A stretch of 64,000 nucleotides of DNA, from positions 1 through 64,000 of the forward strand of contig JAABSP010000014.1 of the NCBI GenBank assembly GCA_011390345.1. Direction: 5' to 3'. Source of the DNA: Desulfobacteraceae bacterium (lineage in GTDB: Bacteria > Desulfobacterota > Desulfobacteria > Desulfobacterales > JAABSP01). Under the pieces are notes generated by a model. That model searched no databases. It was not told where the DNA came from and saw nothing but the letters and a program-made list of their open reading frames with translations. Every line of letters starts with the position of its first letter. The stretch's first letter is position 1. Below, one piece after another: positions 1 through 64,000 of the stretch. The translations under genes were made by a program, and so were the position numbers.

Positions 1-264
1 CTCGTCCCCCATTGCCAGCCAAGTTCCGTTCTGTTTTCCCTTTTTAGGCGCCGGGTCCCGGGCGTGGTCGGCTTCGCGTTTCCAGGGGTCGGGCGCCGCG
101 GCTTTCCCTTTGCCCATCGACGGGGCCTCCCTTCGGCGCCCCGTCGACGCCCCCATGTTGCGGCTCACATTGAAAAACCCCATGGTCTCCTGAAGCTGAA
201 TGGCCTGGGCCGACAGCTCCTTGGCCGCCACGCCGCTCCGTTCGGCCAGTATGTATCCACTTAA
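1..264 (-). pseudogene. 3' remnant of a methyl-accepting chemotaxis protein
   Basis: Read on the minus strand, this stretch encodes the typical end of a chemotaxis receptor signalling domain (LAERSGVAAKELSAQAIQLQ, then ETMGFFNV), followed by a basic, low-complexity tail that runs off the left edge. Receptors of this family are several hundred residues long. Here the frame is closed by a TGA at 265-267 only six codons before the recognisable homology, and the sequence to the right turns abruptly AT-rich. I infer that the front of the gene was deleted at about position 250. The protein cannot be made from this copy unless it is fused to something else. The identification rests on the AxELSxQAxQLxxTxxFF pattern, which is characteristic. 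Confidence 0.7.
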
Positions 265-302
265 TCATATCAGTCCCTTATAATACCAATACCCGTGAAT
301 GA

Positions 303-317
303 ATTGTTTTCAACAAT
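303..317. repeat. short inverted repeat in AT-rich spacer
   Basis: ATTGTT-TTC-AACAAT is a perfect 6-bp inverted repeat in the AT-rich spacer between the chemotaxis-receptor remnant and glgA. It could be a small hairpin or an operator; nothing else supports either reading. Confidence 0.3.
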
Positions 318-408
318 ATAATTTAAAATAATTAGTTCCACATATTTTTTACAAAATACATGGAAAAGCATATTATCACTCTTTTGTTTGTCGAGATTTT
401 TATGTTGA

Positions 409-440
409 ACCCAAAAACTCAAAAACCCAAAAACTCAAAA
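409..440. repeat. 16-bp exact tandem duplication
   Basis: The unit ACCCAAAAACTCAAAA occurs twice head to tail just downstream of the glgA stop codon (the gene reads leftwards). It is one of several short tandem duplications in the window and looks like replication slippage. No function is evident. Confidence 0.85.
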
Positions 441-501
441 ATTTGGATGGAAAGGACAATCCATGAACTTCAATACCGTAGCCGCAACCAAAACTTGAAC
501 A

Positions 502-2058
502 TCAAGTATACAGCTTCTCTTTGTAAGCCCGCACCGTATCGCCCCACAAAAACCGGCTCTTCTTCGCCTTCTCCCGGATCTTCTTATACCGGCTCGCATC
601 CTTCCGCTTCAGCTTTATCACGCGGCGCACGGTCTCAACAAACCCGTTCACCTGCTCTTCAATAGTCTCTCCGGTAAAGGCAAAGCCGTTGACCCCATCC
701 TCCACCGTATCCCGAAGCCCCCCCACATGGTGGACCAGGGGCGGCTGCCCCTCCCGCATGGCCAGCATCTGGCTGATGCCGCAGGGCTCGAAGGAGCTGG
801 GCATGACAAAGAGATCCCCCATACGGTAGAGCAGATTCGCGCACTCGTCCGAATAGCCGCAGAGAAAGATGAAGTTGTCATACCGTCCGCTCACACGGGA
901 GAGGAAATTCTCGTATCCGCTCTCCCCGGTTCCCAGCAGGATGAAAAGGCCATTCTCTCCGAGAACATCCAGAACTCCCTCCAGCCCCGAAGGGTGTTTA
1001 TCGGTTCCGGCCTGCATCAGCAGCATCTTCTGCTCCGTGATCCGGCCCACACTCGTCAAGAGCATCTCCGGCTCATGCTCGTTTCGGGCAAGGGCATCGA
1101 GCTTTGCATAGGCTATGAAATGCGCGGGCAGGAGATAATCCCGGGTTCCGGCCCACCGGACCAGATGCTGACGCAGCCGGTCTGCCAATGTTTTAAATGA
1201 GGGCTTTTTTCCCTTCTTCCGGGAATAGTCGCACCCGTTCAGAATGCCCAAGAGACGGTTCTCGCCCCGGGCTTCGGCAATCTCCCTCTCCAGCCCCTCT
1301 CCGCCGTAGATGGCCCGCTCATCCGTTCTCCAGGTGGGCCGGGTGATCTCCTCCGCGTAGGTGGGTGAGACCGCATGAACCGCATCGGACAACCGGATCC
1401 CGGACGCCATCGGATTGAAGACGGACGGCCACCGCGGGTCCACCAGTTTGCCATAGTCGTACCACATCCCGGGAAACCATGAATTCAAAGAGGCGTAGCC
1501 GTTGAAGGGCCGCACCCCCTGATACGCGAGATTGTGGATGGTAAAGACCGTGCGGATCGGCTTCAGCTCCCGGTAGATCGCGTGGTACTCCCGGAGGATC
1601 GCGAAAAAGGCCGCGTGCCAGTCATGGAGATGGACCACGTCGACCTCTCCCCAGGCCCCTGTGCGAATGCCCTCTGCGGCTGCGGTGCAGAAGCAGGCAA
1701 ACCGGAAGGCATCGGTGGAAAAGGGATTGTCCGGCGGATCGTCGGCATAGATTCGGGGCCCTCCGGCATGGATGCAGAGGGAGTCGATGACCCAGTGGGA
1801 TACGTTTTTGACGGCTCTTTTCCCCTTCACTTCGTAAGCCACGGCAAGTTGCCCCTGGCCGTTGAAGGAAAAGGATACGGCATCGCTCTCCTTTACGACA
1901 TTTTTCTCATGAAGAAAGCCGTAGGAGGGGGTGATCACCGTCACTCGGCAGCCATCTTTTGCCAGTGCCGGCGGCACATCCCGGAGCACGTCTCCGATGC
2001 CCCCGATCTTTCCCCCCTCGATTCCGTCATTTTCCGAAGCCAACATCAGCACATGCAT
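502..2058 (-). CDS. glgA: Glycogen/starch synthase (GT5 family)
   Basis: Transfers glucose from ADP- or UDP-glucose to the end of an alpha-1,4-glucan in the cytoplasm. The protein has 518 residues, slightly longer than the usual 470-490. The N-terminal half carries the sugar-nucleotide loop KIGGIGDV (about residues 17-24, the KxGG motif of the family) and VVHLHDWHAAF. The C-terminal Rossmann half carries SFEPCGISQMLAMREGQPPL with the conserved glutamate of EPCG, then VHHVGGLRDTV. It starts at the ATG at 2058, preceded by an AAAAAGGGAG ribosome site. It has no glycogen operon partners (glgB, glgC, glgP) here; the gene to its left is a receptor remnant and the one to its right is divergent. Identity is secure at family level; donor specificity cannot be read from sequence. 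Confidence 0.93.
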   Translation of the reverse strand: MHVLMLASENDGIEGGKIGGIGDVLRDVPPALAKDGCRVTVITPSYGFLHEKNVVKESDAVSFSFNGQGQLAVAYEVKGKRAVKNVSHWVIDSLCIHAGGPRIYADDPPDNPFSTDAFRFACFCTAAAEGIRTGAWGEVDVVHLHDWHAAFFAILREYHAIYRELKPIRTVFTIHNLAYQGVRPFNGYASLNSWFPGMWYDYGKLVDPRWPSVFNPMASGIRLSDAVHAVSPTYAEEITRPTWRTDERAIYGGEGLEREIAEARGENRLLGILNGCDYSRKKGKKPSFKTLADRLRQHLVRWAGTRDYLLPAHFIAYAKLDALARNEHEPEMLLTSVGRITEQKMLLMQAGTDKHPSGLEGVLDVLGENGLFILLGTGESGYENFLSRVSGRYDNFIFLCGYSDECANLLYRMGDLFVMPSSFEPCGISQMLAMREGQPPLVHHVGGLRDTVEDGVNGFAFTGETIEEQVNGFVETVRRVIKLKRKDASRYKKIREKAKKSRFLWGDTVRAYKEKLYT

Positions 2059-2318
2059 GGATATTCTCCCTTTTTAGGACTCACTCGATTTCCGCGGCCG
2101 AGGCATCAACCTCAACAGGTTACCCCCTCCCTCCGGCAAAAAGAAATACCGTCTTCACCTTATTTTTTTAACGCTTTTTTTTCCGATGCAGAACCGCCCT
2201 CTCCCCTGCCCCTTTATTTCTCCTGCAAAAGCGACCCGATACGGTTTGCCCGGGAAAGAGGGATATGGTAAGCTGATCAGAGCGTTAAAAAAACCCTTTG
2301 CCTTTCGGAGAATATCAT

Positions 2319-3056
2319 ATGCGTCAATTTGATCAGCAGGCATATTACGGATTCGGCTCCGGCTTTACCCGGACAGGAAAGCGGCTGCTTCTGATATACG
2401 GGATCATCTATGTGATGGAACTGCTGCTGGAGCACTGGCTGGTTCCCGGTGTGGTGCCGGCCCTCTTCCTCTATCCCGTGAAGGACCCGGCCTTCGGCCT
2501 CTGGCAGCTCTTCACTCATCCCTTCATCCACAACCCATTCTCTCCGCTGGCCTTTCTGCTCAACGCGCTGGCCTTCTACTTCTTCTCCGCACCGGTCGAG
2601 GCGGCGCTGGGAAGGAGAGGATTCCTGCTCCTGTTCTATGCGGCCGCCATCGGGGGGGCAATCTGCGGCCTTCTGACCGCGCTCGTCTTCGGCTTCGGGG
2701 GACCCTTCTACGGGATGCTGCCGAGCGTTCTGGCCTTGGTGGTGATCTTCGGCCTCCTCAGCCCGGATGCCACCATTCTGCTGATGTTCATCCTGCCGAT
2801 CCGGGCCAAATACCTGAGCTACGGAACCGTGGCCATCACGCTGCTGACCCTGCTGGCCAAGGCCAACGCGGCCGGGGCCTACCATATGGGGGGCATCCTC
2901 TTCGGGTGGCTCATGTTCAAGGGGTACGGCGGCTTTTTTGACCCGGACCAGCTCCATCTCAAATATCTACAGTGGCAGTACAAGCGGCGCCGGTCCCGGT
3001 TCAAGGTGATCAACGGCCGTAAAGATGGGGATGGAAACGGCCCAACCTACCATTGA
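2319..3056 (+). CDS. Rhomboid-like membrane protein lacking the usual catalytic serine
   Basis: A 245-residue multi-span membrane protein with the rhomboid layout: a WQLFTHPFIH segment corresponding to the WR(L)FTxxFxH loop, a GPFYGMLPSVLAL helix where active rhomboids have GxSG, the FILPIRAKYL loop, and AYHMGGILFGWL, the helix that normally holds the catalytic histidine. The histidine is present, but the GxSG serine position is occupied by leucine (GMLPS), so it is probably a non-proteolytic rhomboid relative. The next serine lies two residues further on and does not fit the spacing. The chosen ATG at 2319 has CGGAG 8 bp upstream; a TTG 21 bp earlier is less likely. The C-terminus is short and basic. 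It is a single gene, divergent from glgA. Confidence 0.75.
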   Translation: MRQFDQQAYYGFGSGFTRTGKRLLLIYGIIYVMELLLEHWLVPGVVPALFLYPVKDPAFGLWQLFTHPFIHNPFSPLAFLLNALAFYFFSAPVEAALGRRGFLLLFYAAAIGGAICGLLTALVFGFGGPFYGMLPSVLALVVIFGLLSPDATILLMFILPIRAKYLSYGTVAITLLTLLAKANAAGAYHMGGILFGWLMFKGYGGFFDPDQLHLKYLQWQYKRRRSRFKVINGRKDGDGNGPTYH

Positions 3057-3114
3057 GAGTCGGCAGGGCCGATCCATTATCCGAGGGGGTCTGATACCCG
3101 GCAGGTCTGGAGGA

Positions 3115-3711
3115 TCAACCGGGTGAGATTGCGCAGGAGGGAATGAGGGTCGGCGGGTTCGGGTCGGCGCTTTCCAGACGCTCCAGCAGTTCATCGAGAT
3201 TGGACAGGAAAGGGAAACAGTGGCGGAGCCGGTTCAGGCGCTCAGCGGCCCGCCGGCCCAATTTTCGGGCGGCCTCCCCTCTTCCGGCCTCTAAATGGAC
3301 ATAGACCCCGGCCGCCTGGATCAGTCCTTTGATCGCCTCCCGCCGCTCTCCTATCGCGGTATCCCAGAGATCTTCAAGAATCTGATGCACCTCAAAGAAG
3401 AGCCCTTCGTTCCAGCAGATCAGCGCCCGGGTAATGGCATCATCGATACTGTTCTTTCGAATCCTGTCAAATACCTGAAAATAAAGCCTCTCCCGATCGT
3501 CGATATATTCCATATGAACAGCCGAAAGATCCTTTGCCCGCCATTTTTCGATCTCCTTTTTGAAGACCAGCGGATTCATCCGCTCCAGCCCCTCCACAAA
3601 GGAGATGCAGAGGTGGTTTCGAATATCCCTGCACCGGCGGTCGCAAAAGGGGTCGAAGCGGTCCTGGGTCTGTGCGGAAGAAGAACGGGTTCCAATCGAA
3701 GTTGATCTCAT
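3115..3711 (-). CDS. DUF309 domain protein
   Basis: A soluble 198-residue protein with the DUF309 signature NEGLFFEVHQILEDLWD followed by a GLIQAAGVYVHLEAG helix (about residues 100-150), a helical fold whose conserved Glu and His residues suggest metal or ligand binding. Its biochemical role is unknown. The first 35 residues are rich in Arg and Cys (DPFCDRRCRDIRNHLC). It lies 7 bp downstream of a small coiled-coil gene on the same strand, so the two are probably co-transcribed. The rhomboid-like gene converges on it from the left. Confidence 0.75.
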   Translation of the reverse strand: MRSTSIGTRSSSAQTQDRFDPFCDRRCRDIRNHLCISFVEGLERMNPLVFKKEIEKWRAKDLSAVHMEYIDDRERLYFQVFDRIRKNSIDDAITRALICWNEGLFFEVHQILEDLWDTAIGERREAIKGLIQAAGVYVHLEAGRGEAARKLGRRAAERLNRLRHCFPFLSNLDELLERLESADPNPPTLIPSCAISPG

Positions 3712-3718
3712 CGTTTAT

Positions 3719-4030
3719 TTATCCCCATGCAAGTCTGTCACAAAAGGTTTTTTTTGAAACCCTTTTGCTGTTTTCATCAATCATGTTTTTCAGCCGCCCC
3801 AGCTTGGCATCGATGGCCTCCTGATACCGGGCCCCCTCCCGGGGCGGGTCATCCCTCAGCTCGGCGATCCCCCTTCCGATCTCATCGATCAGCAGGTGCA
3901 TCTGCTGTAATGAAGAGGGACTTCTTTCGGATTCGGGCATCCGGGTTTCGGTTCTCATCAAATCATAGACAGCAGCCTTCAGAATCGTCAGTTCTTCCGA
4001 GACCCTGTCGCAATAGCGGATCATATCCAT
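3719..4030 (-). CDS. Small helical protein of unknown function
   Basis: 103 residues, hydrophilic and probably helical throughout (MDMIRYCDRVSEELTILKAA at the start, KLGRLKNMIDENSKR near the end). No signal peptide, membrane segment or recognised domain is visible. The ATG at 4030 follows GAGGAGATTC, a reasonable ribosome site. It sits directly upstream of the DUF309 gene with a 7-bp gap, and codon use is ordinary, so I take it as real and part of a two-gene unit. Function is not recognisable. Confidence 0.6.
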   Translation of the reverse strand: MDMIRYCDRVSEELTILKAAVYDLMRTETRMPESERSPSSLQQMHLLIDEIGRGIAELRDDPPREGARYQEAIDAKLGRLKNMIDENSKRVSKKTFCDRLAWG

Positions 4031-4240
4031 TGAATCTCCTCGATTTTAATCCTCCCAGCAGCGCAGATTCCAACTACCATAGGATTGAAGAGCTCGGATG
4101 TCAATTCCCTTCTCTCCGGGCAGGCCAGAAAAAGGCCCATTGAAAAAGAGCCCGAAAAAGACCTTAAAAAGATATGACAAGTTCCGGTTCTTATGATAAA
4201 AGAAATCTCTCTAAGACTTGAAACAGAAGGGAGAATACAA

Positions 4241-5755
4241 ATGAGCCTGCGAAGCTTCACCATCTACGATATCTTCGGAAGAAACGCCCTTTTAACCCCT
4301 GATGCGCCCGCGGTCGTGGACCCCGATGGGGAGCGGATCACCTTTAAAAAGCTGCTGGAGGATGTGGACGCCCTGGCGGTCGGCCTTTCCGACAAAGGAA
4401 TTGCTGCAGGAGACCGGATCGGGGTGCTGGCACTTAACCATCCCCGATTTTTCACCCTGATGGGCGCGGCCGCAGCCCTGGGCGCGATCGTCGTTCCGGT
4501 CAACTGGCGCCTCTCGGAAGAGGAGATCCGATACATTCTGCAGGATTGCGTGCCCAAAATCCTGGTGGCAGACACGGCCCAGATGTCCCGGGCAGCCGAT
4601 ACAGCTCCGGAAGAGACGGAAATCTGTGCCTTTGATGCATCAGGGGGCGGCTCTGCACCGACCCTCGATTCTCTCATGAACGGCAACGGCCTTCTTGCGC
4701 TGGCCTCTGTGATGGCCGATGATCCATTCTGCATCATCTACACGGCCGCGGTCGAGGGAAAGCCCCGGGGCGCGATGTTGAGCCACGGGAATCTCTCTGT
4801 GAACAATATCCAACTGGCGGCCCGGCTCGGCATCACCCCGGCCGATGCCTATCTCAACATGCTGCCCCTCTTCCACATCACAGGCCTCAACCTTGCCCTT
4901 TCCACCCTTCATGTGGGAGGGAAGAATGTGGTGATCGAAAAATTCGATGAAAAGCGGACCCTGGCACTGACCCAGCAGGAGAAGATCTCCCTTCTGGGAA
5001 GTTTTCCGCCGATCCTCTCCCGGCTGACCGCGCAGATGGAAAAGGAACAGTATGACGTCTCCTCCCTGCGCCATGTGCTGGGGCTGGACGGACCCGACAA
5101 CATCCGGCCCTTTGAGGAGAAGACCGGCGCAACCTTCTGGATTCTCTACGGCCAGACCGAGACCACGGGGCTTGTCACCTTCTCCCCGGCCATGGAAAAG
5201 CCTGGGTCTGCCGGCCAGCCCGGCTATCTGATGAAGATGCGCCTGGTGGATGATGCGGACAACGAGGTTGGGCCCGGTGAGACCGGAGAGATTGCCGTGC
5301 AGGGCCTCCTGGTCTTTTCCGGCTATTGGGGGCAGGATGCATTGAACGAGCGCACCTTCCGAAACGATTGGCACCACACCGGGGACCTGGGCAGAATCGA
5401 CGAGGAGGGGTACCTCTTCTTTGCGGGCCGGAAGCCGGAAAAGGAGCTGATCAAGCCCGGCGGCGAGAATGTCTACCCGGCCGAGGTGGAGGAGGTGATC
5501 CTCCAGTGTCCGGATGTGGTATCGACATCGGTCATCGGCGTGCCGGACCCACAGTTCGGCGAGGGGATCAAGGCGGTCTGCACGCTGAAACCCGGGTCAT
5601 CTCTGAAGGAGGAGGATCTCATCGAGTTTGTCGCGGCCCGGATCGCAAGATACAAGAAGCCCAGATATGTGCAGTTCGTAAAGGAGCTGCCGGTAAAGCC
5701 GGACGGAGCTGTGGACCGGAATCGGGTAAAGGAACTCTATGGCGGCAACCCATAA
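4241..5755 (+). CDS. AMP-binding acyl-CoA synthetase-like protein
   Basis: A member of the ANL superfamily (acyl-CoA synthetases), 504 residues. It normally activates a carboxylic acid to acyl-AMP and then acyl-CoA. Visible motifs are the P-loop region YTAAVEGKPRG (about 167-177), YGQTET (about 305), HHTGDLGRIDEEGY and the hinge region FAGRKPEKELIKPGGENVYP. Two departures are notable. The usual TSGTTG of the P-loop reads TAAVEG, and the C-terminal catalytic lysine of the PxxxxGK motif is replaced by alanine (KPDGAVDR). The substrate is unknown; size and motifs fit medium- or long-chain acids. The ATG at 4241 has AAGGGAG 7 bp upstream, better than a TTG/ATG further left. A nuclease gene follows 21 bp later, probably in one operon. 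Confidence 0.85.
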   Translation: MSLRSFTIYDIFGRNALLTPDAPAVVDPDGERITFKKLLEDVDALAVGLSDKGIAAGDRIGVLALNHPRFFTLMGAAAALGAIVVPVNWRLSEEEIRYILQDCVPKILVADTAQMSRAADTAPEETEICAFDASGGGSAPTLDSLMNGNGLLALASVMADDPFCIIYTAAVEGKPRGAMLSHGNLSVNNIQLAARLGITPADAYLNMLPLFHITGLNLALSTLHVGGKNVVIEKFDEKRTLALTQQEKISLLGSFPPILSRLTAQMEKEQYDVSSLRHVLGLDGPDNIRPFEEKTGATFWILYGQTETTGLVTFSPAMEKPGSAGQPGYLMKMRLVDDADNEVGPGETGEIAVQGLLVFSGYWGQDALNERTFRNDWHHTGDLGRIDEEGYLFFAGRKPEKELIKPGGENVYPAEVEEVILQCPDVVSTSVIGVPDPQFGEGIKAVCTLKPGSSLKEEDLIEFVAARIARYKKPRYVQFVKELPVKPDGAVDRNRVKELYGGNP

Positions 5756-5776
5756 AGAAGGATCAAAGGAGCATTG

Positions 5777-7339
5777 ATGAAGATCACCTTTCACGGCGCA
5801 GTGCGGGAGGTAACAGGCTCCCTTCATCTCTTGGAGACATCGACCGATAAAATTCTTTTCGACTGCGGGATGTTCCAGGGCCGGCGCAGGGAGAGCGAAG
5901 AGAAGAACCGAACTCTCCCCTTTGATCCGGCCGGGATCACCACTGTAATCCTCTCCCACGCCCACATCGACCACTCGGGCCGCCTCCCGCTGCTGACATC
6001 CAGAGGATTCGGGGGCCGAATCGTGGCCACCCGTGCCACCACCGACGCGAGCGAATACCTGCTCCTGGACAGCGCGCACATCCAGGAGTCGGATGCGGCC
6101 TATCTCAACTACAAGAGCCTGAGAAACCACCTGGCCCAATTGAAGGAGGGCAAAAAGGGGGACAGGGAGGCCATCAAAAAGATCCTGAAAAAGGATCGCC
6201 ATCGTCTCGATACCGAGAGCATCGACCGGCTCATGGCCAAATACAGGATCGAACGGGTGGAGCCCCTCTACACAAAAGAAGATGCGGCCCACGCGCTCAC
6301 CTTCTTTGACGGCTACCCCTACCGCCACCCTGTGACGGTGGGAGAGAATGCGGCCTGCACCTTCTACGAGGCGGGCCACATTCTGGGATCTGCCATCTCG
6401 GTGGTGAAAGTTGCGGAAAACGGGCGGGACCTGCGGATCGGCTACACCGGAGATATCGGCCGGTTCAACAAGCCGATCCTGCGGGACCCGGCCTTCCGCT
6501 TCGATCCGATAGACAGGGAGATCGACCTTCTGATCATGGAGAGTACCTACGGAGACCGCCTCCACGAGCCGGCCGAGGATTCAACCGCGATCCTGAAACA
6601 GACCCTGATCGATGCCCAAGCGCGGGGCGGCGCGATCCTCATCCCCTCCTTTGCCTTCGGCAGAACCCAGGAGCTTGTCTATGTGCTCCATGAACTCTAC
6701 GACGCAAATGCGGTTCCGAAACTTCCCATATATGTTGACAGCCCCCTGGCCACCAAGCTGACCCGGGTCTTTGGGGAGCATCCCGAGGTCTATGATCAGG
6801 ATACCCACGAGACCTTTCTGCAGCAGGGAAAAAACCCCTTCTCCTTCGGTCAGATCCGCTTCACCGAATCGGTGGAGGAGTCCATGACCCTGATGCAGAA
6901 GAAGGAGCCCCATATCGTGATCGCGTCATCGGGCATGTGCGAGGCCGGGCGGATTCTCCACCATCTCCGGTACAAGATCCACAACCCGAAAAACACGATC
7001 TTAATTGTCGGCTACATGGCCCAAAACACCCTGGGCCGGCGGATTCTGGAGCAGGGGATCGCATATGCCGAGGCCGAAAGAAAAGGGGATGCGCCGATTT
7101 TGAAGTTTCTGAACAAGACCTATCCGTTGAAGGCGGAGGTGGTCAAGCTGGGCGGGTTCAGCGCACATGGGGACCGGGATGAGATGCTCCGGTTTCTCAT
7201 GAAGAGCGATCTTTCGGTCAAACGGATCGCGGTGGTTCACGGGGATGAGGATCAGTCGGTTGCGTTTGCGGGGCATCTCAAGAATGCGGGGTATGATGCG
7301 TTTGTGCCTGATCCGGGGATGAGTGTGGAAGTGGACTGA
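5777..7339 (+). CDS. Metallo-beta-lactamase/beta-CASP RNA-processing nuclease family protein
   Basis: 520 residues, cytoplasmic. The N-terminal metallo-beta-lactamase part has HAHIDHSG, the two-zinc HxHxDH site (about residue 60), then EAGHILGSA and YTGDIGR. The beta-CASP part contains SFAFGRTQEL and ASSGMCEAGRILHHL, and the zinc site is closed by GFSAHGDRDEM near the C-terminus. This is the family of CPSF-73/YSH1-like RNA exo/endonucleases, common as single copies in bacteria; the actual RNA target is not known. Start: ATG at 5777 with AAAGGAG 5 bp upstream, preferred over the TTG one codon earlier. It follows the acyl-CoA synthetase by 21 bp, although a shared function is not obvious. Confidence 0.9.
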   Translation: MKITFHGAVREVTGSLHLLETSTDKILFDCGMFQGRRRESEEKNRTLPFDPAGITTVILSHAHIDHSGRLPLLTSRGFGGRIVATRATTDASEYLLLDSAHIQESDAAYLNYKSLRNHLAQLKEGKKGDREAIKKILKKDRHRLDTESIDRLMAKYRIERVEPLYTKEDAAHALTFFDGYPYRHPVTVGENAACTFYEAGHILGSAISVVKVAENGRDLRIGYTGDIGRFNKPILRDPAFRFDPIDREIDLLIMESTYGDRLHEPAEDSTAILKQTLIDAQARGGAILIPSFAFGRTQELVYVLHELYDANAVPKLPIYVDSPLATKLTRVFGEHPEVYDQDTHETFLQQGKNPFSFGQIRFTESVEESMTLMQKKEPHIVIASSGMCEAGRILHHLRYKIHNPKNTILIVGYMAQNTLGRRILEQGIAYAEAERKGDAPILKFLNKTYPLKAEVVKLGGFSAHGDRDEMLRFLMKSDLSVKRIAVVHGDEDQSVAFAGHLKNAGYDAFVPDPGMSVEVD

Positions 7340-7428
7340 TCCGTCATATCATCCGGCTCTGCCTCAAACAAATGGCCATAAAATCGCCCGATCCTGCCAA
7401 GGCAATGCAGCCTTCTCATTCCCTGGCC

Positions 7429-7460
7429 AGTGAAAGGGCGGTTTTTATTACCCTTTCACT
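7429..7460. repeat. Perfect 10-bp inverted repeat, possible terminator
   Basis: AGTGAAAGGG and CCCTTTCACT are exact complements separated by 12 bases that include TTTTT. It lies 90 bp downstream of the nuclease gene. The T-run is in the loop instead of after the stem, so it is not a standard intrinsic terminator, but it may still end or stabilise that transcript. Confidence 0.5.
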
Positions 7461-7502
7461 CAGCCAGATTCCTTCCTTCTTCAACGCACAACATCCAAAT
7501 CC

Positions 7503-7685
7503 CTAAAACAGCTTCATCATCAACCAAGCCATGTTCTCCCCCAACATCCGCATCGTCCCCATCCCCTCCTCATCCTTCTCCACATCCCCCTTGTTCAGCC
7601 CGAATCCCATATTCCAGTAGTTGGCCCCGGGAATGATCATCTGGCTGATGGTGAAGAAGTGGTTGATGGCGGCCCGCCCAAAACT
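7503..7685 (-). pseudogene. 3' remnant of a flavodoxin-family NAD(P)H:FMN reductase
   Basis: The minus strand encodes [20 protein letters not shown], then [20 protein letters not shown] and a short helical end [18 protein letters not shown] before the stop at 7503-7505. This is the recognisable last third of the flavodoxin/NADPH-dependent FMN reductase family (multimeric flavodoxin WrbA-like fold). Upstream the frame closes at a TGA at 7686-7688, just where the homology begins, and no ATG precedes it. The first two thirds, including the FMN-binding loop, are missing. The break is abrupt, which points to a deletion or rearrangement between this gene and the DUF362 gene next to it. It is too short for a standard ORF scan. 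Confidence 0.65.
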
Positions 7686-7743
7686 TCAGGAACCCTAACG
7701 GCCCCGGAAGCGGGCGGCCCTCTCTTTTTCTATACCTGTTTTT

Positions 7744-8760
7744 CTATCCCTGCATCAGAATCTCCTGCACCCGGTCCCGTTCCGCCTGACTCCCTTCATC
7801 GGCAGCAATCAGACGAATCTCTTCAGGAGAGGATGCCCCCAGCCCCAGGGAGACGGCACGCTCGATCTGCTCCTGCTCGAAGACCTTCGGCTTCATGATC
7901 GCATTGTTGCTGCCCAGGGATTTGAGGATCGCAACCCCGACCGCATCCATGGCCACCCGGTCCGTAGATGCAAGAAAGAGATTTGCCTGGGCACGTTTGC
8001 CCGTCATGGGTCCGCCGTCCACAAATGCTTCGATCCCATCCATGACGATCAGGTCCGGGGAAAATGGGGCATTGATCTCTGAGATCATCTTCTGCTGATC
8101 GCGTGAACCGTGCAGCTCCCGCATATAGTCGAATCCGTGCCGGTCTGTGGGAACCACCCCCACATGGAGCTTCATGGACATGGTGAAAACCCCGCCGTAC
8201 TGGTGGGTCTTCAGACAGCAGGTGGAGACCAGACATTCGGCCTCCAGGATCGGCCTTGCAATCCGGAAGCCCTCCTTCCAGTGGCTCCCATCGGCATCGG
8301 CCTTGACCCAGTCCTTTTCGGGCAGATCGTCGAAGTCGATGATCCTCACCTCCAGCCGCTTCAGCAGCGGAAAGACCCCCTTCTCCTCCATCACCTGCCG
8401 GGTGAGGGGATAGCTCCGCTCTCCCAGAGAGATGGAGGCCGCGCCCATGTTCCAGAGGTTTTTGATCAGCGCCTCCAGGGTCTCGTTGTCCGTAGAGCCG
8501 GGAACCGGGTCTGCGGTATTGAAGTTGGGCTTGATCAGCACATTTTTCCCTTTGACCGGGTTGATCCCCAGGGCTTGAATGGATGCCTCCACCCCCTTTT
8601 TACGGTCATCGGTCTTTACCATCGCCACCGGATATTTCTGCAGGGCCATCGCTTCTCCCCGGGGCAGGCCGAAAAGAAGAATACCGCCGGCCGCTCCGGC
8701 CGTCCTGATAAATGTCCTTCGGCTCATTCCCTTTTTATGGTCAGTTGTTTTTTGATTCAT
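7744..8760 (-). CDS. Tat-exported DUF362 domain protein
   Basis: 338 residues. The N-terminus carries a twin-arginine signal, MSRRTFIRTAGAAGGILLFG, so the protein is likely folded in the cytoplasm and exported. The rest is a DUF362 domain with IKPNFNTADPVPGSTDNETL and a conserved CLKTHQYGGVFTMSMKLHVG segment (about residues 190-210). DUF362 proteins often sit beside iron-sulfur or anaerobic enzymes, but their reaction is unknown. No ferredoxin domain is fused here. The ATG at 8760 has a good GGAGGAA site. To its left is only the flavodoxin-family remnant; the eRF1-like gene to its right is divergent. Confidence 0.85.
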   Translation of the reverse strand: MNQKTTDHKKGMSRRTFIRTAGAAGGILLFGLPRGEAMALQKYPVAMVKTDDRKKGVEASIQALGINPVKGKNVLIKPNFNTADPVPGSTDNETLEALIKNLWNMGAASISLGERSYPLTRQVMEEKGVFPLLKRLEVRIIDFDDLPEKDWVKADADGSHWKEGFRIARPILEAECLVSTCCLKTHQYGGVFTMSMKLHVGVVPTDRHGFDYMRELHGSRDQQKMISEINAPFSPDLIVMDGIEAFVDGGPMTGKRAQANLFLASTDRVAMDAVGVAILKSLGSNNAIMKPKVFEQEQIERAVSLGLGASSPEEIRLIAADEGSQAERDRVQEILMQG

Positions 8761-8884
8761 GCCGTTCCTCCGAAAACTTTTGGCTTCTGTGTAATGATGT
8801 TTCAGTGTATCATGAACAGGAAGGTTTCAAAAAGCCTTCGATACAGTTTTTTCGTAACCCTCACCACGACGGAAAGGAAAAGAG

Positions 8885-9979
8885 ATGCTTCAGGATATCG
8901 ACCTGCGGGAACTTGCGGAAATGGAGGGGCCGGAGCGTGCATTCGTGTCGGCCTATCTGACGGGACAGGAAGGGCTGCGGGCCGTCGAAGCCCGGGCCAA
9001 AAAGATTCGGGCCATGCTGAAAGAAGATTCGGACACGAAGACCCATTTCGAGGAGAGCTACAGACTCATCCGGAATCTGCTGGATGAGCACCCGCCTGAA
9101 GAGGGAAAGGGGATGTGCGTCTTTGCCTCGTATGTACTCGATTTTGTCAAGGGCCACCGCCTCTCCGTGGAAGTGCCCAATACCCTCTGCCTTGGGTCTT
9201 CGCCCTATGTCCGCCCCCTTGCCCGGCTGCAGGACACCTTTGAAAAATTCGCCCTGGTAGTCGCGGACAACAGTAATACCCGGATATATCTGGTCGCGGC
9301 ACAAAATATCGAACTGGAGGACCGGGTCAAGGGCGACATCAAAAACCGGGTGAAAAAGGGCGGCTGGTCCCAGAAACGGTACTCCCGCAGCAGAGAAAAC
9401 GAGCTGCACCACTATGCCGAAGAGGTGGCAGAGGCCCTGAAAGCGGTCGATGATCATGAATCCATAGACCATATCATCCTCCTCGGCACCGGCGAAACCA
9501 TCCGGGAGATCGAAAAGGAGCTGAGCGAAGCCCTTTTGGAAAAGGTGATCGGGAAGAAATCCGCGGATCTGGATGCAGAGGTCTCGGAGCTGCTGGAGAG
9601 TGCCTATGAACTCTTCTTCAAAGAGGAGCAGGAGGAGGAACAGCACCTGTGGGAGCGGATTCAGGATGCCTATCTATCGGAGCATCCGGCCGCGGTGGGC
9701 CCAGCAGATGTGCTGATGGCGCTGCTGAACGGCCGCGTGGAGAGCCTGCTGATCACAAAAGATGTGGAGATGGAAGGCAGCCGCTGCCGGGAGTGCCAAA
9801 ACGTCACGGCCGGCCTCCCCGATACCTGTCCCTACTGCAGCAAAACCGATCTGATCCCCATCGACCTGGTCAATGAGATGGTCCGGCAAGCCGAGATGAC
9901 GGATGCGGAGATCGATTTTACCGATCCGATTCCGGAACTGGAAGAGGTTGATGGTGTGGCCGCGCTTCTGCGGTATTGA
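8885..9979 (+). CDS. Bacterial archaeo-eukaryotic release factor (eRF1/Vms1)-like protein
   Basis: 364 residues with three parts. Residues 1-120 are an N-terminal alpha/beta domain. Residues 120-290 match the eRF1 middle-domain type and contain GGWSQKRYSR at 159-168, corresponding to the GGQ-like catalytic loop of release factors (a glutamine is kept at 163). A zinc ribbon follows, with Cys 301, 304, 315 and 318 (CREC and CPYC). Known relatives, including yeast Vms1 and mammalian ANKZF1, cleave peptidyl-tRNA on stalled ribosomes, so this protein could act in ribosome rescue or stress; that is inference. It starts at the ATG at 8885 after GGAAAGGAAAAGAG. It is a single gene with no translation gene nearby. 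Confidence 0.75.
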   Translation: MLQDIDLRELAEMEGPERAFVSAYLTGQEGLRAVEARAKKIRAMLKEDSDTKTHFEESYRLIRNLLDEHPPEEGKGMCVFASYVLDFVKGHRLSVEVPNTLCLGSSPYVRPLARLQDTFEKFALVVADNSNTRIYLVAAQNIELEDRVKGDIKNRVKKGGWSQKRYSRSRENELHHYAEEVAEALKAVDDHESIDHIILLGTGETIREIEKELSEALLEKVIGKKSADLDAEVSELLESAYELFFKEEQEEEQHLWERIQDAYLSEHPAAVGPADVLMALLNGRVESLLITKDVEMEGSRCRECQNVTAGLPDTCPYCSKTDLIPIDLVNEMVRQAEMTDAEIDFTDPIPELEEVDGVAALLRY

Positions 9980-10066
9980 CTCTTACGAATGCCCTCTTTC
10001 CGGTCATAGAAAGCAAATTCAGAATAAGACCGCAAAACCTTTGGCCGGTAAAAGAACCTACTCCTC

Positions 10067-10933
10067 TCAATACGCGGCCTTTCGAACGGCCAGAAACGCA
10101 TTTGCCGTAAAGATCAAAATCGTGCCGATCCATCCGTAGATCCCCAGCATCTCCTCATAGGCGATGACCGGGCCCAAGAGCGCGGCCATGAGGATTCTCG
10201 TGGAGGAGATGATCGAGCCCTCCACGGCCGTGACATAGCGGAATCCGTAGGTCAGCAGAAACTGGGCAGCAACACCGAAGCCGGCGCAGAGAAAGAGATA
10301 ATAGAATTCGGTTTTGTTGGGAATGTGGATCTTGTCCGGAAATAAGATGAAGATGATCAACGTGCCGATGCCGAACATATAATAGAGGATGGTTTCGGAA
10401 TCGTCATGCTGACGGGCCTGGCGCAGCAGCATAATGGCAAAGGCCGCGCTGAACCCCGATGCCAGCCCCCAGAGGTTGTTCAGGTTAATCTCCATCTTCC
10501 CGGGCGCGAGGATCAGAAAGACCCCGACCCAGGCTACCATAACGAACACAATGGTCACCAGGTCCCGCTGATTCTTAAAAAAGATCCAACTGAGAAGGGC
10601 GATGAAGAGAGGGTGGGTCATGTTCAGAATGTTGGCCTCGGCCACGGTGGTGACGGTGACAGCCTTGTAAAGGAAAAAGACGGCCAGGACGTTGGTGATG
10701 GTCCGGCCCATGATCAGCGGGAGCCGCCGGGGCTCCGGGCGCCTTCGCTCCACCAGCAGTACCGCGGCCACTGTCAGAAACCCGAGCAGATATCTTGAGA
10801 AAAGAAAAAAGGAAGGATGGATCTCCACATACGATTCGGACCATCGGATGGCGACTGCGGAAAGATAGATAAAGAATGCAGAGGCAAATATGGCAATATG
10901 CCCCAGCATGGATCTTCTTCTGGTATCGGACAT
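10067..10933 (-). CDS. EamA/DMT-family transporter
   Basis: 288 residues with about ten hydrophobic segments arranged as two EamA repeats, for example LGHIAIFASAFFIYLSAVAI at the start and GWIGTILIFTANAFLAV at the end. The conserved second-repeat pattern FGVAAQFLLTYGFRYV is visible. The family exports or imports small metabolites across the inner membrane; the substrate cannot be predicted. The ATG at 10933 has AGAGGAG upstream. It is a single gene facing left, with convergent and divergent neighbours of unrelated function. Confidence 0.88.
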   Translation of the reverse strand: MSDTRRRSMLGHIAIFASAFFIYLSAVAIRWSESYVEIHPSFFLFSRYLLGFLTVAAVLLVERRRPEPRRLPLIMGRTITNVLAVFFLYKAVTVTTVAEANILNMTHPLFIALLSWIFFKNQRDLVTIVFVMVAWVGVFLILAPGKMEINLNNLWGLASGFSAAFAIMLLRQARQHDDSETILYYMFGIGTLIIFILFPDKIHIPNKTEFYYLFLCAGFGVAAQFLLTYGFRYVTAVEGSIISSTRILMAALLGPVIAYEEMLGIYGWIGTILIFTANAFLAVRKAAY

Positions 10934-11043
10934 TGGATTTCTCCTCTCTCAATTCAACGATTGATCATGCTTTATTGTATGGAGAGGAAGAGAGAAATGT
11001 CAATAAATCAATGCTGTTCCATTATATTTCCAGACAGTTGGAA

Positions 11044-12483
11044 CTATATCGGATCTTCGGCATCGAAAAAATCGTAAATGTCCGGCTCCCGGGCTTCGAT
11101 CCCTTTCCGTTTGAGGATGTCGTAGTAGGTCATGATCCGCCGCACATACCGAACCGGCTCCGTGCCCCGGCAGTAGCCGTAGATCGCGTCGTTATAGAAC
11201 TCCTCCTTCATCAGCAGCGGCAGCATATCGGCCAGCACAGGCCACCGGTTCGGGTCCAGGTTTCGGTCCCGGGCCAGATTCCGGGCGTCCAGGATATGGC
11301 CCTGCCCGACGTTGTATGCGGCCAGCGCGATCAGAAGACGGTCATCTCCGGTGGCCTTGTCAAAGAAGTCGTAGAGCTTTTTGAGATGCCGTGTCCCGGC
11401 TGCGATGTTCTCTTCGGGATCGTAGAGATCGGCCACGCCATAGCTTCGGGCTGTCCGGCGGGTGAGCTGCATCAGGCCGTAGGCCCCGGCAGGGCTTTTG
11501 GCCCTCTCTTTGAAGTGGGACTCCTGATAGATCTGGGCCGCGATCAGGCGCCAGTCCATTTCATGCTGCTCTGCCATCTCTTTGATTATCGGCTCGTATT
11601 CGGGCAGACGGGTTTCGATCCGGTCATGAAACGCGGTCAGATCCATATCATCGAAATATTGGGTGTCTGAATAGTATCTCGTATAGATCTCCGTAAAGGT
11701 TCCGTCCTGCTTTGCCGATAGGAAAAAACGGTCTATCCGTTCCAGCAGCCGATAGGAACCCTTGTCCACAGCCCAGCCGATATGCTCCTTTGGGCCGATG
11801 GCCCCCCGGGCCTCGGCATCGGGATAGTAGCGCCGGTTGAGCATGGCCACGTTGCTGTCCGCGATGGTGACTTCGATCTCCTTTTCGGCCACCTGCCGGA
11901 TCAGCTCCTCCGTGGAGAGGTTCTCATGAAGGATAACTCGGATATCAAGCCCCCGGGCAACCATCATTTGGAGTCTCTGGGCATAGGTGGTTCCACGCCG
12001 GACATGGACTTCCCAACCCTCCAGATCCTCCGGGCCCATAATTTCGGAATTATCCCGGTGGACGATGATCTGCTGTTCGATGGCCAGATATCCGTCGCTG
12101 AAGCCCACCTCTTCTCTGCGCGACTTTGTGATTGTGAGACTGGCCGCGATGAAATCGCCTTTGCCCTCGAGAAGATCCGGGATCATCTCCTCCCAGTGGT
12201 GAGCCACTTCCACCTTCAGCTCCACCCCCAGATAATCGGCAAAGGCCCTGGCCAGATCATATTCAAATCCCATGGGCTCGTTCCGGTAGAGATAGTAGCA
12301 GTGCGCGTTGTTTCGGGTGATGACCCGAAGCTCTCCCCGGCGGAAGATCTCGTCGAGCACCGTCACCGGCTCCCGTTCATATCGGTAGAAAAGGATGAAT
12401 CCGATTGAAAAGAGAAGGACGATAAGGTAGAGCCTGCGCCGCTTCGGATCGGTCAGGGAATGTTTCAGGCTCGCAGGAGTCAA
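11044..12483 (-). CDS. mltF: Membrane-bound lytic murein transglycosylase F
   Basis: Cleaves the glycan strand of peptidoglycan, forming anhydromuramic ends. It begins with a basic region and one membrane anchor (LYLIVLLFSIGFILFY), followed by a solute-binding-like (SBP3) domain from about residue 50 to 275 and a C-terminal SLT lysozyme-like domain. The catalytic glutamate lies in YQESHF (about 320), then AGAYGLMQLT and the AAYNVGQGH motif. The start is uncertain. A TTG at 12483 has CGGAG about 10 bp upstream and slightly overlaps the stop of the preceding gene. A GTG at 12537 would add 18 residues and overlap that gene by 52 bp. It is likely translated with the duplicated small protein just upstream. 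Confidence 0.9.
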   Translation of the reverse strand: MTPASLKHSLTDPKRRRLYLIVLLFSIGFILFYRYEREPVTVLDEIFRRGELRVITRNNAHCYYLYRNEPMGFEYDLARAFADYLGVELKVEVAHHWEEMIPDLLEGKGDFIAASLTITKSRREEVGFSDGYLAIEQQIIVHRDNSEIMGPEDLEGWEVHVRRGTTYAQRLQMMVARGLDIRVILHENLSTEELIRQVAEKEIEVTIADSNVAMLNRRYYPDAEARGAIGPKEHIGWAVDKGSYRLLERIDRFFLSAKQDGTFTEIYTRYYSDTQYFDDMDLTAFHDRIETRLPEYEPIIKEMAEQHEMDWRLIAAQIYQESHFKERAKSPAGAYGLMQLTRRTARSYGVADLYDPEENIAAGTRHLKKLYDFFDKATGDDRLLIALAAYNVGQGHILDARNLARDRNLDPNRWPVLADMLPLLMKEEFYNDAIYGYCRGTEPVRYVRRIMTYYDILKRKGIEAREPDIYDFFDAEDPI

Positions 12484-12485
12484 AC

Positions 12486-12929
12486 CTAAAACGCTCCGAG
12501 CTGACAGGGTTTGATCCGGATGTTCAGGGTTTCGCACCCCCGGCCCACCGTCAGCTTAGGAAGATCCAGGGTCGAGGCGATCTCCCAGGCTTCGGCGCAG
12601 GAGATCCGGCCATCCTGCTGGGCATCGAGGATCTTCTTCTCGAGTTCAGGATCGAGATCTGCCCGATCTTCAAAGGGCTTTGCAATCTTCTTTTTCTCTC
12701 CGTACCCGAAGAGGCCGAGCTGGCATTTGACCAGCCGCAGGTTCATCAGATCCGCGGTTCTCCCCACGGCCCCCGGTTCGACCTGCAGATCTGCGGCCGC
12801 ATCAAATGCGACCGCACATGGAATCTCCCCGTTCTTCTGCCGCTTTGCCAGTTCTGCCTCGACGGCCGGATCGGCCGCGGCATCTGCGCCATGTTTTTCC
12901 GAAAATTTTTTTCCTCCGCCAGTTCCCAT
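12486..12929 (-). CDS. Small protein with an internal duplication, unknown function
   Basis: 147 residues built from two related halves. KRQKNGEIPCAVAFDAAADL...RTADLMNLRLVKCQLGLFG is echoed by DAQQDGRISCAEAWEIASTL...GRGCETLNIRIKPCQLGAF. Each half has one Cys early and a KCQLG/PCQLG motif at its end, so four cysteines are placed symmetrically. The fold may be a pair of small winged-helix or DNA-binding-like units, but I cannot name the family. The N-terminus (MGTGGGKKFSEKHG) is basic and flexible. The ATG at 12929 has an AAAAGGAGC site. It overlaps or abuts mltF, so it is probably the first gene of that unit. Confidence 0.65.
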   Translation of the reverse strand: MGTGGGKKFSEKHGADAAADPAVEAELAKRQKNGEIPCAVAFDAAADLQVEPGAVGRTADLMNLRLVKCQLGLFGYGEKKKIAKPFEDRADLDPELEKKILDAQQDGRISCAEAWEIASTLDLPKLTVGRGCETLNIRIKPCQLGAF

Positions 12930-13111
12930 CTATTGCTCCTTTTTCGATTCTGATGTAAGATAGTATTCCATCCAAAATGAACGGATGCACAATTCGGAAT
13001 GCCTCGATGAAAATGTTTACCGGATCACCTTAGCACACTATTTCTCTTGAATAAAGTCGAACGCTCTGTTACGAACGGGGAATGAATCGACTCTCTCCCC
13101 GAAAGACCGCT

Positions 13112-14203
13112 ATGTCCCAATCCATCGAACGCAAAAAGACAAGACAGATACAGGTTGGCAATATGAAGGTGGGCGGGTTTGCGCCCGTGTCGGTCCAGTC
13201 CATGACCAACACCTATACCCAGGATGTCGGGGCCACCGTGGCTCAGATCCGGCGGCTGAAGGGGGCCGGCTGCGAGATCATCCGGGTTGCGGTGCCAGAT
13301 ATGGAAGCGGCCGCGGCCATCGAAAAGATCAAGGCGCAGATCAACATCCCGCTGATTGCAGACATTCACTTCGACCACCGGCTGGCGGTGGCATCGGCTG
13401 AAGCCGGCGCGGACGGTCTTCGGATCAATCCGGGCAACATTGGCGGGCCCAAGCGGCTGGAAAGGGTGATTCGGGCCGCAGAAGACCGGAAAATCCCCAT
13501 CCGGGTGGGGGTCAACGCCGGGTCTCTGGAGAAGGAGATCCTGAAAAAGTATGACGGTAAGGCCACGCCGGAGGGGATGGTGGAGAGCGCGATGGGCCAT
13601 GTAGAGCGGCTGGAGGCCCTGGGCTTCGACCGGATCAAGATCTCCATCAAGGCATCGGACATCGACCGGACCCTTGGGGCCTACCGGCTCCTGTCGGAGA
13701 AGACCGACTATCCCCTCCACATCGGCGTCACCGAGGCCGGGGGGCTCTATTCGGGAATCGTGAAATCGGCCATCGGAATCGGCATGCTCCTTTCCGAGGG
13801 GATTGGGGATACTCTGCGGGTCTCACTGACCCGGGACCCGGTCGAGGAGGTTCGGGTCGGCTATGAGATCCTCAAATCCCTGAAGATCCGCCAGAGGGGG
13901 CCGGAGATCATCTCCTGTCCCACCTGCGGCCGGTGCAACATCGATCTCTTCACGGTTGCCGAGACCGTGGAAAAGGAGCTGATGACCTGCCTGACACCCA
14001 TTAAGATCGCGATCATGGGGTGTGTGGTCAACGGCCCCGGGGAGGCCAGGGAGGCCGATATCGGGATCGCCGGCGGAAATGGCATCGGCATCCTGTTCAA
14101 GAAGGGGGAGGTGGTGAAAAAGTTCCCCCAGGAGAGGCTCGTGGAGGTTCTGCTTCATGAGGTGCGGGAATATGAAAGCAACGAAAAAGGAAATGTGAAA
14201 TGA
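13112..14203 (+). CDS. ispG: 4-hydroxy-3-methylbut-2-enyl diphosphate synthase (flavodoxin/ferredoxin)
   Basis: Catalyses the reductive ring opening of MEcPP to HMBPP in the MEP isoprenoid pathway. The protein starts IERKKTRQIQVGNMKVGG and has the SVQSMTNTYTQD substrate loop. The [4Fe-4S] ligands are visible as CPTCGRC (about 263-269) and the later GCVVNGPGEA. Its length of 363 residues is the normal bacterial two-domain form. I prefer the ATG at 13112, where family similarity begins, over the ATG at 13082. The stop overlaps the proS start by 4 bp (ATGA), indicating translational coupling. Confidence 0.95.
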   Translation: MSQSIERKKTRQIQVGNMKVGGFAPVSVQSMTNTYTQDVGATVAQIRRLKGAGCEIIRVAVPDMEAAAAIEKIKAQINIPLIADIHFDHRLAVASAEAGADGLRINPGNIGGPKRLERVIRAAEDRKIPIRVGVNAGSLEKEILKKYDGKATPEGMVESAMGHVERLEALGFDRIKISIKASDIDRTLGAYRLLSEKTDYPLHIGVTEAGGLYSGIVKSAIGIGMLLSEGIGDTLRVSLTRDPVEEVRVGYEILKSLKIRQRGPEIISCPTCGRCNIDLFTVAETVEKELMTCLTPIKIAIMGCVVNGPGEAREADIGIAGGNGIGILFKKGEVVKKFPQERLVEVLLHEVREYESNEKGNVK

Positions 14204-15717
14204 CAAAAGAGAAGACCGCGATCTCGCCCACACGGGCCGAGGATTATTCGGAATGGTATCAACAGGTGGTAAAGGCCGCAGAAATGGCCGAACACTCCCC
14301 GGTGCGGGGCTGTATGGTGATCAAGCCCTGGGGATATGCGCTATGGGAGAACATCCAGCGGGAGCTGGACGATCTTTTCAAGGCCACAGGGGTGAGAAAC
14401 GCCTATTTCCCCCTCTTCATCCCCTTGAGCTTTCTCGAGAAGGAGGCCGAGCATGTTGAGGGGTTTGCCAAGGAGTGCGCGGTGGTGACTCATCACCGGC
14501 TGGAAAAGGGCCCGGATGGGGGACTGGTTCCGGCCGGAAAGCTGGCCGAGCCCCTGGTGGTAAGGCCTACGTCTGAGACCATCATCGGCGATGCCTTCTC
14601 CAAATGGGTCAGCTCCTACCGGGATCTGCCGCTTTTGATCAACCAGTGGGCCAACGTGGTCCGGTGGGAGATGCGGACCCGGATCTTTTTAAGGACCAGC
14701 GAGTTTCTCTGGCAGGAGGGGCATACTGCCCACGCGACAAGTGAGGAGGCGGTCGAGCGGACAAAGTTGATGCTCGATATCTATGCGGAGCTGGCGGAAA
14801 ACTATCTGGCCATGCCGGTGATAAAGGGGAGAAAATCTGCGGCCGAACGTTTCCCGGGCGCGGTGGACACCCTCTGCATCGAGGCTTTGATGCAGGATCG
14901 AAAGGCGCTGCAGGCCGGTACCTCCCATTTTCTGGGGCAGAATTTTGCCAAAGCCTCACAGATCCGGTTCCAGAGCGCACAGGAGACAGAGGAGTATGCC
15001 TGGACCACCTCCTGGGGCGCATCGACCCGGCTAATCGGGGGTCTGGTGATGACCCACGGGGATGATGACGGGATGGTGCTGCCGCCCAAGGTGGCCTCGG
15101 CCCATGTGGTTCTGCTGCCGATCTTCCGAAAGGAGGCGGAAAAGGGCCAGGTCATGGAATATACCCATAAACTGGCCAAGGAATTGCGGGGGAGCACCTA
15201 CAACGGCAGACCGGTCCGGGTGGAGATCGACGAGCGGCAGACCGGCGGGGCCCGGAACTGGGACTGGATTCGGAAGGGGATTCCGGTTCGGGCCGAGATC
15301 GGCCCCCGGGATATCGCGGAGGACTCCGTCTTCATGGGCCGGCGGGACAATAGCCCCAAGGAGAAGAAATCGGTCAAAAGAGAGGCCTTTGTCCGCGGGC
15401 TCGGCCAGACCCTGGACCAGATCCAGGACGCGCTCTTTCAGAAGGCCCTGGCCTATCGGAAGGAGATCACCTGTAATATCGATGCCAAGGAAGACTTCTA
15501 CGAGTTTTTCACCCCCAAAAATGCCGATCTTCCCGAGATCCACGGGGGCCTGGCCATGTCCCACTGGTGCGGCGAGGCCGCGTGCGAGGCCGGGATCAAG
15601 GAGGATCTGACCGTCACCATCCGGTGCATCCCCGCGGAAAACGAGATCATCGAAGGCCGCTGTATCTGCTGCGGGAAGGAGAGCCGGGAGCGGGTGGCCT
15701 TCTCGAAGGCATATTGA
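14200..15717 (+). CDS. proS: Prolyl-tRNA synthetase, archaeal/eukaryal-type
   Basis: Charges tRNA-Pro with proline. The 505-residue length and the start (SEWYQQVVKAAEMAEHSPVR) fit the archaeal/eukaryal-like ProRS class, which lacks the large editing insertion of E. coli-type ProRS. Class II motifs are seen as VRPTSETIIG (motif 2 region), WRWEMRTRIFLRTSEFLWQE-type sequence (VRWEMRTRIFLRTSEFLWQE) and WGASTRLIGGLVMTHGDDDG (motif 3). The C-terminal extension has a Cys cluster, CRCIC-like (GRCICCGKESRE), that probably binds zinc. It overlaps ispG by 4 bp and is followed within 18 bp by the rsh gene, forming a three-gene operon. Confidence 0.95.
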   Translation: MTKEKTAISPTRAEDYSEWYQQVVKAAEMAEHSPVRGCMVIKPWGYALWENIQRELDDLFKATGVRNAYFPLFIPLSFLEKEAEHVEGFAKECAVVTHHRLEKGPDGGLVPAGKLAEPLVVRPTSETIIGDAFSKWVSSYRDLPLLINQWANVVRWEMRTRIFLRTSEFLWQEGHTAHATSEEAVERTKLMLDIYAELAENYLAMPVIKGRKSAAERFPGAVDTLCIEALMQDRKALQAGTSHFLGQNFAKASQIRFQSAQETEEYAWTTSWGASTRLIGGLVMTHGDDDGMVLPPKVASAHVVLLPIFRKEAEKGQVMEYTHKLAKELRGSTYNGRPVRVEIDERQTGGARNWDWIRKGIPVRAEIGPRDIAEDSVFMGRRDNSPKEKKSVKREAFVRGLGQTLDQIQDALFQKALAYRKEITCNIDAKEDFYEFFTPKNADLPEIHGGLAMSHWCGEAACEAGIKEDLTVTIRCIPAENEIIEGRCICCGKESRERVAFSKAY

Positions 15718-15734
15718 TCGCGGTCAGGATCGGG

Positions 15735-17894
15735 ATGATACGGATAAACGACATCATCGATCGGATCCTGGAAAGCGATCCAGATATCGATACGGATCTG
15801 GTGGAGCGGGCCTATGTCTTTTCGGCCCGGGTCCACCACGGACAGATGCGCCTATCGGGAGAGCCCTACCTCTCCCACCCCTTGGAGGTGGCCGGGCTGC
15901 TGGCCGACATGAACCTCGACGTAGTAAGCATCGCGTCGGCCCTCCTCCACGATGTCATCGAAGACACCCATGCCACCGAAGAGGAGATCCGGGAGATGTT
16001 CGGCCCCGAAGTGCTCCACATCGTCAACGGCGTCACCAAGATCAGCAAGCTCACCTTTGACAACGCGCAGGTCCGCCAGGCCGAAAGCATCCGGAAGATG
16101 CTTCTGGCCATGGCCGATGACATCCGGGTGATCCTGATCAAGCTCGCTGACCGGATCCACAACATGCGGACATTGAAGTTCCACCGCAAGGAGTCGAAAA
16201 AGCGGCAGATCTCCCAGGAGACCCTGGATATCTATGCGCCGCTCGCCTCCCGCCTCGGTATCTACTGGATGAAAAAGGAGCTGGAGGATACGGCCTTTAT
16301 GTACCTGATGCCCGATGAGTATCGGCGGATCGAGCAGATGGTGGACAAGGACCGGCTGGAGCGGGAGCAGTATGTGGAGACCGTCAAAGAGCGGCTGGGG
16401 GAGGAGATGGCCGAGGCCGGGATCAAGTGCGAGGTGATGGGCCGCTACAAGCACTTCTACAGCATCTATCACAAGATGGTCTCCCAGAACCTGGACTTCG
16501 AAGACATCTACGACATCATCGCATTCCGGATCATCGTGGGGGAGAAGTACCAGTGCTATGAGGCCCTGGGGCATCTCCACGCGCTCTGGAAGCCCATCGA
16601 CATCAAGTTCAAAGATTATATCGGCCGGCCCAAGCCGAACATGTACCAGTCCCTCCACACCACCGTCATCGGCCCCTACGGGGAGCGGGTGGAGATCCAG
16701 ATCCGGACATTGGAGATGGACCAGGTGGCCAAGTCGGGCATCGCTGCCCACTGGGGGTACAAGGAGGGGCAGCGCCTGGATGAGAGCGTCTCAGAGCAGT
16801 TCGCCTGGATTCAGGAGCTGATCGAAAACCAGGAGATGGTCAAGGACCCGGAGGAGTTTCTGGAAAACGTCCGCATCGACCTCTTCCCGGACGAGGTATA
16901 CGTCTTCACGCCGCAAGGGGAGGTCAAGACCCTTTCCAAAGGCGCGACCCCGGTCGATTTTGCGTATATGATCCACACCGAGGTAGGGCATCAATGCACG
17001 GGCGCGAAGGTCAACGGCCGGATGGTCTCCCTCCGGTACGAGCTGCAGACCGGGGATGTGGTGGAGATCACCACCCAGAAGGGACACACCCCGAGCAAGG
17101 ACTGGCTCAAATTTGTCAAGACCGTCAAGGCCCGTTCCCGGATCCGCCAGTGGGTCAAGACCCAGGACAAGAACCGGAGTACGGCCCTGGGCCGGGAGAT
17201 GTGCGAAAAGGCCTTCCGGAAATACAAGCTCAATTTCAACACCATTCTCCGCTCCGAGGAGATGGACGGGGTGGTGGAGGGCTTCGGCTTCAAGACCGCA
17301 GAGGATCTCATCGCAAGCGTGGGATACGGCAAGATCACGCCGCTTCAAGTGGTGCGGAAGTTTCTGCGGGAGGAGGAGACCGAGGAGGATCAGCGGCCCG
17401 ACGACTCGATTTTAAACAAGCTCATGGGCCGGATGCGGAAGCGGAAGAAGCCGAGAACCGGCGTCTCCGTGAAGGGGATCGATGATATGCTCATCCGGTT
17501 CGGCAAATGCTGCCAGCCGGTTCCGGGGGACCCGATCATCGGCTACATCACCCGGGGGCACGGGGTGACGGTCCACCGGACCGGATGCGTCAATGCGTTG
17601 AAGATGAATCCGGATCGGCGGATCGATGTGGAGTGGAATACGGCAAGGGAGGAGACGTTTCCCGTGAAGATCCACATCCGGTCCTACGACCGGGTGGGAC
17701 TGCTTGCGGATCTCGCGGCCAACATCAGCAAGAGCGGTGCGAACATCCTCACCGCCAACAGCGAGATTCGGGGCAATCAAATGGTCGACAGCGTCTTCAC
17801 CCTTGCCGTCAAAAATACACAGCACCTCGAACAGGTGCTGGCCTCCATACGAAAGGTGCGGATGATTACCGAGGCGAGAAGGATCAATACCTGA
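15735..17894 (+). CDS. rsh: Bifunctional (p)ppGpp synthetase/hydrolase
   Basis: Makes and degrades the alarmone (p)ppGpp. It has 719 residues from the ATG at 15735; an upstream frame exists but overlaps proS. Domains in order: an HD hydrolase with HHGQMRLSGEPYLSHPLEV and SALLHDVIED (residues 30-80), a synthetase with RYKHFYSIYHKM, RPKPNMYQSLHT and EIQIRT (about 235-330), a TGS domain (VYVFTPQGEVKTLSKGATPV, about 385), a helical/zinc-finger region with FGKCCQPVPGDPI (about 580), and a C-terminal ACT domain (SYDRVGLLADLAANIS). Both catalytic centres look intact, so it is the SpoT/Rel bifunctional type. It is third in the ispG-proS-rsh unit. Confidence 0.94.
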   Translation: MIRINDIIDRILESDPDIDTDLVERAYVFSARVHHGQMRLSGEPYLSHPLEVAGLLADMNLDVVSIASALLHDVIEDTHATEEEIREMFGPEVLHIVNGVTKISKLTFDNAQVRQAESIRKMLLAMADDIRVILIKLADRIHNMRTLKFHRKESKKRQISQETLDIYAPLASRLGIYWMKKELEDTAFMYLMPDEYRRIEQMVDKDRLEREQYVETVKERLGEEMAEAGIKCEVMGRYKHFYSIYHKMVSQNLDFEDIYDIIAFRIIVGEKYQCYEALGHLHALWKPIDIKFKDYIGRPKPNMYQSLHTTVIGPYGERVEIQIRTLEMDQVAKSGIAAHWGYKEGQRLDESVSEQFAWIQELIENQEMVKDPEEFLENVRIDLFPDEVYVFTPQGEVKTLSKGATPVDFAYMIHTEVGHQCTGAKVNGRMVSLRYELQTGDVVEITTQKGHTPSKDWLKFVKTVKARSRIRQWVKTQDKNRSTALGREMCEKAFRKYKLNFNTILRSEEMDGVVEGFGFKTAEDLIASVGYGKITPLQVVRKFLREEETEEDQRPDDSILNKLMGRMRKRKKPRTGVSVKGIDDMLIRFGKCCQPVPGDPIIGYITRGHGVTVHRTGCVNALKMNPDRRIDVEWNTAREETFPVKIHIRSYDRVGLLADLAANISKSGANILTANSEIRGNQMVDSVFTLAVKNTQHLEQVLASIRKVRMITEARRINT

Positions 17895-17926
17895 TCCCGA
17901 AACCATCAGGACCGGATGCAATGCCG

Positions 17927-18118
17927 CTATGCGGCCTTGACCACCTTCCCCGACTTGATGCAGGTCGTGCAGACGAAGATCTTCTGCGTCCTGCCGTTTC
18001 GCAACGCCCGCACCCGCTGAAGGTTCGGCTTGAACCGGCGTTTGGTCACATTATGCGCGTGGCTCACATTATTCCCCACCATCGGTTTTTTCCCGCATAG
18101 CTCGCACTGTTTGGCCAT
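17927..18118 (-). CDS. rpmB: 50S ribosomal protein L28
   Basis: 63 residues ([20 protein letters not shown] at the start), a component of the large ribosomal subunit. It is the zinc-binding form, with CELC near the N-terminus and CTTC towards the end. The [11 protein letters not shown] stretch is the rRNA-binding core. The ATG at 18118 has AAAAGGAGAAG directly upstream; a longer frame starting at 18157 lacks family similarity. It converges on rsh with a 32-bp gap. Confidence 0.95.
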
Positions 18119-18251
18119 GGTTCTTCTCCTTTTCCATCCCTGTCGTATAACAGTCAAAATCGAATAACAGTCAAATTATCAGAATAAAAACTGATTTTAT
18201 ACAACAGAAAGAGGCTGTTTGTAAAGCGGTTTTTAATGTTCACTCTGCTTT

Positions 18252-18929
18252 TTACTCCTTTTCCGACATACGGGCCTGGCTCATGGCGATGTAGCGCCGT
18301 GCCTTTTCATGGAGCCCGCCGACATCCGGATAGTCGCTGATGACCGATTGAAAGCGGTTCAGCGCGGTCTTGTAGTGCTTGCTTTTGAAATAAAAAAGCC
18401 CCACATAGAACTCGTGGCCGGCAAGGCTTTTGTAGCACTCCCGCACCAGCGGCTCAGCCTTTCGGGCATAGAGGCTTTCCGGATGTTCCCGCTGCAGACG
18501 GGTGAAGGTGGAAAGGGCTTTCTGGGCCGCGGTCTGATCCCGATCGATGCTGTCCATCTGCTCGAAATAGCAGCGGCCGATCTGATAGATCACATAGGGG
18601 ATGGCCTCGTTTCTCGGATGGAGGCTCTCGAAGGATTCGTACGCGAAGACGGCCTCATCGTAATTTTCGAGGTTGTAATAGGCATCTGCGGTCTTGAGTT
18701 CCGCGAGGCTGGCGTATTTGCTGAAGGGGTACCAGTTCTTGAGCTTTTCGAAATTCTCCAGCGCAACGTCGTACTTTTCCTTTTCAAAGGCCGTCATGCC
18801 GTCGTTGATCAGTTCGGCCGCGGATTTCTCCTCGGGCTTTTCAGAGAACCAGGCGCAGCCGGAAGCGACCATCGGCAGGATGAAAAAGAGGATCAATATC
18901 CCCTGCTTTAAAATATTCTTCGGATTCAT
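18252..18929 (-). CDS. bamD: Outer membrane protein assembly factor, lipoprotein
   Basis: Lipoprotein subunit of the BAM complex that inserts beta-barrel proteins into the outer membrane. The signal peptide ends in a lipobox, VASGC, with the lipidated Cys at about residue 25. The rest is a TPR superhelix (five repeats in the family): AELINDGMTAFEKEKYDVAL, then EKLKNWYPFSKYA and YEVF-type helices ending in YPDVGGLHEKARRYIAMSQ. The 225-residue length is typical. It is followed (leftwards) by rpmB after 133 bp and lies downstream of trxA's terminator, so it has its own promoter. Confidence 0.92.
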   Translation of the reverse strand: MNPKNILKQGILILFFILPMVASGCAWFSEKPEEKSAAELINDGMTAFEKEKYDVALENFEKLKNWYPFSKYASLAELKTADAYYNLENYDEAVFAYESFESLHPRNEAIPYVIYQIGRCYFEQMDSIDRDQTAAQKALSTFTRLQREHPESLYARKAEPLVRECYKSLAGHEFYVGLFYFKSKHYKTALNRFQSVISDYPDVGGLHEKARRYIAMSQARMSEKE

Positions 18930-18956
18930 CGGTATTTCGTTTAAGGGGGTTTCGGA

Positions 18957-19001
18957 TTGAAAACAAAAGACCGGCGGGGCCCGTTTATCGGCCTCCGCCG
19001 G
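18957..19001 (-). terminator. Intrinsic terminator of trxA
   Basis: CCGGCGGGGCC and GGCCTCCGCCGG pair with one bulge around a short loop (18971-19001). On the minus strand the stem is followed by TCTTTTGTTTTC (18958-18970). It stands 34 bp beyond the trxA stop codon. Confidence 0.75.
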
Positions 19002-19034
19002 ATAGAGGAAGGGAGCCGCTCTTCATGGTTTTTC

Positions 19035-19361
19035 CTACAGTACTTTTTTGATGGTATCCTCGAGCTTCGATTTGGCCACCATGCCGGTGATCTGATCGGC
19101 TACGTCTCCATCTTTGAAAAAGATCAGCGTCGGGATCGCCTTGATCCCATACTTGCCGGGTGTAACCGGATTGTCATCCACATTGCATTTTGCGAATTTG
19201 ATCTGGTCGCCATACTGCCCGGCAAGATCTTCGACAACGGGGCCGATGGCTTTGCAGGGGCCGCACCAGGGCGCCCAGAAATCGACCATCACCGGTATCT
19301 CAGACTGGAGTACCTCTTTATCGAAACTGCTGTCATCGATCTCCATAACGCCTTTTGCCAT
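19035..19361 (-). CDS. trxA: Thioredoxin
   Basis: A 108-residue cytoplasmic disulfide reductase with the canonical active site FWAPWCGPCK (about residues 28-37), the cis-proline loop KAIPTLIFFKDG and standard length. The ATG at 19361 follows GAAAGGAAAT. Transcribed leftwards with its own terminator; no thioredoxin reductase gene is in the window. It probably serves general thiol reduction. Confidence 0.95.
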   Translation of the reverse strand: MAKGVMEIDDSSFDKEVLQSEIPVMVDFWAPWCGPCKAIGPVVEDLAGQYGDQIKFAKCNVDDNPVTPGKYGIKAIPTLIFFKDGDVADQITGMVAKSKLEDTIKKVL

Positions 19362-19500
19362 AGTTTATTTCCTTTCTTTTTTCGGTCTTTATTACGGGGT
19401 CTGATTTTTCACAATCAATACCAGTATAGGGATGGGAAGGCGCACTGTCAACCTTCCTGACGTGCGCGCTCCCCATCCTGTTTTTACAACCTACCGCGGT

Positions 19501-20667
19501 TTAGTAGATCGGATGAATCTCCACCCGCCGGTTCTTCTGGCGGTTTTCCGGCGAAGTGTTGGGAACCACCGGCTTTGAGAACCAGTACCCTCTGCTTTCC
19601 AGACGGCTGGCAGAGATGCCGTGGCGGATCAGATACTTCTCCACGGCCTTTGCCCGTCTCTGGGAGAGCGGCAGGTTGTAGTTCTTGGAACCGATGTTGT
19701 CGGTATGTCCCTGAATCTCGACGCGCATGCCCGGATTCTGCTCCAGGACCCGCACCACCTGATCCAGATCGGAGTAGTACTGGGGACGAATCTCGGACTT
19801 GTCATAGTCGAACAAAAGGTAGCCCACGACCCAGCAGCCGATCTCGTTGACCACAGCGCCTCTCGGGGTGCCGGGACACTGATCCACGTCATCATAGACG
19901 CCGTCGCCGTCGGAGTCCATCCGGACCGGCGCCTCTTCACCCGGTGCCAAAGGACAGCCCTGGGCATCCACTGCGGTGCCTCTGGGGGTGTCGGGGCAGC
20001 GATCCAGATAGTCGGGCACGCCATCGCCGTCACTATCCAACGGGCAGCCGTCGGAATCGACCCGGACACCTCTGGGGGTGTTCGGGCACTGATCCCGGTT
20101 GTCGGGCACGCCGTCGCCGTCACTGTCTTCGGGGCCGGGCTCGGCAACAATCGGTTTCTGGCAGAGTTCATACGCGCCGAGAATCCGGTTGAACGCATCG
20201 GGGCTGAAGGCCCGGGCCTTTTTGTCGAAAACGATCTGGCCGTCACTGACCTTCGCGTAGGTCGCGGGGACGGTCGGCGCGGTTACGTCGGCCGGATCGA
20301 GACAGAGTCCGTAGGCGGTGAGAATATCATGCGTAATGTCAGAGCTGTAGGCCGTGGGGCTTTTTCCAAAGACCACCTGGCCGTCTCTGACCTTCGCGTA
20401 ATTGACCGGGCTGGTCAGGTCCGCGGCCGCATCCGCTGTCAGCTCGAGCCCATAGGCATTCATGATCTTGTCGAACTGATCGGGGCTGTATTGGGTCGCG
20501 GATTTCCCAAAAACCACCTGGCCGTCTTTGACCGTGGCGTAATGGGTGGGCACAGACATGGCCCGAGCGGCATCCGCGGTCATCTCCACCGCGATTGCCG
20601 GCAGGGCGGCCGCGAAGCAGAACGCGACACACAGCGCCGTTAAGACAACCGTTTTTTTCATCTTCAT
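19501..20667 (-). CDS. OmpA-family protein with three N-terminal repeats and calcium-type (TSP3) repeats
   Basis: 388 residues, exported: the signal peptide is KKTVVLTALCVAFCFAAALP. The mature N-terminus has three copies of a roughly 45-residue unit built around YATVKDGQVVFGKSATQYSP, YAKVRDGQVVFGKSPTAYSS and YAKVSDGQIVFDKKARAFSP. Then come three or more aspartate-rich thrombospondin type-3 repeats (DSDGDGVPDNRDQCPNTPRG type) that probably bind calcium. The C-terminal OmpA domain (LFDYDKSEIRPQYYSDLDQV, RVEIQGHTDN) binds peptidoglycan. There is no beta-barrel, so it is likely a periplasmic or surface protein tethered to the wall. The ATG at 20667 follows AAAGGAGGAAAG. It shares its architecture with the lipoprotein gene to its right. 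Confidence 0.85.
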   Translation of the reverse strand: MKMKKTVVLTALCVAFCFAAALPAIAVEMTADAARAMSVPTHYATVKDGQVVFGKSATQYSPDQFDKIMNAYGLELTADAAADLTSPVNYAKVRDGQVVFGKSPTAYSSDITHDILTAYGLCLDPADVTAPTVPATYAKVSDGQIVFDKKARAFSPDAFNRILGAYELCQKPIVAEPGPEDSDGDGVPDNRDQCPNTPRGVRVDSDGCPLDSDGDGVPDYLDRCPDTPRGTAVDAQGCPLAPGEEAPVRMDSDGDGVYDDVDQCPGTPRGAVVNEIGCWVVGYLLFDYDKSEIRPQYYSDLDQVVRVLEQNPGMRVEIQGHTDNIGSKNYNLPLSQRRAKAVEKYLIRHGISASRLESRGYWFSKPVVPNTSPENRQKNRRVEIHPIY

Positions 20668-20799
20668 CTTTCCTCCTTTTGATAGTACGTGTTGAAACAT
20701 CAGACAGTTACAACGTTACCCCACTCTATGCCATCCACACACCTCCTTCCCTAAAGTATAGTCTCGTCATACTGTTTTAGCTTATTTCTTGAAAAAACG

Positions 20800-20814
20800 C
20801 CAGATTTGATCTGG
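20800..20814. promoter_or_regulatory. Palindrome upstream of the OmpA-family gene
   Basis: CCAGAT-TTG-ATCTGG is a perfect 6-bp inverted repeat about 135 bp before the start codon of the leftward OmpA-family gene. It may be an operator or a hairpin; no regulator is linked to it. Confidence 0.3.
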
Positions 20815-20890
20815 TTCAATCTTCGATTCTGTAGCATGTATTGAACGAAATCGCAATATGATAAACGCTCAAAAATTTCAAGCCCCATTT

Positions 20891-20950
20891 ATTTGAAAAA
20901 GAGCGGCTTCCTGCGGATTTTTTAAAAAGCCGCAGGAAGTCTCTTTTTTC
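20891..20950 (-). terminator. Bidirectional intrinsic terminator
   Basis: CTTCCTGCGG (20907-20916) pairs perfectly with CCGCAGGAAG (20930-20939). A T-run follows on the plus strand (TCTCTTTTTTC), and on the minus strand a CTTTTTC run follows. It lies 15 bp beyond the stop of the VWA/OmpA lipoprotein gene, for which it is the obvious terminator. Confidence 0.85.
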
Positions 20951-20954
20951 ATGC

Positions 20955-22295
20955 CTACCGGACCGGTTCGAATTCGGCTCTCCGGTTCAGAGAGCGGCCC
21001 TCCTCGGTCTGGTTGGAAGCCGTGGGTCTGTGGAAACCGAAGCCCTCAACCGCAATCCGCTCCGATGGGATTCCCCGCTTGTTCATATAGTCGGATACCG
21101 AAATGGCCCGGTTGTAGGAGAGCTTCATGTTGTACTTCTCCGATGCGATGGTACAGGTATGACCCTGGACATTGATCCTAAGCCCCGGATTGAGCTTCAT
21201 GACCCGGATCACCTCGTCGATCACCGGATAGTACTGGGGACGGACGTTGTACCGGTCGATGACGAACTGGACCCGGCCGATATCCCAGCAGCCCCTCGCG
21301 TCGACCCGAGCGCCCCTCGGGGTCCCGGGACAGGCGTCCTGATCGTCACATACACCGTCGCCGTCCGCATCGGGGCAGGGCCCGGCCCGATCCACCTGGA
21401 CATCCACATCCCAATCTGTAGGACCAAAGCCCCGTCGCCGGTTGAAGATGTCATCCACCCACTGATCCATTGCGCTGTCGGGGACCAGTTGGTCTGCGGT
21501 GACCATATAGCCGCACTCCCCGATCTTCGCGATCTGGTACAGCAACTGCTTGCCGAATGGAAGATCCCCAACCAGTGCGGTATAGATGCAGAGCCGGTCT
21601 CCGTATGTGTCCTTCATCCGGCGGGCCGAATCCAGGGGGTCCCCCTGATAGATCTTCCCGTCGCTGATGATCACCACCGCGATGTCTCCGGCAACCCCGG
21701 TAAGATCATTGGTGGCCTCATCGATGGCCAGGGCCAGGGGGCTCTTGCCGCCGGCCCAGCGGATGGTCTCGATCGCGGATCGATACGCGCTCCGGTTATA
21801 CGGAGCCATCCCGTAGATGATCTCCGTCTTCTCGGTAAAGGCTCCGGCCTCGAAGCCGTAACGCCGCAGGCCCCCGGTCAGGGGCCGTGCCGGAACCCGG
21901 TCGTTGAAGCGCCTTGCAATATCCTTTGCAATCTTGAGCTTGATCTGACCGTTGTAGGGCAGGAATTTCGAGCCCGAAGCATCCAGGATGACAAGGAAAT
22001 TTTCCACAATCCCCATATATTCATCCAGGCCGACGGTCGCTACATCACTGCGGATATCCTCGATGGGCAGCCGCTCAGGGGTCTCTCCTACCTCATAACC
22101 GGCCGCTGATTCTTCCGCGGCCTCTCGCACCGCTGAATCGGGCAGGGCTTCTCCCGAAGCCGGGGGTCGATCTCCGTTAAAGCTCTCCAGCTTTGCCGGA
22201 TCGAAATCCTGACGGGACTTCTCCGCGCCGCACCCGATCAGAACGGCACCGATGCAGATCATCAACAATACCGCCTTACACAAAGACCTTGTCAT
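20955..22295 (-). CDS. Lipoprotein with VWA, TSP3 and OmpA domains
   Basis: 446 residues. The signal peptide ends in the lipobox VLIGCG, so it is anchored in a membrane leaflet. Residues 95-285 form a von Willebrand factor A-like domain: FLVILDASGSKFLP resembles a partial MIDAS motif (DxSxS as DASGS), and a later IISDGKIYQGDP strand ends in D-G. A single TSP3 repeat (DADGDGVCDDQDACPGTPRG) follows, then an OmpA domain (VQGHTCTIASEKYNMKLSYN) that binds peptidoglycan. The conserved NxxLSxxRA motif is changed to MKLSYNRA. The ATG at 22295 follows CAGGAGGTGGAAGG. It probably bridges outer membrane and cell wall; the VWA ligand is unknown. Confidence 0.85.
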   Translation of the reverse strand: MTRSLCKAVLLMICIGAVLIGCGAEKSRQDFDPAKLESFNGDRPPASGEALPDSAVREAAEESAAGYEVGETPERLPIEDIRSDVATVGLDEYMGIVENFLVILDASGSKFLPYNGQIKLKIAKDIARRFNDRVPARPLTGGLRRYGFEAGAFTEKTEIIYGMAPYNRSAYRSAIETIRWAGGKSPLALAIDEATNDLTGVAGDIAVVIISDGKIYQGDPLDSARRMKDTYGDRLCIYTALVGDLPFGKQLLYQIAKIGECGYMVTADQLVPDSAMDQWVDDIFNRRRGFGPTDWDVDVQVDRAGPCPDADGDGVCDDQDACPGTPRGARVDARGCWDIGRVQFVIDRYNVRPQYYPVIDEVIRVMKLNPGLRINVQGHTCTIASEKYNMKLSYNRAISVSDYMNKRGIPSERIAVEGFGFHRPTASNQTEEGRSLNRRAEFEPVR

Positions 22296-22704
22296 CCTTC
22301 CACCTCCTGTTTGTCATTGCCACCTCGGTTCAAAACTCTTCTTCAACCGCATTTATTCATACTAGCATATATTATAATTCCAACAAAACTTCAACCTTTC
22401 AGTCCCCTATACCGTAATTACTGCGATATGTATTTTCATGCAAGAACAATATTGAAGAAACCGCGGAACAATATGGGAAAAATGGAATCGGAAATGGGAA
22501 AAACGATGATGTCCGGAGGGAATAAGAATCGAAAACAGTTGGGGAAATCGGTTTTAAAAAGCCCGCGGCCCGGTTACCGGCCACTGAGAGGGAATATGGG
22601 TATCCCGGAGAGGGATAGGGCCGGGATTGGATCGCAGAAGGGTAAATCGGCCGCTTTGCCGCGCATACCAACCCCAAAAAGGTATACGCGGCCGCGAAAG
22701 CCCT
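22296..22704. other. 409-bp spacer without a recognised gene
   Basis: AT-rich in its right part near the lipoprotein gene and GC-richer towards 22560-22700. Frames exist on both strands but have no coding character. Apart from the stem-loop at 22649-22702, I see only the presumed promoter region of the lipoprotein gene. Confidence 0.5.
22649..22702 (-). terminator. Possible stem-loop end of the HTH gene transcript
   Basis: GCGCATACC (22660-22669 region) and GGTATACGCG (22681-22690) pair around an 11-base loop, with further partial pairing of GGCCGCTTTG and CGAAAGCC outside. It begins right after the HTH gene's stop codon. No clear T-run follows on the minus strand, so its role as a terminator is uncertain. 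Confidence 0.4.
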
Positions 22705-23091
22705 CTAAAAGGAGAGCTTCCTGCCAAAGACCGACTCCCATAGGGAGATCATCCCGCAGAGATCCATTGCCGAGATCACCTGCTTTTCCGCACGCACGAA
22801 CCGCTGGCAATCCTCGCAATCGAAGATCCGGTTGGCCAGTGCGGCACGGTCCAGGCACTGGTCGTAATACCGGCAGAGATAGTTGCGCGTCGGAGATTTG
22901 GCCAGTGCGGCCAGAAATTTGTCGAGATCCGATGCGGTGACCCAGTAGCTCCTGCCCACCTTTGTCGCGGCCAGTGATCCCCGTTTGATATGCTTTCTCA
23001 GATCCCGAAGACTGATACCGTAGTTTTCGCTCAGATCTTTCAGGGTGAAACGATCCTGGTTCAGCGGATAAACAACCTGTTGGGTTCTCAT
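22705..23091 (-). CDS. Excisionase/MerR-like helix-turn-helix protein with a Cys-rich C-terminus
   Basis: 128 residues. The N-terminal part (residues about 15-60) is a winged helix-turn-helix of the excisionase/MerR type (FTLKDLSENYGISLRDLRKH, then KVGRSYWVTASDLDKFLA). The C-terminal part carries a cluster of cysteines, CRYYDQC followed by CEDCQ, which could bind zinc or an iron-sulfur cluster. I infer a small DNA-binding regulator, perhaps redox- or metal-responsive; no phage genes are near. The ATG at 23091 follows AAAGGGGGCGTC. Its upstream region holds paired repeats (see the entry at 23093-23303). Confidence 0.65.
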   Translation of the reverse strand: MRTQQVVYPLNQDRFTLKDLSENYGISLRDLRKHIKRGSLAATKVGRSYWVTASDLDKFLAALAKSPTRNYLCRYYDQCLDRAALANRIFDCEDCQRFVRAEKQVISAMDLCGMISLWESVFGRKLSF

Positions 23092-23092
23092 G

Positions 23093-23303
23093 ACGCCCCC
23101 TTTCAACAATGCCCGACCCTTGGATGAAGAAAGTTCTTACCTTTGTCTCCTATTTTGCCCAAACAGCCAAAAAAATCAATGGGTCGGCAGGTGTAATCGG
23201 GGGGATGAGAAATCCTACTCAAAAGGGGGCGTTTGTCCCATACAATGGCTGTTTGAGAGAGGAAGGGGGAGTCAATCCCTCCCCTGAACCGTATAATGGC
23301 TGT
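23093..23303. promoter_or_regulatory. Paired repeats upstream of the HTH gene
   Basis: AAAGGGGGCGT occurs on the minus strand at 23093-23103 (the HTH gene's ribosome site) and inverted on the plus strand at 23222-23232. TACAATGGCTGT (23241-23252) and TATAATGGCTGT (23292-23303) form an imperfect direct pair 51 bp apart. These could be binding sites for the encoded regulator. That is inference from position only. Confidence 0.35.
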
Positions 23304-23315
23304 AAAGCCGACAGG

Positions 23316-23876
23316 TTAGGCTTCAGCGTTGTGTGCGGCCAGAAGCTCCTCTTTGGTGACGATCGCGACGGCATCCAAAACCCTTTTGCGGATCTCTTCC
23401 ATGCCGCCCTCCTGCCGGTCCACCAGCGCGGCCACCCGGATCACCTCAAGACCTTCGCTCTGGGCCCGCTCGATCGCTTTGAGGGTGGAGCCGCCGGTGG
23501 TGACGACGTCTTCCAGGATCACCACCCGCTCTCCCGGGTCCATGTCCCCCTCGATCCATTTCACGATCCCGTGGTCCTTCTGGGTTTTCCGAATGGAGAA
23601 GGCCTTGAAGGGGGCATTCTTCAGCTCCGAGACAAAGGCTGCGGCCATCGCGATGGGATCCGCGCCAAAGGTGAGGCCCCCCGCGCCGTCCGGCGAGAGA
23701 TCCCGGATGGCATCGAAGATCAGATGTCCCGTCAGATACATTCCCCGGGGGCTCAGGATGGTCGGCTTGCAGTTGACATAGAAGCGGCTCATCCGGCCCG
23801 ATACCAGCCGGAATGAGGGCTCGGGAGTGTACTGGAAGGATTTTGCACAAAGAATCTGGATCAGTTCCGTTTTCAT
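23316..23876 (-). CDS. pyrE: Orotate phosphoribosyltransferase
   Basis: Converts orotate and PRPP to OMP in pyrimidine synthesis. The protein has 186 residues, close to the family norm. The PRPP-binding signature [13 protein letters not shown] (about 117-129) is intact, as is the early [12 protein letters not shown] segment. The start ATG at 23876 has only a weak AGGGCCC site. No other pyr gene is adjacent; the HTH gene downstream is separated by 224 bp. Confidence 0.93.
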
Positions 23877-24071
23877 GGGCCCTGTTTTTATTTGGTTTTC
23901 ATTTGGGATTTATACATCAATAGTTGATTTTAAACCGATAATGCGATAAAAGAGCCTCCACTGGACTTTGGAAGAAGCCTGTTAATGGGATGGCAGCGGA
24001 GGCCCTTTGAGCAAGGAAAACCGGATGCGGCACTCCCTGAACTCATTGAAGGCTTTTAGCAGAGATCGCAG

Positions 24072-25442
24072 GTGTTGGTCAACCCAAACCCACAGGCCCG
24101 GGCTATGAAACTGGACATGAAACTGGACATGAAACTGGATATCGAACTGGTTAAGAAATGGACCGTTCTCTTTTTTGCCCTTCTTCTCCTTCCGGCCATA
24201 TCTCCCCCGGCCCAAGCCGAGGTCTTTACCCTGAAGGAGACAATCGACAGGGCCGTTCAAGCCAATCTGGAGCTGAAGGCTACCGAGGCGGGAATCGAAG
24301 CGGCGCGGGCCAACAAGAAATCGGTCCACACCGAGTTTTTTCCCTCCTTTGACGCGCAGTACAGGTATCAGAAGATCGAGGAGGATGCGGCCCGAAGCCT
24401 GACCCTGCCCGAAGATCAATACACCTTTGTGGGCTCCATCTCCCAGCCGATCTTCACCGGATTTTCCACCCTCAATCAGTACAGGATCGCACAACTGGGT
24501 CTGGATGCCGCAGCGCTTTCGGCCGGAATCACCCGCCAGGACGTCATCTTTGCGGCCAAGGATGCCTATTTCTCCATCCTCAAGGCCCAGAAGCTGGTGA
24601 ATGTGGCAAATCAGGCCGTGGCCCAGCTCGAGTCCCACAAGGATGTGGCCGAAAATTTCTACAAGGTCGGCATGACCCCCCTGAACGATTTTCTCAAATC
24701 CGAGGTGGAACTGGCCAACGCCCGGCAGGATCTGATCACCGCGCAAAACAACCTCGATATTGCCGAGTCGAACTTCAACCTGCTCCTCCGGCGTCCCATC
24801 AATGCCCCTGTCCAGTTGGAGGAGGTGCTCTACTTCATCTCCTTTGAAAAGAGCATCCAGTACTGTCTGGCCGTGGCCCTGGAGCATCGGCTGAACCTCA
24901 AGCTGGCCAGAGCCGATATGGAGATGTCTCAAAAGGAGGTGGAACTGGCCAAATCCGGCTATTACCCCAAGGTGAACCTGGAGGGGAACTATTACCGGCG
25001 GGGGGAGGAGTGGGATCTCAACGGGGGCCCCGACATCCCGGAGAAGGATAACTGGGAGGTGCAGGCCGTGGCCTCCTGGCGCTTCTGGGAATGGGGAAAG
25101 ACCGGCTATAATGTGAAGGCGGAGAAGAGCCGGCTGGCCCAGGTCCGGTTCCGACTGGCCGAGACCGAGGATCGGGTGGCCCTGGATGTAAAGCAGAGCT
25201 ATCTCAACACCAAGGAGTCGGAGCAGAACATCGTGACGGTGCAGCAGGCCCTGGAGCAGGCCCGGGAGAACTTCCGGATCAGCGAGCAGCGGTATAAGGA
25301 GCAGATTGCAACCTCCACGGATGTGCTCGATGCCCAGACCCTGCTCACCCGGACCATGTCCAACTACTACAACGCTCTGTACAACTTCAAGATCTCCAAG
25401 GCCGCGCTCTTCCGAGCGATGGGGGTGGAAGTCTTCGAATGA
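24072..25442 (+). CDS. TolC-family outer-membrane efflux protein
   Basis: An outer-membrane channel of the TolC/OEP type, about 440-456 residues. A signal peptide (KKWTVLFFALLLLPAISPPAQA) is followed by two OEP repeats with long helices, for example KETIDRAVQANLELKATEAG and the second-half LALEHRLNLKLARADMEMSQ. The start is ambiguous. A GTG at 24072 and three in-frame ATGs (24105, 24117, 24129) lie in a triplicated 12-bp unit; none has a clear Shine-Dalgarno site. Its stop overlaps the ftsE start by 4 bp, so it belongs to the tolC-ftsE-ftsX-envC-ctpA-yibQ run. A pump partner (membrane fusion protein or transporter) is not present. Confidence 0.88.
   Translation: MLVNPNPQARAMKLDMKLDMKLDIELVKKWTVLFFALLLLPAISPPAQAEVFTLKETIDRAVQANLELKATEAGIEAARANKKSVHTEFFPSFDAQYRYQKIEEDAARSLTLPEDQYTFVGSISQPIFTGFSTLNQYRIAQLGLDAAALSAGITRQDVIFAAKDAYFSILKAQKLVNVANQAVAQLESHKDVAENFYKVGMTPLNDFLKSEVELANARQDLITAQNNLDIAESNFNLLLRRPINAPVQLEEVLYFISFEKSIQYCLAVALEHRLNLKLARADMEMSQKEVELAKSGYYPKVNLEGNYYRRGEEWDLNGGPDIPEKDNWEVQAVASWRFWEWGKTGYNVKAEKSRLAQVRFRLAETEDRVALDVKQSYLNTKESEQNIVTVQQALEQARENFRISEQRYKEQIATSTDVLDAQTLLTRTMSNYYNALYNFKISKAALFRAMGVEVFE
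24105..24140 (+). repeat. Triplicated 12-bp unit encoding MKLD
   Basis: ATGAAACTGGAC occurs twice and ATGAAACTGGAT once, head to tail, in the N-terminal region of the TolC-family gene. Each copy supplies an in-frame ATG. Confidence 0.9.
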
Positions 25443-26146
25443 CCCCCCCGGAAAAAGGACCGGAGCCGATCATCCGCCTTTTCCATGTCCATAAGCGGTA
25501 TGGCGCAAAGGCTGCGCTCATCGATATCAGCATCGATGTCTTTGAAAACGAGTTTATCTTCATCAGCGGCCCCAGCGGCGCGGGGAAGAGTACCCTGCTC
25601 AAGCTGCTCTATCTCGGGGAGCCGGTCTCCGAAGGCCATATCGTGGTGGACGGGCTGAACCTCTCCCGGATCTCCCGCCGGAGAATCCCGATGCTGCGCC
25701 GGCGGATCGGCATCGTCTTTCAGGATTACAAGCTTATCCCCACCAAAAGCGTCTACGAGAACGTGGCGCTGGTGCTGGAGGCCCTGGGAACCCGGCCCCG
25801 GCTGATCCGGAAGACGGCCCGAAGCCTTCTGCGCCGGGTGGGGATGGAGGAGAAGGCAAAGGCGCTTCCGCCGAGCCTTTCCGGCGGAGAGCAGCAGCGG
25901 GCCGCAGTGGCCCGGGCATTGGCGGGAAACCCGAAGATCATTCTGGCAGACGAGCCCACCGGAAGCCTGGATGCGGAGGCCGCGTCCGATATCTTCGACC
26001 TGCTCAGAGAGTGCCATGAACGAGGGGCCACCCTGCTGGTGGCCACCCATGACACCGCGCTGATCCGAAGAACCGGGGGAAAGGTGATCCTGCTGGACCG
26101 GGGCCGCCTCGATGTGACTACCACCATTCCGAAGCTGCCGGCATGA
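25439..26146 (+). CDS. ftsE: Cell division ATP-binding protein
   Basis: ABC-type ATPase of the FtsEX complex, which activates septal peptidoglycan hydrolases through EnvC. The 235-residue protein has a Walker A (GPSGAGKST, about 43-51), Q-loop (VFQDYKLIP), signature LSGGEQQR (about 145) and Walker B (ILADEPTGSLD). It overlaps the tolC-like stop and the ftsX start by 4 bp each, so the three are translationally coupled. The upstream placement of an outer-membrane channel is unusual but the downstream order is classical. Confidence 0.94.
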   Translation: MTPPEKGPEPIIRLFHVHKRYGAKAALIDISIDVFENEFIFISGPSGAGKSTLLKLLYLGEPVSEGHIVVDGLNLSRISRRRIPMLRRRIGIVFQDYKLIPTKSVYENVALVLEALGTRPRLIRKTARSLLRRVGMEEKAKALPPSLSGGEQQRAAVARALAGNPKIILADEPTGSLDAEAASDIFDLLRECHERGATLLVATHDTALIRRTGGKVILLDRGRLDVTTTIPKLPA

Positions 26147-27006
26147 GCCTGCTGGGAAGAAGCCTGCGGGATCTCTGGGCACACCGGTTTCTGTCGGCCG
26201 TAACTACATTCGCCGTGGCCATGTCGGTGCTGATCGTGGGCGCGTTCTCGCTCTTTGTGGTCAATGCGGCCGGGATCATCCAGGACTGGGGCTCCGGGGC
26301 CCGGATCGTAGCCTATCTGTCACCGGGGGTCGAATCGGATAAGGTCCCGCTGCTGAGGGGGGAGATCGGAAGAATCGAAGGGGTTGCAGAGGTTCGCTAC
26401 ATCTCCCGGGATGCCGCAATGGAAAGGCTTCGGAAGGGCATGGCCGAAGAGGCCTTTCTGCTGGATCATCTGCGGGAGAATCCGCTCCCCGATGCCCTGG
26501 AGGTGAGCCTCTTCCGCCCCATGAAGAACTGGCGAAGATTTGCGCCGGCGGCCCAAGCGATCCGGGAGATCGATGGGGTCGCGGAGGTGGAGTTCGGCGA
26601 GGAATGGCTGGGCCGCTTTCTCCATCTCATGGATCTCTTCCGGCTGTCGGCCGCGGGCATGGGGGGAATCTTCTTTCTGGCCGCGGTCTTTTTCATGGCC
26701 AATACCGTGCGGCTTCTCCTCTATGCGCGGCGGGAGGAGATCGAGATCCTCTATCTGGTGGGCGCGACTCATAGCTTTATCCGGCTGCCGTTGTATCTTC
26801 AGGGCATGCTCCACGGGATCATCGGGGCCGGGGCCGGGCTGGGCGCGCTCTACGGCGCATTTTATCTGATCTCTATCCGCGCCCCGGGCGTCGGAACCTT
26901 TCCCATCCGGTTTCTTTCCGAAGAGATCATGGGGGGAATTCTTACCGGGAGCGTGCTGGTGGGTTGGTTCGGAACCTATCTGTCGCTCAAGCGGTTTCAC
27001 AGATAA
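26143..27006 (+). CDS. ftsX: Cell division protein, permease subunit
   Basis: Membrane partner of FtsE, 287 residues. It has an N-terminal membrane segment (RFLSAVTTFAVAMSVLIVGA), a large periplasmic loop (residues about 50-165) that in the family contacts EnvC, and three membrane helices at the C-terminal end (GGIFFLAAVFFMANTVRLLL, GMLHGIIGAGAGLGALYGAF, GGILTGSVLVGWFGTYLSL). The REEIEILYLVGAT segment after the second helix is the conserved FtsX motif. It overlaps ftsE by 4 bp and precedes envC by 33 bp. Confidence 0.93.
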   Translation: MSLLGRSLRDLWAHRFLSAVTTFAVAMSVLIVGAFSLFVVNAAGIIQDWGSGARIVAYLSPGVESDKVPLLRGEIGRIEGVAEVRYISRDAAMERLRKGMAEEAFLLDHLRENPLPDALEVSLFRPMKNWRRFAPAAQAIREIDGVAEVEFGEEWLGRFLHLMDLFRLSAAGMGGIFFLAAVFFMANTVRLLLYARREEIEILYLVGATHSFIRLPLYLQGMLHGIIGAGAGLGALYGAFYLISIRAPGVGTFPIRFLSEEIMGGILTGSVLVGWFGTYLSLKRFHR

Positions 27007-27039
27007 CCGGCATTGCCGGGCGAGAAAAAGGGAATAAAA

Positions 27040-28233
27040 ATGAAGCACCGTCTCGTTTTTTTCTGCTCCCTTTTCTGTTTCTGCCTGTTTTTCTTCTTCG
27101 CGGTTGCCGGCATGGCCGGCGCGGCCGAGAGCGGAACAGATGCGGAGAGCATCGAGCAGGAGGCGGATCAGCTCCGCCGGAAGATCGAGAAGACCCGCTC
27201 CAGAGTCGATCGTCTGGGCCGTGAGGAGAAGGGCTGCATGGAACGGCTCGATGAAGCGGAACGATCCCTGCAGAGGACCCGAAAGCGGATCGATGGCCTG
27301 CAAAGAGAGGTAGAGGCGCTGACGGAAAAGATAGAAGACCGGAACGCGGCTATCGAGGAGCTGGCTGCGGAGATCGCGGAGATCGAAAGGATTGCCGAGC
27401 AGAGGATGGTGGCGCTCTATAAGCTTCGAAATCTGGGAGAGATGAACTTTCTGGCCTCGGCCGGATCGGTCAATGAACTCTATCGGAGAAAGTCGGCCCT
27501 CTCCCGCATTCTTGCCCATGACGCGGCTCTGCTTCGGGAACTGGGTCAGAAGCGTTCTGCACATACGGCCCTTCTTTCGGATCTGCAGCAGCAGCGGAAG
27601 CAGAAAAGAGCCCTGGAGGCGGACCGCCGGGAACAGGCCGGAATCATGGCGGCCGAGAAGGATGAGCGGGAGAAGCTTCTGGAAGAGATCCGGAAGAGGA
27701 AATCCTATGTCCTGGCCTCTTTGAAGTCCCTCAAAAAATCTGCTGCAGAACTTGACGAAAAGATCAAAGCCCTCGAAGAGGAGCGGCGCCGGCACGAAGC
27801 ACCGGTGGGATTCCAATCGACAAAACCCTTTACATCCTTTAAAGGGTTGCTTAATATGCCCGTAAAGGGTAAAATTATCTCATCTTTTGGCCCCTACCGA
27901 AATACAGAATTCAATGTGTTGAACTTTCAAAACGGAATCGATATTCAGGCCGAAAAGGGCACACCGATCCGGGCAGTCAGGCCCGGCAGAGTGCTCTATT
28001 CGAGCTGGTTCAAGGGGTACGGCAATCTTATCATCATCGATCACGGAAAGAGCTATTACACGCTCTACGCGCATGCACAGACCCTCAGCCGAAAGGTCGG
28101 CGATACGGTCGGGGCAGATGATGTGATCGCCGCGGTCGGGGATACCGGATCACTCAAGGGGCCCATGCTCCATTTCGAGATCCGGCACCACGGCAACCCC
28201 ATCGACCCCATGAAATGGATCAAAAAAAGTTAG
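27040..28233 (+). CDS. envC: EnvC-like murein hydrolase activator
   Basis: 397 residues with signal peptide (RLVFFCSLFCFCLFFFFAVA), a long coiled coil (about residues 30-250, QEADQLRRKIEKTRSRVDRL and so on) and a C-terminal LytM/M23 domain. As in EnvC relatives, the peptidase zinc site is degenerate. The first ligand position reads NGIDI where active M23 enzymes have HxxxD, while LYAHAQTL and LHFEIRHHG keep other histidines. It therefore probably activates amidases rather than cutting peptidoglycan. The ATG at 27040 follows AAAAGGGAATAAAA. Its position after ftsEX matches the FtsEX-EnvC mechanism. Confidence 0.9.
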   Translation: MKHRLVFFCSLFCFCLFFFFAVAGMAGAAESGTDAESIEQEADQLRRKIEKTRSRVDRLGREEKGCMERLDEAERSLQRTRKRIDGLQREVEALTEKIEDRNAAIEELAAEIAEIERIAEQRMVALYKLRNLGEMNFLASAGSVNELYRRKSALSRILAHDAALLRELGQKRSAHTALLSDLQQQRKQKRALEADRREQAGIMAAEKDEREKLLEEIRKRKSYVLASLKSLKKSAAELDEKIKALEEERRRHEAPVGFQSTKPFTSFKGLLNMPVKGKIISSFGPYRNTEFNVLNFQNGIDIQAEKGTPIRAVRPGRVLYSSWFKGYGNLIIIDHGKSYYTLYAHAQTLSRKVGDTVGADDVIAAVGDTGSLKGPMLHFEIRHHGNPIDPMKWIKKS

Positions 28234-28251
28234 TATAAGGAGAGAAATGGT

Positions 28252-29643
28252 ATGAGACAGGGAAGGCGGTATGTGAAGCTGTGGCTGCTGATGCTGACAG
28301 CGGTGATCGTGGGAACCATCGGCTCCGGATTCTATCGCGGGATTTCCGCAAGCGACGAGGAGACCTACAAGGGGCTCAAGATCTTTGCAGATGTGATCGA
28401 ACTGGTGGAGAAGAACTATGTCGATACGGTGGATACCGAGGATCTTATCCACAAAGCCATCCAGGGGATGGTGAGCAGCCTCGACCCCCACTCCCAACTG
28501 CTTCCTCCGGAGGCATTCGAGGAGCTGCAGATCGACACCAGGGGCGAGTTCGGCGGCATCGGCATCGTCATCACCATGCAGAAAGGTGTGCTGACGGTCA
28601 TCTCCCCCATTGAAGGGACTCCGGCCTATGAGGCCGGGATCGATGCCGGCGACATCATCATCAAGGTGGACGGAGAGTCCACCAAGGACATGATGCTCTG
28701 GGAGGCCGTGAAGAAGATGCGGGGACCCAAGGGTGAGAGCGTCACCATCACCATCGTCCGGGAGGGGATTACAAAACCCATGGATTATGAGCTGGTCCGG
28801 GACATCATCCCCATCGAAAGCGTCCGGAGCATCGCCCTGAAGCCGGGGTACGGATATATCAGGGTCACGAACTTTCAGGAGAATACCGCAGACGATATCC
28901 GCACGGCCCTGGATACTCTGGGGAGCGGGGAGGTCCCCCTGAAGGGGGTGATCCTCGATCTGCGGGACAATCCGGGGGGTCTTTTGAACCAGGCCGTGGA
29001 AGTCTCCGACATCTTTCTGGATAAGGGGGAGATCGTCTCCATCAAAGGAAGGCTTCGGCGGCACACCAAGATCTTTTCCGCCACCCCGGACGGGCGGAAG
29101 AACAACTTTCCCGTAGTTGTGCTGATCAACGGCGGGAGCGCCTCTGCTTCCGAGATCGTGGCCGGCGCGCTCCAGGACCAGAAGCGGGGCATGGTGCTGG
29201 GAACCCAGTCCTTTGGCAAGGGTTCGGTACAGACTGTGGAGACCCTCCGGGACGGATACGGCCTGAAGATGACCATCGCCCGATACTATACGCCCAGCGG
29301 CAGATCCATCCAGGCCCAGGGGATCGCACCGGACATCGAAGTGCGCCACCGCTACATCGATGAGGAGGAGTTCACGGATGAGGAATCCCTGCTGAAGGAG
29401 AAGGATCTGACAAACCATCTGGAGGCCGAGACCCTGGAGACCCTCGATGACGGGGAGCCGGAGGAGGGTGAGAGTGAGATCCAGAAGGAGAAGAAGGATT
29501 CCTCCAAAGATCAGAACCGCCGGAGGCGGACCCAGAACCGGTATGGCCCGCTGGACACCGAGGGGCTCAAGACCGACAACCAGGTGATGCGGGCGTTGAG
29601 CATTCTGGTCAGCTATGACATCTTCAAAGGACTCAATTCCTGA
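28252..29643 (+). CDS. ctpA: C-terminal processing peptidase (S41 family)
   Basis: Periplasmic serine protease with a Ser-Lys dyad, 463 residues. An N-terminal membrane anchor (LWLLMLTAVIVGTIGSGFY) is followed by a PDZ domain (EFGGIGIVITMQKGVLTVIS, about 99-180) and the protease core. SASASEI at 296-302 contains the nucleophilic serine and FGKG at 321-324 the lysine. The C-terminal stretch from about 380 is acidic and charged, of low complexity. It follows envC by 18 bp, with AAGGAGAG as its ribosome site. The frame stays open for 34 codons after the TGA (see findings). Confidence 0.93.
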   Translation: MRQGRRYVKLWLLMLTAVIVGTIGSGFYRGISASDEETYKGLKIFADVIELVEKNYVDTVDTEDLIHKAIQGMVSSLDPHSQLLPPEAFEELQIDTRGEFGGIGIVITMQKGVLTVISPIEGTPAYEAGIDAGDIIIKVDGESTKDMMLWEAVKKMRGPKGESVTITIVREGITKPMDYELVRDIIPIESVRSIALKPGYGYIRVTNFQENTADDIRTALDTLGSGEVPLKGVILDLRDNPGGLLNQAVEVSDIFLDKGEIVSIKGRLRRHTKIFSATPDGRKNNFPVVVLINGGSASASEIVAGALQDQKRGMVLGTQSFGKGSVQTVETLRDGYGLKMTIARYYTPSGRSIQAQGIAPDIEVRHRYIDEEEFTDEESLLKEKDLTNHLEAETLETLDDGEPEEGESEIQKEKKDSSKDQNRRRRTQNRYGPLDTEGLKTDNQVMRALSILVSYDIFKGLNS

Positions 29644-29748
29644 CCCGGGAAAGGGTTTTCTTCCGGAGGATCGGATATCGCGGTCCTCCGGGAGGATTAC
29701 GAGAAGCTCCGGATCATCCATGAGCTGCATCGGGATATCGGCATTTAA
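29644..29748 (+). other. In-frame open extension after the ctpA stop
   Basis: After the ctpA TGA the same frame runs 34 more codons to a TAA, encoding a helical-looking SDIAVLREDYEKLRIIHELH stretch. It has no start codon of its own. The same DNA includes an imperfect inverted repeat, TCCGGAGGA...TCCTCCGGGA (29664-29694). It may be chance, a decayed end, or a readthrough tail. Confidence 0.3.
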
Positions 29749-29854
29749 ATCAACTCTTTGATTTTCTTCCTCCCCTCAATATGATATAGCCAGTAGGGGA
29801 AAACAGAATAATGAGCCGCCCTCCTTTTGCCTGAAGCTCTTTTTCCGCAAAAGG

Positions 29855-30811
29855 ATGGCGGTCATCTTTTTTAAACCCATTTCCTTTCGGCTGAAGACTT
29901 TGATGAACTTTTTCAGGTGTCCATCGCCTGCGGACCCTTTTCACAGAAAAAACGACACAATCCATCGGCTCGGAAACTGCGTTGCCCTCTGCATCGGATT
30001 TTTTTTCCTGCTTATCCTTTTTCCGGTATTTCCGTTGGAAGAGCAGGCCGGCGCAGTTGATTCGGGCCGCGTTCCCATCTTTGAGATCTTTCCGGAAGAG
30101 GAGCATCCCTCGAATCTCTTTTCGGCCCAAACCCCGCAAACCATGCCGCAGGTCGCGATCATCATCGATGACATGGGCTATCATCGCAAAATGGCCCGAA
30201 GATTTATTTCCCTTAAAGCCAATCTCACCTTTTCCGTTCTTCCCCAAAGCCCCTATGGGGAAGAGATCATCCGCATGGCCAAAGCTGCCGGGACTGCGTT
30301 AATGCTACATCTTCCCATGGAGCCGGTCGAGTACCCCCACATCGATCCGGGCCCCGGCGCGCTGTTGACGCGCATGTCTCCGGAGGCGTTTCGGGAAAAG
30401 CTCTTCGATCATATAGAAGAGATCCCCGAGGCCGTAGGCGTGAACAACCACATGGGCTCCGAAATGACGACCCATGAGGATAAAATGTTTCAGCTCTTTT
30501 CGATCTTAAAGGCCAAAAAACTCTTCTTCATCGACAGCCGCACCACCGCAGAGACCCGCTCCCGCATCCCGGCCAGAATCCTCCAGCTCCCCTTTGCCCA
30601 GCGGGATGTATTTTTAGATCATGAGCCGAACCCGGCCTTCATCGAAAAGCAGATCCGGCTGCTGATCCGGATCGCCCGGCACCAGGGTCAGGCCATCGGG
30701 ATCGCGCATCCCCACCGGGCCACCTATGAGACATTGAAAAGGATGCTGCCGGAGATCCGACAGAAGGTGAAGCTCGTTCCCGCAGGAGCGGTGGTGCATA
30801 CGGCCGGCTGA
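29855..30811 (+). CDS. Divergent polysaccharide deacetylase family protein (YibQ-like)
   Basis: 318 residues. A hydrophobic N-terminal anchor or signal (LGNCVALCIGFFFLLILFPV) precedes a domain of the divergent polysaccharide deacetylase (YibQ/DUF610) family from about residue 95. It shows VAIIIDDMGYH, LMLHLPMEP, GVNNHMGSEMT and FFIDSRTT, the conserved Asp, His and Asp/Glu positions of that family. In many genomes it lies next to envC and ctpA, as here, which suggests a role in envelope or septal wall processing; the substrate has not been shown. The ATG at 29855 is the first in frame; an alternative is at 29903. Confidence 0.85.
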   Translation: MAVIFFKPISFRLKTLMNFFRCPSPADPFHRKNDTIHRLGNCVALCIGFFFLLILFPVFPLEEQAGAVDSGRVPIFEIFPEEEHPSNLFSAQTPQTMPQVAIIIDDMGYHRKMARRFISLKANLTFSVLPQSPYGEEIIRMAKAAGTALMLHLPMEPVEYPHIDPGPGALLTRMSPEAFREKLFDHIEEIPEAVGVNNHMGSEMTTHEDKMFQLFSILKAKKLFFIDSRTTAETRSRIPARILQLPFAQRDVFLDHEPNPAFIEKQIRLLIRIARHQGQAIGIAHPHRATYETLKRMLPEIRQKVKLVPAGAVVHTAG

Positions 30812-30936
30812 CCGCCTGCCGTTCATTCCTGAAGCCAAACAGGCGTTGTTTCTTGCATGCCCCGAATCCCCATTGCTCCCCTGATCGAAGTGCTTAAAAT
30901 GCTCTTCTTTTGCATACAAGGAGGAAAGAAAACGAA

Positions 30937-33054
30937 ATGAAAGAGAACGGCTGGATCAGAACCCACTGCGGCCGCATGGACCACGGCGGCTGCGCACTTC
31001 TGGTCAAGGTAAAGGAGAATGAGATCGTAAAGATCAAGGGCGATCCCGAGGGGTTGCAGAACCGGGGCTATGTCTGCCCCAAGGGGCTGGCCTCTCCTGC
31101 GCGGCTGAATCATCCGGACCGGCTCAAGTATCCGCTCAAGCGGGTCGGAGAACGGGGGGAGGGGAAATGGGAGCGGATCTCCTGGGACGCGGCCATCGGC
31201 ATCATCCGGGATCGGCTCCTTTCGATCCGGGAGGATTTCGGGCCCGAGGCCGTGGCCTTCTGTCAGGGAATGCCCAAGGGGCTGGAGCATTTCGTCCTGA
31301 TCCGTCTGGCAAATATCTTCGGCTCGCCGAACCTGGTGGCGGTGCAGGATGTCTGCCACGCGCCCCGGGAGATCAGCGGCATACATACCTGCGGCTTCTA
31401 TCCGGTGGCCGATCTCCATCACAAAAGCGAGCTGGTGATCCTCTGGGGCAGCAACCTTTCAGCCACCAACGAGGAGGGAATGATCCACCGGCTGCTGGCA
31501 GACGGGCTCAAATCGGATGCGCTCAAAACCGGTACAAAGCTGATGGTCGTGGACCCGGTTCGGACTCGGTTTGCGGAAAAGGCCGATCTCTGGCTTAGGA
31601 TCAGACCGGGAACCGATCATCTGCTGGGGCTGGCCTTTTTAAATGTCATCATCGAAGAGGGGCTATATGACCGGAATTTCGTGGATCAATGGACAGTCGG
31701 ATTCGATCCTCTCTCCAACCATGTCCGGGAGCTGACGCCGGAAAAAATGGGGCCATTGACCGGCATCGATCCGGATATGATCCGCAACGGCGCCCGGATG
31801 TATGCTGAGGCAGCGCCGGCCGCGATTCAATGGGGGAACGCGATCGAGCAGACCCCGCAAAATTTCGATGCGGCAAGGGCCCTGATCTGTCTCATGGCCA
31901 TCTGCGGCAACCTCGATGTCCCCGGCGGCAATGTGGGGATGGTCGATCCCAAGATCCTGAGCCTTGGCCGGTTTGTCCGTGCCGATCTCATTCCCGACAA
32001 GCCCAAACGGATGATCCACGCCCATTCCGGAACCATTCCCAAGCTGATGACCGTGCCGCCTGCGCTCTTCAAACGCGCAGTGCTGGAAGAAGTCCCCTAT
32101 CGGGTCAGGGCCGCGTATATTCAGTGCGCCAATCCCATGCTCTCGTGGGCCGACAGCCAAGAGACAGAAAATGCCCTTTCAAAGCTCGATTTCATCGCGG
32201 TCTCGGATCTTTTCATTACCCCGACTGCGGCAATGGCCGACATCGTGCTGCCGGCCGCCACCCATTTCGAGTTCGACGATATGGGCCATTACGGACTGGG
32301 GCACGGATACATTCTGGCCCGGCCCAAGGTCGTGGAGCCGCCCGGAGAGTGCCGATCCGACATGGCGATTTTAAACGAACTCGGCAAAGCCATGACTCCG
32401 GCAGAATACTGGTATGATGACCCGAATGAATTCCTGGATGCCGTTCTTGCGCCCTCGGGCCTCACCTTTGAAGGATTTGCGGAAAAAGGATATTTAAAAG
32501 GGCCGGACCGGTTCCGAAAATATGCCGAAGCCGGCTTCAAGACCCCGTCCGGCAAGGTGGAGCTTCAACTGAGCCGCGCCCATAAATTCGGCCTTCCAGC
32601 CCTGCCCCAGCCGGTCGATCCCTTTGAAACAGATGATCCCGATTTCCCGCTGATCCTCACCAGCGCCAAGGACCCCTGCTATCTTCACTCCTCCTACCGC
32701 TGGGTTCCGGAGCTGCGGGAAAAGAGCCCCGAACCCTTCTGCCGGATCCATCCGGAGACCGCAGATGCCTTCGGCATCTCGAATGGGGAGATTGTTTCCA
32801 TCGAAACCCGGTTCGGGAAGATCGTCCAGAAGGCCAAAGTTACTGAAAAGGTTCTCCCGGGCATTGTCTCTGCGGCCTATGGATGGTGGTTCCCAGAGAT
32901 CGGAATCGAGAGGCTTTTCGACTGGCAGCGGGCCAATTTCAACATGCTGACCCATACGAAAAGGCCGGGAAGAGCCTTTGGAACGCCCCGGCTCAAGGGG
33001 ATTCCCTGCCGGATCACCGGCCCGGCAGGAACTGCGACCGCAGCCTCTTCTTAG
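30937..33054 (+). CDS. Molybdopterin (Mo/W-bisPGD) oxidoreductase, DMSO reductase family
   Basis: 705 residues, cytoplasmic (no Tat signal). The N-terminus has THCGRMDHGGCALLVKV and GYVCPKGLA, corresponding to the iron-sulfur segment, but with only three cysteines in an odd CxxxxxxxC spacing instead of CxxCxxxC. VCHAPREISG (about 130) places a Cys-His pair at the Mo/W ligand position as in formate dehydrogenases. ADIVLPAATHFE and the C-terminal MopB-binding domain (GEIVSIETRFGKI) follow. It is a single-subunit enzyme; substrate cannot be stated (formate, thiosulfate/polysulfide and acetylene-hydratase-type relatives all share these features). The ATG at 30937 follows AAGGAGGAAAG. No electron-transfer subunit adjoins it. 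Confidence 0.85.
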   Translation: MKENGWIRTHCGRMDHGGCALLVKVKENEIVKIKGDPEGLQNRGYVCPKGLASPARLNHPDRLKYPLKRVGERGEGKWERISWDAAIGIIRDRLLSIREDFGPEAVAFCQGMPKGLEHFVLIRLANIFGSPNLVAVQDVCHAPREISGIHTCGFYPVADLHHKSELVILWGSNLSATNEEGMIHRLLADGLKSDALKTGTKLMVVDPVRTRFAEKADLWLRIRPGTDHLLGLAFLNVIIEEGLYDRNFVDQWTVGFDPLSNHVRELTPEKMGPLTGIDPDMIRNGARMYAEAAPAAIQWGNAIEQTPQNFDAARALICLMAICGNLDVPGGNVGMVDPKILSLGRFVRADLIPDKPKRMIHAHSGTIPKLMTVPPALFKRAVLEEVPYRVRAAYIQCANPMLSWADSQETENALSKLDFIAVSDLFITPTAAMADIVLPAATHFEFDDMGHYGLGHGYILARPKVVEPPGECRSDMAILNELGKAMTPAEYWYDDPNEFLDAVLAPSGLTFEGFAEKGYLKGPDRFRKYAEAGFKTPSGKVELQLSRAHKFGLPALPQPVDPFETDDPDFPLILTSAKDPCYLHSSYRWVPELREKSPEPFCRIHPETADAFGISNGEIVSIETRFGKIVQKAKVTEKVLPGIVSAAYGWWFPEIGIERLFDWQRANFNMLTHTKRPGRAFGTPRLKGIPCRITGPAGTATAASS

Positions 33055-33057
33055 ATA

Positions 33058-33087
33058 TTGACATTTCTCGTTGCACGGCTTTATAAT
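33058..33087 (+). promoter_or_regulatory. Near-consensus sigma-70 promoter of gltA
   Basis: TTGACA (33058-33063) and TATAAT (33082-33087) are exact consensus hexamers separated by 18 bp. Transcription would start near 33094, giving a leader of about 208 nt before the gltA ATG. It directly follows the molybdopterin enzyme's stop codon. Confidence 0.8.
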
Positions 33088-33103
33088 GCAGTCTGCTCTC
33101 GCC

Positions 33104-33131
33104 CGGATCGAACCGTTCGGATCGAACCGTA
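33104..33131 (+). repeat. 14-bp tandem repeat in the gltA leader
   Basis: CGGATCGAACCGTT is followed directly by CGGATCGAACCGTA, one base different, about 10 nt downstream of the predicted transcript start. A function such as a protein-binding site is possible but unsupported. Confidence 0.8.
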
Positions 33132-33236
33132 ATGATGCTGCCGCATCTTCTGGAACAACTGTACAGGCCCTGGCAAAAAATACATGAGAAAGAAGGCGTA
33201 AGATCGGAACCCAAGGATCTGCGTGCGCCTTTCCGC

Positions 33237-33291
33237 GGGCTTTATCGAAGAGAAGAGCGGGCTTTATCGAAGAGTCGGCTTTATTGAAGAA
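33237..33291 (+). repeat. Three near-identical repeats just before gltA
   Basis: GGGCTTTATCGAAGAG occurs at 33237-33252 and 33259-33274, and a third copy GGCTTTATTGAAGAA at 33277-33291. The last copy abuts the AAGGA ribosome site of gltA. Confidence 0.85.
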
Positions 33292-33301
33292 AGGATGACC
33301 T

Positions 33302-34585
33302 ATGACCGAGTATGCAACCCTGACATTGGAAGGCAAGACCTATCAGCTCCCAGTCATCACCGGAACCGAAGGGGAGAAGGCGATCGATATATCCAAGCTC
33401 CGGCAGGATACCGGCTATATCACGATGGATATCGGATTCGCCAACACCGGAAGCTGCAAGAGCGACATCACCTTCATGGACGGCGAGAAGGGCGTCCTAC
33501 GGTACCGCGGGATTCCCATCGAGCAGCTTGCGGAACACTCCAGCTTCAGGGAGGTCACCTATCTGCTCATCAACGGGGATCTGCCCACCAAGAAGCAGCT
33601 CAACCGCTTCTCCGTACTCCTGAACGACCAATCCCTGGTGCATGAGGACATGCAGCTCTTCTTCCAGCACTATCCCCGGCTCTCCCATCCCATGGGCATC
33701 CTCTCCTCGATGGTGACCGCGCTAAAGGGCTTCTACCCGTATCTGGAGGATCTGGAAGAGGAGGTAAACATCACAGTGACGCGCCTCATCTCCAAGATCC
33801 GTACCCTGGCGGCCATGTCCTACAAGATATCCCTGGGCCACAAGGTGGTCTACCCCCGGCCCGATCTCACCTACTGCGAGAACTTTTTGAACATGATGTT
33901 CGATTCTCCGGTGCGGCCTTACAAGATCGAGCGGGAGGTGGTCAAGGCGCTCAGCATCTTTCTGATCCTGCATGCGGACCATGAGCAGAACTGCTCCACG
34001 TCGGCTGTCCGGGTGGTCGGCAGCGGAAGGGTCAACCTCTATGCCGCGATCTCGGCCGGAATCGCGGCCCTCTGGGGACGGCTCCACGGCGGCGCGAACC
34101 AGGCCGTGATCGAGATGCTGGAGGGGATACTGAAGGAGGGGCTTACCGTTGAAAAGGTGGTTGAAAAGGCCAAGGACAAGAACGATCCGTTCCGGCTAAT
34201 GGGGTTCGGCCACCGGGTCTACAAGACCTACGACCCGAGGGCCAAGATCATGAAGGCCATGTGCGACCGGCTGCTGGCAAAGCTCCACATCGACGATCCG
34301 CTTCTCGACATCGCCAATGAGCTGGAGGAGATCGCGCTCAGCGACGACTACTTCATCGAGAAGAACCTCTACCCCAACATCGATTTCTACAGCGGGATCG
34401 TGCTGCGGGCCATCGGCATCCCCACCAATATGTTCACGGTGATGTTTGCCATCGGAAGGCTGCCGGGCTGGATCTCCCAGTGGCGGGAGAGTGTGGATGA
34501 TCCTGAATGGCGGATCAGCCGGCCCCGACAGATCTACATCGGGCCAACAGAACGGAACTATCTCCCCGTCGAGGAGAGGAGATAA
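33302..34585 (+). CDS. gltA: Citrate synthase
   Basis: Condenses acetyl-CoA and oxaloacetate to citrate. 427 residues of the E. coli GltA-like type (N-terminal beta domain TLTLEGKTYQLPVITGTEGE). Catalytic residues are visible: LHGGANQ (His, about 262), GFGHRVYKTYDPRA (second His, about 303) and NIDFYSG (Asp, about 360). LHADHEQN precedes the core helix. The ATG at 33302 follows AAGGATGACC. Transcribed from a strong promoter with a repeat-rich leader. Aconitase is encoded 28 kb away in the window. Confidence 0.95.
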   Translation: MTEYATLTLEGKTYQLPVITGTEGEKAIDISKLRQDTGYITMDIGFANTGSCKSDITFMDGEKGVLRYRGIPIEQLAEHSSFREVTYLLINGDLPTKKQLNRFSVLLNDQSLVHEDMQLFFQHYPRLSHPMGILSSMVTALKGFYPYLEDLEEEVNITVTRLISKIRTLAAMSYKISLGHKVVYPRPDLTYCENFLNMMFDSPVRPYKIEREVVKALSIFLILHADHEQNCSTSAVRVVGSGRVNLYAAISAGIAALWGRLHGGANQAVIEMLEGILKEGLTVEKVVEKAKDKNDPFRLMGFGHRVYKTYDPRAKIMKAMCDRLLAKLHIDDPLLDIANELEEIALSDDYFIEKNLYPNIDFYSGIVLRAIGIPTNMFTVMFAIGRLPGWISQWRESVDDPEWRISRPRQIYIGPTERNYLPVEERR

Positions 34586-34604
34586 AAGTAAAAAGCCGGA
34601 TCAG

Positions 34605-35045
34605 TTACGGGCTGCCGCAACAGCAGCATTGCCGGATTGTTTCCAGAAGCTCGTCCGACGGGGCGTCCTTGGCCACATAACCGACCGCGCCGGCCTTCTC
34701 CATCGCGGCGGCCACATCCTGGTCATTGTGCATGGAGAGGCCGATCACCTTGATCTCCGGACATTTTTTGGAGAGAATCCGGGTGGCTTCGATGCCGTTC
34801 ATCACCGGCATGTTCACATCCATGACCACCACATGGGGCCGAAGCTTTTCCGCCAGTTCAACGGCCTGGGAGCCGTCCTCCGCATCCCCCACCAGCTCCA
34901 TATCCTCCTCATACCGGAAGATGCCGCAGAGCCCCTCCCGAAGGATTTTATGATCATCCACCAGAAGCACTCGGATGGGGATATTGTTTCGAATATCAAT
35001 ATCAGTCATAAGATACCTGTTCATAACGATTCTTCTGCTCCGCAA
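34605..35045 (-). CDS. Stand-alone response regulator receiver domain
   Basis: A NarL/LuxR-type receiver without the DNA-binding half. The phosphoacceptor aspartate is in VVVMDVNMPVMNG (about residue 80), the conserved lysine is in GYVAKDAPSDELL (about 128), and the protein ends right after the receiver fold with IRQCCCCGSP. The usual C-terminal HTH is absent and no frame continues it. The start could be at 35045 or at one of the two later ATGs (MNRYLM at 35024, MTDID at 35009); none has a strong ribosome site. No histidine kinase is nearby. It may act by protein contact or be a truncated regulator. Confidence 0.8.
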   Translation of the reverse strand: MRSRRIVMNRYLMTDIDIRNNIPIRVLLVDDHKILREGLCGIFRYEEDMELVGDAEDGSQAVELAEKLRPHVVVMDVNMPVMNGIEATRILSKKCPEIKVIGLSMHNDQDVAAAMEKAGAVGYVAKDAPSDELLETIRQCCCCGSP

Positions 35046-35210
35046 GGTTTCGATCTTAATTCGATCTTCATTCTCCTGCTATTGTAAACAGAATGGGCTG
35101 CTGTTGCCAAGAGTTTCTTTGAAACCATTTGAAATGATTTGGCTTCCAGTTTTTGATGCAGAGGGGAAGCCGCGCGGACCGGTTTGAGGGAGAGAAGAGA
35201 AATCTGGGGA

Positions 35211-36617
35211 TCAGTGGATCATGATCCGCTTGAGAAATCCGTTGCTGCCGAGGGCCTTTCCCGTTCCCAATGCCACGGTGCATAAGGGGTTATCCGAGAC
35301 CACGAAGGGGAGTCCGCTTTCGGCCTCCAGTAGCTTGTCCAGGTTCTTCAGGAGTGCGCCGCCGCCCGTGAGGACGATCCCCCGGTTTACAATGTCGCCG
35401 GCCAGCTCGGCCGGGGTCCGTTCCAGTATCCCCTTGACCGCCTCCACAATTGCATTGAGCTGATCCGATATGGCCTCCCGGATCTCCCGGTAGTCCACCG
35501 TCAGAACCTTTGGAATCCCGGTGACGATGTGGCTTCCCTGGAAATCGAAGGTGAGGTCTTTGTCCGGGTCCGGCCGGGCATCTCCGATCGCCTTTTTGAT
35601 CTCCTCTGCGGTCTGTTCCCCGATGATGAGGTTGTATCGCTTCTTGATATAGGCGATAATCGCCTCGTCCATCCGATCCCCGGCCACTCGCAGGGAGCGG
35701 CTGCAGACCACCCCGGCCAGGGAGATCACCGCAACTTCGGTGGTGCCGCCGCCGATGTCCACCACCATGCTGCAGAGGGGCTCGGAGATGGGCAGATCCG
35801 CGCCGATCGCGGCCGCCATCGGCTCTTCGATGAGAAAGACGCTTTTGGCCCCGGCCCGCTGTGCGGATTCGATCACGGCCCTGCGTTCCACCTGGGTGAT
35901 GCCCGAAGGAACCGCCACCACCACTTTGGGACGAAACCGGACAAAAGTCCGGAACTCCATGGCCCTGAGGATGAAGTACCGGAGCATGGCCTCGGACGCG
36001 TCAAAATCTGCAATGACCCCGTCCCGGATGGGGCGGATCGCGGTGACATTTTCCGGTGTCCTGCCCACCATCTTCTTGGCCTCAAGTCCTACGGCCAGAA
36101 TCTTCTTATCTCCGTTCCGGTTGATGTGGATGGCCACCACCGACGGTTCATTGATGACGATCCCCTTCCCCTTCATATAGACCAGGGTATTTGCAGTTCC
36201 CAGATCGATGGCCATATCATTGGAGAAAAATTCCGTAAGCCGGCCCATCCATGTTTTGGAATGGCCGTTGGAGGAGGGACAGGGCAGAAAGAAAACACCT
36301 TTACCTTTACCGTTGCCGTTGCCGTTACCATTCCCATTCCCGCTCTCCTTGGGAATTCGGTTCAGCCGCAGATAGCATTCGTTGCAAACGGTGTTATCAT
36401 GGTATTTGAAAAAGGGTTCGAGTCTGCCCAAGGACTGTTCACAGTTGCCGCAGGTCCGGAAGGATACCTTAGATTGCGGTCTTTTCGATTCGTGAAGCGA
36501 TTTTTGGACGAAGAACCGATCGCTGCACTTGCGACACCGCGCATACGCACCCGAATCCGGTATCTTTTCATCGGCCAATCTATAGCCGGTTTTGCAATTG
36601 GGACATTGGATTCGCAT
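35211..36617 (-). CDS. mreB: MreB-type actin fused to two N-terminal zinc ribbons
   Basis: 468 residues, of which the last 346 are a full-length MreB, the cytoskeletal actin that guides lateral wall synthesis. MreB landmarks are [18 protein letters not shown] (phosphate 1), [16 protein letters not shown] (phosphate 2) and [15 protein letters not shown] (adenosine loop). The first 120 residues are extra. A MJ0042-type zinc ribbon has Cys 5, 8, 28 and 31; a second Cys4 module has Cys 56, 59, 78 and 81; a Gly-Asn/Lys repeat spans 93-107. The ATG at 36617 has AGAGGAG upstream. An internal start at 36248 would give a bare MreB but has no ribosome site. No mreC/mreD genes follow. Confidence 0.85.
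36299..36342 (-). repeat. 6-bp microsatellite encoding the Gly-Asn linker of MreB
   Basis: Read on the plus strand, hexamers of the type TTACCG, TTGCCG and TTCCCA follow each other. They encode a (Gly-Asn)n then Gly-Lys linker between the zinc ribbons and MreB. Length variation by slippage would keep the frame. Confidence 0.85.
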
Positions 36618-36836
36618 GCTCTCAACTCCTCTTTGAGCTTTCTGGAAACAGAAAATTTCCCCTTCTCCCCCAGGATCATCACTGATGAACCCGGATTCTA
36701 TAGTTACATGGCTCTACTAGAAATACAATGGGGAAGGGCTTGTATTCAGCGGTAGAGATATCCTACTTGGATCTGATCTTTCGAATAAAACAGGCCAGGC
36801 TGTGGGGAGATAGTCCGAGGGAATAAAGAAGAGTCA

Positions 36837-37013
36837 GAGGCCGATGCTCTTAAGAACCGAATTCCCTGGGATCTATTGAAGAATCTCCCCTTGACAATCG
36901 CGGTCAACGACAATAATCTGAAGTTTTTCACCCGCGCCGATTTCCATCAGATGGGCCAGTGTCCCATTGATGGTCTCGGCCTCTTTATAAATAGGGATGA
37001 ATCTCTTTACAAA
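36837..37013 (-). pseudogene. 5' remnant of a family 2 glycosyltransferase
   Basis: The minus strand encodes FIPIYKEAETINGTLAHL, then EIGAGEKLQIIVVDRDCQGE, matching the start of GT2 transferases (IPxYxEAxxI and a xIVVDGDPxG strand; the DxD-like acid is altered). A TAG at 36873-36875 interrupts it, and the same frame then continues as IPGNSVLKSIGL, which also fits the family, before a second stop at 36834-36836. No start codon and no remaining domain are present, so it is a decayed fragment. It occupies most of the otherwise unexplained 420-bp gap between mreB and the Gate-domain gene. This makes a long N-terminal extension of the latter gene unlikely. Confidence 0.6.
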
Positions 37014-37040
37014 CCGGAATGGACGGAAAACATTATTCTT

Positions 37041-38003
37041 ATGTCGGATTTTAAAGAAAAGTTCAAAACCGGAATCTTCAGCGGGGCTCAAAAGGGCATC
37101 GCCGGCTTTATCTGGATGATCGAGATCCTTGTGCCCGTCTCCTTTCTCACGGTTCTCATCGAATGGAGCGGGCTGCTGTCCCATATGGAATTTCTGCTGC
37201 AGCCCCTGATGGGCCTGCTCTACCTGCCCCCTGCGGCCGCGCTGCCGATCATCGTGGGGATGCTCACCGGCATCTACGGCGGGATTGCCGCGATGGCCGT
37301 TCTCCCCTTTACCGTGGATCAGATGACGCTGATCGCGATCTTCATCCTCATCTCCCACAACCTGATCCAGGAGGGGGTGATTCAGGGCAAGTCCGGGCTC
37401 CATCCGGCAAAGGCCACTCTCTTTCGCCTGGCAGCGTCCGTGATCACGGTTGTTGCCGCGGCCCAGTTCCTCGAATCGACATCGGAGATGAACGCAGCCG
37501 GTGCTGCATACGGTTCAGGGGCCGAGCCTCTGGTGGCGGTGCTATGGGCATGGCTTGTCGAAATGTTGAAGCTTAGCTTGAAGATCTTTGCCATCATCAT
37601 GGGCCTCATGATTCTGATGGGGCTGATGAAGAGCTTCAACATGATTCTTTATCTGGTCCGGCTATTCAATCCGGTTCTAAAAGCCCTGGGCCTGAACGGA
37701 AGGGTCGGCATCCTCTGGCTCACGGCCGTGGTCTTCGGCATCGCATACGGCGGCGCGGTGATCGTGGAGGAGGCAAAAGCCGGAAACCTGACCCCGGAAG
37801 AGCTGAAGCGGCTTCATCTCTCCATCGGCATCAACCACTCGATGGTGGAGGACCCGGCGCTCTTTCTCCCCCTGGGGTTGAGCGCTTTCTGGCTCTGGAT
37901 TCCCCGGCTCATCACCGCAGTGGTTGCGGTTCATCTTCTGACACTTTATGCACGATTTCGGGAGCGGCAGGAGCAGAAGCATTCTGAAATTCAGCCATCC
38001 TGA
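37041..38003 (+). CDS. Nucleoside-recognition (Gate) domain membrane protein
   Basis: 320 residues with two Gate domains and about eight membrane segments (IAGFIWMIEILVPVSFLTVL, LPIIVGMLTGIYGGIAAMAV, LKIFAIIMGLMILMGLM and others). Family members include spore maturation proteins SpmA/SpmB and FeoB-like gates, suspected to be nucleoside or ion transporters; the substrate is unknown. I chose the ATG at 37041 (MSDFKEKFKTGIF). The in-frame extension to 36876 has no family similarity and lies over a glycosyltransferase remnant on the other strand. It converges on the glycosylase gene to its right with 63 bp between. Confidence 0.78.
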   Translation: MSDFKEKFKTGIFSGAQKGIAGFIWMIEILVPVSFLTVLIEWSGLLSHMEFLLQPLMGLLYLPPAAALPIIVGMLTGIYGGIAAMAVLPFTVDQMTLIAIFILISHNLIQEGVIQGKSGLHPAKATLFRLAASVITVVAAAQFLESTSEMNAAGAAYGSGAEPLVAVLWAWLVEMLKLSLKIFAIIMGLMILMGLMKSFNMILYLVRLFNPVLKALGLNGRVGILWLTAVVFGIAYGGAVIVEEAKAGNLTPEELKRLHLSIGINHSMVEDPALFLPLGLSAFWLWIPRLITAVVAVHLLTLYARFRERQEQKHSEIQPS

Positions 38004-38066
38004 AGATGATTCGGAGAAGAACCTGGAATGAATCCGGAAGGGTGCTTTTTGAATTGCGGCTGAAAC

Positions 38067-38759
38067 CTAAAGCAGAAGGGCAGAACAAAGGGTGTCGATC
38101 TCTTTTGAAACCGACACTTTAACGATCCGGGCATGAAGATCTCCGTAATCCGGGGCCGAGGGCGAAATGGCCCGGTGAACGAGCTTCTGGACCTCATCAT
38201 AGGTCCCAAACGGAAGGCGCAAGAATTGGAATAGGCGCTGGGTATATCGGTCCACAACAAAGACGGGGCGGGAAAAGGCATAGCAGAGGATAGAATCCGC
38301 GGTTTCGGGCCCCACACCCTTCAGATCGAGAAGGTATCTCCGGAGGGCATCAGTCGGCATCGGCCGAAGTGCTTGTATCCCCCCGGCCTCTATGATCTTT
38401 TGGGAGATGCCGGCAAGGCGAATCGACTTCTGATTGAAATATCCCGAAGGCCGGATCGCCCCTCGGAGCCTCTCTCCTCCTTCTGCGACGGTTTGGATCT
38501 CCAGAAGCTCTTCGGAGATCAGATTGGCGATGGCCTTCTCCACATTCTTCCAGGCGGTGTTCTGGGTCAGTATCGAACCGACGATAATTTCAAATGCCTC
38601 CCGATCCGATACCGCCCTCCCCTCTTCTCCGGGCCGGTATATCGGAACGGTTTCGCCTTGGGGCGTTGTGGGCCACCAGCCCTGGGAGCCGTACATGGCC
38701 AGTAGCTGCCGGTCCATTTCTGAAACAATGGCTTTGAAAGAGGCCAGTGAATCGGGCAT
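38067..38759 (-). CDS. Endonuclease III-like HhH-GPD DNA glycosylase
   Basis: 230 residues, with a helix-hairpin-helix LKGVGPETADSILCYA (about 142-157) and the catalytic aspartate in FVVDRYTQRL (about 166). The position of the Schiff-base lysine (LPGVGxKTA in EndoIII) is glutamate, as in monofunctional or mismatch-type glycosylases. The C-terminal [4Fe-4S] cysteine loop (Cx6Cx2Cx5C) is not found: the sequence ends HARIVKVSVSKEIDTLCSALLL with one Cys only. A frameshift near the end or genuine loss of the cluster would explain it. Its start overlaps the stop of the COG3014 gene by 1 bp (TGATG), so they are co-translated. Confidence 0.8.
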   Translation of the reverse strand: MPDSLASFKAIVSEMDRQLLAMYGSQGWWPTTPQGETVPIYRPGEEGRAVSDREAFEIIVGSILTQNTAWKNVEKAIANLISEELLEIQTVAEGGERLRGAIRPSGYFNQKSIRLAGISQKIIEAGGIQALRPMPTDALRRYLLDLKGVGPETADSILCYAFSRPVFVVDRYTQRLFQFLRLPFGTYDEVQKLVHRAISPSAPDYGDLHARIVKVSVSKEIDTLCSALLL

Positions 38760-39991
38760 CAGTACGAGACCCGGAGGGATCGATAGACCCTTGCTCCGGG
38801 ATGGATGCGGATATCGTCAAAGGTGAGGGTCTGAGATACCCCCCCTTGAATCCGCACCTGAACCGTATGGGCTCCCGGAGATATCCGAAACCTCACCAGC
38901 TTTAGCGCGCCCGGCAGGGTCTCCCAGCCCCTGGTGTCCGGCTCCTCCATCAGGAACAGGACAGTTCTGACCAGTGCCACTACCACATCATCGTTTTTCC
39001 GTCCCACGGCCTGAGCCACGGCCTCCTTGATCGCAGCCCGGGCGCTCTCCTTGGCCATGAGGAGCGTTGCCCGCTCTTCCAATGCAGATTTGGAGACCGA
39101 GGAGACATCGGTCGTAATCACCGTGCCGACCAGAGGCTCTGTTCCGGAAGCAGCCATCACCTGGACATGGGGGACCAACCGATTTTTGTATTGCGGGAAG
39201 GAGACCCGGATAGAGGGCGGCAGCACGATATTCCCCGGGATCTTCACCGGACCGCTGCCCACCCCCACGAACATGACCAGCTCTCCGTCCTTTGGGGAGA
39301 ATTCCCAGCCCTGCGGAAGTATTTTCCGGTATTTCGCGGCTTCATCTTTGAATCCGAGGATCAGCGCCAGCCGATAGAGATCCGGAGCCGCGGGGACCGG
39401 ATTCGGCATAAGCTCGGCCAGTTTTTTGTATTCGATATACGCGTCGCTGTAGAGACCGAGGTTTTCATAGCAGAGGGCAGCCAGAGCCCGGGTGTAATAA
39501 TCCCCCTTCAGGGCATCGGAATGCTCCCGCATCCGCCTCAGCGCCAGCTTTGCCTCCACCAGCGCATCCTCATATTTGTAGAGGAGCAGGTAGTTCATCA
39601 TAAGATAGGAATGCACCCAGAGCCGCTCGCTGTATTCGCCCTTGTATTCGGTGACCCATTCATTGATGACCATGGAACCGGTCTGCTGGCTGACGCTCAC
39701 CTTCTCCTGCTCTTCCATGAGCCGGGATGCCTTCAGCAGTGCCTTGATGCTCTCCTCATACCGGCCTGCGCGGTGGTAGATCAGCCCCTTTTCCATGAGG
39801 AACAGGAGCCGGTCCCGGCGGGAGCCATCGTCGCTTTCCAGTGTCGCGGCCGCTTCATCCACCCGGTTCCGGTAGAAATCCGTTCTGGCCTGGCGCAGTG
39901 CCCCGGCCGTGCATCCGGAAAAGAAAACCAGCAGCAGCGCGGCCCCGATCAGAGGCCGCAGGGAGGCAAAGGAAAACAAGTTCGTTACCAT
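38759..39991 (-). CDS. COG3014-type TPR lipoprotein
   Basis: 410 residues. The signal peptide ends in FFSGCT, a lipobox with Cys at about residue 27. TPR-like helical repeats fill residues 35-230 (EKGLIYHRAGRYEESIKALL, then LAALCYENLGLYSDAYIEYK), followed by a beta-rich C-terminal part (DGELVMFVGVGSGPVKIPGN). Its family (COG3014) is regularly encoded next to LpoB-type proteins, as here. I infer an envelope-associated role with LpoB in controlling a class A penicillin-binding protein, which is not proven. The gene overlaps lpoB by 7 bp and the glycosylase by 1 bp. Confidence 0.8.
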   Translation of the reverse strand: MVTNLFSFASLRPLIGAALLLVFFSGCTAGALRQARTDFYRNRVDEAAATLESDDGSRRDRLLFLMEKGLIYHRAGRYEESIKALLKASRLMEEQEKVSVSQQTGSMVINEWVTEYKGEYSERLWVHSYLMMNYLLLYKYEDALVEAKLALRRMREHSDALKGDYYTRALAALCYENLGLYSDAYIEYKKLAELMPNPVPAAPDLYRLALILGFKDEAAKYRKILPQGWEFSPKDGELVMFVGVGSGPVKIPGNIVLPPSIRVSFPQYKNRLVPHVQVMAASGTEPLVGTVITTDVSSVSKSALEERATLLMAKESARAAIKEAVAQAVGRKNDDVVVALVRTVLFLMEEPDTRGWETLPGALKLVRFRISPGAHTVQVRIQGGVSQTLTFDDIRIHPGARVYRSLRVSY

Positions 39992-40599
39992 CCGATGATC
40001 GGTTTGGAAGCCTCTCTGGCCAGATCGACGCTGTGGGTCCAGTCGATCAGGCCCGTCTCCACATCCGTCAACTGCAGATTGAGGCTGTAGTAGTTCATCT
40101 TCTTCTTTTTCAGCCGGATGCCCTTGGGTTCCTCCTTCTCGATGGATCGGAGGGTGCCGCTCAGGATATATTTCGCGCCGGACTGCTTGGCCTGTTTGAT
40201 CTGATCCCGGGCCACCATGCCGCTGTTTCGCTGATAATCCAGCTCCTGCGCGATATTGCCCCGCTGGGCCTCGTTCAGGAACCGGAAGATTCCGCCATTG
40301 ATCAGCCGTCCCCGAATGTCGTCGCTGATGCCGGTGGTGTCGATATGCTCCGAGGTCCGGTTGGCAATGGGGTAGACAATGGCCACGGGACGATACCCAT
40401 CCCCGCTGTTCCGGTATCGGGCGATAAGCGGCTCCACCAGCCCGTCAACGATCACTTTTTTGTCGGAAAAATCATAGGCCTCGTCATAGTGGATCTCCTC
40501 TTCCGTGGAGATGTTTCTGGTGGTGGTGGAACAGCCGGCTGTGATAAAGAGCCCGGTTACAAGCAGGATGAGCATTGCGGCATGGAAGGGTTTTCGCAT
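39985..40599 (-). CDS. lpoB: Penicillin-binding protein activator (LpoB family)
   Basis: Outer-membrane lipoprotein that stimulates a bifunctional peptidoglycan synthase. 204 residues. The signal peptide ends in ITAGCS (lipidated Cys about 23). A short low-complexity linker leads to the LpoB globular domain, with VAIVYPIANRTSEHIDT, RFLNEAQRGNIAQELDYQ and a C-terminal TDVETGLIDWTHSVDLAR strand. The start at 40599 follows AAAAAGGAGAC. It heads an lpoB-COG3014-glycosylase unit; the target synthase is not in the window. Confidence 0.85.
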   Translation of the reverse strand: MRKPFHAAMLILLVTGLFITAGCSTTTRNISTEEEIHYDEAYDFSDKKVIVDGLVEPLIARYRNSGDGYRPVAIVYPIANRTSEHIDTTGISDDIRGRLINGGIFRFLNEAQRGNIAQELDYQRNSGMVARDQIKQAKQSGAKYILSGTLRSIEKEEPKGIRLKKKKMNYYSLNLQLTDVETGLIDWTHSVDLAREASKPIIGW

Positions 40600-40894
40600 C
40601 GGATGTCTCCTTTTTGATAAGGTTTCTCATGAAGATTTTTATACCACCGGTTCGGGGTCTTTTGCAATCTCTTAAAGATAAAGACAGCTTTATTAAAAGC
40701 CGTCCCCTAGACCTAACCTGAAGAGAATCAGACGTTTCAATCCCCCTGTCGTTTACCGGACCGCGCTGAAAAGCGCTGGAGAAAAGAAAGAATTTTGTCT
40801 TATCGGGGGGCGGGAACAGGAGTGGGATCTCCTGTCGAAGAAGCGGATGGGATCGGTTGAGCCGAAGGAGCTGGAGGATCGGTCCTTGGGCGAA

Positions 40895-41566
40895 TCAGCC
40901 CCGGGATCTTTTACGCGTCACCTGCTCTTTGAGCCATCCGATCCAAGGGTCGATCCCCTCTCCGGTCTTTGCCGAAAGCTGAAAGACCGGCATCTCCGGA
41001 TGGACCTGACCCATATATCCGACCGCAGCCCCGACATCGTAATCGAGATAGGGAAGCAGATCAGTCTTGTTGAGGATAGCCGCGTCACAGACCCGGAACA
41101 TAACCGGGTATTTGGCCGGCTTGTCCTCCCCCTCGGTGACGCTCAAGACCACTGCCCGGGCATCCTCGCCGATGTCGAACTCCGCGGGGCAGACCAGGTT
41201 GCCGATATTCTCCACGATCAAAAGGTCGATATCTTCAAGATCGATATCATCTGCGGCCGCAGCGATCACATGGGCCGCGAGATGGCAGTCCCCGCCGAAC
41301 TGATCCGTATTGACCTGCACCACGGGCGCGCCCGACACCGCAAGCCGGTCAGCATCATTGGAGGTGCAGACATCTCCCACGATCACCGCGCACTTCAGAT
41401 CCGGCGCAAGCTGCACCAAGGTCTTCTCCAGCAGCGTCGTCTTCCCGGAGCCCGGGGAACTCATCAGGTTCAGCACAAAGACCTTCTCTTGGGAAAACCG
41501 ATCCCGATTCCGCCCTGCCAGGGTCTTGTTCACATCGAGCACATTCCGGACAACCTTGATTTCCAT
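40895..41566 (-). CDS. hypB: Hydrogenase nickel incorporation GTPase
   Basis: A GTPase that helps HypA deliver nickel to [NiFe]-hydrogenase. 223 residues from the ATG at 41566. The P-loop NLMSSPGSGKTTLLEKT lies at about 33-50, VGDVCTSNDADRL is the switch/metal region, and GDCHLAAHV holds the Cys-His nickel/zinc ligands between subunits. ILNKTDLLPY is the GTP specificity motif. It lacks the N-terminal His-rich stretch and CxxCGC nickel site found in some HypB proteins, so nickel storage is not expected. It follows hypA with a 11-bp gap; a GTG at 41581 would overlap hypA. Confidence 0.95.
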   Translation of the reverse strand: MEIKVVRNVLDVNKTLAGRNRDRFSQEKVFVLNLMSSPGSGKTTLLEKTLVQLAPDLKCAVIVGDVCTSNDADRLAVSGAPVVQVNTDQFGGDCHLAAHVIAAAADDIDLEDIDLLIVENIGNLVCPAEFDIGEDARAVVLSVTEGEDKPAKYPVMFRVCDAAILNKTDLLPYLDYDVGAAVGYMGQVHPEMPVFQLSAKTGEGIDPWIGWLKEQVTRKRSRG

Positions 41567-41577
41567 CTCTTCTTCTC

Positions 41578-41931
41578 TCACTCCTCGTCTTCGATCTCTA
41601 TGGAGGTGATCTCCAGCTCTCTGCCCGACAACATTTTAACCGAGCCGCTTTCACAGGAAGGGCAGGTAAAAACAGGCGCATCCAGTCTCCACTGAAGGCC
41701 GCAGCCTTCGCACTTCGCAGTCACCGGAACCTCTTGGATGGAGAGTTCGGCCCCGGCAAGAACGGTCTCTTTGGCGATAATTTCAAAGCAGAAGCGAAGG
41801 CTTGACGGAACCACCGCAGCAAGCTTTCCCACCTTCAGGTTGACCCGCTCGATTTTTACCCCCGCCATCTCCGAGGGAACGGACTCCAGCGCGATATTCA
41901 TCACCTGCATGGCAATGCCCATTTCATGCAT
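41578..41931 (-). CDS. hypA: Hydrogenase nickel-binding maturation protein
   Basis: 117 residues. The first residues MHEMGIA are the nickel-binding start of HypA (the N-terminus must be Met-His), which fixes the start at 41931 over the longer frame to 42078. The zinc site is CEGC...CPSC (about residues 73-92). It binds nickel and hands it to the hydrogenase large subunit together with HypB. The ribosome site is GGAAAGGA. Its presence implies [NiFe]-hydrogenase(s) elsewhere in the genome. Upstream lies a repeat block (41988-42175). Confidence 0.95.
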   Translation of the reverse strand: MHEMGIAMQVMNIALESVPSEMAGVKIERVNLKVGKLAAVVPSSLRFCFEIIAKETVLAGAELSIQEVPVTAKCEGCGLQWRLDAPVFTCPSCESGSVKMLSGRELEITSIEIEDEE

Positions 41932-41987
41932 AATACCGTTGTCCTTTCCCCGGTTCCAAGGCGTTTTTACGGAATCAAAATCCCACT

Positions 41988-42175
41988 GAAAAGGGACAAA
42001 GAAATGGACGGAGTGGACAGAATGGACGGAGTGGAGGCGAAAACCCCAAGACCTTTGCCGTGGGATCTTCATTTCCAAAATTCACCTTAATCTTAATAAG
42101 GCCCCCGTCCATCCCGGGTCCACTTGGTCCTTTATCTCTTTTATGTCCCTTGGGTCCTTTTTTAAAAGACCTTCG
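41988..42175. repeat. Inverted-arm repeat block of GGAC/GTCC units upstream of hypA
   Basis: The left arm has ATGGACGGAGTGGAC then AGAATGGACGGAGTGG on the plus strand (about 42003-42035). The right arm has complementary-type units GTCCATCCCGGGTCCACTTGGTCC and GTCCCTTGGGTCC (about 42106-42158). The arms could fold into a long imperfect hairpin. The layout resembles the four AGTGG elements of the nearby cluster but with a different core. It lies between sucD (ends 42162) and hypA. Confidence 0.6.
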
Positions 42176-43031
42176 CGCAGAGTTCACCCAATCTGCCCAG
42201 GTCCTCACAGACATGAATCCCGACATCCTTCATGGCCGCCACCTTGCCCTGCGCGGTTCCGGAGCTTCCCGAAATGATCGCGCCGGCATGGCCCATCCGC
42301 CGTCCCGGAGGCGCTGTCAACCCCGCGATAAAGCCGACCACAGGCTTCTTCACATTCTCCTTGATGAACTGCGCGGCCTCTTCCTCTGCGGTCCCGCCGA
42401 TCTCGCCCACCATCACGATGCCCTTGGTCGTGTCATCCTTGTTAAAGGCATCCAGACAGTCGATGAAGTTGGTCCCGTTGACCGGGTCCCCGCCGATGCC
42501 GATGCAGGTGGTCTGCCCGATCCCCTGCTGGGTGAGCTGATGCACCACCTCGTAGGTCAGGGTTCCGGAGCGGGAGACCACACCGATGGGCCCGCCCGGC
42601 TTGTGAATGGGCCCCGGCATGATCCCGATCTTGGCCTCCCCCGGAGTGATGATCCCGGGGCAGTTGGGCCCGATCAGCCGTGCCGTCTTGTCCTTCATGT
42701 ACTTCTTCACCTTCATCATGTCGAGCACCGGAATCCCCTCGGTGATCGCGACGATCACATCGACGCCGCCGTCGGCCGCCTCCATGATCGCGTCGGCCGC
42801 AAAGGGCGGGGGCACGAAGATAAGGCTGCAGTTGGCCTTGGCCTCCCGCACAGCATCCTTGACGGAATTGAAGACCGGCACCCCGTCCATATCCTGTCCC
42901 CCCTTGCCGGGGGTGACGCCGGCCACTACCTGGGTTCCATAGGCGATGCACTGCCGGGCGTGAAACTGCCCTTCCCGGCCCGTGATCCCCTGAACCAGTA
43001 CGCGCGTATTCTTATCGACAAATATACTCAA
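42162..43031 (-). CDS. sucD: Succinyl-CoA synthetase (ADP-forming), alpha subunit
   Basis: Interconverts succinyl-CoA and succinate with formation of ATP or GTP. 289 residues. It has an N-terminal CoA-binding fold ([20 protein letters not shown]) and the active-site histidine in [14 protein letters not shown] (about residue 248). The start is a TTG at 43031, preceded by AAAGGAGG at good spacing. It follows sucC by 14 bp. In this cluster it closes the path from methylmalonyl-CoA mutase product succinyl-CoA to succinate. Confidence 0.94.
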
Positions 43032-43045
43032 AGGTCGTTCCTCCT

Positions 43046-44206
43046 TTATTTCACCAGCTCGGCCACTTTGTTTGCCGCATCCTTCAGATCGACCGCGGTG
43101 GTCAGGTTGAGGCCCGAATCAGCCAGAATCTGACGCCCCTTCTCCACGTTGGTCCCCTCCATGCGCACCACCACCGGAACCTTGATCCCGGTCTTTTTGG
43201 CCGCCTGCACAACGCCCTCGGCCAGCACATCACACCGCAATATGCCGCCGAAGATGTTGATGAGAATCCCCCTGACATTGGGGTCGGAGAGGATGATCCG
43301 AAAGCCGTTCTCCACCATCTCGGCCGAGGCTCCGCCCCCTACATCCAGGAAGTTGGCCGGCTCTGCACCCGCAAGCTTGATGATGTCCATAGTGGCCATG
43401 GCCAGACCCGCGCCGTTGACCATATTGCCGACATTCCCGTCGAGATTGATGTAGTTAAGATTGTACTGGGACGCCTCTACCTCCAGCGGATCTTCCTCGT
43501 CCAGATCCCGGTACTCGACGATATCCTTGTGGCGGAAGAGCGCGCTGTCGTCGAAGTTGACCTTCGCGTCGAGTGCGATCACCTTTTCGTCGCCTGTGAC
43601 CACCAGCGGATTGATCTCCACCAGGGAGCAGTCATAGGCCATGAACATCTTATAGAAGTTCCGCAGCATCGGCGTAAATGCCTTCATCGCGGCCGGGCTC
43701 ATGTTGAGTCCGAAGCAGACCTCACGGATGTGATACCCCTGGATGCCCAGCAGCGGGTCGATATAGACCTTGATGATCTTCTCCGGGGTCTCGTCGGCCA
43801 CCTTCTCGATATCCATGCCGCCGGCCTCGGAAACCATGATCACAACCTTGGCCGTTGCCCGGTCCGGAAGGATGGAAAAATAAAGTTCCTTTGCGATGTC
43901 GAGGCCCTGCTCCACCAGCAGCTTCTTCACCTCTTTCCCCTCTGGCCCGGTCTGATGGGTCACGAGGGTCATCCCGAGGATCTCTCCTGCGATCTGCTTT
44001 GCTTCGTCCTCGGACTTGGCCAGCTTCACGCCGCCGCCCTTGCCCCGGCCCCCCGCGTGGATCTGGGCCTTGACCACCACCGGATATCCGCCCAGGGTCT
44101 TTGCAATATTTACCGCCTCATCCACGCTGGACGCGGGGCTTCCCTGGGGCACGGGGATGTCGAACTTTCGAAACAGCTCTTTTGCCTGGTACTCATGGAT
44201 CTTCAT
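43046..44206 (-). CDS. sucC: Succinyl-CoA synthetase (ADP-forming), beta subunit
   Basis: 386 residues. The ATP-grasp domain begins [20 protein letters not shown] (about 40-60), with the metal-binding [20 protein letters not shown] (about 200) and the C-terminal domain with GGGASAEMV and [10 protein letters not shown]. It partners SucD. The ATG at 44206 follows AAAGGAGATG. It is separated from the upstream carboxyltransferase gene by the first AGTGG repeat element, which occupies nearly the whole spacer. Confidence 0.95.
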
Positions 44207-44227
44207 GATCCTGCATCTCCTTTGTTT

Positions 44228-44356
44228 GTGGCTGGTGTTTAGTGGTTCGTGTATAGTGGTTAGTGTTCAGTGGTCAGTGGCTGGTCCGCATCATCAGCCA
44301 GCCACCGTCCACGAATCACAATTCACCAATCACCAACCACTACCCACTATTCACTA
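44228..44356. repeat. AGTGG/CCACT inverted-arm element A
   Basis: The left arm (44228-44284) has degenerate units such as GTTTAGTGGTTCGTG and ATAGTGGTTAGTG. The right arm (44298-44356) has their complements such as CCAACCACTACCCACTATT. At the centre TGGCTGG and CCAGCCA pair closely. It fills the sucC/carboxyltransferase spacer and overlaps the upstream gene's last codons. Confidence 0.85.
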
Positions 44357-46411
44357 TCCAATCACTGCCAGCACGTCGTTCTTGGCCACCGAGTCGCCGT
44401 TGGAGAAGTTGGTGGCCTTGATGGTTCCGTCGGTCGGGGCCGGCAGCGAGTTCTCCATCTTCATGGCCTCCAGGATCACCACGGTGTCGCCCTTCTTCAC
44501 CGAATCGCCCACCTTCTTCTCATACCGGATGATCATGCCGGGCATGGGCGCGGCAAGGGGGGTTCCGTCGGCCGCAGTTGCTGCCGGGGCAGCCGGAGCG
44601 GCCTTTGCCGCGGGTTTCGGGGCTGGGGCCGCCTTGGGCGCGGGTTTCGGGGCTGCCGGGGTGGAGGCCCGCTGGGGGCCTGCGGGTGCGGCCGGGGCTG
44701 AAGATGCTGCTGCCGGGGCCGGCATCGATGCCATCTGGCTCTGGGCCTGCTGGATGTAAGAGATGATGGGGGAGTCGCCCACCTCTTCCACGCCCACCTC
44801 GAAGTACTCTTTGTCCACGAAGACGTTGAAGGTTCTGAGGTTCTCGCCCTTTTCCGGCTCGTCGGCCTTCTTCTCCACCAGTTGGCCGGCCTTGGCCTTC
44901 TTGATCAGCTCGTCAGCGGCCTTCACGTCGTCCATAGTTCTCGGCACCACCTCCTCGGGCGGCTTCTCCTGACCGTACTTCCATTTCAGGAAGCGCTTGC
45001 CCGTGGTCGGATACATGGCATAGAGGATCAGATCGTCGAGATCCTTTGCCAGGTCTCCGATCTCCTCTTTGGCCTTGTCCAGCTCCGGCTCCAGAACCTC
45101 GGCCGGCCGGCAGGTGATGGGCTCCTCGCCTCTGGCGTAGCCCTTCAATGCCTTCTTCTGCACCTCGGAGTCTATCGGCACTGCGGTCTTGCCGTAGAGG
45201 CCGTAGCATAGATCCTTCACCTGCCCGGTGATCATCTTGTACCGCTCGTTCTCGTCGTCAAAGAGGACATTGTTGACCGTCTGGATGCCGACGATCTGGC
45301 TGGTGGGCGTGACCAGCGGGATCTGGCCCAGGTCTTTGCGGACCTTGGGCAGCTCTTCGTAGACATCGTTGATCCGATCGAGCGCATCCATCTCCCGAAG
45401 CTGGTTGACCAGGTTGGAGAGCATTCCGCCCGGGGTCTGGTGGAGCAGCACATTGATGTCGATGATGGAGACCTTGGAGTCGTCCAGGAGGTGCTTGTAT
45501 TTCGGCATCACCTCTTTTTCCAGGATCAGGTTGATCTTGGCCAGCAGCTCGATGTCGAAGCCGGTGTCGCGGCTGGTTCCCAAAAGGGACATGACCAAAG
45601 GCTCGATCGCGGCGTGGGAGGTGCGGTACGCGTAGGGCGTCATGCAGGTGTCGATGATGTCCACGCCGGCCTCGATCGCCTTGAGGTGTGTCATGGGGGA
45701 CATGCCCGAGGTGAAGTGGCTGTGGAGGTGGATCGGCGCCTTGACGGTCTCCTTCAATGCCTTGACGATCTCGTAGGCATCATAGGGTGACATGAGGCCG
45801 GCCATATCCTTCACGCAGATGGTGTCTGCGCCCATGGCCTCCAGATCCTTGGCCTTGCCCACATAGTAGTCGATGTTGTAGACCTCTCCGCCCAGCCGGG
45901 GCTCGGTGAGGGTGTAGCAGATGCAGCCCTGGAAGTGCTTGCCGGCCTTCTTGATCTCCGGAACCACGGTCTCGAAGTTCCGGTAGTCGTTCAGCGCGTC
46001 AAAGGTTCGGAAGATGTCCATGCCGTTTTCGGCTGCCCGCTCCACAAAGGCTTTTGCCACATCATCCGCATAGTTGCGGTATCCCACCAGGTTCTGGCCC
46101 CGCAGCAGCATGGAGAAAGGGGTCTTCTTGAAGTAGCGCTTCAGGGTCCGGATCCGCTCCCAGGGATCTTCGTTCAGGAACCGGTGCATGGTGTCAAATG
46201 TTGCCCCGCCCCAGGTCTCCACTGCCCAGAAGCCCACCTCATCCATCAGTTCGGCCACCGGGATCATATCCTCGGTGCGGCCCCGGGTGGCAAAGAGAGA
46301 CTGGTGTCCGTCTCTCAAGCTCAGGTCCTCGATCTTGACCGGATTGGCGGCTTTGGGCCGGTCATTGCCGTACTTCATCTCCGTCATCTTGACTTGGGTA
46401 TGGTCGGTCAT
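44354..46411 (-). CDS. oadA: Oxaloacetate/pyruvate carboxyltransferase with fused biotin carrier (5S plus 1.3S type)
   Basis: 685 residues. The N-terminal carboxyltransferase (HMGL-like) domain carries DLSLRDGHQSLFATRGR (about 29-45) with the metal-binding Asp, LRGQNLVGYRN, HLHSHFTSGM and the conserved CVKDMAGL. An Ala/Pro/Lys-rich linker (about 560-610) leads to a biotinyl domain with the biotin-accepting lysine in EAMKMEN (about 650). Such proteins form part of oxaloacetate decarboxylase, pyruvate carboxylase or transcarboxylase. Beside a 12S-type subunit and without a biotin carboxylase, I read it as the 5S and 1.3S parts of a methylmalonyl-CoA:pyruvate transcarboxylase fused into one chain. 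Confidence 0.88.
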   Translation of the reverse strand: MTDHTQVKMTEMKYGNDRPKAANPVKIEDLSLRDGHQSLFATRGRTEDMIPVAELMDEVGFWAVETWGGATFDTMHRFLNEDPWERIRTLKRYFKKTPFSMLLRGQNLVGYRNYADDVAKAFVERAAENGMDIFRTFDALNDYRNFETVVPEIKKAGKHFQGCICYTLTEPRLGGEVYNIDYYVGKAKDLEAMGADTICVKDMAGLMSPYDAYEIVKALKETVKAPIHLHSHFTSGMSPMTHLKAIEAGVDIIDTCMTPYAYRTSHAAIEPLVMSLLGTSRDTGFDIELLAKINLILEKEVMPKYKHLLDDSKVSIIDINVLLHQTPGGMLSNLVNQLREMDALDRINDVYEELPKVRKDLGQIPLVTPTSQIVGIQTVNNVLFDDENERYKMITGQVKDLCYGLYGKTAVPIDSEVQKKALKGYARGEEPITCRPAEVLEPELDKAKEEIGDLAKDLDDLILYAMYPTTGKRFLKWKYGQEKPPEEVVPRTMDDVKAADELIKKAKAGQLVEKKADEPEKGENLRTFNVFVDKEYFEVGVEEVGDSPIISYIQQAQSQMASMPAPAAASSAPAAPAGPQRASTPAAPKPAPKAAPAPKPAAKAAPAAPAATAADGTPLAAPMPGMIIRYEKKVGDSVKKGDTVVILEAMKMENSLPAPTDGTIKATNFSNGDSVAKNDVLAVIG

Positions 46412-46445
46412 TTGTGGGTTCTCCTCTATATAAAAAGTTCTTTTA

Positions 46446-46546
46446 GTGACTGGTGACTGGTGGATGGTGATTGGTGGCTTGTGGTTAGTGGTTAATGGCT
46501 TGCAGCCAGATCACTATCCACTATTCACTACTCACTATCCACTATT
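46446..46546. repeat. AGTGG/CCACT inverted-arm element B
   Basis: The left arm has GACTGGTGGATGGTGATTGG and GTGGTTAGTGG units. The right arm has ATCACTATCCACTATTCACT and ACTCACTATCCACTATT. It lies between the small OadG-like gene and the 5S/1.3S fusion gene. Confidence 0.85.
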
Positions 46547-46763
46547 ATCTATGGAACGCCTTGAGCTGCATCATGGAACGCATGTGCATCATGTCCTGCC
46601 GTCCGCTGATGCCCCAGAGCTTGACGGGGGCTGGAACATCGGCCTTCTTCGGCGCGGGGGCTGCTGCCTGCAGGGTCGATACGACTGCGGCATCCTCCTC
46701 GTTCCGGATGTAGGCCATCACCGCGGACGCGACTGCGATCATTTTCGTCTTTTCATCTGCCAT
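46545..46763 (-). CDS. Short OadG/MmdD-like carboxyltransferase accessory subunit
   Basis: 72 residues. It begins MADEKTKMIAVASAVMAYIR, then has an Ala/Pro-rich linker, and ends KLWGISGRQDMMHMRSMMQL. The end matches the C-terminal docking segment of oxaloacetate decarboxylase gamma and methylmalonyl-CoA decarboxylase delta subunits (a WxxxGRQ motif). Those proteins have an N-terminal membrane helix; here only a short amphipathic region is present, so the complex is probably soluble. The start follows AAAGGAGAT. It sits between the 12S-like and 5S-like genes, with repeat elements on both sides. Role: likely assembly or stability of the carboxyltransferase complex. Confidence 0.7.
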   Translation of the reverse strand: MADEKTKMIAVASAVMAYIRNEEDAAVVSTLQAAAPAPKKADVPAPVKLWGISGRQDMMHMRSMMQLKAFHR

Positions 46764-46779
46764 ATAAGATCTCCTTTGT

Positions 46780-46853
46780 CAGTGGCTGGTGGTTCGTGTT
46801 TAGTGGCTTGTGATTTTTCACTATCCACCATTCACTATCCACTAACCACTATT
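46780..46853. repeat. AGTGG/CCACT inverted-arm element C
   Basis: The left arm has AGTGGCTGGTGGTTCGTGTT and TAGTGGCTTGTG. The right arm has TTCACTATCCACCATTCACT and ATCCACTAACCACTATT. It is the shortest copy and fills the spacer between the 12S-like gene and the small subunit gene. Confidence 0.85.
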
Positions 46854-48407
46854 CTACAGCGGAATATTTCCGTGCTTCTTGGGCGGACGGATCTCCCGTT
46901 TGGAGCACATGAGTTCCAGGGCCTCGATGAGCCGGGGCCGGGTGGCGCTCGGCTCGATGACCGCGTCGATGAAGCCCCGGTTCGCGGCCCGGTACGGGTT
47001 GGAGAAGAGTTCGTCGTATTCCGCGATCTTCTCCTTCCGCTTGGCAGCCTTGTCCTCGGCCCCGTCGATCTCTTTTTTGTGGATGATGTTGGCAGCGCCG
47101 GCTGCGCCCATGACAGCGATCTCGGCCGTGGGCCAGGCAAACGCGATGTCCGCGCCCAGATCCTTGGAGCACATGGCCAGATATGAGCCGCCGTAATCCT
47201 TCCGGGTTACCAGCAGCATCTTGGGAACCGTGGCCTCGGAGTATACCCAGAGGAGCTTCGCGCCGTGGCGGATGATCCCGCCCCACTCCTGGTCGCTTCC
47301 CGGGAGATAGCCGGGCACGTCTGCGATGGTCAGAAGCGGCACGTTGAACGCGTCGCAGAGGCGGATGAAGCGGGAGGCCTTGTCCGATGCGTTGATGTCC
47401 AGGGCTCCGCCCATGTAGCCGGGCTGGTTCGCGATGATGCCGATGCTGCGACCGTTGAGACGGCCGAATCCGACCACGATGTTCTGGGCAAACAGCTCAT
47501 GGGGCTCGAAAAAGTCGCCGTTGTCCACGATGGAGCGGATCACATCCTTGATGTCGTAGGACTTATTTGGGCTGTCCGGGATGATCTCGTTCAGACCCAT
47601 GTCGGTCCGGTTGGGATCGTCTCCGGTATCCACCACCGGCGGATCTTCCATGTTGTTGGAGGGGAGAAAGGAGAGGAGCTTTTTGATGTGATCCATCGCA
47701 TCATGCTCGTCCTCACAGGCGAAATGGGAGACGCCGCTCTTCTCGCTGTGGGACATCGCGCCGCCGAGGTCTTCAAAGGAGATCTCTTCCCCGGTGACGG
47801 CCTTGATGACCTGGGGTCCCGTGATGAACATGTAGGAGGTGTTTTTGACCATGAGGATGAAGTCGGTCATGGCCGGAGAGTAGACCGCACCGCCGGCCGT
47901 GGTCCCCATGATCGCGGAGATCTGGGGGATGACGCCCGATGCGATCGAGTTTCTGTAGAAGATCTGGCCGTAGCCGGAAAGCGCATCCACCCCCTCCTGG
48001 ATGCGCGCGCCGCCAGAATCATTGAAGCCCACAAAGGGGGCCCCGGCCTTCAAGGCCATGTCCATGATCTTGCAGATCTTCTTCGCGTGCATCTCGCCGA
48101 GGCTGCCGGCGCGGGCCGTGAAGTCCTGCGCGAACGCGAAGACAGGTCGGCCATCCACCTTTCCGTAGCCGGTGATGACGCCGTCGGCCGGGATCTCCAC
48201 ATTCTCCATCCCGAAGTTGACGCACCGGTGGGTTACGAACATGTCGATCTCCCGGAATGTCCCGGGGTCGAAGAAATAGTCGAGGCGCTCCCTTGCGGTG
48301 AGCTTTCCCTTCTCCTTGTACTTGGCAACGGCCTTTTCGCCGCCCATCTGGAGGAGCTTCGCCTCTCGCTCTTTTAAATCTTTGATTTTATCCGCTACGA
48401 TACCCAT
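46854..48407 (-). CDS. mmdA: Methylmalonyl-/propionyl-CoA carboxyltransferase (12S/MmdA type)
   Basis: 517 residues with the two crotonase-like domains of the carboxyltransferase family (AccA/D, PccB). Acyl-CoA oxyanion holes are visible as GSLGEMHAKKICKIMDMA and FNDSGGARIQEGVDALSGYG in the first half and GYLPGSDQEWGGIIRHGAKL in the second. It transfers a carboxyl group between biotin and (methyl)malonyl-CoA. The start at 48407 follows GAGGAGA. Next to a 5S-type subunit and with no biotin carboxylase, it most likely belongs to a transcarboxylase or decarboxylase rather than to an ATP-dependent propionyl-CoA carboxylase. Confidence 0.93.
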   Translation of the reverse strand: MGIVADKIKDLKEREAKLLQMGGEKAVAKYKEKGKLTARERLDYFFDPGTFREIDMFVTHRCVNFGMENVEIPADGVITGYGKVDGRPVFAFAQDFTARAGSLGEMHAKKICKIMDMALKAGAPFVGFNDSGGARIQEGVDALSGYGQIFYRNSIASGVIPQISAIMGTTAGGAVYSPAMTDFILMVKNTSYMFITGPQVIKAVTGEEISFEDLGGAMSHSEKSGVSHFACEDEHDAMDHIKKLLSFLPSNNMEDPPVVDTGDDPNRTDMGLNEIIPDSPNKSYDIKDVIRSIVDNGDFFEPHELFAQNIVVGFGRLNGRSIGIIANQPGYMGGALDINASDKASRFIRLCDAFNVPLLTIADVPGYLPGSDQEWGGIIRHGAKLLWVYSEATVPKMLLVTRKDYGGSYLAMCSKDLGADIAFAWPTAEIAVMGAAGAANIIHKKEIDGAEDKAAKRKEKIAEYDELFSNPYRAANRGFIDAVIEPSATRPRLIEALELMCSKREIRPPKKHGNIPL

Positions 48408-48456
48408 ATTCTCCTCGTTTCCTGTTTTCAATCAACCGTTTTTCGGTTTATGATCC

Positions 48457-49440
48457 TTACCGTCTGTCGAGCAGTTCCAGCAGCCGGGTCGCCGCACTGG
48501 TGGGGGTGATGACCCCGTGCTCCACCTCCCGGAGGGTCTTTTGAAGCTGCGCTTTGACATCCGGATGGGTGTAGAAGCGCTCCTTCAGCCCCTCCTCCAC
48601 CAGTGTCCGCATCCAGTCTGCGGCCTGCCCCCGGCGTTTTATCTGCAGCTCTCCGGCAAGGGTCAGCTTCTCCCGGTGGGAAAGAACGGTCTCCCAGATA
48701 TCGGGGACCCCGGCCAGGGTCTTTGCAGAGCATGTAATCACCGGGGTGGTCCAGTGGGGGGAGGCCGGCATGACCAGATGCAGAGCCATCTCGTACTCCT
48801 TGCGCGCCTTTTGAGCCCGCTCCAGATTGTCGCCGTCGGCCTTGTTGATCGCGACCCCGTCGGCCATCTCCAGCACCCCCTTCTTGATGCCCTGGAGTTC
48901 ATCGCCCGCGCCGGCCAGCATCAGCACCAGAAAGAAATCGGTCATGGCCGCGACCGCGGTCTCGGACTGGCCAACGCCCACGGTCTCCACGATCACCACA
49001 TCGAACCCGGCCGCCTCGCACAAGAGCATGCTCTCCCGGGTCTTCCGGGCCACGCCGCCCAAAGTCTTCCCCGAAGGAGATGGCCGGATAAAGGCATTTC
49101 CCTCCACCGCAAGCTTCTCCATTCGGGTCTTGTCGGCCATGACGCTGCCCCCGGACCGGGAGCTGCTCGGGTCGATCGCCAGCACCGCGACCTTGTGCCC
49201 CTTTTTCACCAGGAACATCCCGAAGCTCTCGATAAAGGTGCTCTTGCCCACCCCGGGCACGCCTGTGATCCCCAGCCGAACAGCCTCTCCGGTCCGCTCC
49301 AGCAGGCCGTCCACAATGGCCCGGCCCAGCTCCTGGTGTGCGGGAAGGGAACTCTCGATCACGGTGATGGCCCTGGCCAGGGTCCTGCGGTTCCCCGCGG
49401 CAATCCCCTGGATATAGTAGTCGGGCGCTTCGAGGACCAT
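48457..49440 (-). CDS. meaB: Methylmalonyl-CoA mutase-associated GTPase
   Basis: A G3E-family GTPase chaperone that loads and protects the B12 cofactor of methylmalonyl-CoA mutase. 327 residues. The P-loop is GITGVPGVGKST (about 57-68), switch regions include DPSSSRSGG, VIVETVGVGQSE is the G3 segment and NKADGDN is the GTP specificity loop. It lies immediately downstream of the mutase gene and upstream of the carboxyltransferase, as in other propionate clusters. An 11-codon mini-ORF overlaps its start (see findings). Confidence 0.94.
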   Translation of the reverse strand: MVLEAPDYYIQGIAAGNRRTLARAITVIESSLPAHQELGRAIVDGLLERTGEAVRLGITGVPGVGKSTFIESFGMFLVKKGHKVAVLAIDPSSSRSGGSVMADKTRMEKLAVEGNAFIRPSPSGKTLGGVARKTRESMLLCEAAGFDVVIVETVGVGQSETAVAAMTDFFLVLMLAGAGDELQGIKKGVLEMADGVAINKADGDNLERAQKARKEYEMALHLVMPASPHWTTPVITCSAKTLAGVPDIWETVLSHREKLTLAGELQIKRRGQAADWMRTLVEEGLKERFYTHPDVKAQLQKTLREVEHGVITPTSAATRLLELLDRR

Positions 49441-49488
49441 TATCGCTTCTTCCGTCTGTTGGTATCTGTCATTGCCATGCCTCTCTGA

Positions 49489-49630
49489 TTAGTGGATAGT
49501 GGTTCGTGTTTAGTGGATAGTGGTTCGTGATCGGTGGTTTTCGGCCGGTTTGGGAATCATCATCCACTGACCACCATTCACCATCCACCATTCACTGGCC
49601 ACTATTAACCGTTCACCAGCCACTACTTCA
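49489..49630. repeat. AGTGG/CCACT inverted-arm element D
   Basis: The left arm has ATTAGTGGATAGTGGTTCGT repeated twice with variation (GTTTAGTGGATAGTGG, TTCGTG). The right arm has CCATCCACCATTCACT and GGCCACTATTAACC units. It fills the spacer between the mutase gene (ends 49628) and meaB and is the longest copy. Confidence 0.85.
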
Positions 49631-51757
49631 CTTTTTTTCCAATGCATTCAGCACCTGGTTCGCGGAATCAGCGATGGGGGTTCCCGGGCCGAAGACGCCG
49701 ACTGCACCCGCTTTGAAGAGGAAGTCGTAGTCGGAGGGGGGAATGACGCCGCCCACGACCACGAGGATCTCCTCACTCCCCTGCTCCTTGAGGGCATTGA
49801 TCAGGGCCGGAACCAGGGTCTTGTGGCCTGCGGCCAGCGAGGATGCGCCCACCACATGGACATCGTTTTCCACGGCCATCTTCGCGGCCTCTTCCGGGGT
49901 CTGGAACATGGGGCTGATGTCAACGTCAAATCCGATGTCGGCATAGGCCGTGGAGACCACCTTGACGCCGCGGTCGTGTCCGTCCTGGCCCATCTTGGTC
50001 ATGAGGATACGGGGTCTGCGGCCGTTCTTCTCGGCAAAGTCCGCGGTGCGCTTCCGCAGGGAGGCCAGGATCTCGGAATCGCCGTACTCCGCGGCATAAA
50101 CCCCGGAGATGCACTGGGTCGTGGCCACATACCTGTCGAAGACCTTCTCCATCGCCTCGGAGATCTCGCCCACCGTGGCCCGTGCACGGACCGCGGGGAT
50201 GCAGGCCGCCAGCAGGTTGCCGCCGGTCTCGGCCGCTTTGGTGAGGGCCTCCAGGGCCTGCCGGGTCTTTTCGTTGTCCCGCTTCTCCCGGATCTCTTTC
50301 AGCCGGTTGACCTGCTCCTCCCGGACGCCCTCGGGGACCTCCAGAACTTCCAGATCGAGATTTTCGTCCTTGAGCTGGTACTTGTTGACACCGACGATCA
50401 CCTCTTTGCCCTGGTCGATCTTGGCCTGGCGGCGGGCCGCGGACTCCTCGATCCGCATCTTCGGCATACCGCTCTCGATGGCCTTGGCCATCCCGCCAAG
50501 TTCCTCGACCTCGTTGATGATCCGCTCGGCCTCTTTTACAATGGATGCGGTAAGAGACTCGATGTAGTAGGAGCCGCCCAAGGGGTCGACCACCCTGGTG
50601 ACCTGGCTCTCCTCCTGGATCACGATCTGGGTGTTTCTGGCGATTCTGGCTGAAAAGTCGGTGGGCAGTCCGATGGCCTCGTCAAAGGAGTTGGTGTGCA
50701 GGGACTGGGTTCCGCCGAGAACGGCCGCCAGCGCCTCCAAGGTGGTCCGGATGATGTTGTTGTAGGGGTCCTGTGCGGTGAGGGACCAGCCCGAGGTCTG
50801 GACATGGGTCCTCAGCATGCTCGACTTGGGGTTGGTCGGGTTGAACTGGGACATGAGCTTGTGCCATAAAAAGCGCGCGGCCCGAAGCATCGCGATCTCC
50901 ATGAAGAAGTTCATCCCCACGCCGAAGAAGAAGGAGAGACGGGGCGCGAACTTGTCGATGTCAAGGCCGGCCTTGAGGGCTGCACGGACATACTCGACGC
51001 CGTCGGCCAGGGTGAACGCGGTCTGAAGCACCGAGTCTGCACCGGCCTCCATCATGTGGTACCCGGAGATGGAGATGGTGTTGAATTTGGGCATATTCTC
51101 GGAGCAGTACCCGATGATGTCCGAGACGATCCGCATGGAGGGGACGGGCGGATAGATGTAGGTGTTCCGGGTGAGGTACTCCTTTAAAATGTCGTTCTGG
51201 ATGGTTCCGGTGAGCTGCTCCTGCTTGACGCCCTGCTCCTCGGCCGCGACGATGTAGCCGGCCAGGATCGGGAGAACTGCGCCGTTCATGGTCATGGAGA
51301 CCGACATCTGATCCAGGGGGATCTGGTCGAAGAGGATCTTCATATCCTCGATGGAATCGACCGCGACCCCGGCCTTGCCCACATCGCCCGATACCCGGGG
51401 ATGATCCGAGTCATACCCCCGGTGGGTGGCCAGGTCAAAGGCGACCGAGAGGCCCTTCTGTCCCGCGGCCAGGTTCCGGCGGTAGAAGGCATTGGACTCC
51501 TTCGCGGTGGAAAATCCCGCATACTGGCGGATGGTCCAGGGGCGGCCCGCATACATGGTGGCCATAGGCCCCCGGACGTAGGGGGGAAGCCCCGGCAGGG
51601 TGTTTTCGGTCTCCATCCCCTGGATATCTTCGTAGGTGTAAAGAGGCTTGATCTCGATCCCCTCCGGGGACTGCTTTTTGAGCGAGTCAGGGCTTTTGCC
51701 CTTCATCTGCTTGGAAGCGGTCTCCTCCCATTTGCTGTACTCAGGATGCTGCGCCAT
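49628..51757 (-). CDS. mcm: Methylmalonyl-CoA mutase, single chain
   Basis: B12-dependent interconversion of (R)-methylmalonyl-CoA and succinyl-CoA. 709 residues: a TIM-barrel catalytic domain with [20 protein letters not shown] and a C-terminal cobalamin-binding domain with the base-off signature DGHDRG (about 600) and GGVIPPSDY. Both halves lie in one polypeptide, the type forming a homodimer. The start at 51757 follows AAAAGGAG. It lies between the epimerase gene and meaB. No separate small subunit is present. Confidence 0.95.
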
Positions 51758-51824
51758 GTTTGGATACTCCTTTTGGAAAATTAAAAATGAAAAATCAATC
51801 CTTCTTCTTCATTCTCTGGTTCTT

Positions 51825-52229
51825 CTAATCCCGCTGGCAGAGTTCCACGAGCACGCCGTTGGTGGCCTTGGGATGCAGAAATGCGATCTTTGCGCCGCCC
51901 GCGCCGATGCGGGCCTTCTCGTCGATGAGCTTGATCCCCTTCTCCTTCAGCTCGGCCAGGGCCTCGTCGATGTTCTCCACCCGGAAGGCCACATGCTGGA
52001 AACCTGCCCCCTTCTTCTCGATGAACTTGGCCACGGGCCCGTCCGGGGAGGTGGATTCCAGAAGCTCCACTTCGCTCTCCCCCACCGGGAAGAATGCGGT
52101 GGTAACTTTTTGAGATTCCACAGTCTCCGCACCTTCGAAGTGAAGGCCCAGCACGTCGGACCAGAAGTTCTTTCCCTCGTCGATGCTGTTGACCGCAATC
52201 CCCAGATGGTCGATCTTCAAGATTTTCAT
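51825..52229 (-). CDS. mce: Methylmalonyl-CoA epimerase
   Basis: 134 residues of the glyoxalase/VOC fold that interconvert (S)- and (R)-methylmalonyl-CoA. Metal-ligand motifs are DHLGIAVNSID (His near 8), GFQHVAFRV (His about 78) and NGVLVELCQ (Glu near the end). The ATG at 52229 follows AAAGGGAGAGGAG. It is placed directly upstream of the mutase gene and downstream of the CoA-transferase genes, from which a terminator separates it. Confidence 0.93.
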   Translation of the reverse strand: MKILKIDHLGIAVNSIDEGKNFWSDVLGLHFEGAETVESQKVTTAFFPVGESEVELLESTSPDGPVAKFIEKKGAGFQHVAFRVENIDEALAELKEKGIKLIDEKARIGAGGAKIAFLHPKATNGVLVELCQRD

Positions 52230-52265
52230 GGCGTTCTCCTCTCCCTTTTTTTAAGTTGATCCCTG

Positions 52266-52299
52266 TTGAAAAAAACTGTCGAAAAACAGTTTCCTTTTT
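52266..52299 (-). terminator. Stem-loop with T-runs after the CoA-transferase genes
   Basis: AAACTGT (52273-52279) and ACAGTTT (52286-52292) form a perfect 7-bp stem. T-runs flank it on both strands. It lies just downstream of the CoA-transferase beta stop, so it could end that transcript before the epimerase gene, or act as a bidirectional attenuator. Stem is short, so strength is uncertain. Confidence 0.6.
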
Positions 52300-52314
52300 A
52301 TATATTCACAGCCA

Positions 52315-53142
52315 TCAGAACTGGTTCGGCAGAACCTTCTCCTTGACCGGCTTTTTGACGAAAAATCCCAGCGGGTCGATCTCCTCCCGGATTAGGGTCA
52401 GCTCCTCGATGGTGGGCGGATCAAAGGGCGAGACATCCGGGTCCACCAGCAGCTCGAACCCGGTCGATTCCTGGATCGATTCCACGGTCTCTCCGGCATA
52501 GGTGTGGAGGATCTTCATCCGGCGGGTCTCGTCGTCAAAGCCGAGGACAGCCTTTGTGGTGATGACCCTATGTGGCCCCTGCCCCAGCAGTCCGGCCCGC
52601 TCCCGGGCCCCGGGGCTGCCGTCGAGGTAGCCGGGGCTGGTGACGTAGTTGATCTTCTCGTTGAAGCGGCGCCGCTCATGGGGCATGATCAGGATGGTCC
52701 GCTCGCACGAGGAGGCCATGTCGCTGGCCCCGCCGCTGCCCGGCAGGCGGGCTTTGGGCTTCTGGTACTCCTCGGGAAACTTTCCCATCATGGTGGAGTT
52801 GAGGTTGCCGTAGGGGTCGATCTCAGCGCCTCCCACGAATCCGTAGTCGCAGAAGCCCCGCTGGGTCATCTCGAAGGCCGCGTTCAGCCCCCGGACAAAA
52901 GAGGCGCGGCTGGCGGTTCTGGAGTCGCCCACGGAGAAGGGAAGCCCTCCCTCCAGCGGGGGCCCCACCGCGCCGGCCTCGAAGACCGGGATGATGCCGT
53001 GGGCTCTGTGACGGATAGCCAGCACGGTGGCGATCATCGGCAGGCCCGTGCCCACGAAGACGACCTTGTTGTCCTCGAGGATCCGCGCACCCGCGACCAC
53101 GATCATCTCCTGGGATGTATATTCAATACTGGTGACAAGCAT
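52315..53142 (-). CDS. CoA-transferase family I, beta subunit
   Basis: 275 residues of the class I CoA-transferase fold (glutaconate/3-oxoacid type). VGGAEIDPYGNLNSTMMGKF (about 110) contains the glutamate that forms the enzyme-CoA thioester in this family, followed by RLPGSGGASDMAS. The C-terminal part (TIEELTLIREEIDP) is helical. Donor and acceptor acids are unknown; the neighbourhood suggests propionate, succinate or acetate. It follows the alpha subunit by 18 bp. Confidence 0.85.
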   Translation of the reverse strand: MLVTSIEYTSQEMIVVAGARILEDNKVVFVGTGLPMIATVLAIRHRAHGIIPVFEAGAVGPPLEGGLPFSVGDSRTASRASFVRGLNAAFEMTQRGFCDYGFVGGAEIDPYGNLNSTMMGKFPEEYQKPKARLPGSGGASDMASSCERTILIMPHERRRFNEKINYVTSPGYLDGSPGARERAGLLGQGPHRVITTKAVLGFDDETRRMKILHTYAGETVESIQESTGFELLVDPDVSPFDPPTIEELTLIREEIDPLGFFVKKPVKEKVLPNQF

Positions 53143-53160
53143 ATGGGTTCGCTCCTTCCC

Positions 53161-54177
53161 TTAGACCATTCTCTCGAAGTTCTGCATTTCCGACTGGTAC
53201 TCCTCCAGAAGCTTGCGCACCGGGAAGTGGTCGATGAAGTCCTCAAATCCCTTGGCGCCGAAGATATAATCGTCATAGTAGGCCGCAAGCCCTTTGGGAT
53301 CTCCCTTGCGAAGACGGGTTCCCAGGGCGTGGAAGGTGGCGATGTGCTCCTTGTTGAAGTAGTAATAGCGCCGGCAGTTGGTGGGATAGGCCCCGAAGGG
53401 GACATGTACCACCGCATCCACCGCGAAAAAAGGAATGCCGATCTCCTTGGGTCTGCGGGTGATCACCCGGTGGGGGACGATCCGCTCGCAGGTGACGATG
53501 GTGTAATCGGCCGCCATCGCGATCTCCTGGCAGGTGGCGTCCGTGCCGTTGATGACGCAGTTGCCGAACATGTCCGCGGTCTGGACATGGATGATCGCGA
53601 CATTCGGGTAGCTGGCCGGCAGCAGGATGATGGGACGGCCCGTAAAGGGGCAGTCCATCACCTTTGCCCGGCATTTCTTCAGGATGTCGCTGCCCAGAGG
53701 ACTGCGGCAGGGGATGAAGGTGAGGCCCATCGCGCCGGCCTTGAAGCGGGCGCTCATATTGTAGTTGCTCCAGTCCTCCAGCTCCACCATCCCGTTCTCC
53801 GCGATGTAGCGGAAGATGGGGGAGAGGCCGAAGGATTCATGGGCCCAGTAGGCGAACTCCATCCGCTTGATGGAGAAGTGATCGGGTCTGAGGGCCATTG
53901 CCCCGGCCAGATAATCGATGGCCATGCCGCCCGACTGGTAAGAGAGGGTCAGATCCTTGAAGCCGTGCCTGATCATCTCGAAAGTGGCCGCCACGGGCTG
54001 TCGGTTGTCCACGAACCCGCCGATGGCCACATTGTCGCCGTCCTTTATAAAGCGGTTTACGGCATCTTTCAAAGAGGATCGTTTATCCCGCTTCGATTTA
54101 TCCTTGTTGACCAGCGCCTTGCGCGCTGCATCGGGCGTCAGGCCTGTCCAGAAAAACTGTTCTTCGTTACTGCTCAC
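53161..54177 (-). CDS. CoA-transferase family I, alpha subunit
   Basis: 338 residues, with the NADB-like glycine-rich start GDNVAIGGFVDNRQPVAATF (about 48-67) of GctA-type subunits and SYPNVAIIHVQTADMFGNCV further on. With the beta subunit it moves CoA between a carboxylate and an acyl-CoA. It begins at a GTG at 54177 with AGGAAGG upstream. A TetR gene precedes it on the same strand, 65 bp away, with a 12-bp palindrome (TTAACAAGTTAA at 54215-54226) between. Confidence 0.85.
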   Translation of the reverse strand: MSSNEEQFFWTGLTPDAARKALVNKDKSKRDKRSSLKDAVNRFIKDGDNVAIGGFVDNRQPVAATFEMIRHGFKDLTLSYQSGGMAIDYLAGAMALRPDHFSIKRMEFAYWAHESFGLSPIFRYIAENGMVELEDWSNYNMSARFKAGAMGLTFIPCRSPLGSDILKKCRAKVMDCPFTGRPIILLPASYPNVAIIHVQTADMFGNCVINGTDATCQEIAMAADYTIVTCERIVPHRVITRRPKEIGIPFFAVDAVVHVPFGAYPTNCRRYYYFNKEHIATFHALGTRLRKGDPKGLAAYYDDYIFGAKGFEDFIDHFPVRKLLEEYQSEMQNFERMV

Positions 54178-54214
54178 GCATTACCTTCCTATTTGATGAA
54201 TAAAAGCAAGTCGT

Positions 54215-54226
54215 TTAACAAGTTAA
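54215..54226. promoter_or_regulatory. Palindrome between the TetR and CoA-transferase genes
   Basis: TTAAC-AA-GTTAA is a perfect 12-bp palindrome in the 65-bp gap upstream of the CoA-transferase alpha start. Its half-site resembles the GTTAC of the 55047-55059 palindrome. It is a plausible operator, unproven. Confidence 0.35.
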
Positions 54227-54242
54227 GACCGAAAAGCATACA

Positions 54243-54869
54243 TCATTCGGCCTCCGGATTGGAGATGGCTCTCCAGACCATTTCGAAAAGGACGTTGGCC
54301 TGCCCCGCAAGGCTCCCCTTCTGGCCCCGGGAGATCCACATGAAAAAGGAGCGCTGGACCATCCCCAGCATAAAATCGAGCAGCACCCCGGCCCGGACGT
54401 TCGGGTTCAAAACGCCTTCCTTTTGACCCTGGCGCAGGGTATCCAGAAAGAGGTCGATCATCTTGGGCTGGCGAAAGGTCCGGTCCACCATCCAGGTCTT
54501 CATGGGCAGGGTCATGAAGAGAATCCGGCCCAGTCCCGGCTTCCGCTCGTAATAGTCGAGCTGGAGCCAGAAGACCTTCCGCAGCTTCTCCTTCAGGTCC
54601 TCGATCCCCTGGAGATGGTCGATGATCCGGTCCGTCAGCTTCCCGAGCCAGATATCGACGAATGCGAAGAGGAGCCCTTCTTTGCTGCCGTAATAGCTGT
54701 AGATGGTGGAAAAGCTCACCCCTGCCTTTTTGGCCACTGCCCGGATGTTGGCCTTGTGGAAGTCGGATTCTGAGAAGATCTCCAGCACCGCAACTTCAAG
54801 GCGTCGATGGGCCTCCGGACTGAGCCGGTTGTGAACATTGTTACGCAGGGCCTCTTTTTCCATTGCCAC
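54243..54869 (-). CDS. TetR-family transcriptional regulator
   Basis: 208 residues. The N-terminal HTH lies at about 20-70 with IRAVAKKAGVSFSTIYSYYG, the recognition helix region of TetR proteins, then a helical ligand-binding domain. It precedes the CoA-transferase and methylmalonyl genes on the same strand, so it probably controls them and itself; the ligand may be an acyl-CoA. The start is either the GTG at 54869 or the ATG at 54863; neither has a ribosome site. Three copies of ACATTGTTAC lie in and upstream of the gene (see 54835-55213). Confidence 0.82.
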   Translation of the reverse strand: MAMEKEALRNNVHNRLSPEAHRRLEVAVLEIFSESDFHKANIRAVAKKAGVSFSTIYSYYGSKEGLLFAFVDIWLGKLTDRIIDHLQGIEDLKEKLRKVFWLQLDYYERKPGLGRILFMTLPMKTWMVDRTFRQPKMIDLFLDTLRQGQKEGVLNPNVRAGVLLDFMLGMVQRSFFMWISRGQKGSLAGQANVLFEMVWRAISNPEAE

Positions 54870-55213
54870 GGGTGAGCCGTCCAGACCATATCTTTTTGAT
54901 ATTGAAGTTGATAATCCTGAGCCGCCGGATGCGGCCTCATTTTAGGGCTTCGGATGTCGAAAAAATGGTCTATGAAAATAATCGGCGTAAGCCTTTTGAT
55001 TACCTCAAAAACCATATGACCAGAGCCCTTTCGATCCTGGGACTCTGTAACAATGTTACTATATGAATCCGCTTCACATGTCAAGCCTAAAAATTCTTCA
55101 AGCGGATGAAGGTGTTAAATTTTAAAACTGGAGGAAAATCATTGGGGCTGCAGAGGGATTGTGAAAGGGAGGCCGGAAACAGGGGTAAAGGAAGAGGGGA
55201 GAAACATTGTTAC
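54835..55213. promoter_or_regulatory. Three copies of ACATTGTTAC around the TetR start (candidate operators)
   Basis: ACATTGTTAC is at 54835-54844 (inside the gene) and at 55204-55213. The palindrome GTAAC-AAT-GTTAC lies at 55047-55059; its complement contains the same 10-mer. Three copies within 380 bp is more than expected by chance, and the palindrome is of TetR operator type. Confidence 0.45.
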
Positions 55214-55311
55214 GGGATAAAATGAAAAACCGGCAAGCGCCGGTTCAGGGTCAGGTTCAGGGCCGACCTCGGGGAGAATATGGCCGGCAGGATTTCAAAA
55301 ACATCCCATCT
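54870..55311. other. 442-bp spacer without a recognised gene
   Basis: Contains candidate TetR operators (55047-55059 and 55204-55213) and a terminator (55212-55245) for the nucleotidyltransferase gene. No frame has coding character. Confidence 0.5.
55212..55245 (-). terminator. Intrinsic terminator of the nucleotidyltransferase gene
   Basis: AACCGGC (55228-55234) and GCCGGTT (55239-55245) form a stem with the loop AAGC. On the minus strand it is followed by TTTTCATTTT. It lies 67 bp beyond the gene's stop codon. Confidence 0.7.
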
Positions 55312-56013
55312 CTATGGTTTTCTTTTTGGAGGCTTTCTTCGTCTGACCGATTCGGAATAGCTGCTCGATTTCTCTTTATCCGCCATTGCGATCCACTGCT
55401 TCAACATCGCCGATGATTCTTCATCTTCATCAAATTCATCATTATTCAGGTAAAAGATTAGCTTCCGGAGATCGACTGCGTCCGATTTTATAAGATTTAT
55501 CCCATCTACTTTATGCTTTTCCATACCTGAAAGCAGATACATCCAGAGCAGGTATTCGCTCTGAATAACCGGCACAGCGACACCGAAAATCTCTTCTTCG
55601 GTTGCCGTAACTCTTCCGGATTCCTCCGGATCAAATTCGCTGAAGAGCAAATCGGCTTCAACTCCTGTGGCCCTATCCCGGACCGTCATTAGATATTCAT
55701 CGTTCAACAGAATCGATAAATCGTGTTCTTTGAAAAGGTTCTGCAAGTCCTGGTAATCATCGGGATGAATCAATAAATCGATGTCAACGGTGTACCGGGG
55801 TTTGCATCGGATGCCCAAAGAGAGTGCCCCGGCCAGTGCGAACTCGATACCGTTTTCGTTTAAAATATCCGTGATCTTTTTCAGGGTCTGCCCGATATAG
55901 GTGGGATTTCCCTTCATGTCCTGTTCCAATAATTGTTGAAGGTGATGCGCATTTGGAAAAACGCCCTCTGTATGAGTTGGTTTGATATCAGGGTATATAT
56001 CGGTCCGGCTCAT
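55312..56013 (-). CDS. Nucleotidyltransferase-fold protein (AbiEii/MNT-like)
   Basis: 233 residues. Residues about 55-110 match the polymerase-beta-type nucleotidyltransferase core: FALAGALSLGIRCKPRYTVD then IDLLI (the G-x-DxD pattern). The rest (VEADLLFSEFDPEE, then VPVIQSEYLLWMYLLSGMEK) is alpha/beta. Related proteins include AbiEii/MNT antitoxin-toxin nucleotidyltransferases and other small-RNA or protein modifiers, so a toxin role is possible but not shown; no typical antitoxin partner adjoins it. The C-terminus is strongly basic (SVRRRKPPKRKP). Start: ATG at 56013 or TTG at 56031. Confidence 0.6.
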   Translation of the reverse strand: MSRTDIYPDIKPTHTEGVFPNAHHLQQLLEQDMKGNPTYIGQTLKKITDILNENGIEFALAGALSLGIRCKPRYTVDIDLLIHPDDYQDLQNLFKEHDLSILLNDEYLMTVRDRATGVEADLLFSEFDPEESGRVTATEEEIFGVAVPVIQSEYLLWMYLLSGMEKHKVDGINLIKSDAVDLRKLIFYLNNDEFDEDEESSAMLKQWIAMADKEKSSSYSESVRRRKPPKRKP

Positions 56014-56111
56014 TTCATAACGATCAAACAACTTTTTTGTGATGACTGCAGAAAGGCATTCCCCTTCAGACTACATTTCCCAAGGGCTTTCCCCAATCCA
56101 ACAAGCCATAT

Positions 56112-56333
56112 TTAAGCGGCATAACGAATAATCTCCAGTTCAGCATCTGCGCTTACCCCATCCAATATCTTTTCTACACGGCTCATCACTGCATCAGGAA
56201 TCAGATAATCACCACAATTCTCACATTGCAAAATCGGCATACCTTTCAAAATAACAATGGTCGTATGGCTGATTTTGAAAGGCAGGTCAGTAGCCAAAGA
56301 CTTCAATTCTGATCCACATAAATGGCACTTCAT
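56112..56333 (-). CDS. YgiT-type zinc-finger protein (MqsA-like antitoxin half)
   Basis: 73 residues from the ATG at 56333, after AAGGAGGT. It has two CxxC pairs, CHLCG near the start and CENCGDY in the middle, a YgiT/MqsA N-terminal zinc finger, and ends in a short helix with VMSRVEKILDGV. In this family such proteins pair with a small toxin encoded immediately upstream. Here the DUF4258 gene lies 5 bp upstream, so an antitoxin role is inferred. The DNA-binding HTH of full MqsA is absent. Confidence 0.7.
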   Translation of the reverse strand: MKCHLCGSELKSLATDLPFKISHTTIVILKGMPILQCENCGDYLIPDAVMSRVEKILDGVSADAELEIIRYAA

Positions 56334-56338
56334 GAAGA

Positions 56339-56692
56339 TTACCTCCTTATTCTGAAGCCTTCCTCCCATTGTCCCAAGGTGGGACGGTAGGCGGTAACAA
56401 CCCGGATATTATCAGCACTGACATCAAGTGCAAATAGAATATGGAATATATCATCAAAATATTCAGAACGGATAAGATAGCTTGGACAATATTTATCCTT
56501 CGGATATTCCCCGATAATTTCATAGCTATCGTGTGAATTGAGAATTGCATCCCGGGAAATAAAACGGCCTTTCAATCGCATATTCACATGATATGTCCAA
56601 AATACTTTCTTGTGGATCACGCACCTTCGGATAAACTGCAATGGCTCATCCGGAATTTTTCCATTCAGCGATATCTCATCCCCTAAACTCAT
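56339..56692 (-). CDS. DUF4258 family protein, putative toxin
   Basis: 117 residues. The DUF4258 motif is YHVNMRLKGRFISRDAI (a H-x-R/M pattern) with strands ending in RVVTAYRP, the compact alpha/beta fold shared with RelE/ParE-like and MqsR-like toxins. DUF4258 proteins are commonly linked to YgiT-type zinc fingers, as is the case here with the next gene 5 bp downstream. mRNA-interferase activity is only an inference from context. The ATG at 56692 has no good ribosome site. Confidence 0.65.
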   Translation of the reverse strand: MSLGDEISLNGKIPDEPLQFIRRCVIHKKVFWTYHVNMRLKGRFISRDAILNSHDSYEIIGEYPKDKYCPSYLIRSEYFDDIFHILFALDVSADNIRVVTAYRPTLGQWEEGFRIRR

Positions 56693-56743
56693 TTATGCGC
56701 TGTCCTGCCCTACATGCATGCTCAACCCATTTGGAACTTTTCT

Positions 56744-56779
56744 GAAAAGCGGCCGGGAGATGATCCCCGGTCGCTTTTC
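56744..56779 (-). terminator. Strong hairpin after the aminotransferase gene
   Basis: GAAAAGCGGCCGGG (56744-56757) pairs with CCCCGGTCGCTTTTC (56765-56779) with one wobble, giving a stem of about 14 bp around AGATGAT. A weak T-run follows on the minus strand. It stands 15 bp beyond the aminotransferase stop. Confidence 0.75.
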
Positions 56780-56794
56780 TCCGTTCAAAAATCG

Positions 56795-57985
56795 CTAAGA
56801 TGCTGAACCGGCCTTCTCGATGGCCCTTTTGAAACCCGGAATCGCATTCTTCACGGTATCCGCATCCACACAGTAGGAGAGGCGGAAATGGCCGGGTCTG
56901 CCGAAGCCGGCGCCGGGAACCCCTAAGATCAGCTCCTCCTGAAGGATCCGGACGAACTCCACATCATCGGGAATCGGGCTTTTTGGGAAGAGATAGAATG
57001 CCCCTGCCGGTTTGATGAATTCATATCCGGCCTCTTCAAGGCCATTGCTGAGGATCTTCCGGTTTTCGGCATATGGGGTGATGTCGGTTTTGACGCCCTG
57101 AAGCCTTGCCACCACCCGCTGCATCAGCGCCGGCGCGTTGACAAAGCCGAGAATCCGATTGGCCAGGGTCATCCCGGCCATCAGGCTCGCTTTATGGGTC
57201 GCATTGGGATTGACGGCCGCATATCCGAGCCGTTCTCCCGGAATGGAGATATCCTTTGAATAGGAGGTGATCAGGATGCTCTCGGGAAAGATCGAAAAGA
57301 TGCTCGGAACCGTGACGCCGTCATAGACGATCTTCCGGTACGGCTCGTCCGAGATCAGATAAATCGTGCGGCCGATCTTTTCACCCTTCTCCTTTAAAAG
57401 CCCTGCCAGCTTCTCCAGGCTCTCCCGGGAATAGACCTGACCTGTGGGATTGTTGGGGGAGTTGATGATGATCGCCTTGGTCTTTTCGGTGACCGCGTCT
57501 CCGATCGCGTCGAGGTTCAAGGTGAAGTCGTCGTTTGTGGGAACTGGTTTCAATACGCCGCCATGATTGTCCGCGTAGAAGCCGTACTCCACGAAAAAGG
57601 GCGCAGGTGTGATCACCTCGTCGCAGGGGTCCAGAATCGCCTTCAGCACCACGTTCAGGCCCCCGCCGGCCCCGCAGGTCATCACCACCTCGTCGGCAGA
57701 GACCCCGACGCCCTGTTCTTCGGTGAGATAGTCGGCCACGGCCTTGCGCACATGGGGATAGCCGGGGTTGGGCATGTACGCGTTGTCGCCGGGCTTGAAG
57801 TTCTTTACCGTGTCGGTGATCACTTCGTAGAACTCTTTCGGCGGCGGCAGGTTCGGGTTGCCCAGGCTGAAGTCGTAGACATTTTCGGCCCCGTGCTCGG
57901 CCTTGAGACGGGCCCCCTCCTCGAACATCTTCCGAATCCAGGAGGAGCGGGTGATCATGGTTTCGATTTTACTGGCAATGGTCAT
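56795..57985 (-). CDS. PLP-dependent aminotransferase class I/II (AspC-like)
   Basis: 396 residues. Transfers amino groups between amino acids and 2-oxoacids; likely an aspartate- or alanine-type enzyme. The PLP lysine is in LITSYSKDISIPGERLGYAA (about residue 240), with NSPNNPTGQVYSRE (about 170) for cofactor/substrate binding and a C-terminal arginine in FRLSYC. Cytoplasmic. Its start codon at 57985 has only a weak ribosome site; a long inverted repeat (58021-58068) lies in its leader. Confidence 0.92.
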   Translation of the reverse strand: MTIASKIETMITRSSWIRKMFEEGARLKAEHGAENVYDFSLGNPNLPPPKEFYEVITDTVKNFKPGDNAYMPNPGYPHVRKAVADYLTEEQGVGVSADEVVMTCGAGGGLNVVLKAILDPCDEVITPAPFFVEYGFYADNHGGVLKPVPTNDDFTLNLDAIGDAVTEKTKAIIINSPNNPTGQVYSRESLEKLAGLLKEKGEKIGRTIYLISDEPYRKIVYDGVTVPSIFSIFPESILITSYSKDISIPGERLGYAAVNPNATHKASLMAGMTLANRILGFVNAPALMQRVVARLQGVKTDITPYAENRKILSNGLEEAGYEFIKPAGAFYLFPKSPIPDDVEFVRILQEELILGVPGAGFGRPGHFRLSYCVDADTVKNAIPGFKRAIEKAGSAS

Positions 57986-58020
57986 GGAGAGCGCTTTCGA
58001 AAATGGAGGGTTTCATCCCC

Positions 58021-58068
58021 CCGCAGATCCCCGGAATCGGCAGAATCTCTGCCTTTGGGGATCAGCGG
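58021..58068. repeat. Nested inverted repeat (cruciform-like) upstream of the aminotransferase gene
   Basis: CCGC...GCGG, inside it GATCCCC...GGGGATC, and inside that GGCAGA-ATC-TCTGCC form three nested exact arms. It lies between the NifU-like and aminotransferase genes, both reading leftwards. There is no T-run, so an intrinsic terminator is unlikely. Confidence 0.75.
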
Positions 58069-58144
58069 AGAGACAGCGGAATCCATATTCGGGTGAATAT
58101 GGTTGTATTACTGGATTGGAAAAGGATCGACCATAAAGGCGCGT

Positions 58145-58366
58145 TTAGACCTTCTCCACGGTCTTGACCTCGGGAATCTCCTGCTTCAGCACCCGCTCGA
58201 TGCCGTTCTTCAGCGTCACCTGGGACATGGGACATCCCGCACATGCGCCCTGAAGCCGCACCTTCACCGTGCCGTTCTCATCGACCTCCACCAGTTCCAC
58301 ATCCCCGCCATCCTTCTGGAGCGCGGGTCTGATCTTGTCCAATACCGCCTGTACTTTCTCTTTCAT
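58145..58366 (-). CDS. NifU-like Fe-S scaffold domain protein
   Basis: 73 residues, only the NifU C-terminal domain (Nfu). The cluster-binding CxxC is in [19 protein letters not shown] (about 40-58). It begins [20 protein letters not shown], the family start. It probably binds or transfers [4Fe-4S] clusters to acceptor proteins. The ATG at 58366 follows AAGGAGATCATA. It lies between tgt and the aminotransferase. Confidence 0.9.
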
Positions 58367-58402
58367 TATGATCTCCTTATTATAAAATAATGATACACCG
58401 AT

Positions 58403-59542
<1,140 letters not shown>

Positions 59543-59555
59543 TCAGTCGATTTTT

Positions 59556-60644
59556 CTACCGGATGAACATGGCATCGCCATAGCTGTAGAAGCGGTATTC
59601 GGCCTCAACAGCCTGTCGGTAGGCATTTAATATCTTCTCCCGGCCCGCAAACGCGGAGACGAGCATCAAAAGCGTCGATTCGGGAAGGTGGAAATTGGTG
59701 ATCATCCGGTCCACGGCCTTGAACCGGTATCCGGGATAGATGAAGAGGTCGCACTCTCCGAAGCCCGGCGCGATCCTTCCGGTCTCATCCGCGGCATACT
59801 CCAGTGTCCGCACACAGGTGGTTCCCACCGCGATCACTCTTCGGCCATCGGCCTTTGCCCGGGAGACGGTCTCCGCGGTCGAGGGGGAGATCTCAAATCT
59901 TTCCGAATGCATCCGATGGCTCCGAATATCTTTCATCCGAACCGGCACAAAGGTTCCGTACCCGACATGGAGGGTGATGGATGCGATCTCCACCCCCTTC
60001 TCCCGAATCCGGTCCAGCAGCCCCGGGGTAAAGTGAAGCCCTGCGGTGGGCGCGGCCACTGCCCCCTCCTTTTCGGCATAGACGGTCTGGTAGGCGGCCG
60101 CATCTTCCTCGGCCCGCGCGCTCCCCCTTCTGCTCTCCTCCGGCTTTCTGCCGATATAGGGCGGAAGGGGAATTCTGCCGATCCGGTGGAGAAGATCGGA
60201 AAAAGAAGCATTCGGGCTGGAAAAGGCGACCGTATAGAGGCCCTCTGCAAAATCGAGCACCTCGGCCTGAAGCCCCTCGTCGAAAAGCAGGATCGTCCCT
60301 GCTCGAGGGCGCTTGGATGCCCGGATCAGGCAGCGGTGGACGGGCCTTTTATCCGCGGATGCGCCATTACGCCCGTTGCTTCCGCTATAATCGAGGATCA
60401 GCACCTCGACATTTCCGCCGGTCTCCTTCTTTCCCAGCAGGCGGGCCGGGACCACCCGGGTGTCGTTGACCACCAGGACATCTCCGGCCTCCATCAGATC
60501 CGGAAGATCCCGGAACCGGTGATGGGCAAGGCCGCCATCCCCCCGGTCCAACAGCAGCAGTCTCGAGCCCTCCCGGTCCGGCACAGGAACCTGCGCGATC
60601 CGATCTTCGGGAAGCTCATACCGGTAATCCGAAAGGGAATACAC
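59556..60644 (-). CDS. queA: S-adenosylmethionine:tRNA ribosyltransferase-isomerase
   Basis: Adds the epoxycyclopentanediol ring to preQ1-tRNA, the step after Tgt. 362 residues. Family motifs seen are LPEDRIAQVPVPDREGSRLL, VNDTRVVPARLLGKKETGGN, GRIPLPPYIGR and the C-terminal NFHLPESTLLMLVSAFAG. The start is a GTG at 60644, 4 bp after the DUF2065 stop, so it is probably coupled to it. Confidence 0.95.
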   Translation of the reverse strand: MYSLSDYRYELPEDRIAQVPVPDREGSRLLLLDRGDGGLAHHRFRDLPDLMEAGDVLVVNDTRVVPARLLGKKETGGNVEVLILDYSGSNGRNGASADKRPVHRCLIRASKRPRAGTILLFDEGLQAEVLDFAEGLYTVAFSSPNASFSDLLHRIGRIPLPPYIGRKPEESRRGSARAEEDAAAYQTVYAEKEGAVAAPTAGLHFTPGLLDRIREKGVEIASITLHVGYGTFVPVRMKDIRSHRMHSERFEISPSTAETVSRAKADGRRVIAVGTTCVRTLEYAADETGRIAPGFGECDLFIYPGYRFKAVDRMITNFHLPESTLLMLVSAFAGREKILNAYRQAVEAEYRFYSYGDAMFIR

Positions 60645-60648
60645 CGGA

Positions 60649-60837
60649 TCAGGACTGCTTTCCGATGTAGATCAGAAAGAGGCCCGTCAGCATCAGAAAG
60701 AAGCCGAGCTTCCGAAGGGTTCCTTCGGGCGCGGTCATGATCATCTGCATCCATCCTTTGATCTTATCCGGAAAGGCCGCATAGGGAAGCCCTTCGATAA
60801 ACATTACAAAACCGAGCACACACAGGAAAAATTCCAT
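60649..60837 (-). CDS. DUF2065 small membrane protein
   Basis: 62 residues from the ATG at 60837 (after CGGAGTG). Two hydrophobic segments (MEFFLCVLGFVMFIEGLPYA and LGFFLMLTGLFLIYIG) with a short polar loop, matching DUF2065. Function unknown; found as single small inner-membrane proteins in many proteobacteria. It lies 4 bp before queA. Confidence 0.8.
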   Translation of the reverse strand: MEFFLCVLGFVMFIEGLPYAAFPDKIKGWMQMIMTAPEGTLRKLGFFLMLTGLFLIYIGKQS

Positions 60838-61043
60838 AAAATATACACTCCGAAAAAAGAGGATCTCCAAAAAAAGGTAGAGAATTATAGGGGAATTTTA
60901 CCCATTTTGTCAAAAGAAAAAACCTTTCTTGCGAATCTCTCTCCGGTTTAGTAAATTTATCAGGAGATATACGAAAAATTCGGGATGAGAGGACAGCTCG
61001 AAATCAACCCAAAACAGGTTCAAAAACAGAGGAGGGATCAATA

Positions 61044-63800
<2,757 letters not shown>

Positions 63801-63869
63801 CTGAAATTCGGAGAAGGTGTATCGCTCAAATCTGCAAAGAGCAGTTTTAAACAGGGATGGAAAGAAGCT

Positions 63870-63947
63870 ATGAATGGTGAGACGATGCCTATCGAAGAAT
63901 TGTGGGCAGGTATTGGAAATAAAGTCGGACCAATCATTCAAGTATAG
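63870..63947 (+). CDS. Possible 25-residue peptide
   Basis: An ATG with GGAAAGAAG upstream opens a short frame, MNGETMPIEELWAGIGNKVG plus five residues, just after acnA. Its composition is protein-like but too short to identify. It may be a real small protein, or part of a gene extending past the window edge; the frame stops before the edge, so the latter is unlikely. Confidence 0.2.
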   Translation: MNGETMPIEELWAGIGNKVGPIIQV

Positions 63948-64000
63948 AATCAAAACCAGCGAATAAGTCCTGCCCCGAAAGGGTTCGGAAGGGAGCGACA

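Follow-up and report, generated by a model that had tools for sequence, protein, structure and literature searches.

Does a bacterial protein of the eRF1 superfamily that keeps a release-type loop still free peptides from ribosomes, or does it only put ribosomes to rest? The gene that raises this question lies in the window, by which we mean the whole 64,000-nucleotide stretch of a Desulfobacteraceae bacterium contig that was analyzed, and the initial annotation described its product as a Vms1-like protein from a family whose function is little understood in bacteria. That view of its function is out of date, as the relatives Balon, MSMEG_1130 and Rv2629 are known to act in ribosome hibernation and have cryo-EM structures (PMC10901736). 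These characterized bacterial eRF1 relatives have no glutamine loop motif, and Balon, which has no GGQ, keeps its catalytic center inert (PMC10901736). Members of the clade to which the window protein belongs (hereafter the window clade) retain an invariant release-type loop and appear to have lost stop-codon reading; unlike Balon, the window protein may therefore rescue stalled ribosomes rather than only hibernate them. The family and the idea that it includes hydrolases were published in 2019 and the function of Balon in 2024. New here are a window clade that is purely glutamine-bearing on loop-free trees and is devoid of stop-codon motifs, archaeal orthologues distinct from aRF1, and, in Rhodothermia, coexistence with a glutamine-less (Q-less) paralogue and linkage to rpsA.

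Family assignment and predicted fold

The reading frame opens with an ATG behind a strong ribosome-binding site (Table 1). Its GC and GC3 are similar to those of the adjoining genes, which rules out a recent foreign origin as judged by composition. The best Pfam family is baeRF_family10 (PF18854; 83 bits, E 3.2e-23, above the gathering score of 27.1 bits), with further matches to acVLRF1 (3.2e-13) and eRF1_2 (4.9e-11). The resemblance to the family is thus far beyond chance; the reading frame itself is real. The NCBIfam hibernation-factor (Balon) and aRF1 models matched at 67-74 bits, all far below their cut-offs; for the hibernation equivalogs, the scores were 74 and 67.5 bits where 480 or 320 bits are needed.

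Table 1 Features of the locus, in positions of the window.
Feature	Position	Strand	Basis and remarks
Ribosome-binding site GGAAAGGAAAAGAG	8871..8884	+	directly 5' of the ATG
baeRF-family-10 (Balon/aRF1 superfamily) gene	8885..9979	+	364 aa; open reading frame and ribosome-binding site; Pfam PF18854, E 3.2e-23
N-terminal domain, residues 1-118	8885..9238	+	counterpart of the eRF1 decoding-center domain, no NIKS, no YxCxxxF; AlphaFold model and motif count
Middle domain, residues 119-264, eRF1_2 / RNase H-like fold	9239..9676	+	Pfam eRF1_2, 4.9e-11; Foldseek matches to Balon, aRF1 and eRF1
GGWSQ loop, residues 159-163	9359..9373	+	G159, G160, Q163 and R165 invariant in 41/41 Q-bearing homologues; 159-161 predicted disordered
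C-terminal domain (Pelota/eRF1_3-like), residues 265-364, ending in GVAALLRY	9677..9976	+	Pfam, alignment, AlphaFold model
Zinc-ribbon insert, C301-x2-C304...C315-x2-C318 (CREC...CPYC)	9785..9838	+	aligned with the insert region of MSMEG_1130, which has no cysteines

An AlphaFold model built with 51 homologues (pLDDT 91.6, pTM 0.86), which was used in place of an earlier one built with 9 sequences (pTM 0.48), shows three eRF1-type domains. Together with the Pfam and Foldseek matches, it bears out the initial assignment to the eRF1 superfamily, and the eRF1-type middle domain, which the initial annotation had left to structure prediction, is present. The best PDB match of the model in Foldseek is the Balon hibernation factor MSMEG_1130 (8v9j; E 4.4e-23, TM 0.79, rmsd 3.8 Å). 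With TM 0.79-0.80 and rmsd 3.8-4.0 Å to 8v9j and 8v9l, the predicted structure has the aeRF1-type three-domain fold in the Balon orientation. MSMEG_1130 is followed by aRF1 (4af1, E 5.8e-21), the Balon of P. urativorans and eRF1, with weaker matches to Pelota. The rmsd to aRF1 and most eRF1 chains is ~10-11 Å or more, which we read as a probable difference in domain orientation. A profile search of PDB sequences concurs with the fold match (MSMEG_1130 1.7e-40, aRF1 2e-35).

The loop, the zinc ribbon and the stop-codon motifs

The sequence GGWSQKRYSR spans residues 159-168 of the protein, and both the alignment and the model confirm that it occupies the position of the GGQ loop; the GGQ tripeptide of canonical aRF1/eRF1 is absent, with GGWSQ in its stead. 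Because the first homologue set was partly seeded with KKGGWSQK, which biases its loop conservation, we repeated the searches with whole profiles in the window's phylum, a class containing Rhodothermia, an archaeal phylum and a phylum containing Planctomycetes. The 51-sequence alignment holds 41 glutamine-bearing (Q-bearing) and 10 Q-less rows. The loop glutamine, whose conservation had been named as a check, is found in 41/41 loop-bearing homologues from bacteria and archaea alike, within an invariant GG-x-(S/A)-Q-x-R, while in the Q-less rows the loop drifts. Identity in the Q-bearing rows is 0.71 in the loop versus 0.44 in the body, and in the Q-less relatives it is 0.36 versus 0.49. All members of the window clade keep GGWSQ, and an alignment of 25 sequences from this clade and its archaeal orthologues is invariant at G159, G160, S162, Q163, R165 and R170.

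In the predicted structure, residues 159-161 are the sole stretch with pLDDT below 50, so that the GGW is predicted to be disordered, and Q163 is the first residue of a long helix (163-192). Q163 lies two residues past the aligned catalytic glutamine of aRF1, a position taken by W161. The loop conforms to a type found in active proteins: GxuQ is the form described for active families, with G-W-S-Q contained in GGWSQ, and aVLRF1 and acVLRF1 carry GGxSQ (PMC6514570). In yeast Vms1, release requires G292 and Q295 of the GGSQ (GxxQ) loop, and shortening the loop to GGQ abolishes function (PMC5989216).

The zinc ribbon noted initially is confirmed, its four cysteines (C301, C304, C315 and C318) forming an insert within the C-terminal (eRF1_3/Pelota) domain, with no separate terminal module. 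They are present in 40/41 Q-bearing rows and kept in 7/10 Q-less rows. The ribbon may contact the GTPase or stalk side, where Balon has its EF-Tu-binding β-hairpin. An archaeal metagenome-assembled Poseidoniales sequence (L009:1253-2281) has KKGGWSQKRY without the ribbon; its contig is short, and contamination is possible.

All 21 canonical GGQ- and NIKS-bearing aRF1 rows of the homologue set have NIKS and YxCxxxF, the motifs that read stop codons, versus 0/57 GGxSQ or Q-less family rows. The latter count excludes a NIKS-like match (IKSK) in L087, which was discarded as false since it is located in the C-terminal half.

Phylogeny and genomic distribution

Trees were built from alignments with the loop and ribbon columns removed and with canonical aRF1 as the outgroup. 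In the loop-free tree, euryarchaeal GG[WM]SQ paralogues of aRF1 form the first branch and the bacterial rows a single clade (100/99). Within it, the window clade is supported at 100/100 and is entirely Q-bearing; the glutamine was lost at least twice outside it, in Q-less Balon-like relatives. The bacterial clade also takes in MSMEG_1130 (99/99); this placement rests on a long branch, and the grouping of MSMEG_1130 with non-window bacterial rows is supported at 87/79 only. A quicker tree, built from a larger set of rows that included long ones, places the archaeal GGxSQ rows as sister to the window clade and MSMEG_1130 as basal. Since its deep branches come out somewhat differently, their order is tentative; in all three trees, the window clade is purely Q-bearing.

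The protein resembles several known systems. It shares the full-length three-domain layout and the conserved loop glutamine with baeRF family 10 (PF18854; Burroughs & Aravind 2019). That Pfam family also includes Q-less, Balon-like members, whereas the clade of the window protein is basal, retains GGxSQ without exception and has the four-cysteine ribbon in all but one archaeal row. PF18854 is the top Pfam family for 10/10 representatives tested, Q-bearing and Q-less alike, so that, judged by these matches, the glutamine ascribed to baeRF family 10 (PMC6514570) is a feature of only part of PF18854. With Balon, MSMEG_1130 and Rv2629, the protein shares the fold, the domain orientation and the loss of NIKS, and with MSMEG_1130 the bacterial clade; it has both the GGxSQ glutamine, which MSMEG_1130 and Rv2629 do not have, and the ribbon cysteines, which MSMEG_1130 does not have. 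With aRF1 and eRF1, it shares three domains, a loop on the eRF1-type middle domain and a zinc ribbon at the same site, but it differs in having GGWSQ rather than GGQ and in the missing stop-codon motifs.

Only part of the proposed likeness to Vms1 survived. The loop is of the GGxSQ/GxxQ type of Vms1/ANKZF1 and aVLRF1/acVLRF1, and the archaeal aVLRF1-like L010 and L011 (KKGGWSQKRF) are identical to the window protein over KKGGWSQKR. A specific kinship with Vms1/ANKZF1, however, finds no support, as the trees, the best fold matches and the three-domain layout all point to aRF1 and Balon; aVLRF1 has no C-terminal Pelota domain and other N-terminal parts, while the window protein retains the Pelota domain, and L010 and L011 fall outside its clade in the quicker tree.

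The gene is alone, as initially described, between two opposite-strand genes (DUF362 and EamA). In 6/7 Rhodothermia genomes (L119, L120, L121, L122, L123, which is L006, and L008), the gene immediately upstream of the orthologue is rpsA, which encodes ribosomal protein S1 and shares its strand; the gap is 153-181 bp in the three genomes where the ORF ends are clear. All seven Rhodothermia genomes with the GGWSQ/ribbon protein also have a Balon-like paralogue devoid of the glutamine and the ribbon cysteines (L080-L086 versus L057-L063), which suggests divided roles; the surroundings of these Q-less paralogues show no readable pattern. In archaea, a three-domain GG[WM]SQ paralogue of aRF1 without NIKS (L087-L097) occurs in 11/148 genomes of one phylum, several of which show a second, aRF1-like match; we found no description of this paralogue in the literature. 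The window's phylum has another Q-bearing group, with GGW[SA]Q (L137-L143), whose genes lie in a conserved operon together with putative genes, identified by eye, for a DUF151-type nuclease, TsaE and NAD(P)H-hydrate repair.

A single-sequence search of 58 genomes of relatives gave a match in the bacterium's own genome only (1/58). This pattern suggests that the gene spread laterally, as baeRFs have been proposed to do (PMC6514570). That genome contains tmRNA, and its S30AE (RaiA/HPF) matches are on other contigs (C188 and C36), so that a conserved RaiA/HPF neighbor was discarded. Elsewhere in the window, a 147-aa open reading frame (12486-12929, minus strand) with two similar halves (..LRLVKCQLGLFGYG.. 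and ..IRIKPCQLGAF) has no Pfam match.

Peptide release, hibernation and other readings

We consider it about an even chance (probability roughly 0.5) that the window protein is a stop-codon-independent peptidyl-tRNA hydrolase that rescues stalled ribosomes. It would enter the A site of a stalled ribosome in the manner of Balon and aRF1 with no stop codon being read, insert the GGWSQ loop into the peptidyl-transferase center and, with Q163 helping to hydrolyze the peptidyl-tRNA, act as a release factor. A possible hydrolase activity of baeRF family 10 was predicted by Burroughs and Aravind, 2019 (PMC6514570). The GxxQ-type loop favors release: yeast Vms1 depends on its GxxQ residues for this activity (PMC5989216), in contrast to the GGQ-less, inert Balon. 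The predicted three-domain fold with a disordered GGW ahead of a long helix is consistent with release, as are the invariant loop, the absent stop-codon motifs and the intact ribbon. The divided-role paralogues and rpsA adjacency in Rhodothermia support it too, as does the archaeal GGxSQ protein with its aRF1-like companion in several genomes. On the other hand, Q163 is offset from the aligned aRF1 catalytic glutamine and, in the model, is where a helix begins; tmRNA in the same genome would make a rescue function partly redundant; and the gene is sporadic among relatives.

Taken as a whole, the predicted protein is structurally closest to Balon, a protein that releases no peptides. The main rival is a Balon-type hibernation factor that would obstruct the A site when ribosomes are idle, with no hydrolysis, GGxSQ being an ancestral loop retained for a binding role such as contact around A2602 or positioning of the helix. 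The similar domain orientation, the position of MSMEG_1130 inside the bacterial clade, the presence of RaiA/HPF in the genome and the NCBIfam hibernation models, which are among the top full-length matches but far under their cut-off (74 versus 480 bits), speak for this possibility. We nevertheless regard it as less likely than release, for Balon is described as GGQ-less (PMC10901736), the loop that drifts in Q-less relatives is frozen in the window clade, Rhodothermia carriers already have a Q-less Balon-like paralogue, and the gene is not near RaiA. The shared GxxQ-type loop also brings to mind a bacterial counterpart of Vms1 that would act on split 50S-peptidyl-tRNA complexes in RqcH-type quality control, and NFACT_N is above the cut-off in 12/17 other genomes carrying a window-clade protein. 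This is improbable: no NFACT/RqcH match was found in the bacterium's own genome (97% complete) or in carriers G088, G349, G350 and G676, on which ground RqcH coupling was rejected, and a direct Vms1 orthologue was rejected on the architecture (a decoding-type N-terminal domain and a Pelota domain, unlike VLRF1) and on the trees, which group the protein with aRF1 and Balon. Stop-codon-dependent termination has been raised for full-length baeRFs (PMC6514570) and would suit the aRF1-like layout; with NIKS and YxCxxxF missing throughout the family, we rejected an additional termination factor as very unlikely.

If the window protein is a hydrolase, its clade offers a route from an archaeal release factor to a bacterial hibernation factor. 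Tentatively, the family of Balon could have begun as a stop-codon-independent archaeal release factor that passed to bacteria, the window clade would still release peptides, and hibernation would have arisen at least twice through loss of the glutamine loop. The GGWSQ and Q-less paralogues of Rhodothermia form a clean pair for testing release versus hibernation. In one of these genomes, the open reading frame (L006:7965-9700) runs on for ~200 aa after the conserved C-terminus, and this Pro/Ala-rich tail ends in a hydrophobic, membrane-helix-like stretch; two related genomes have open frames of 557 and 736 aa.
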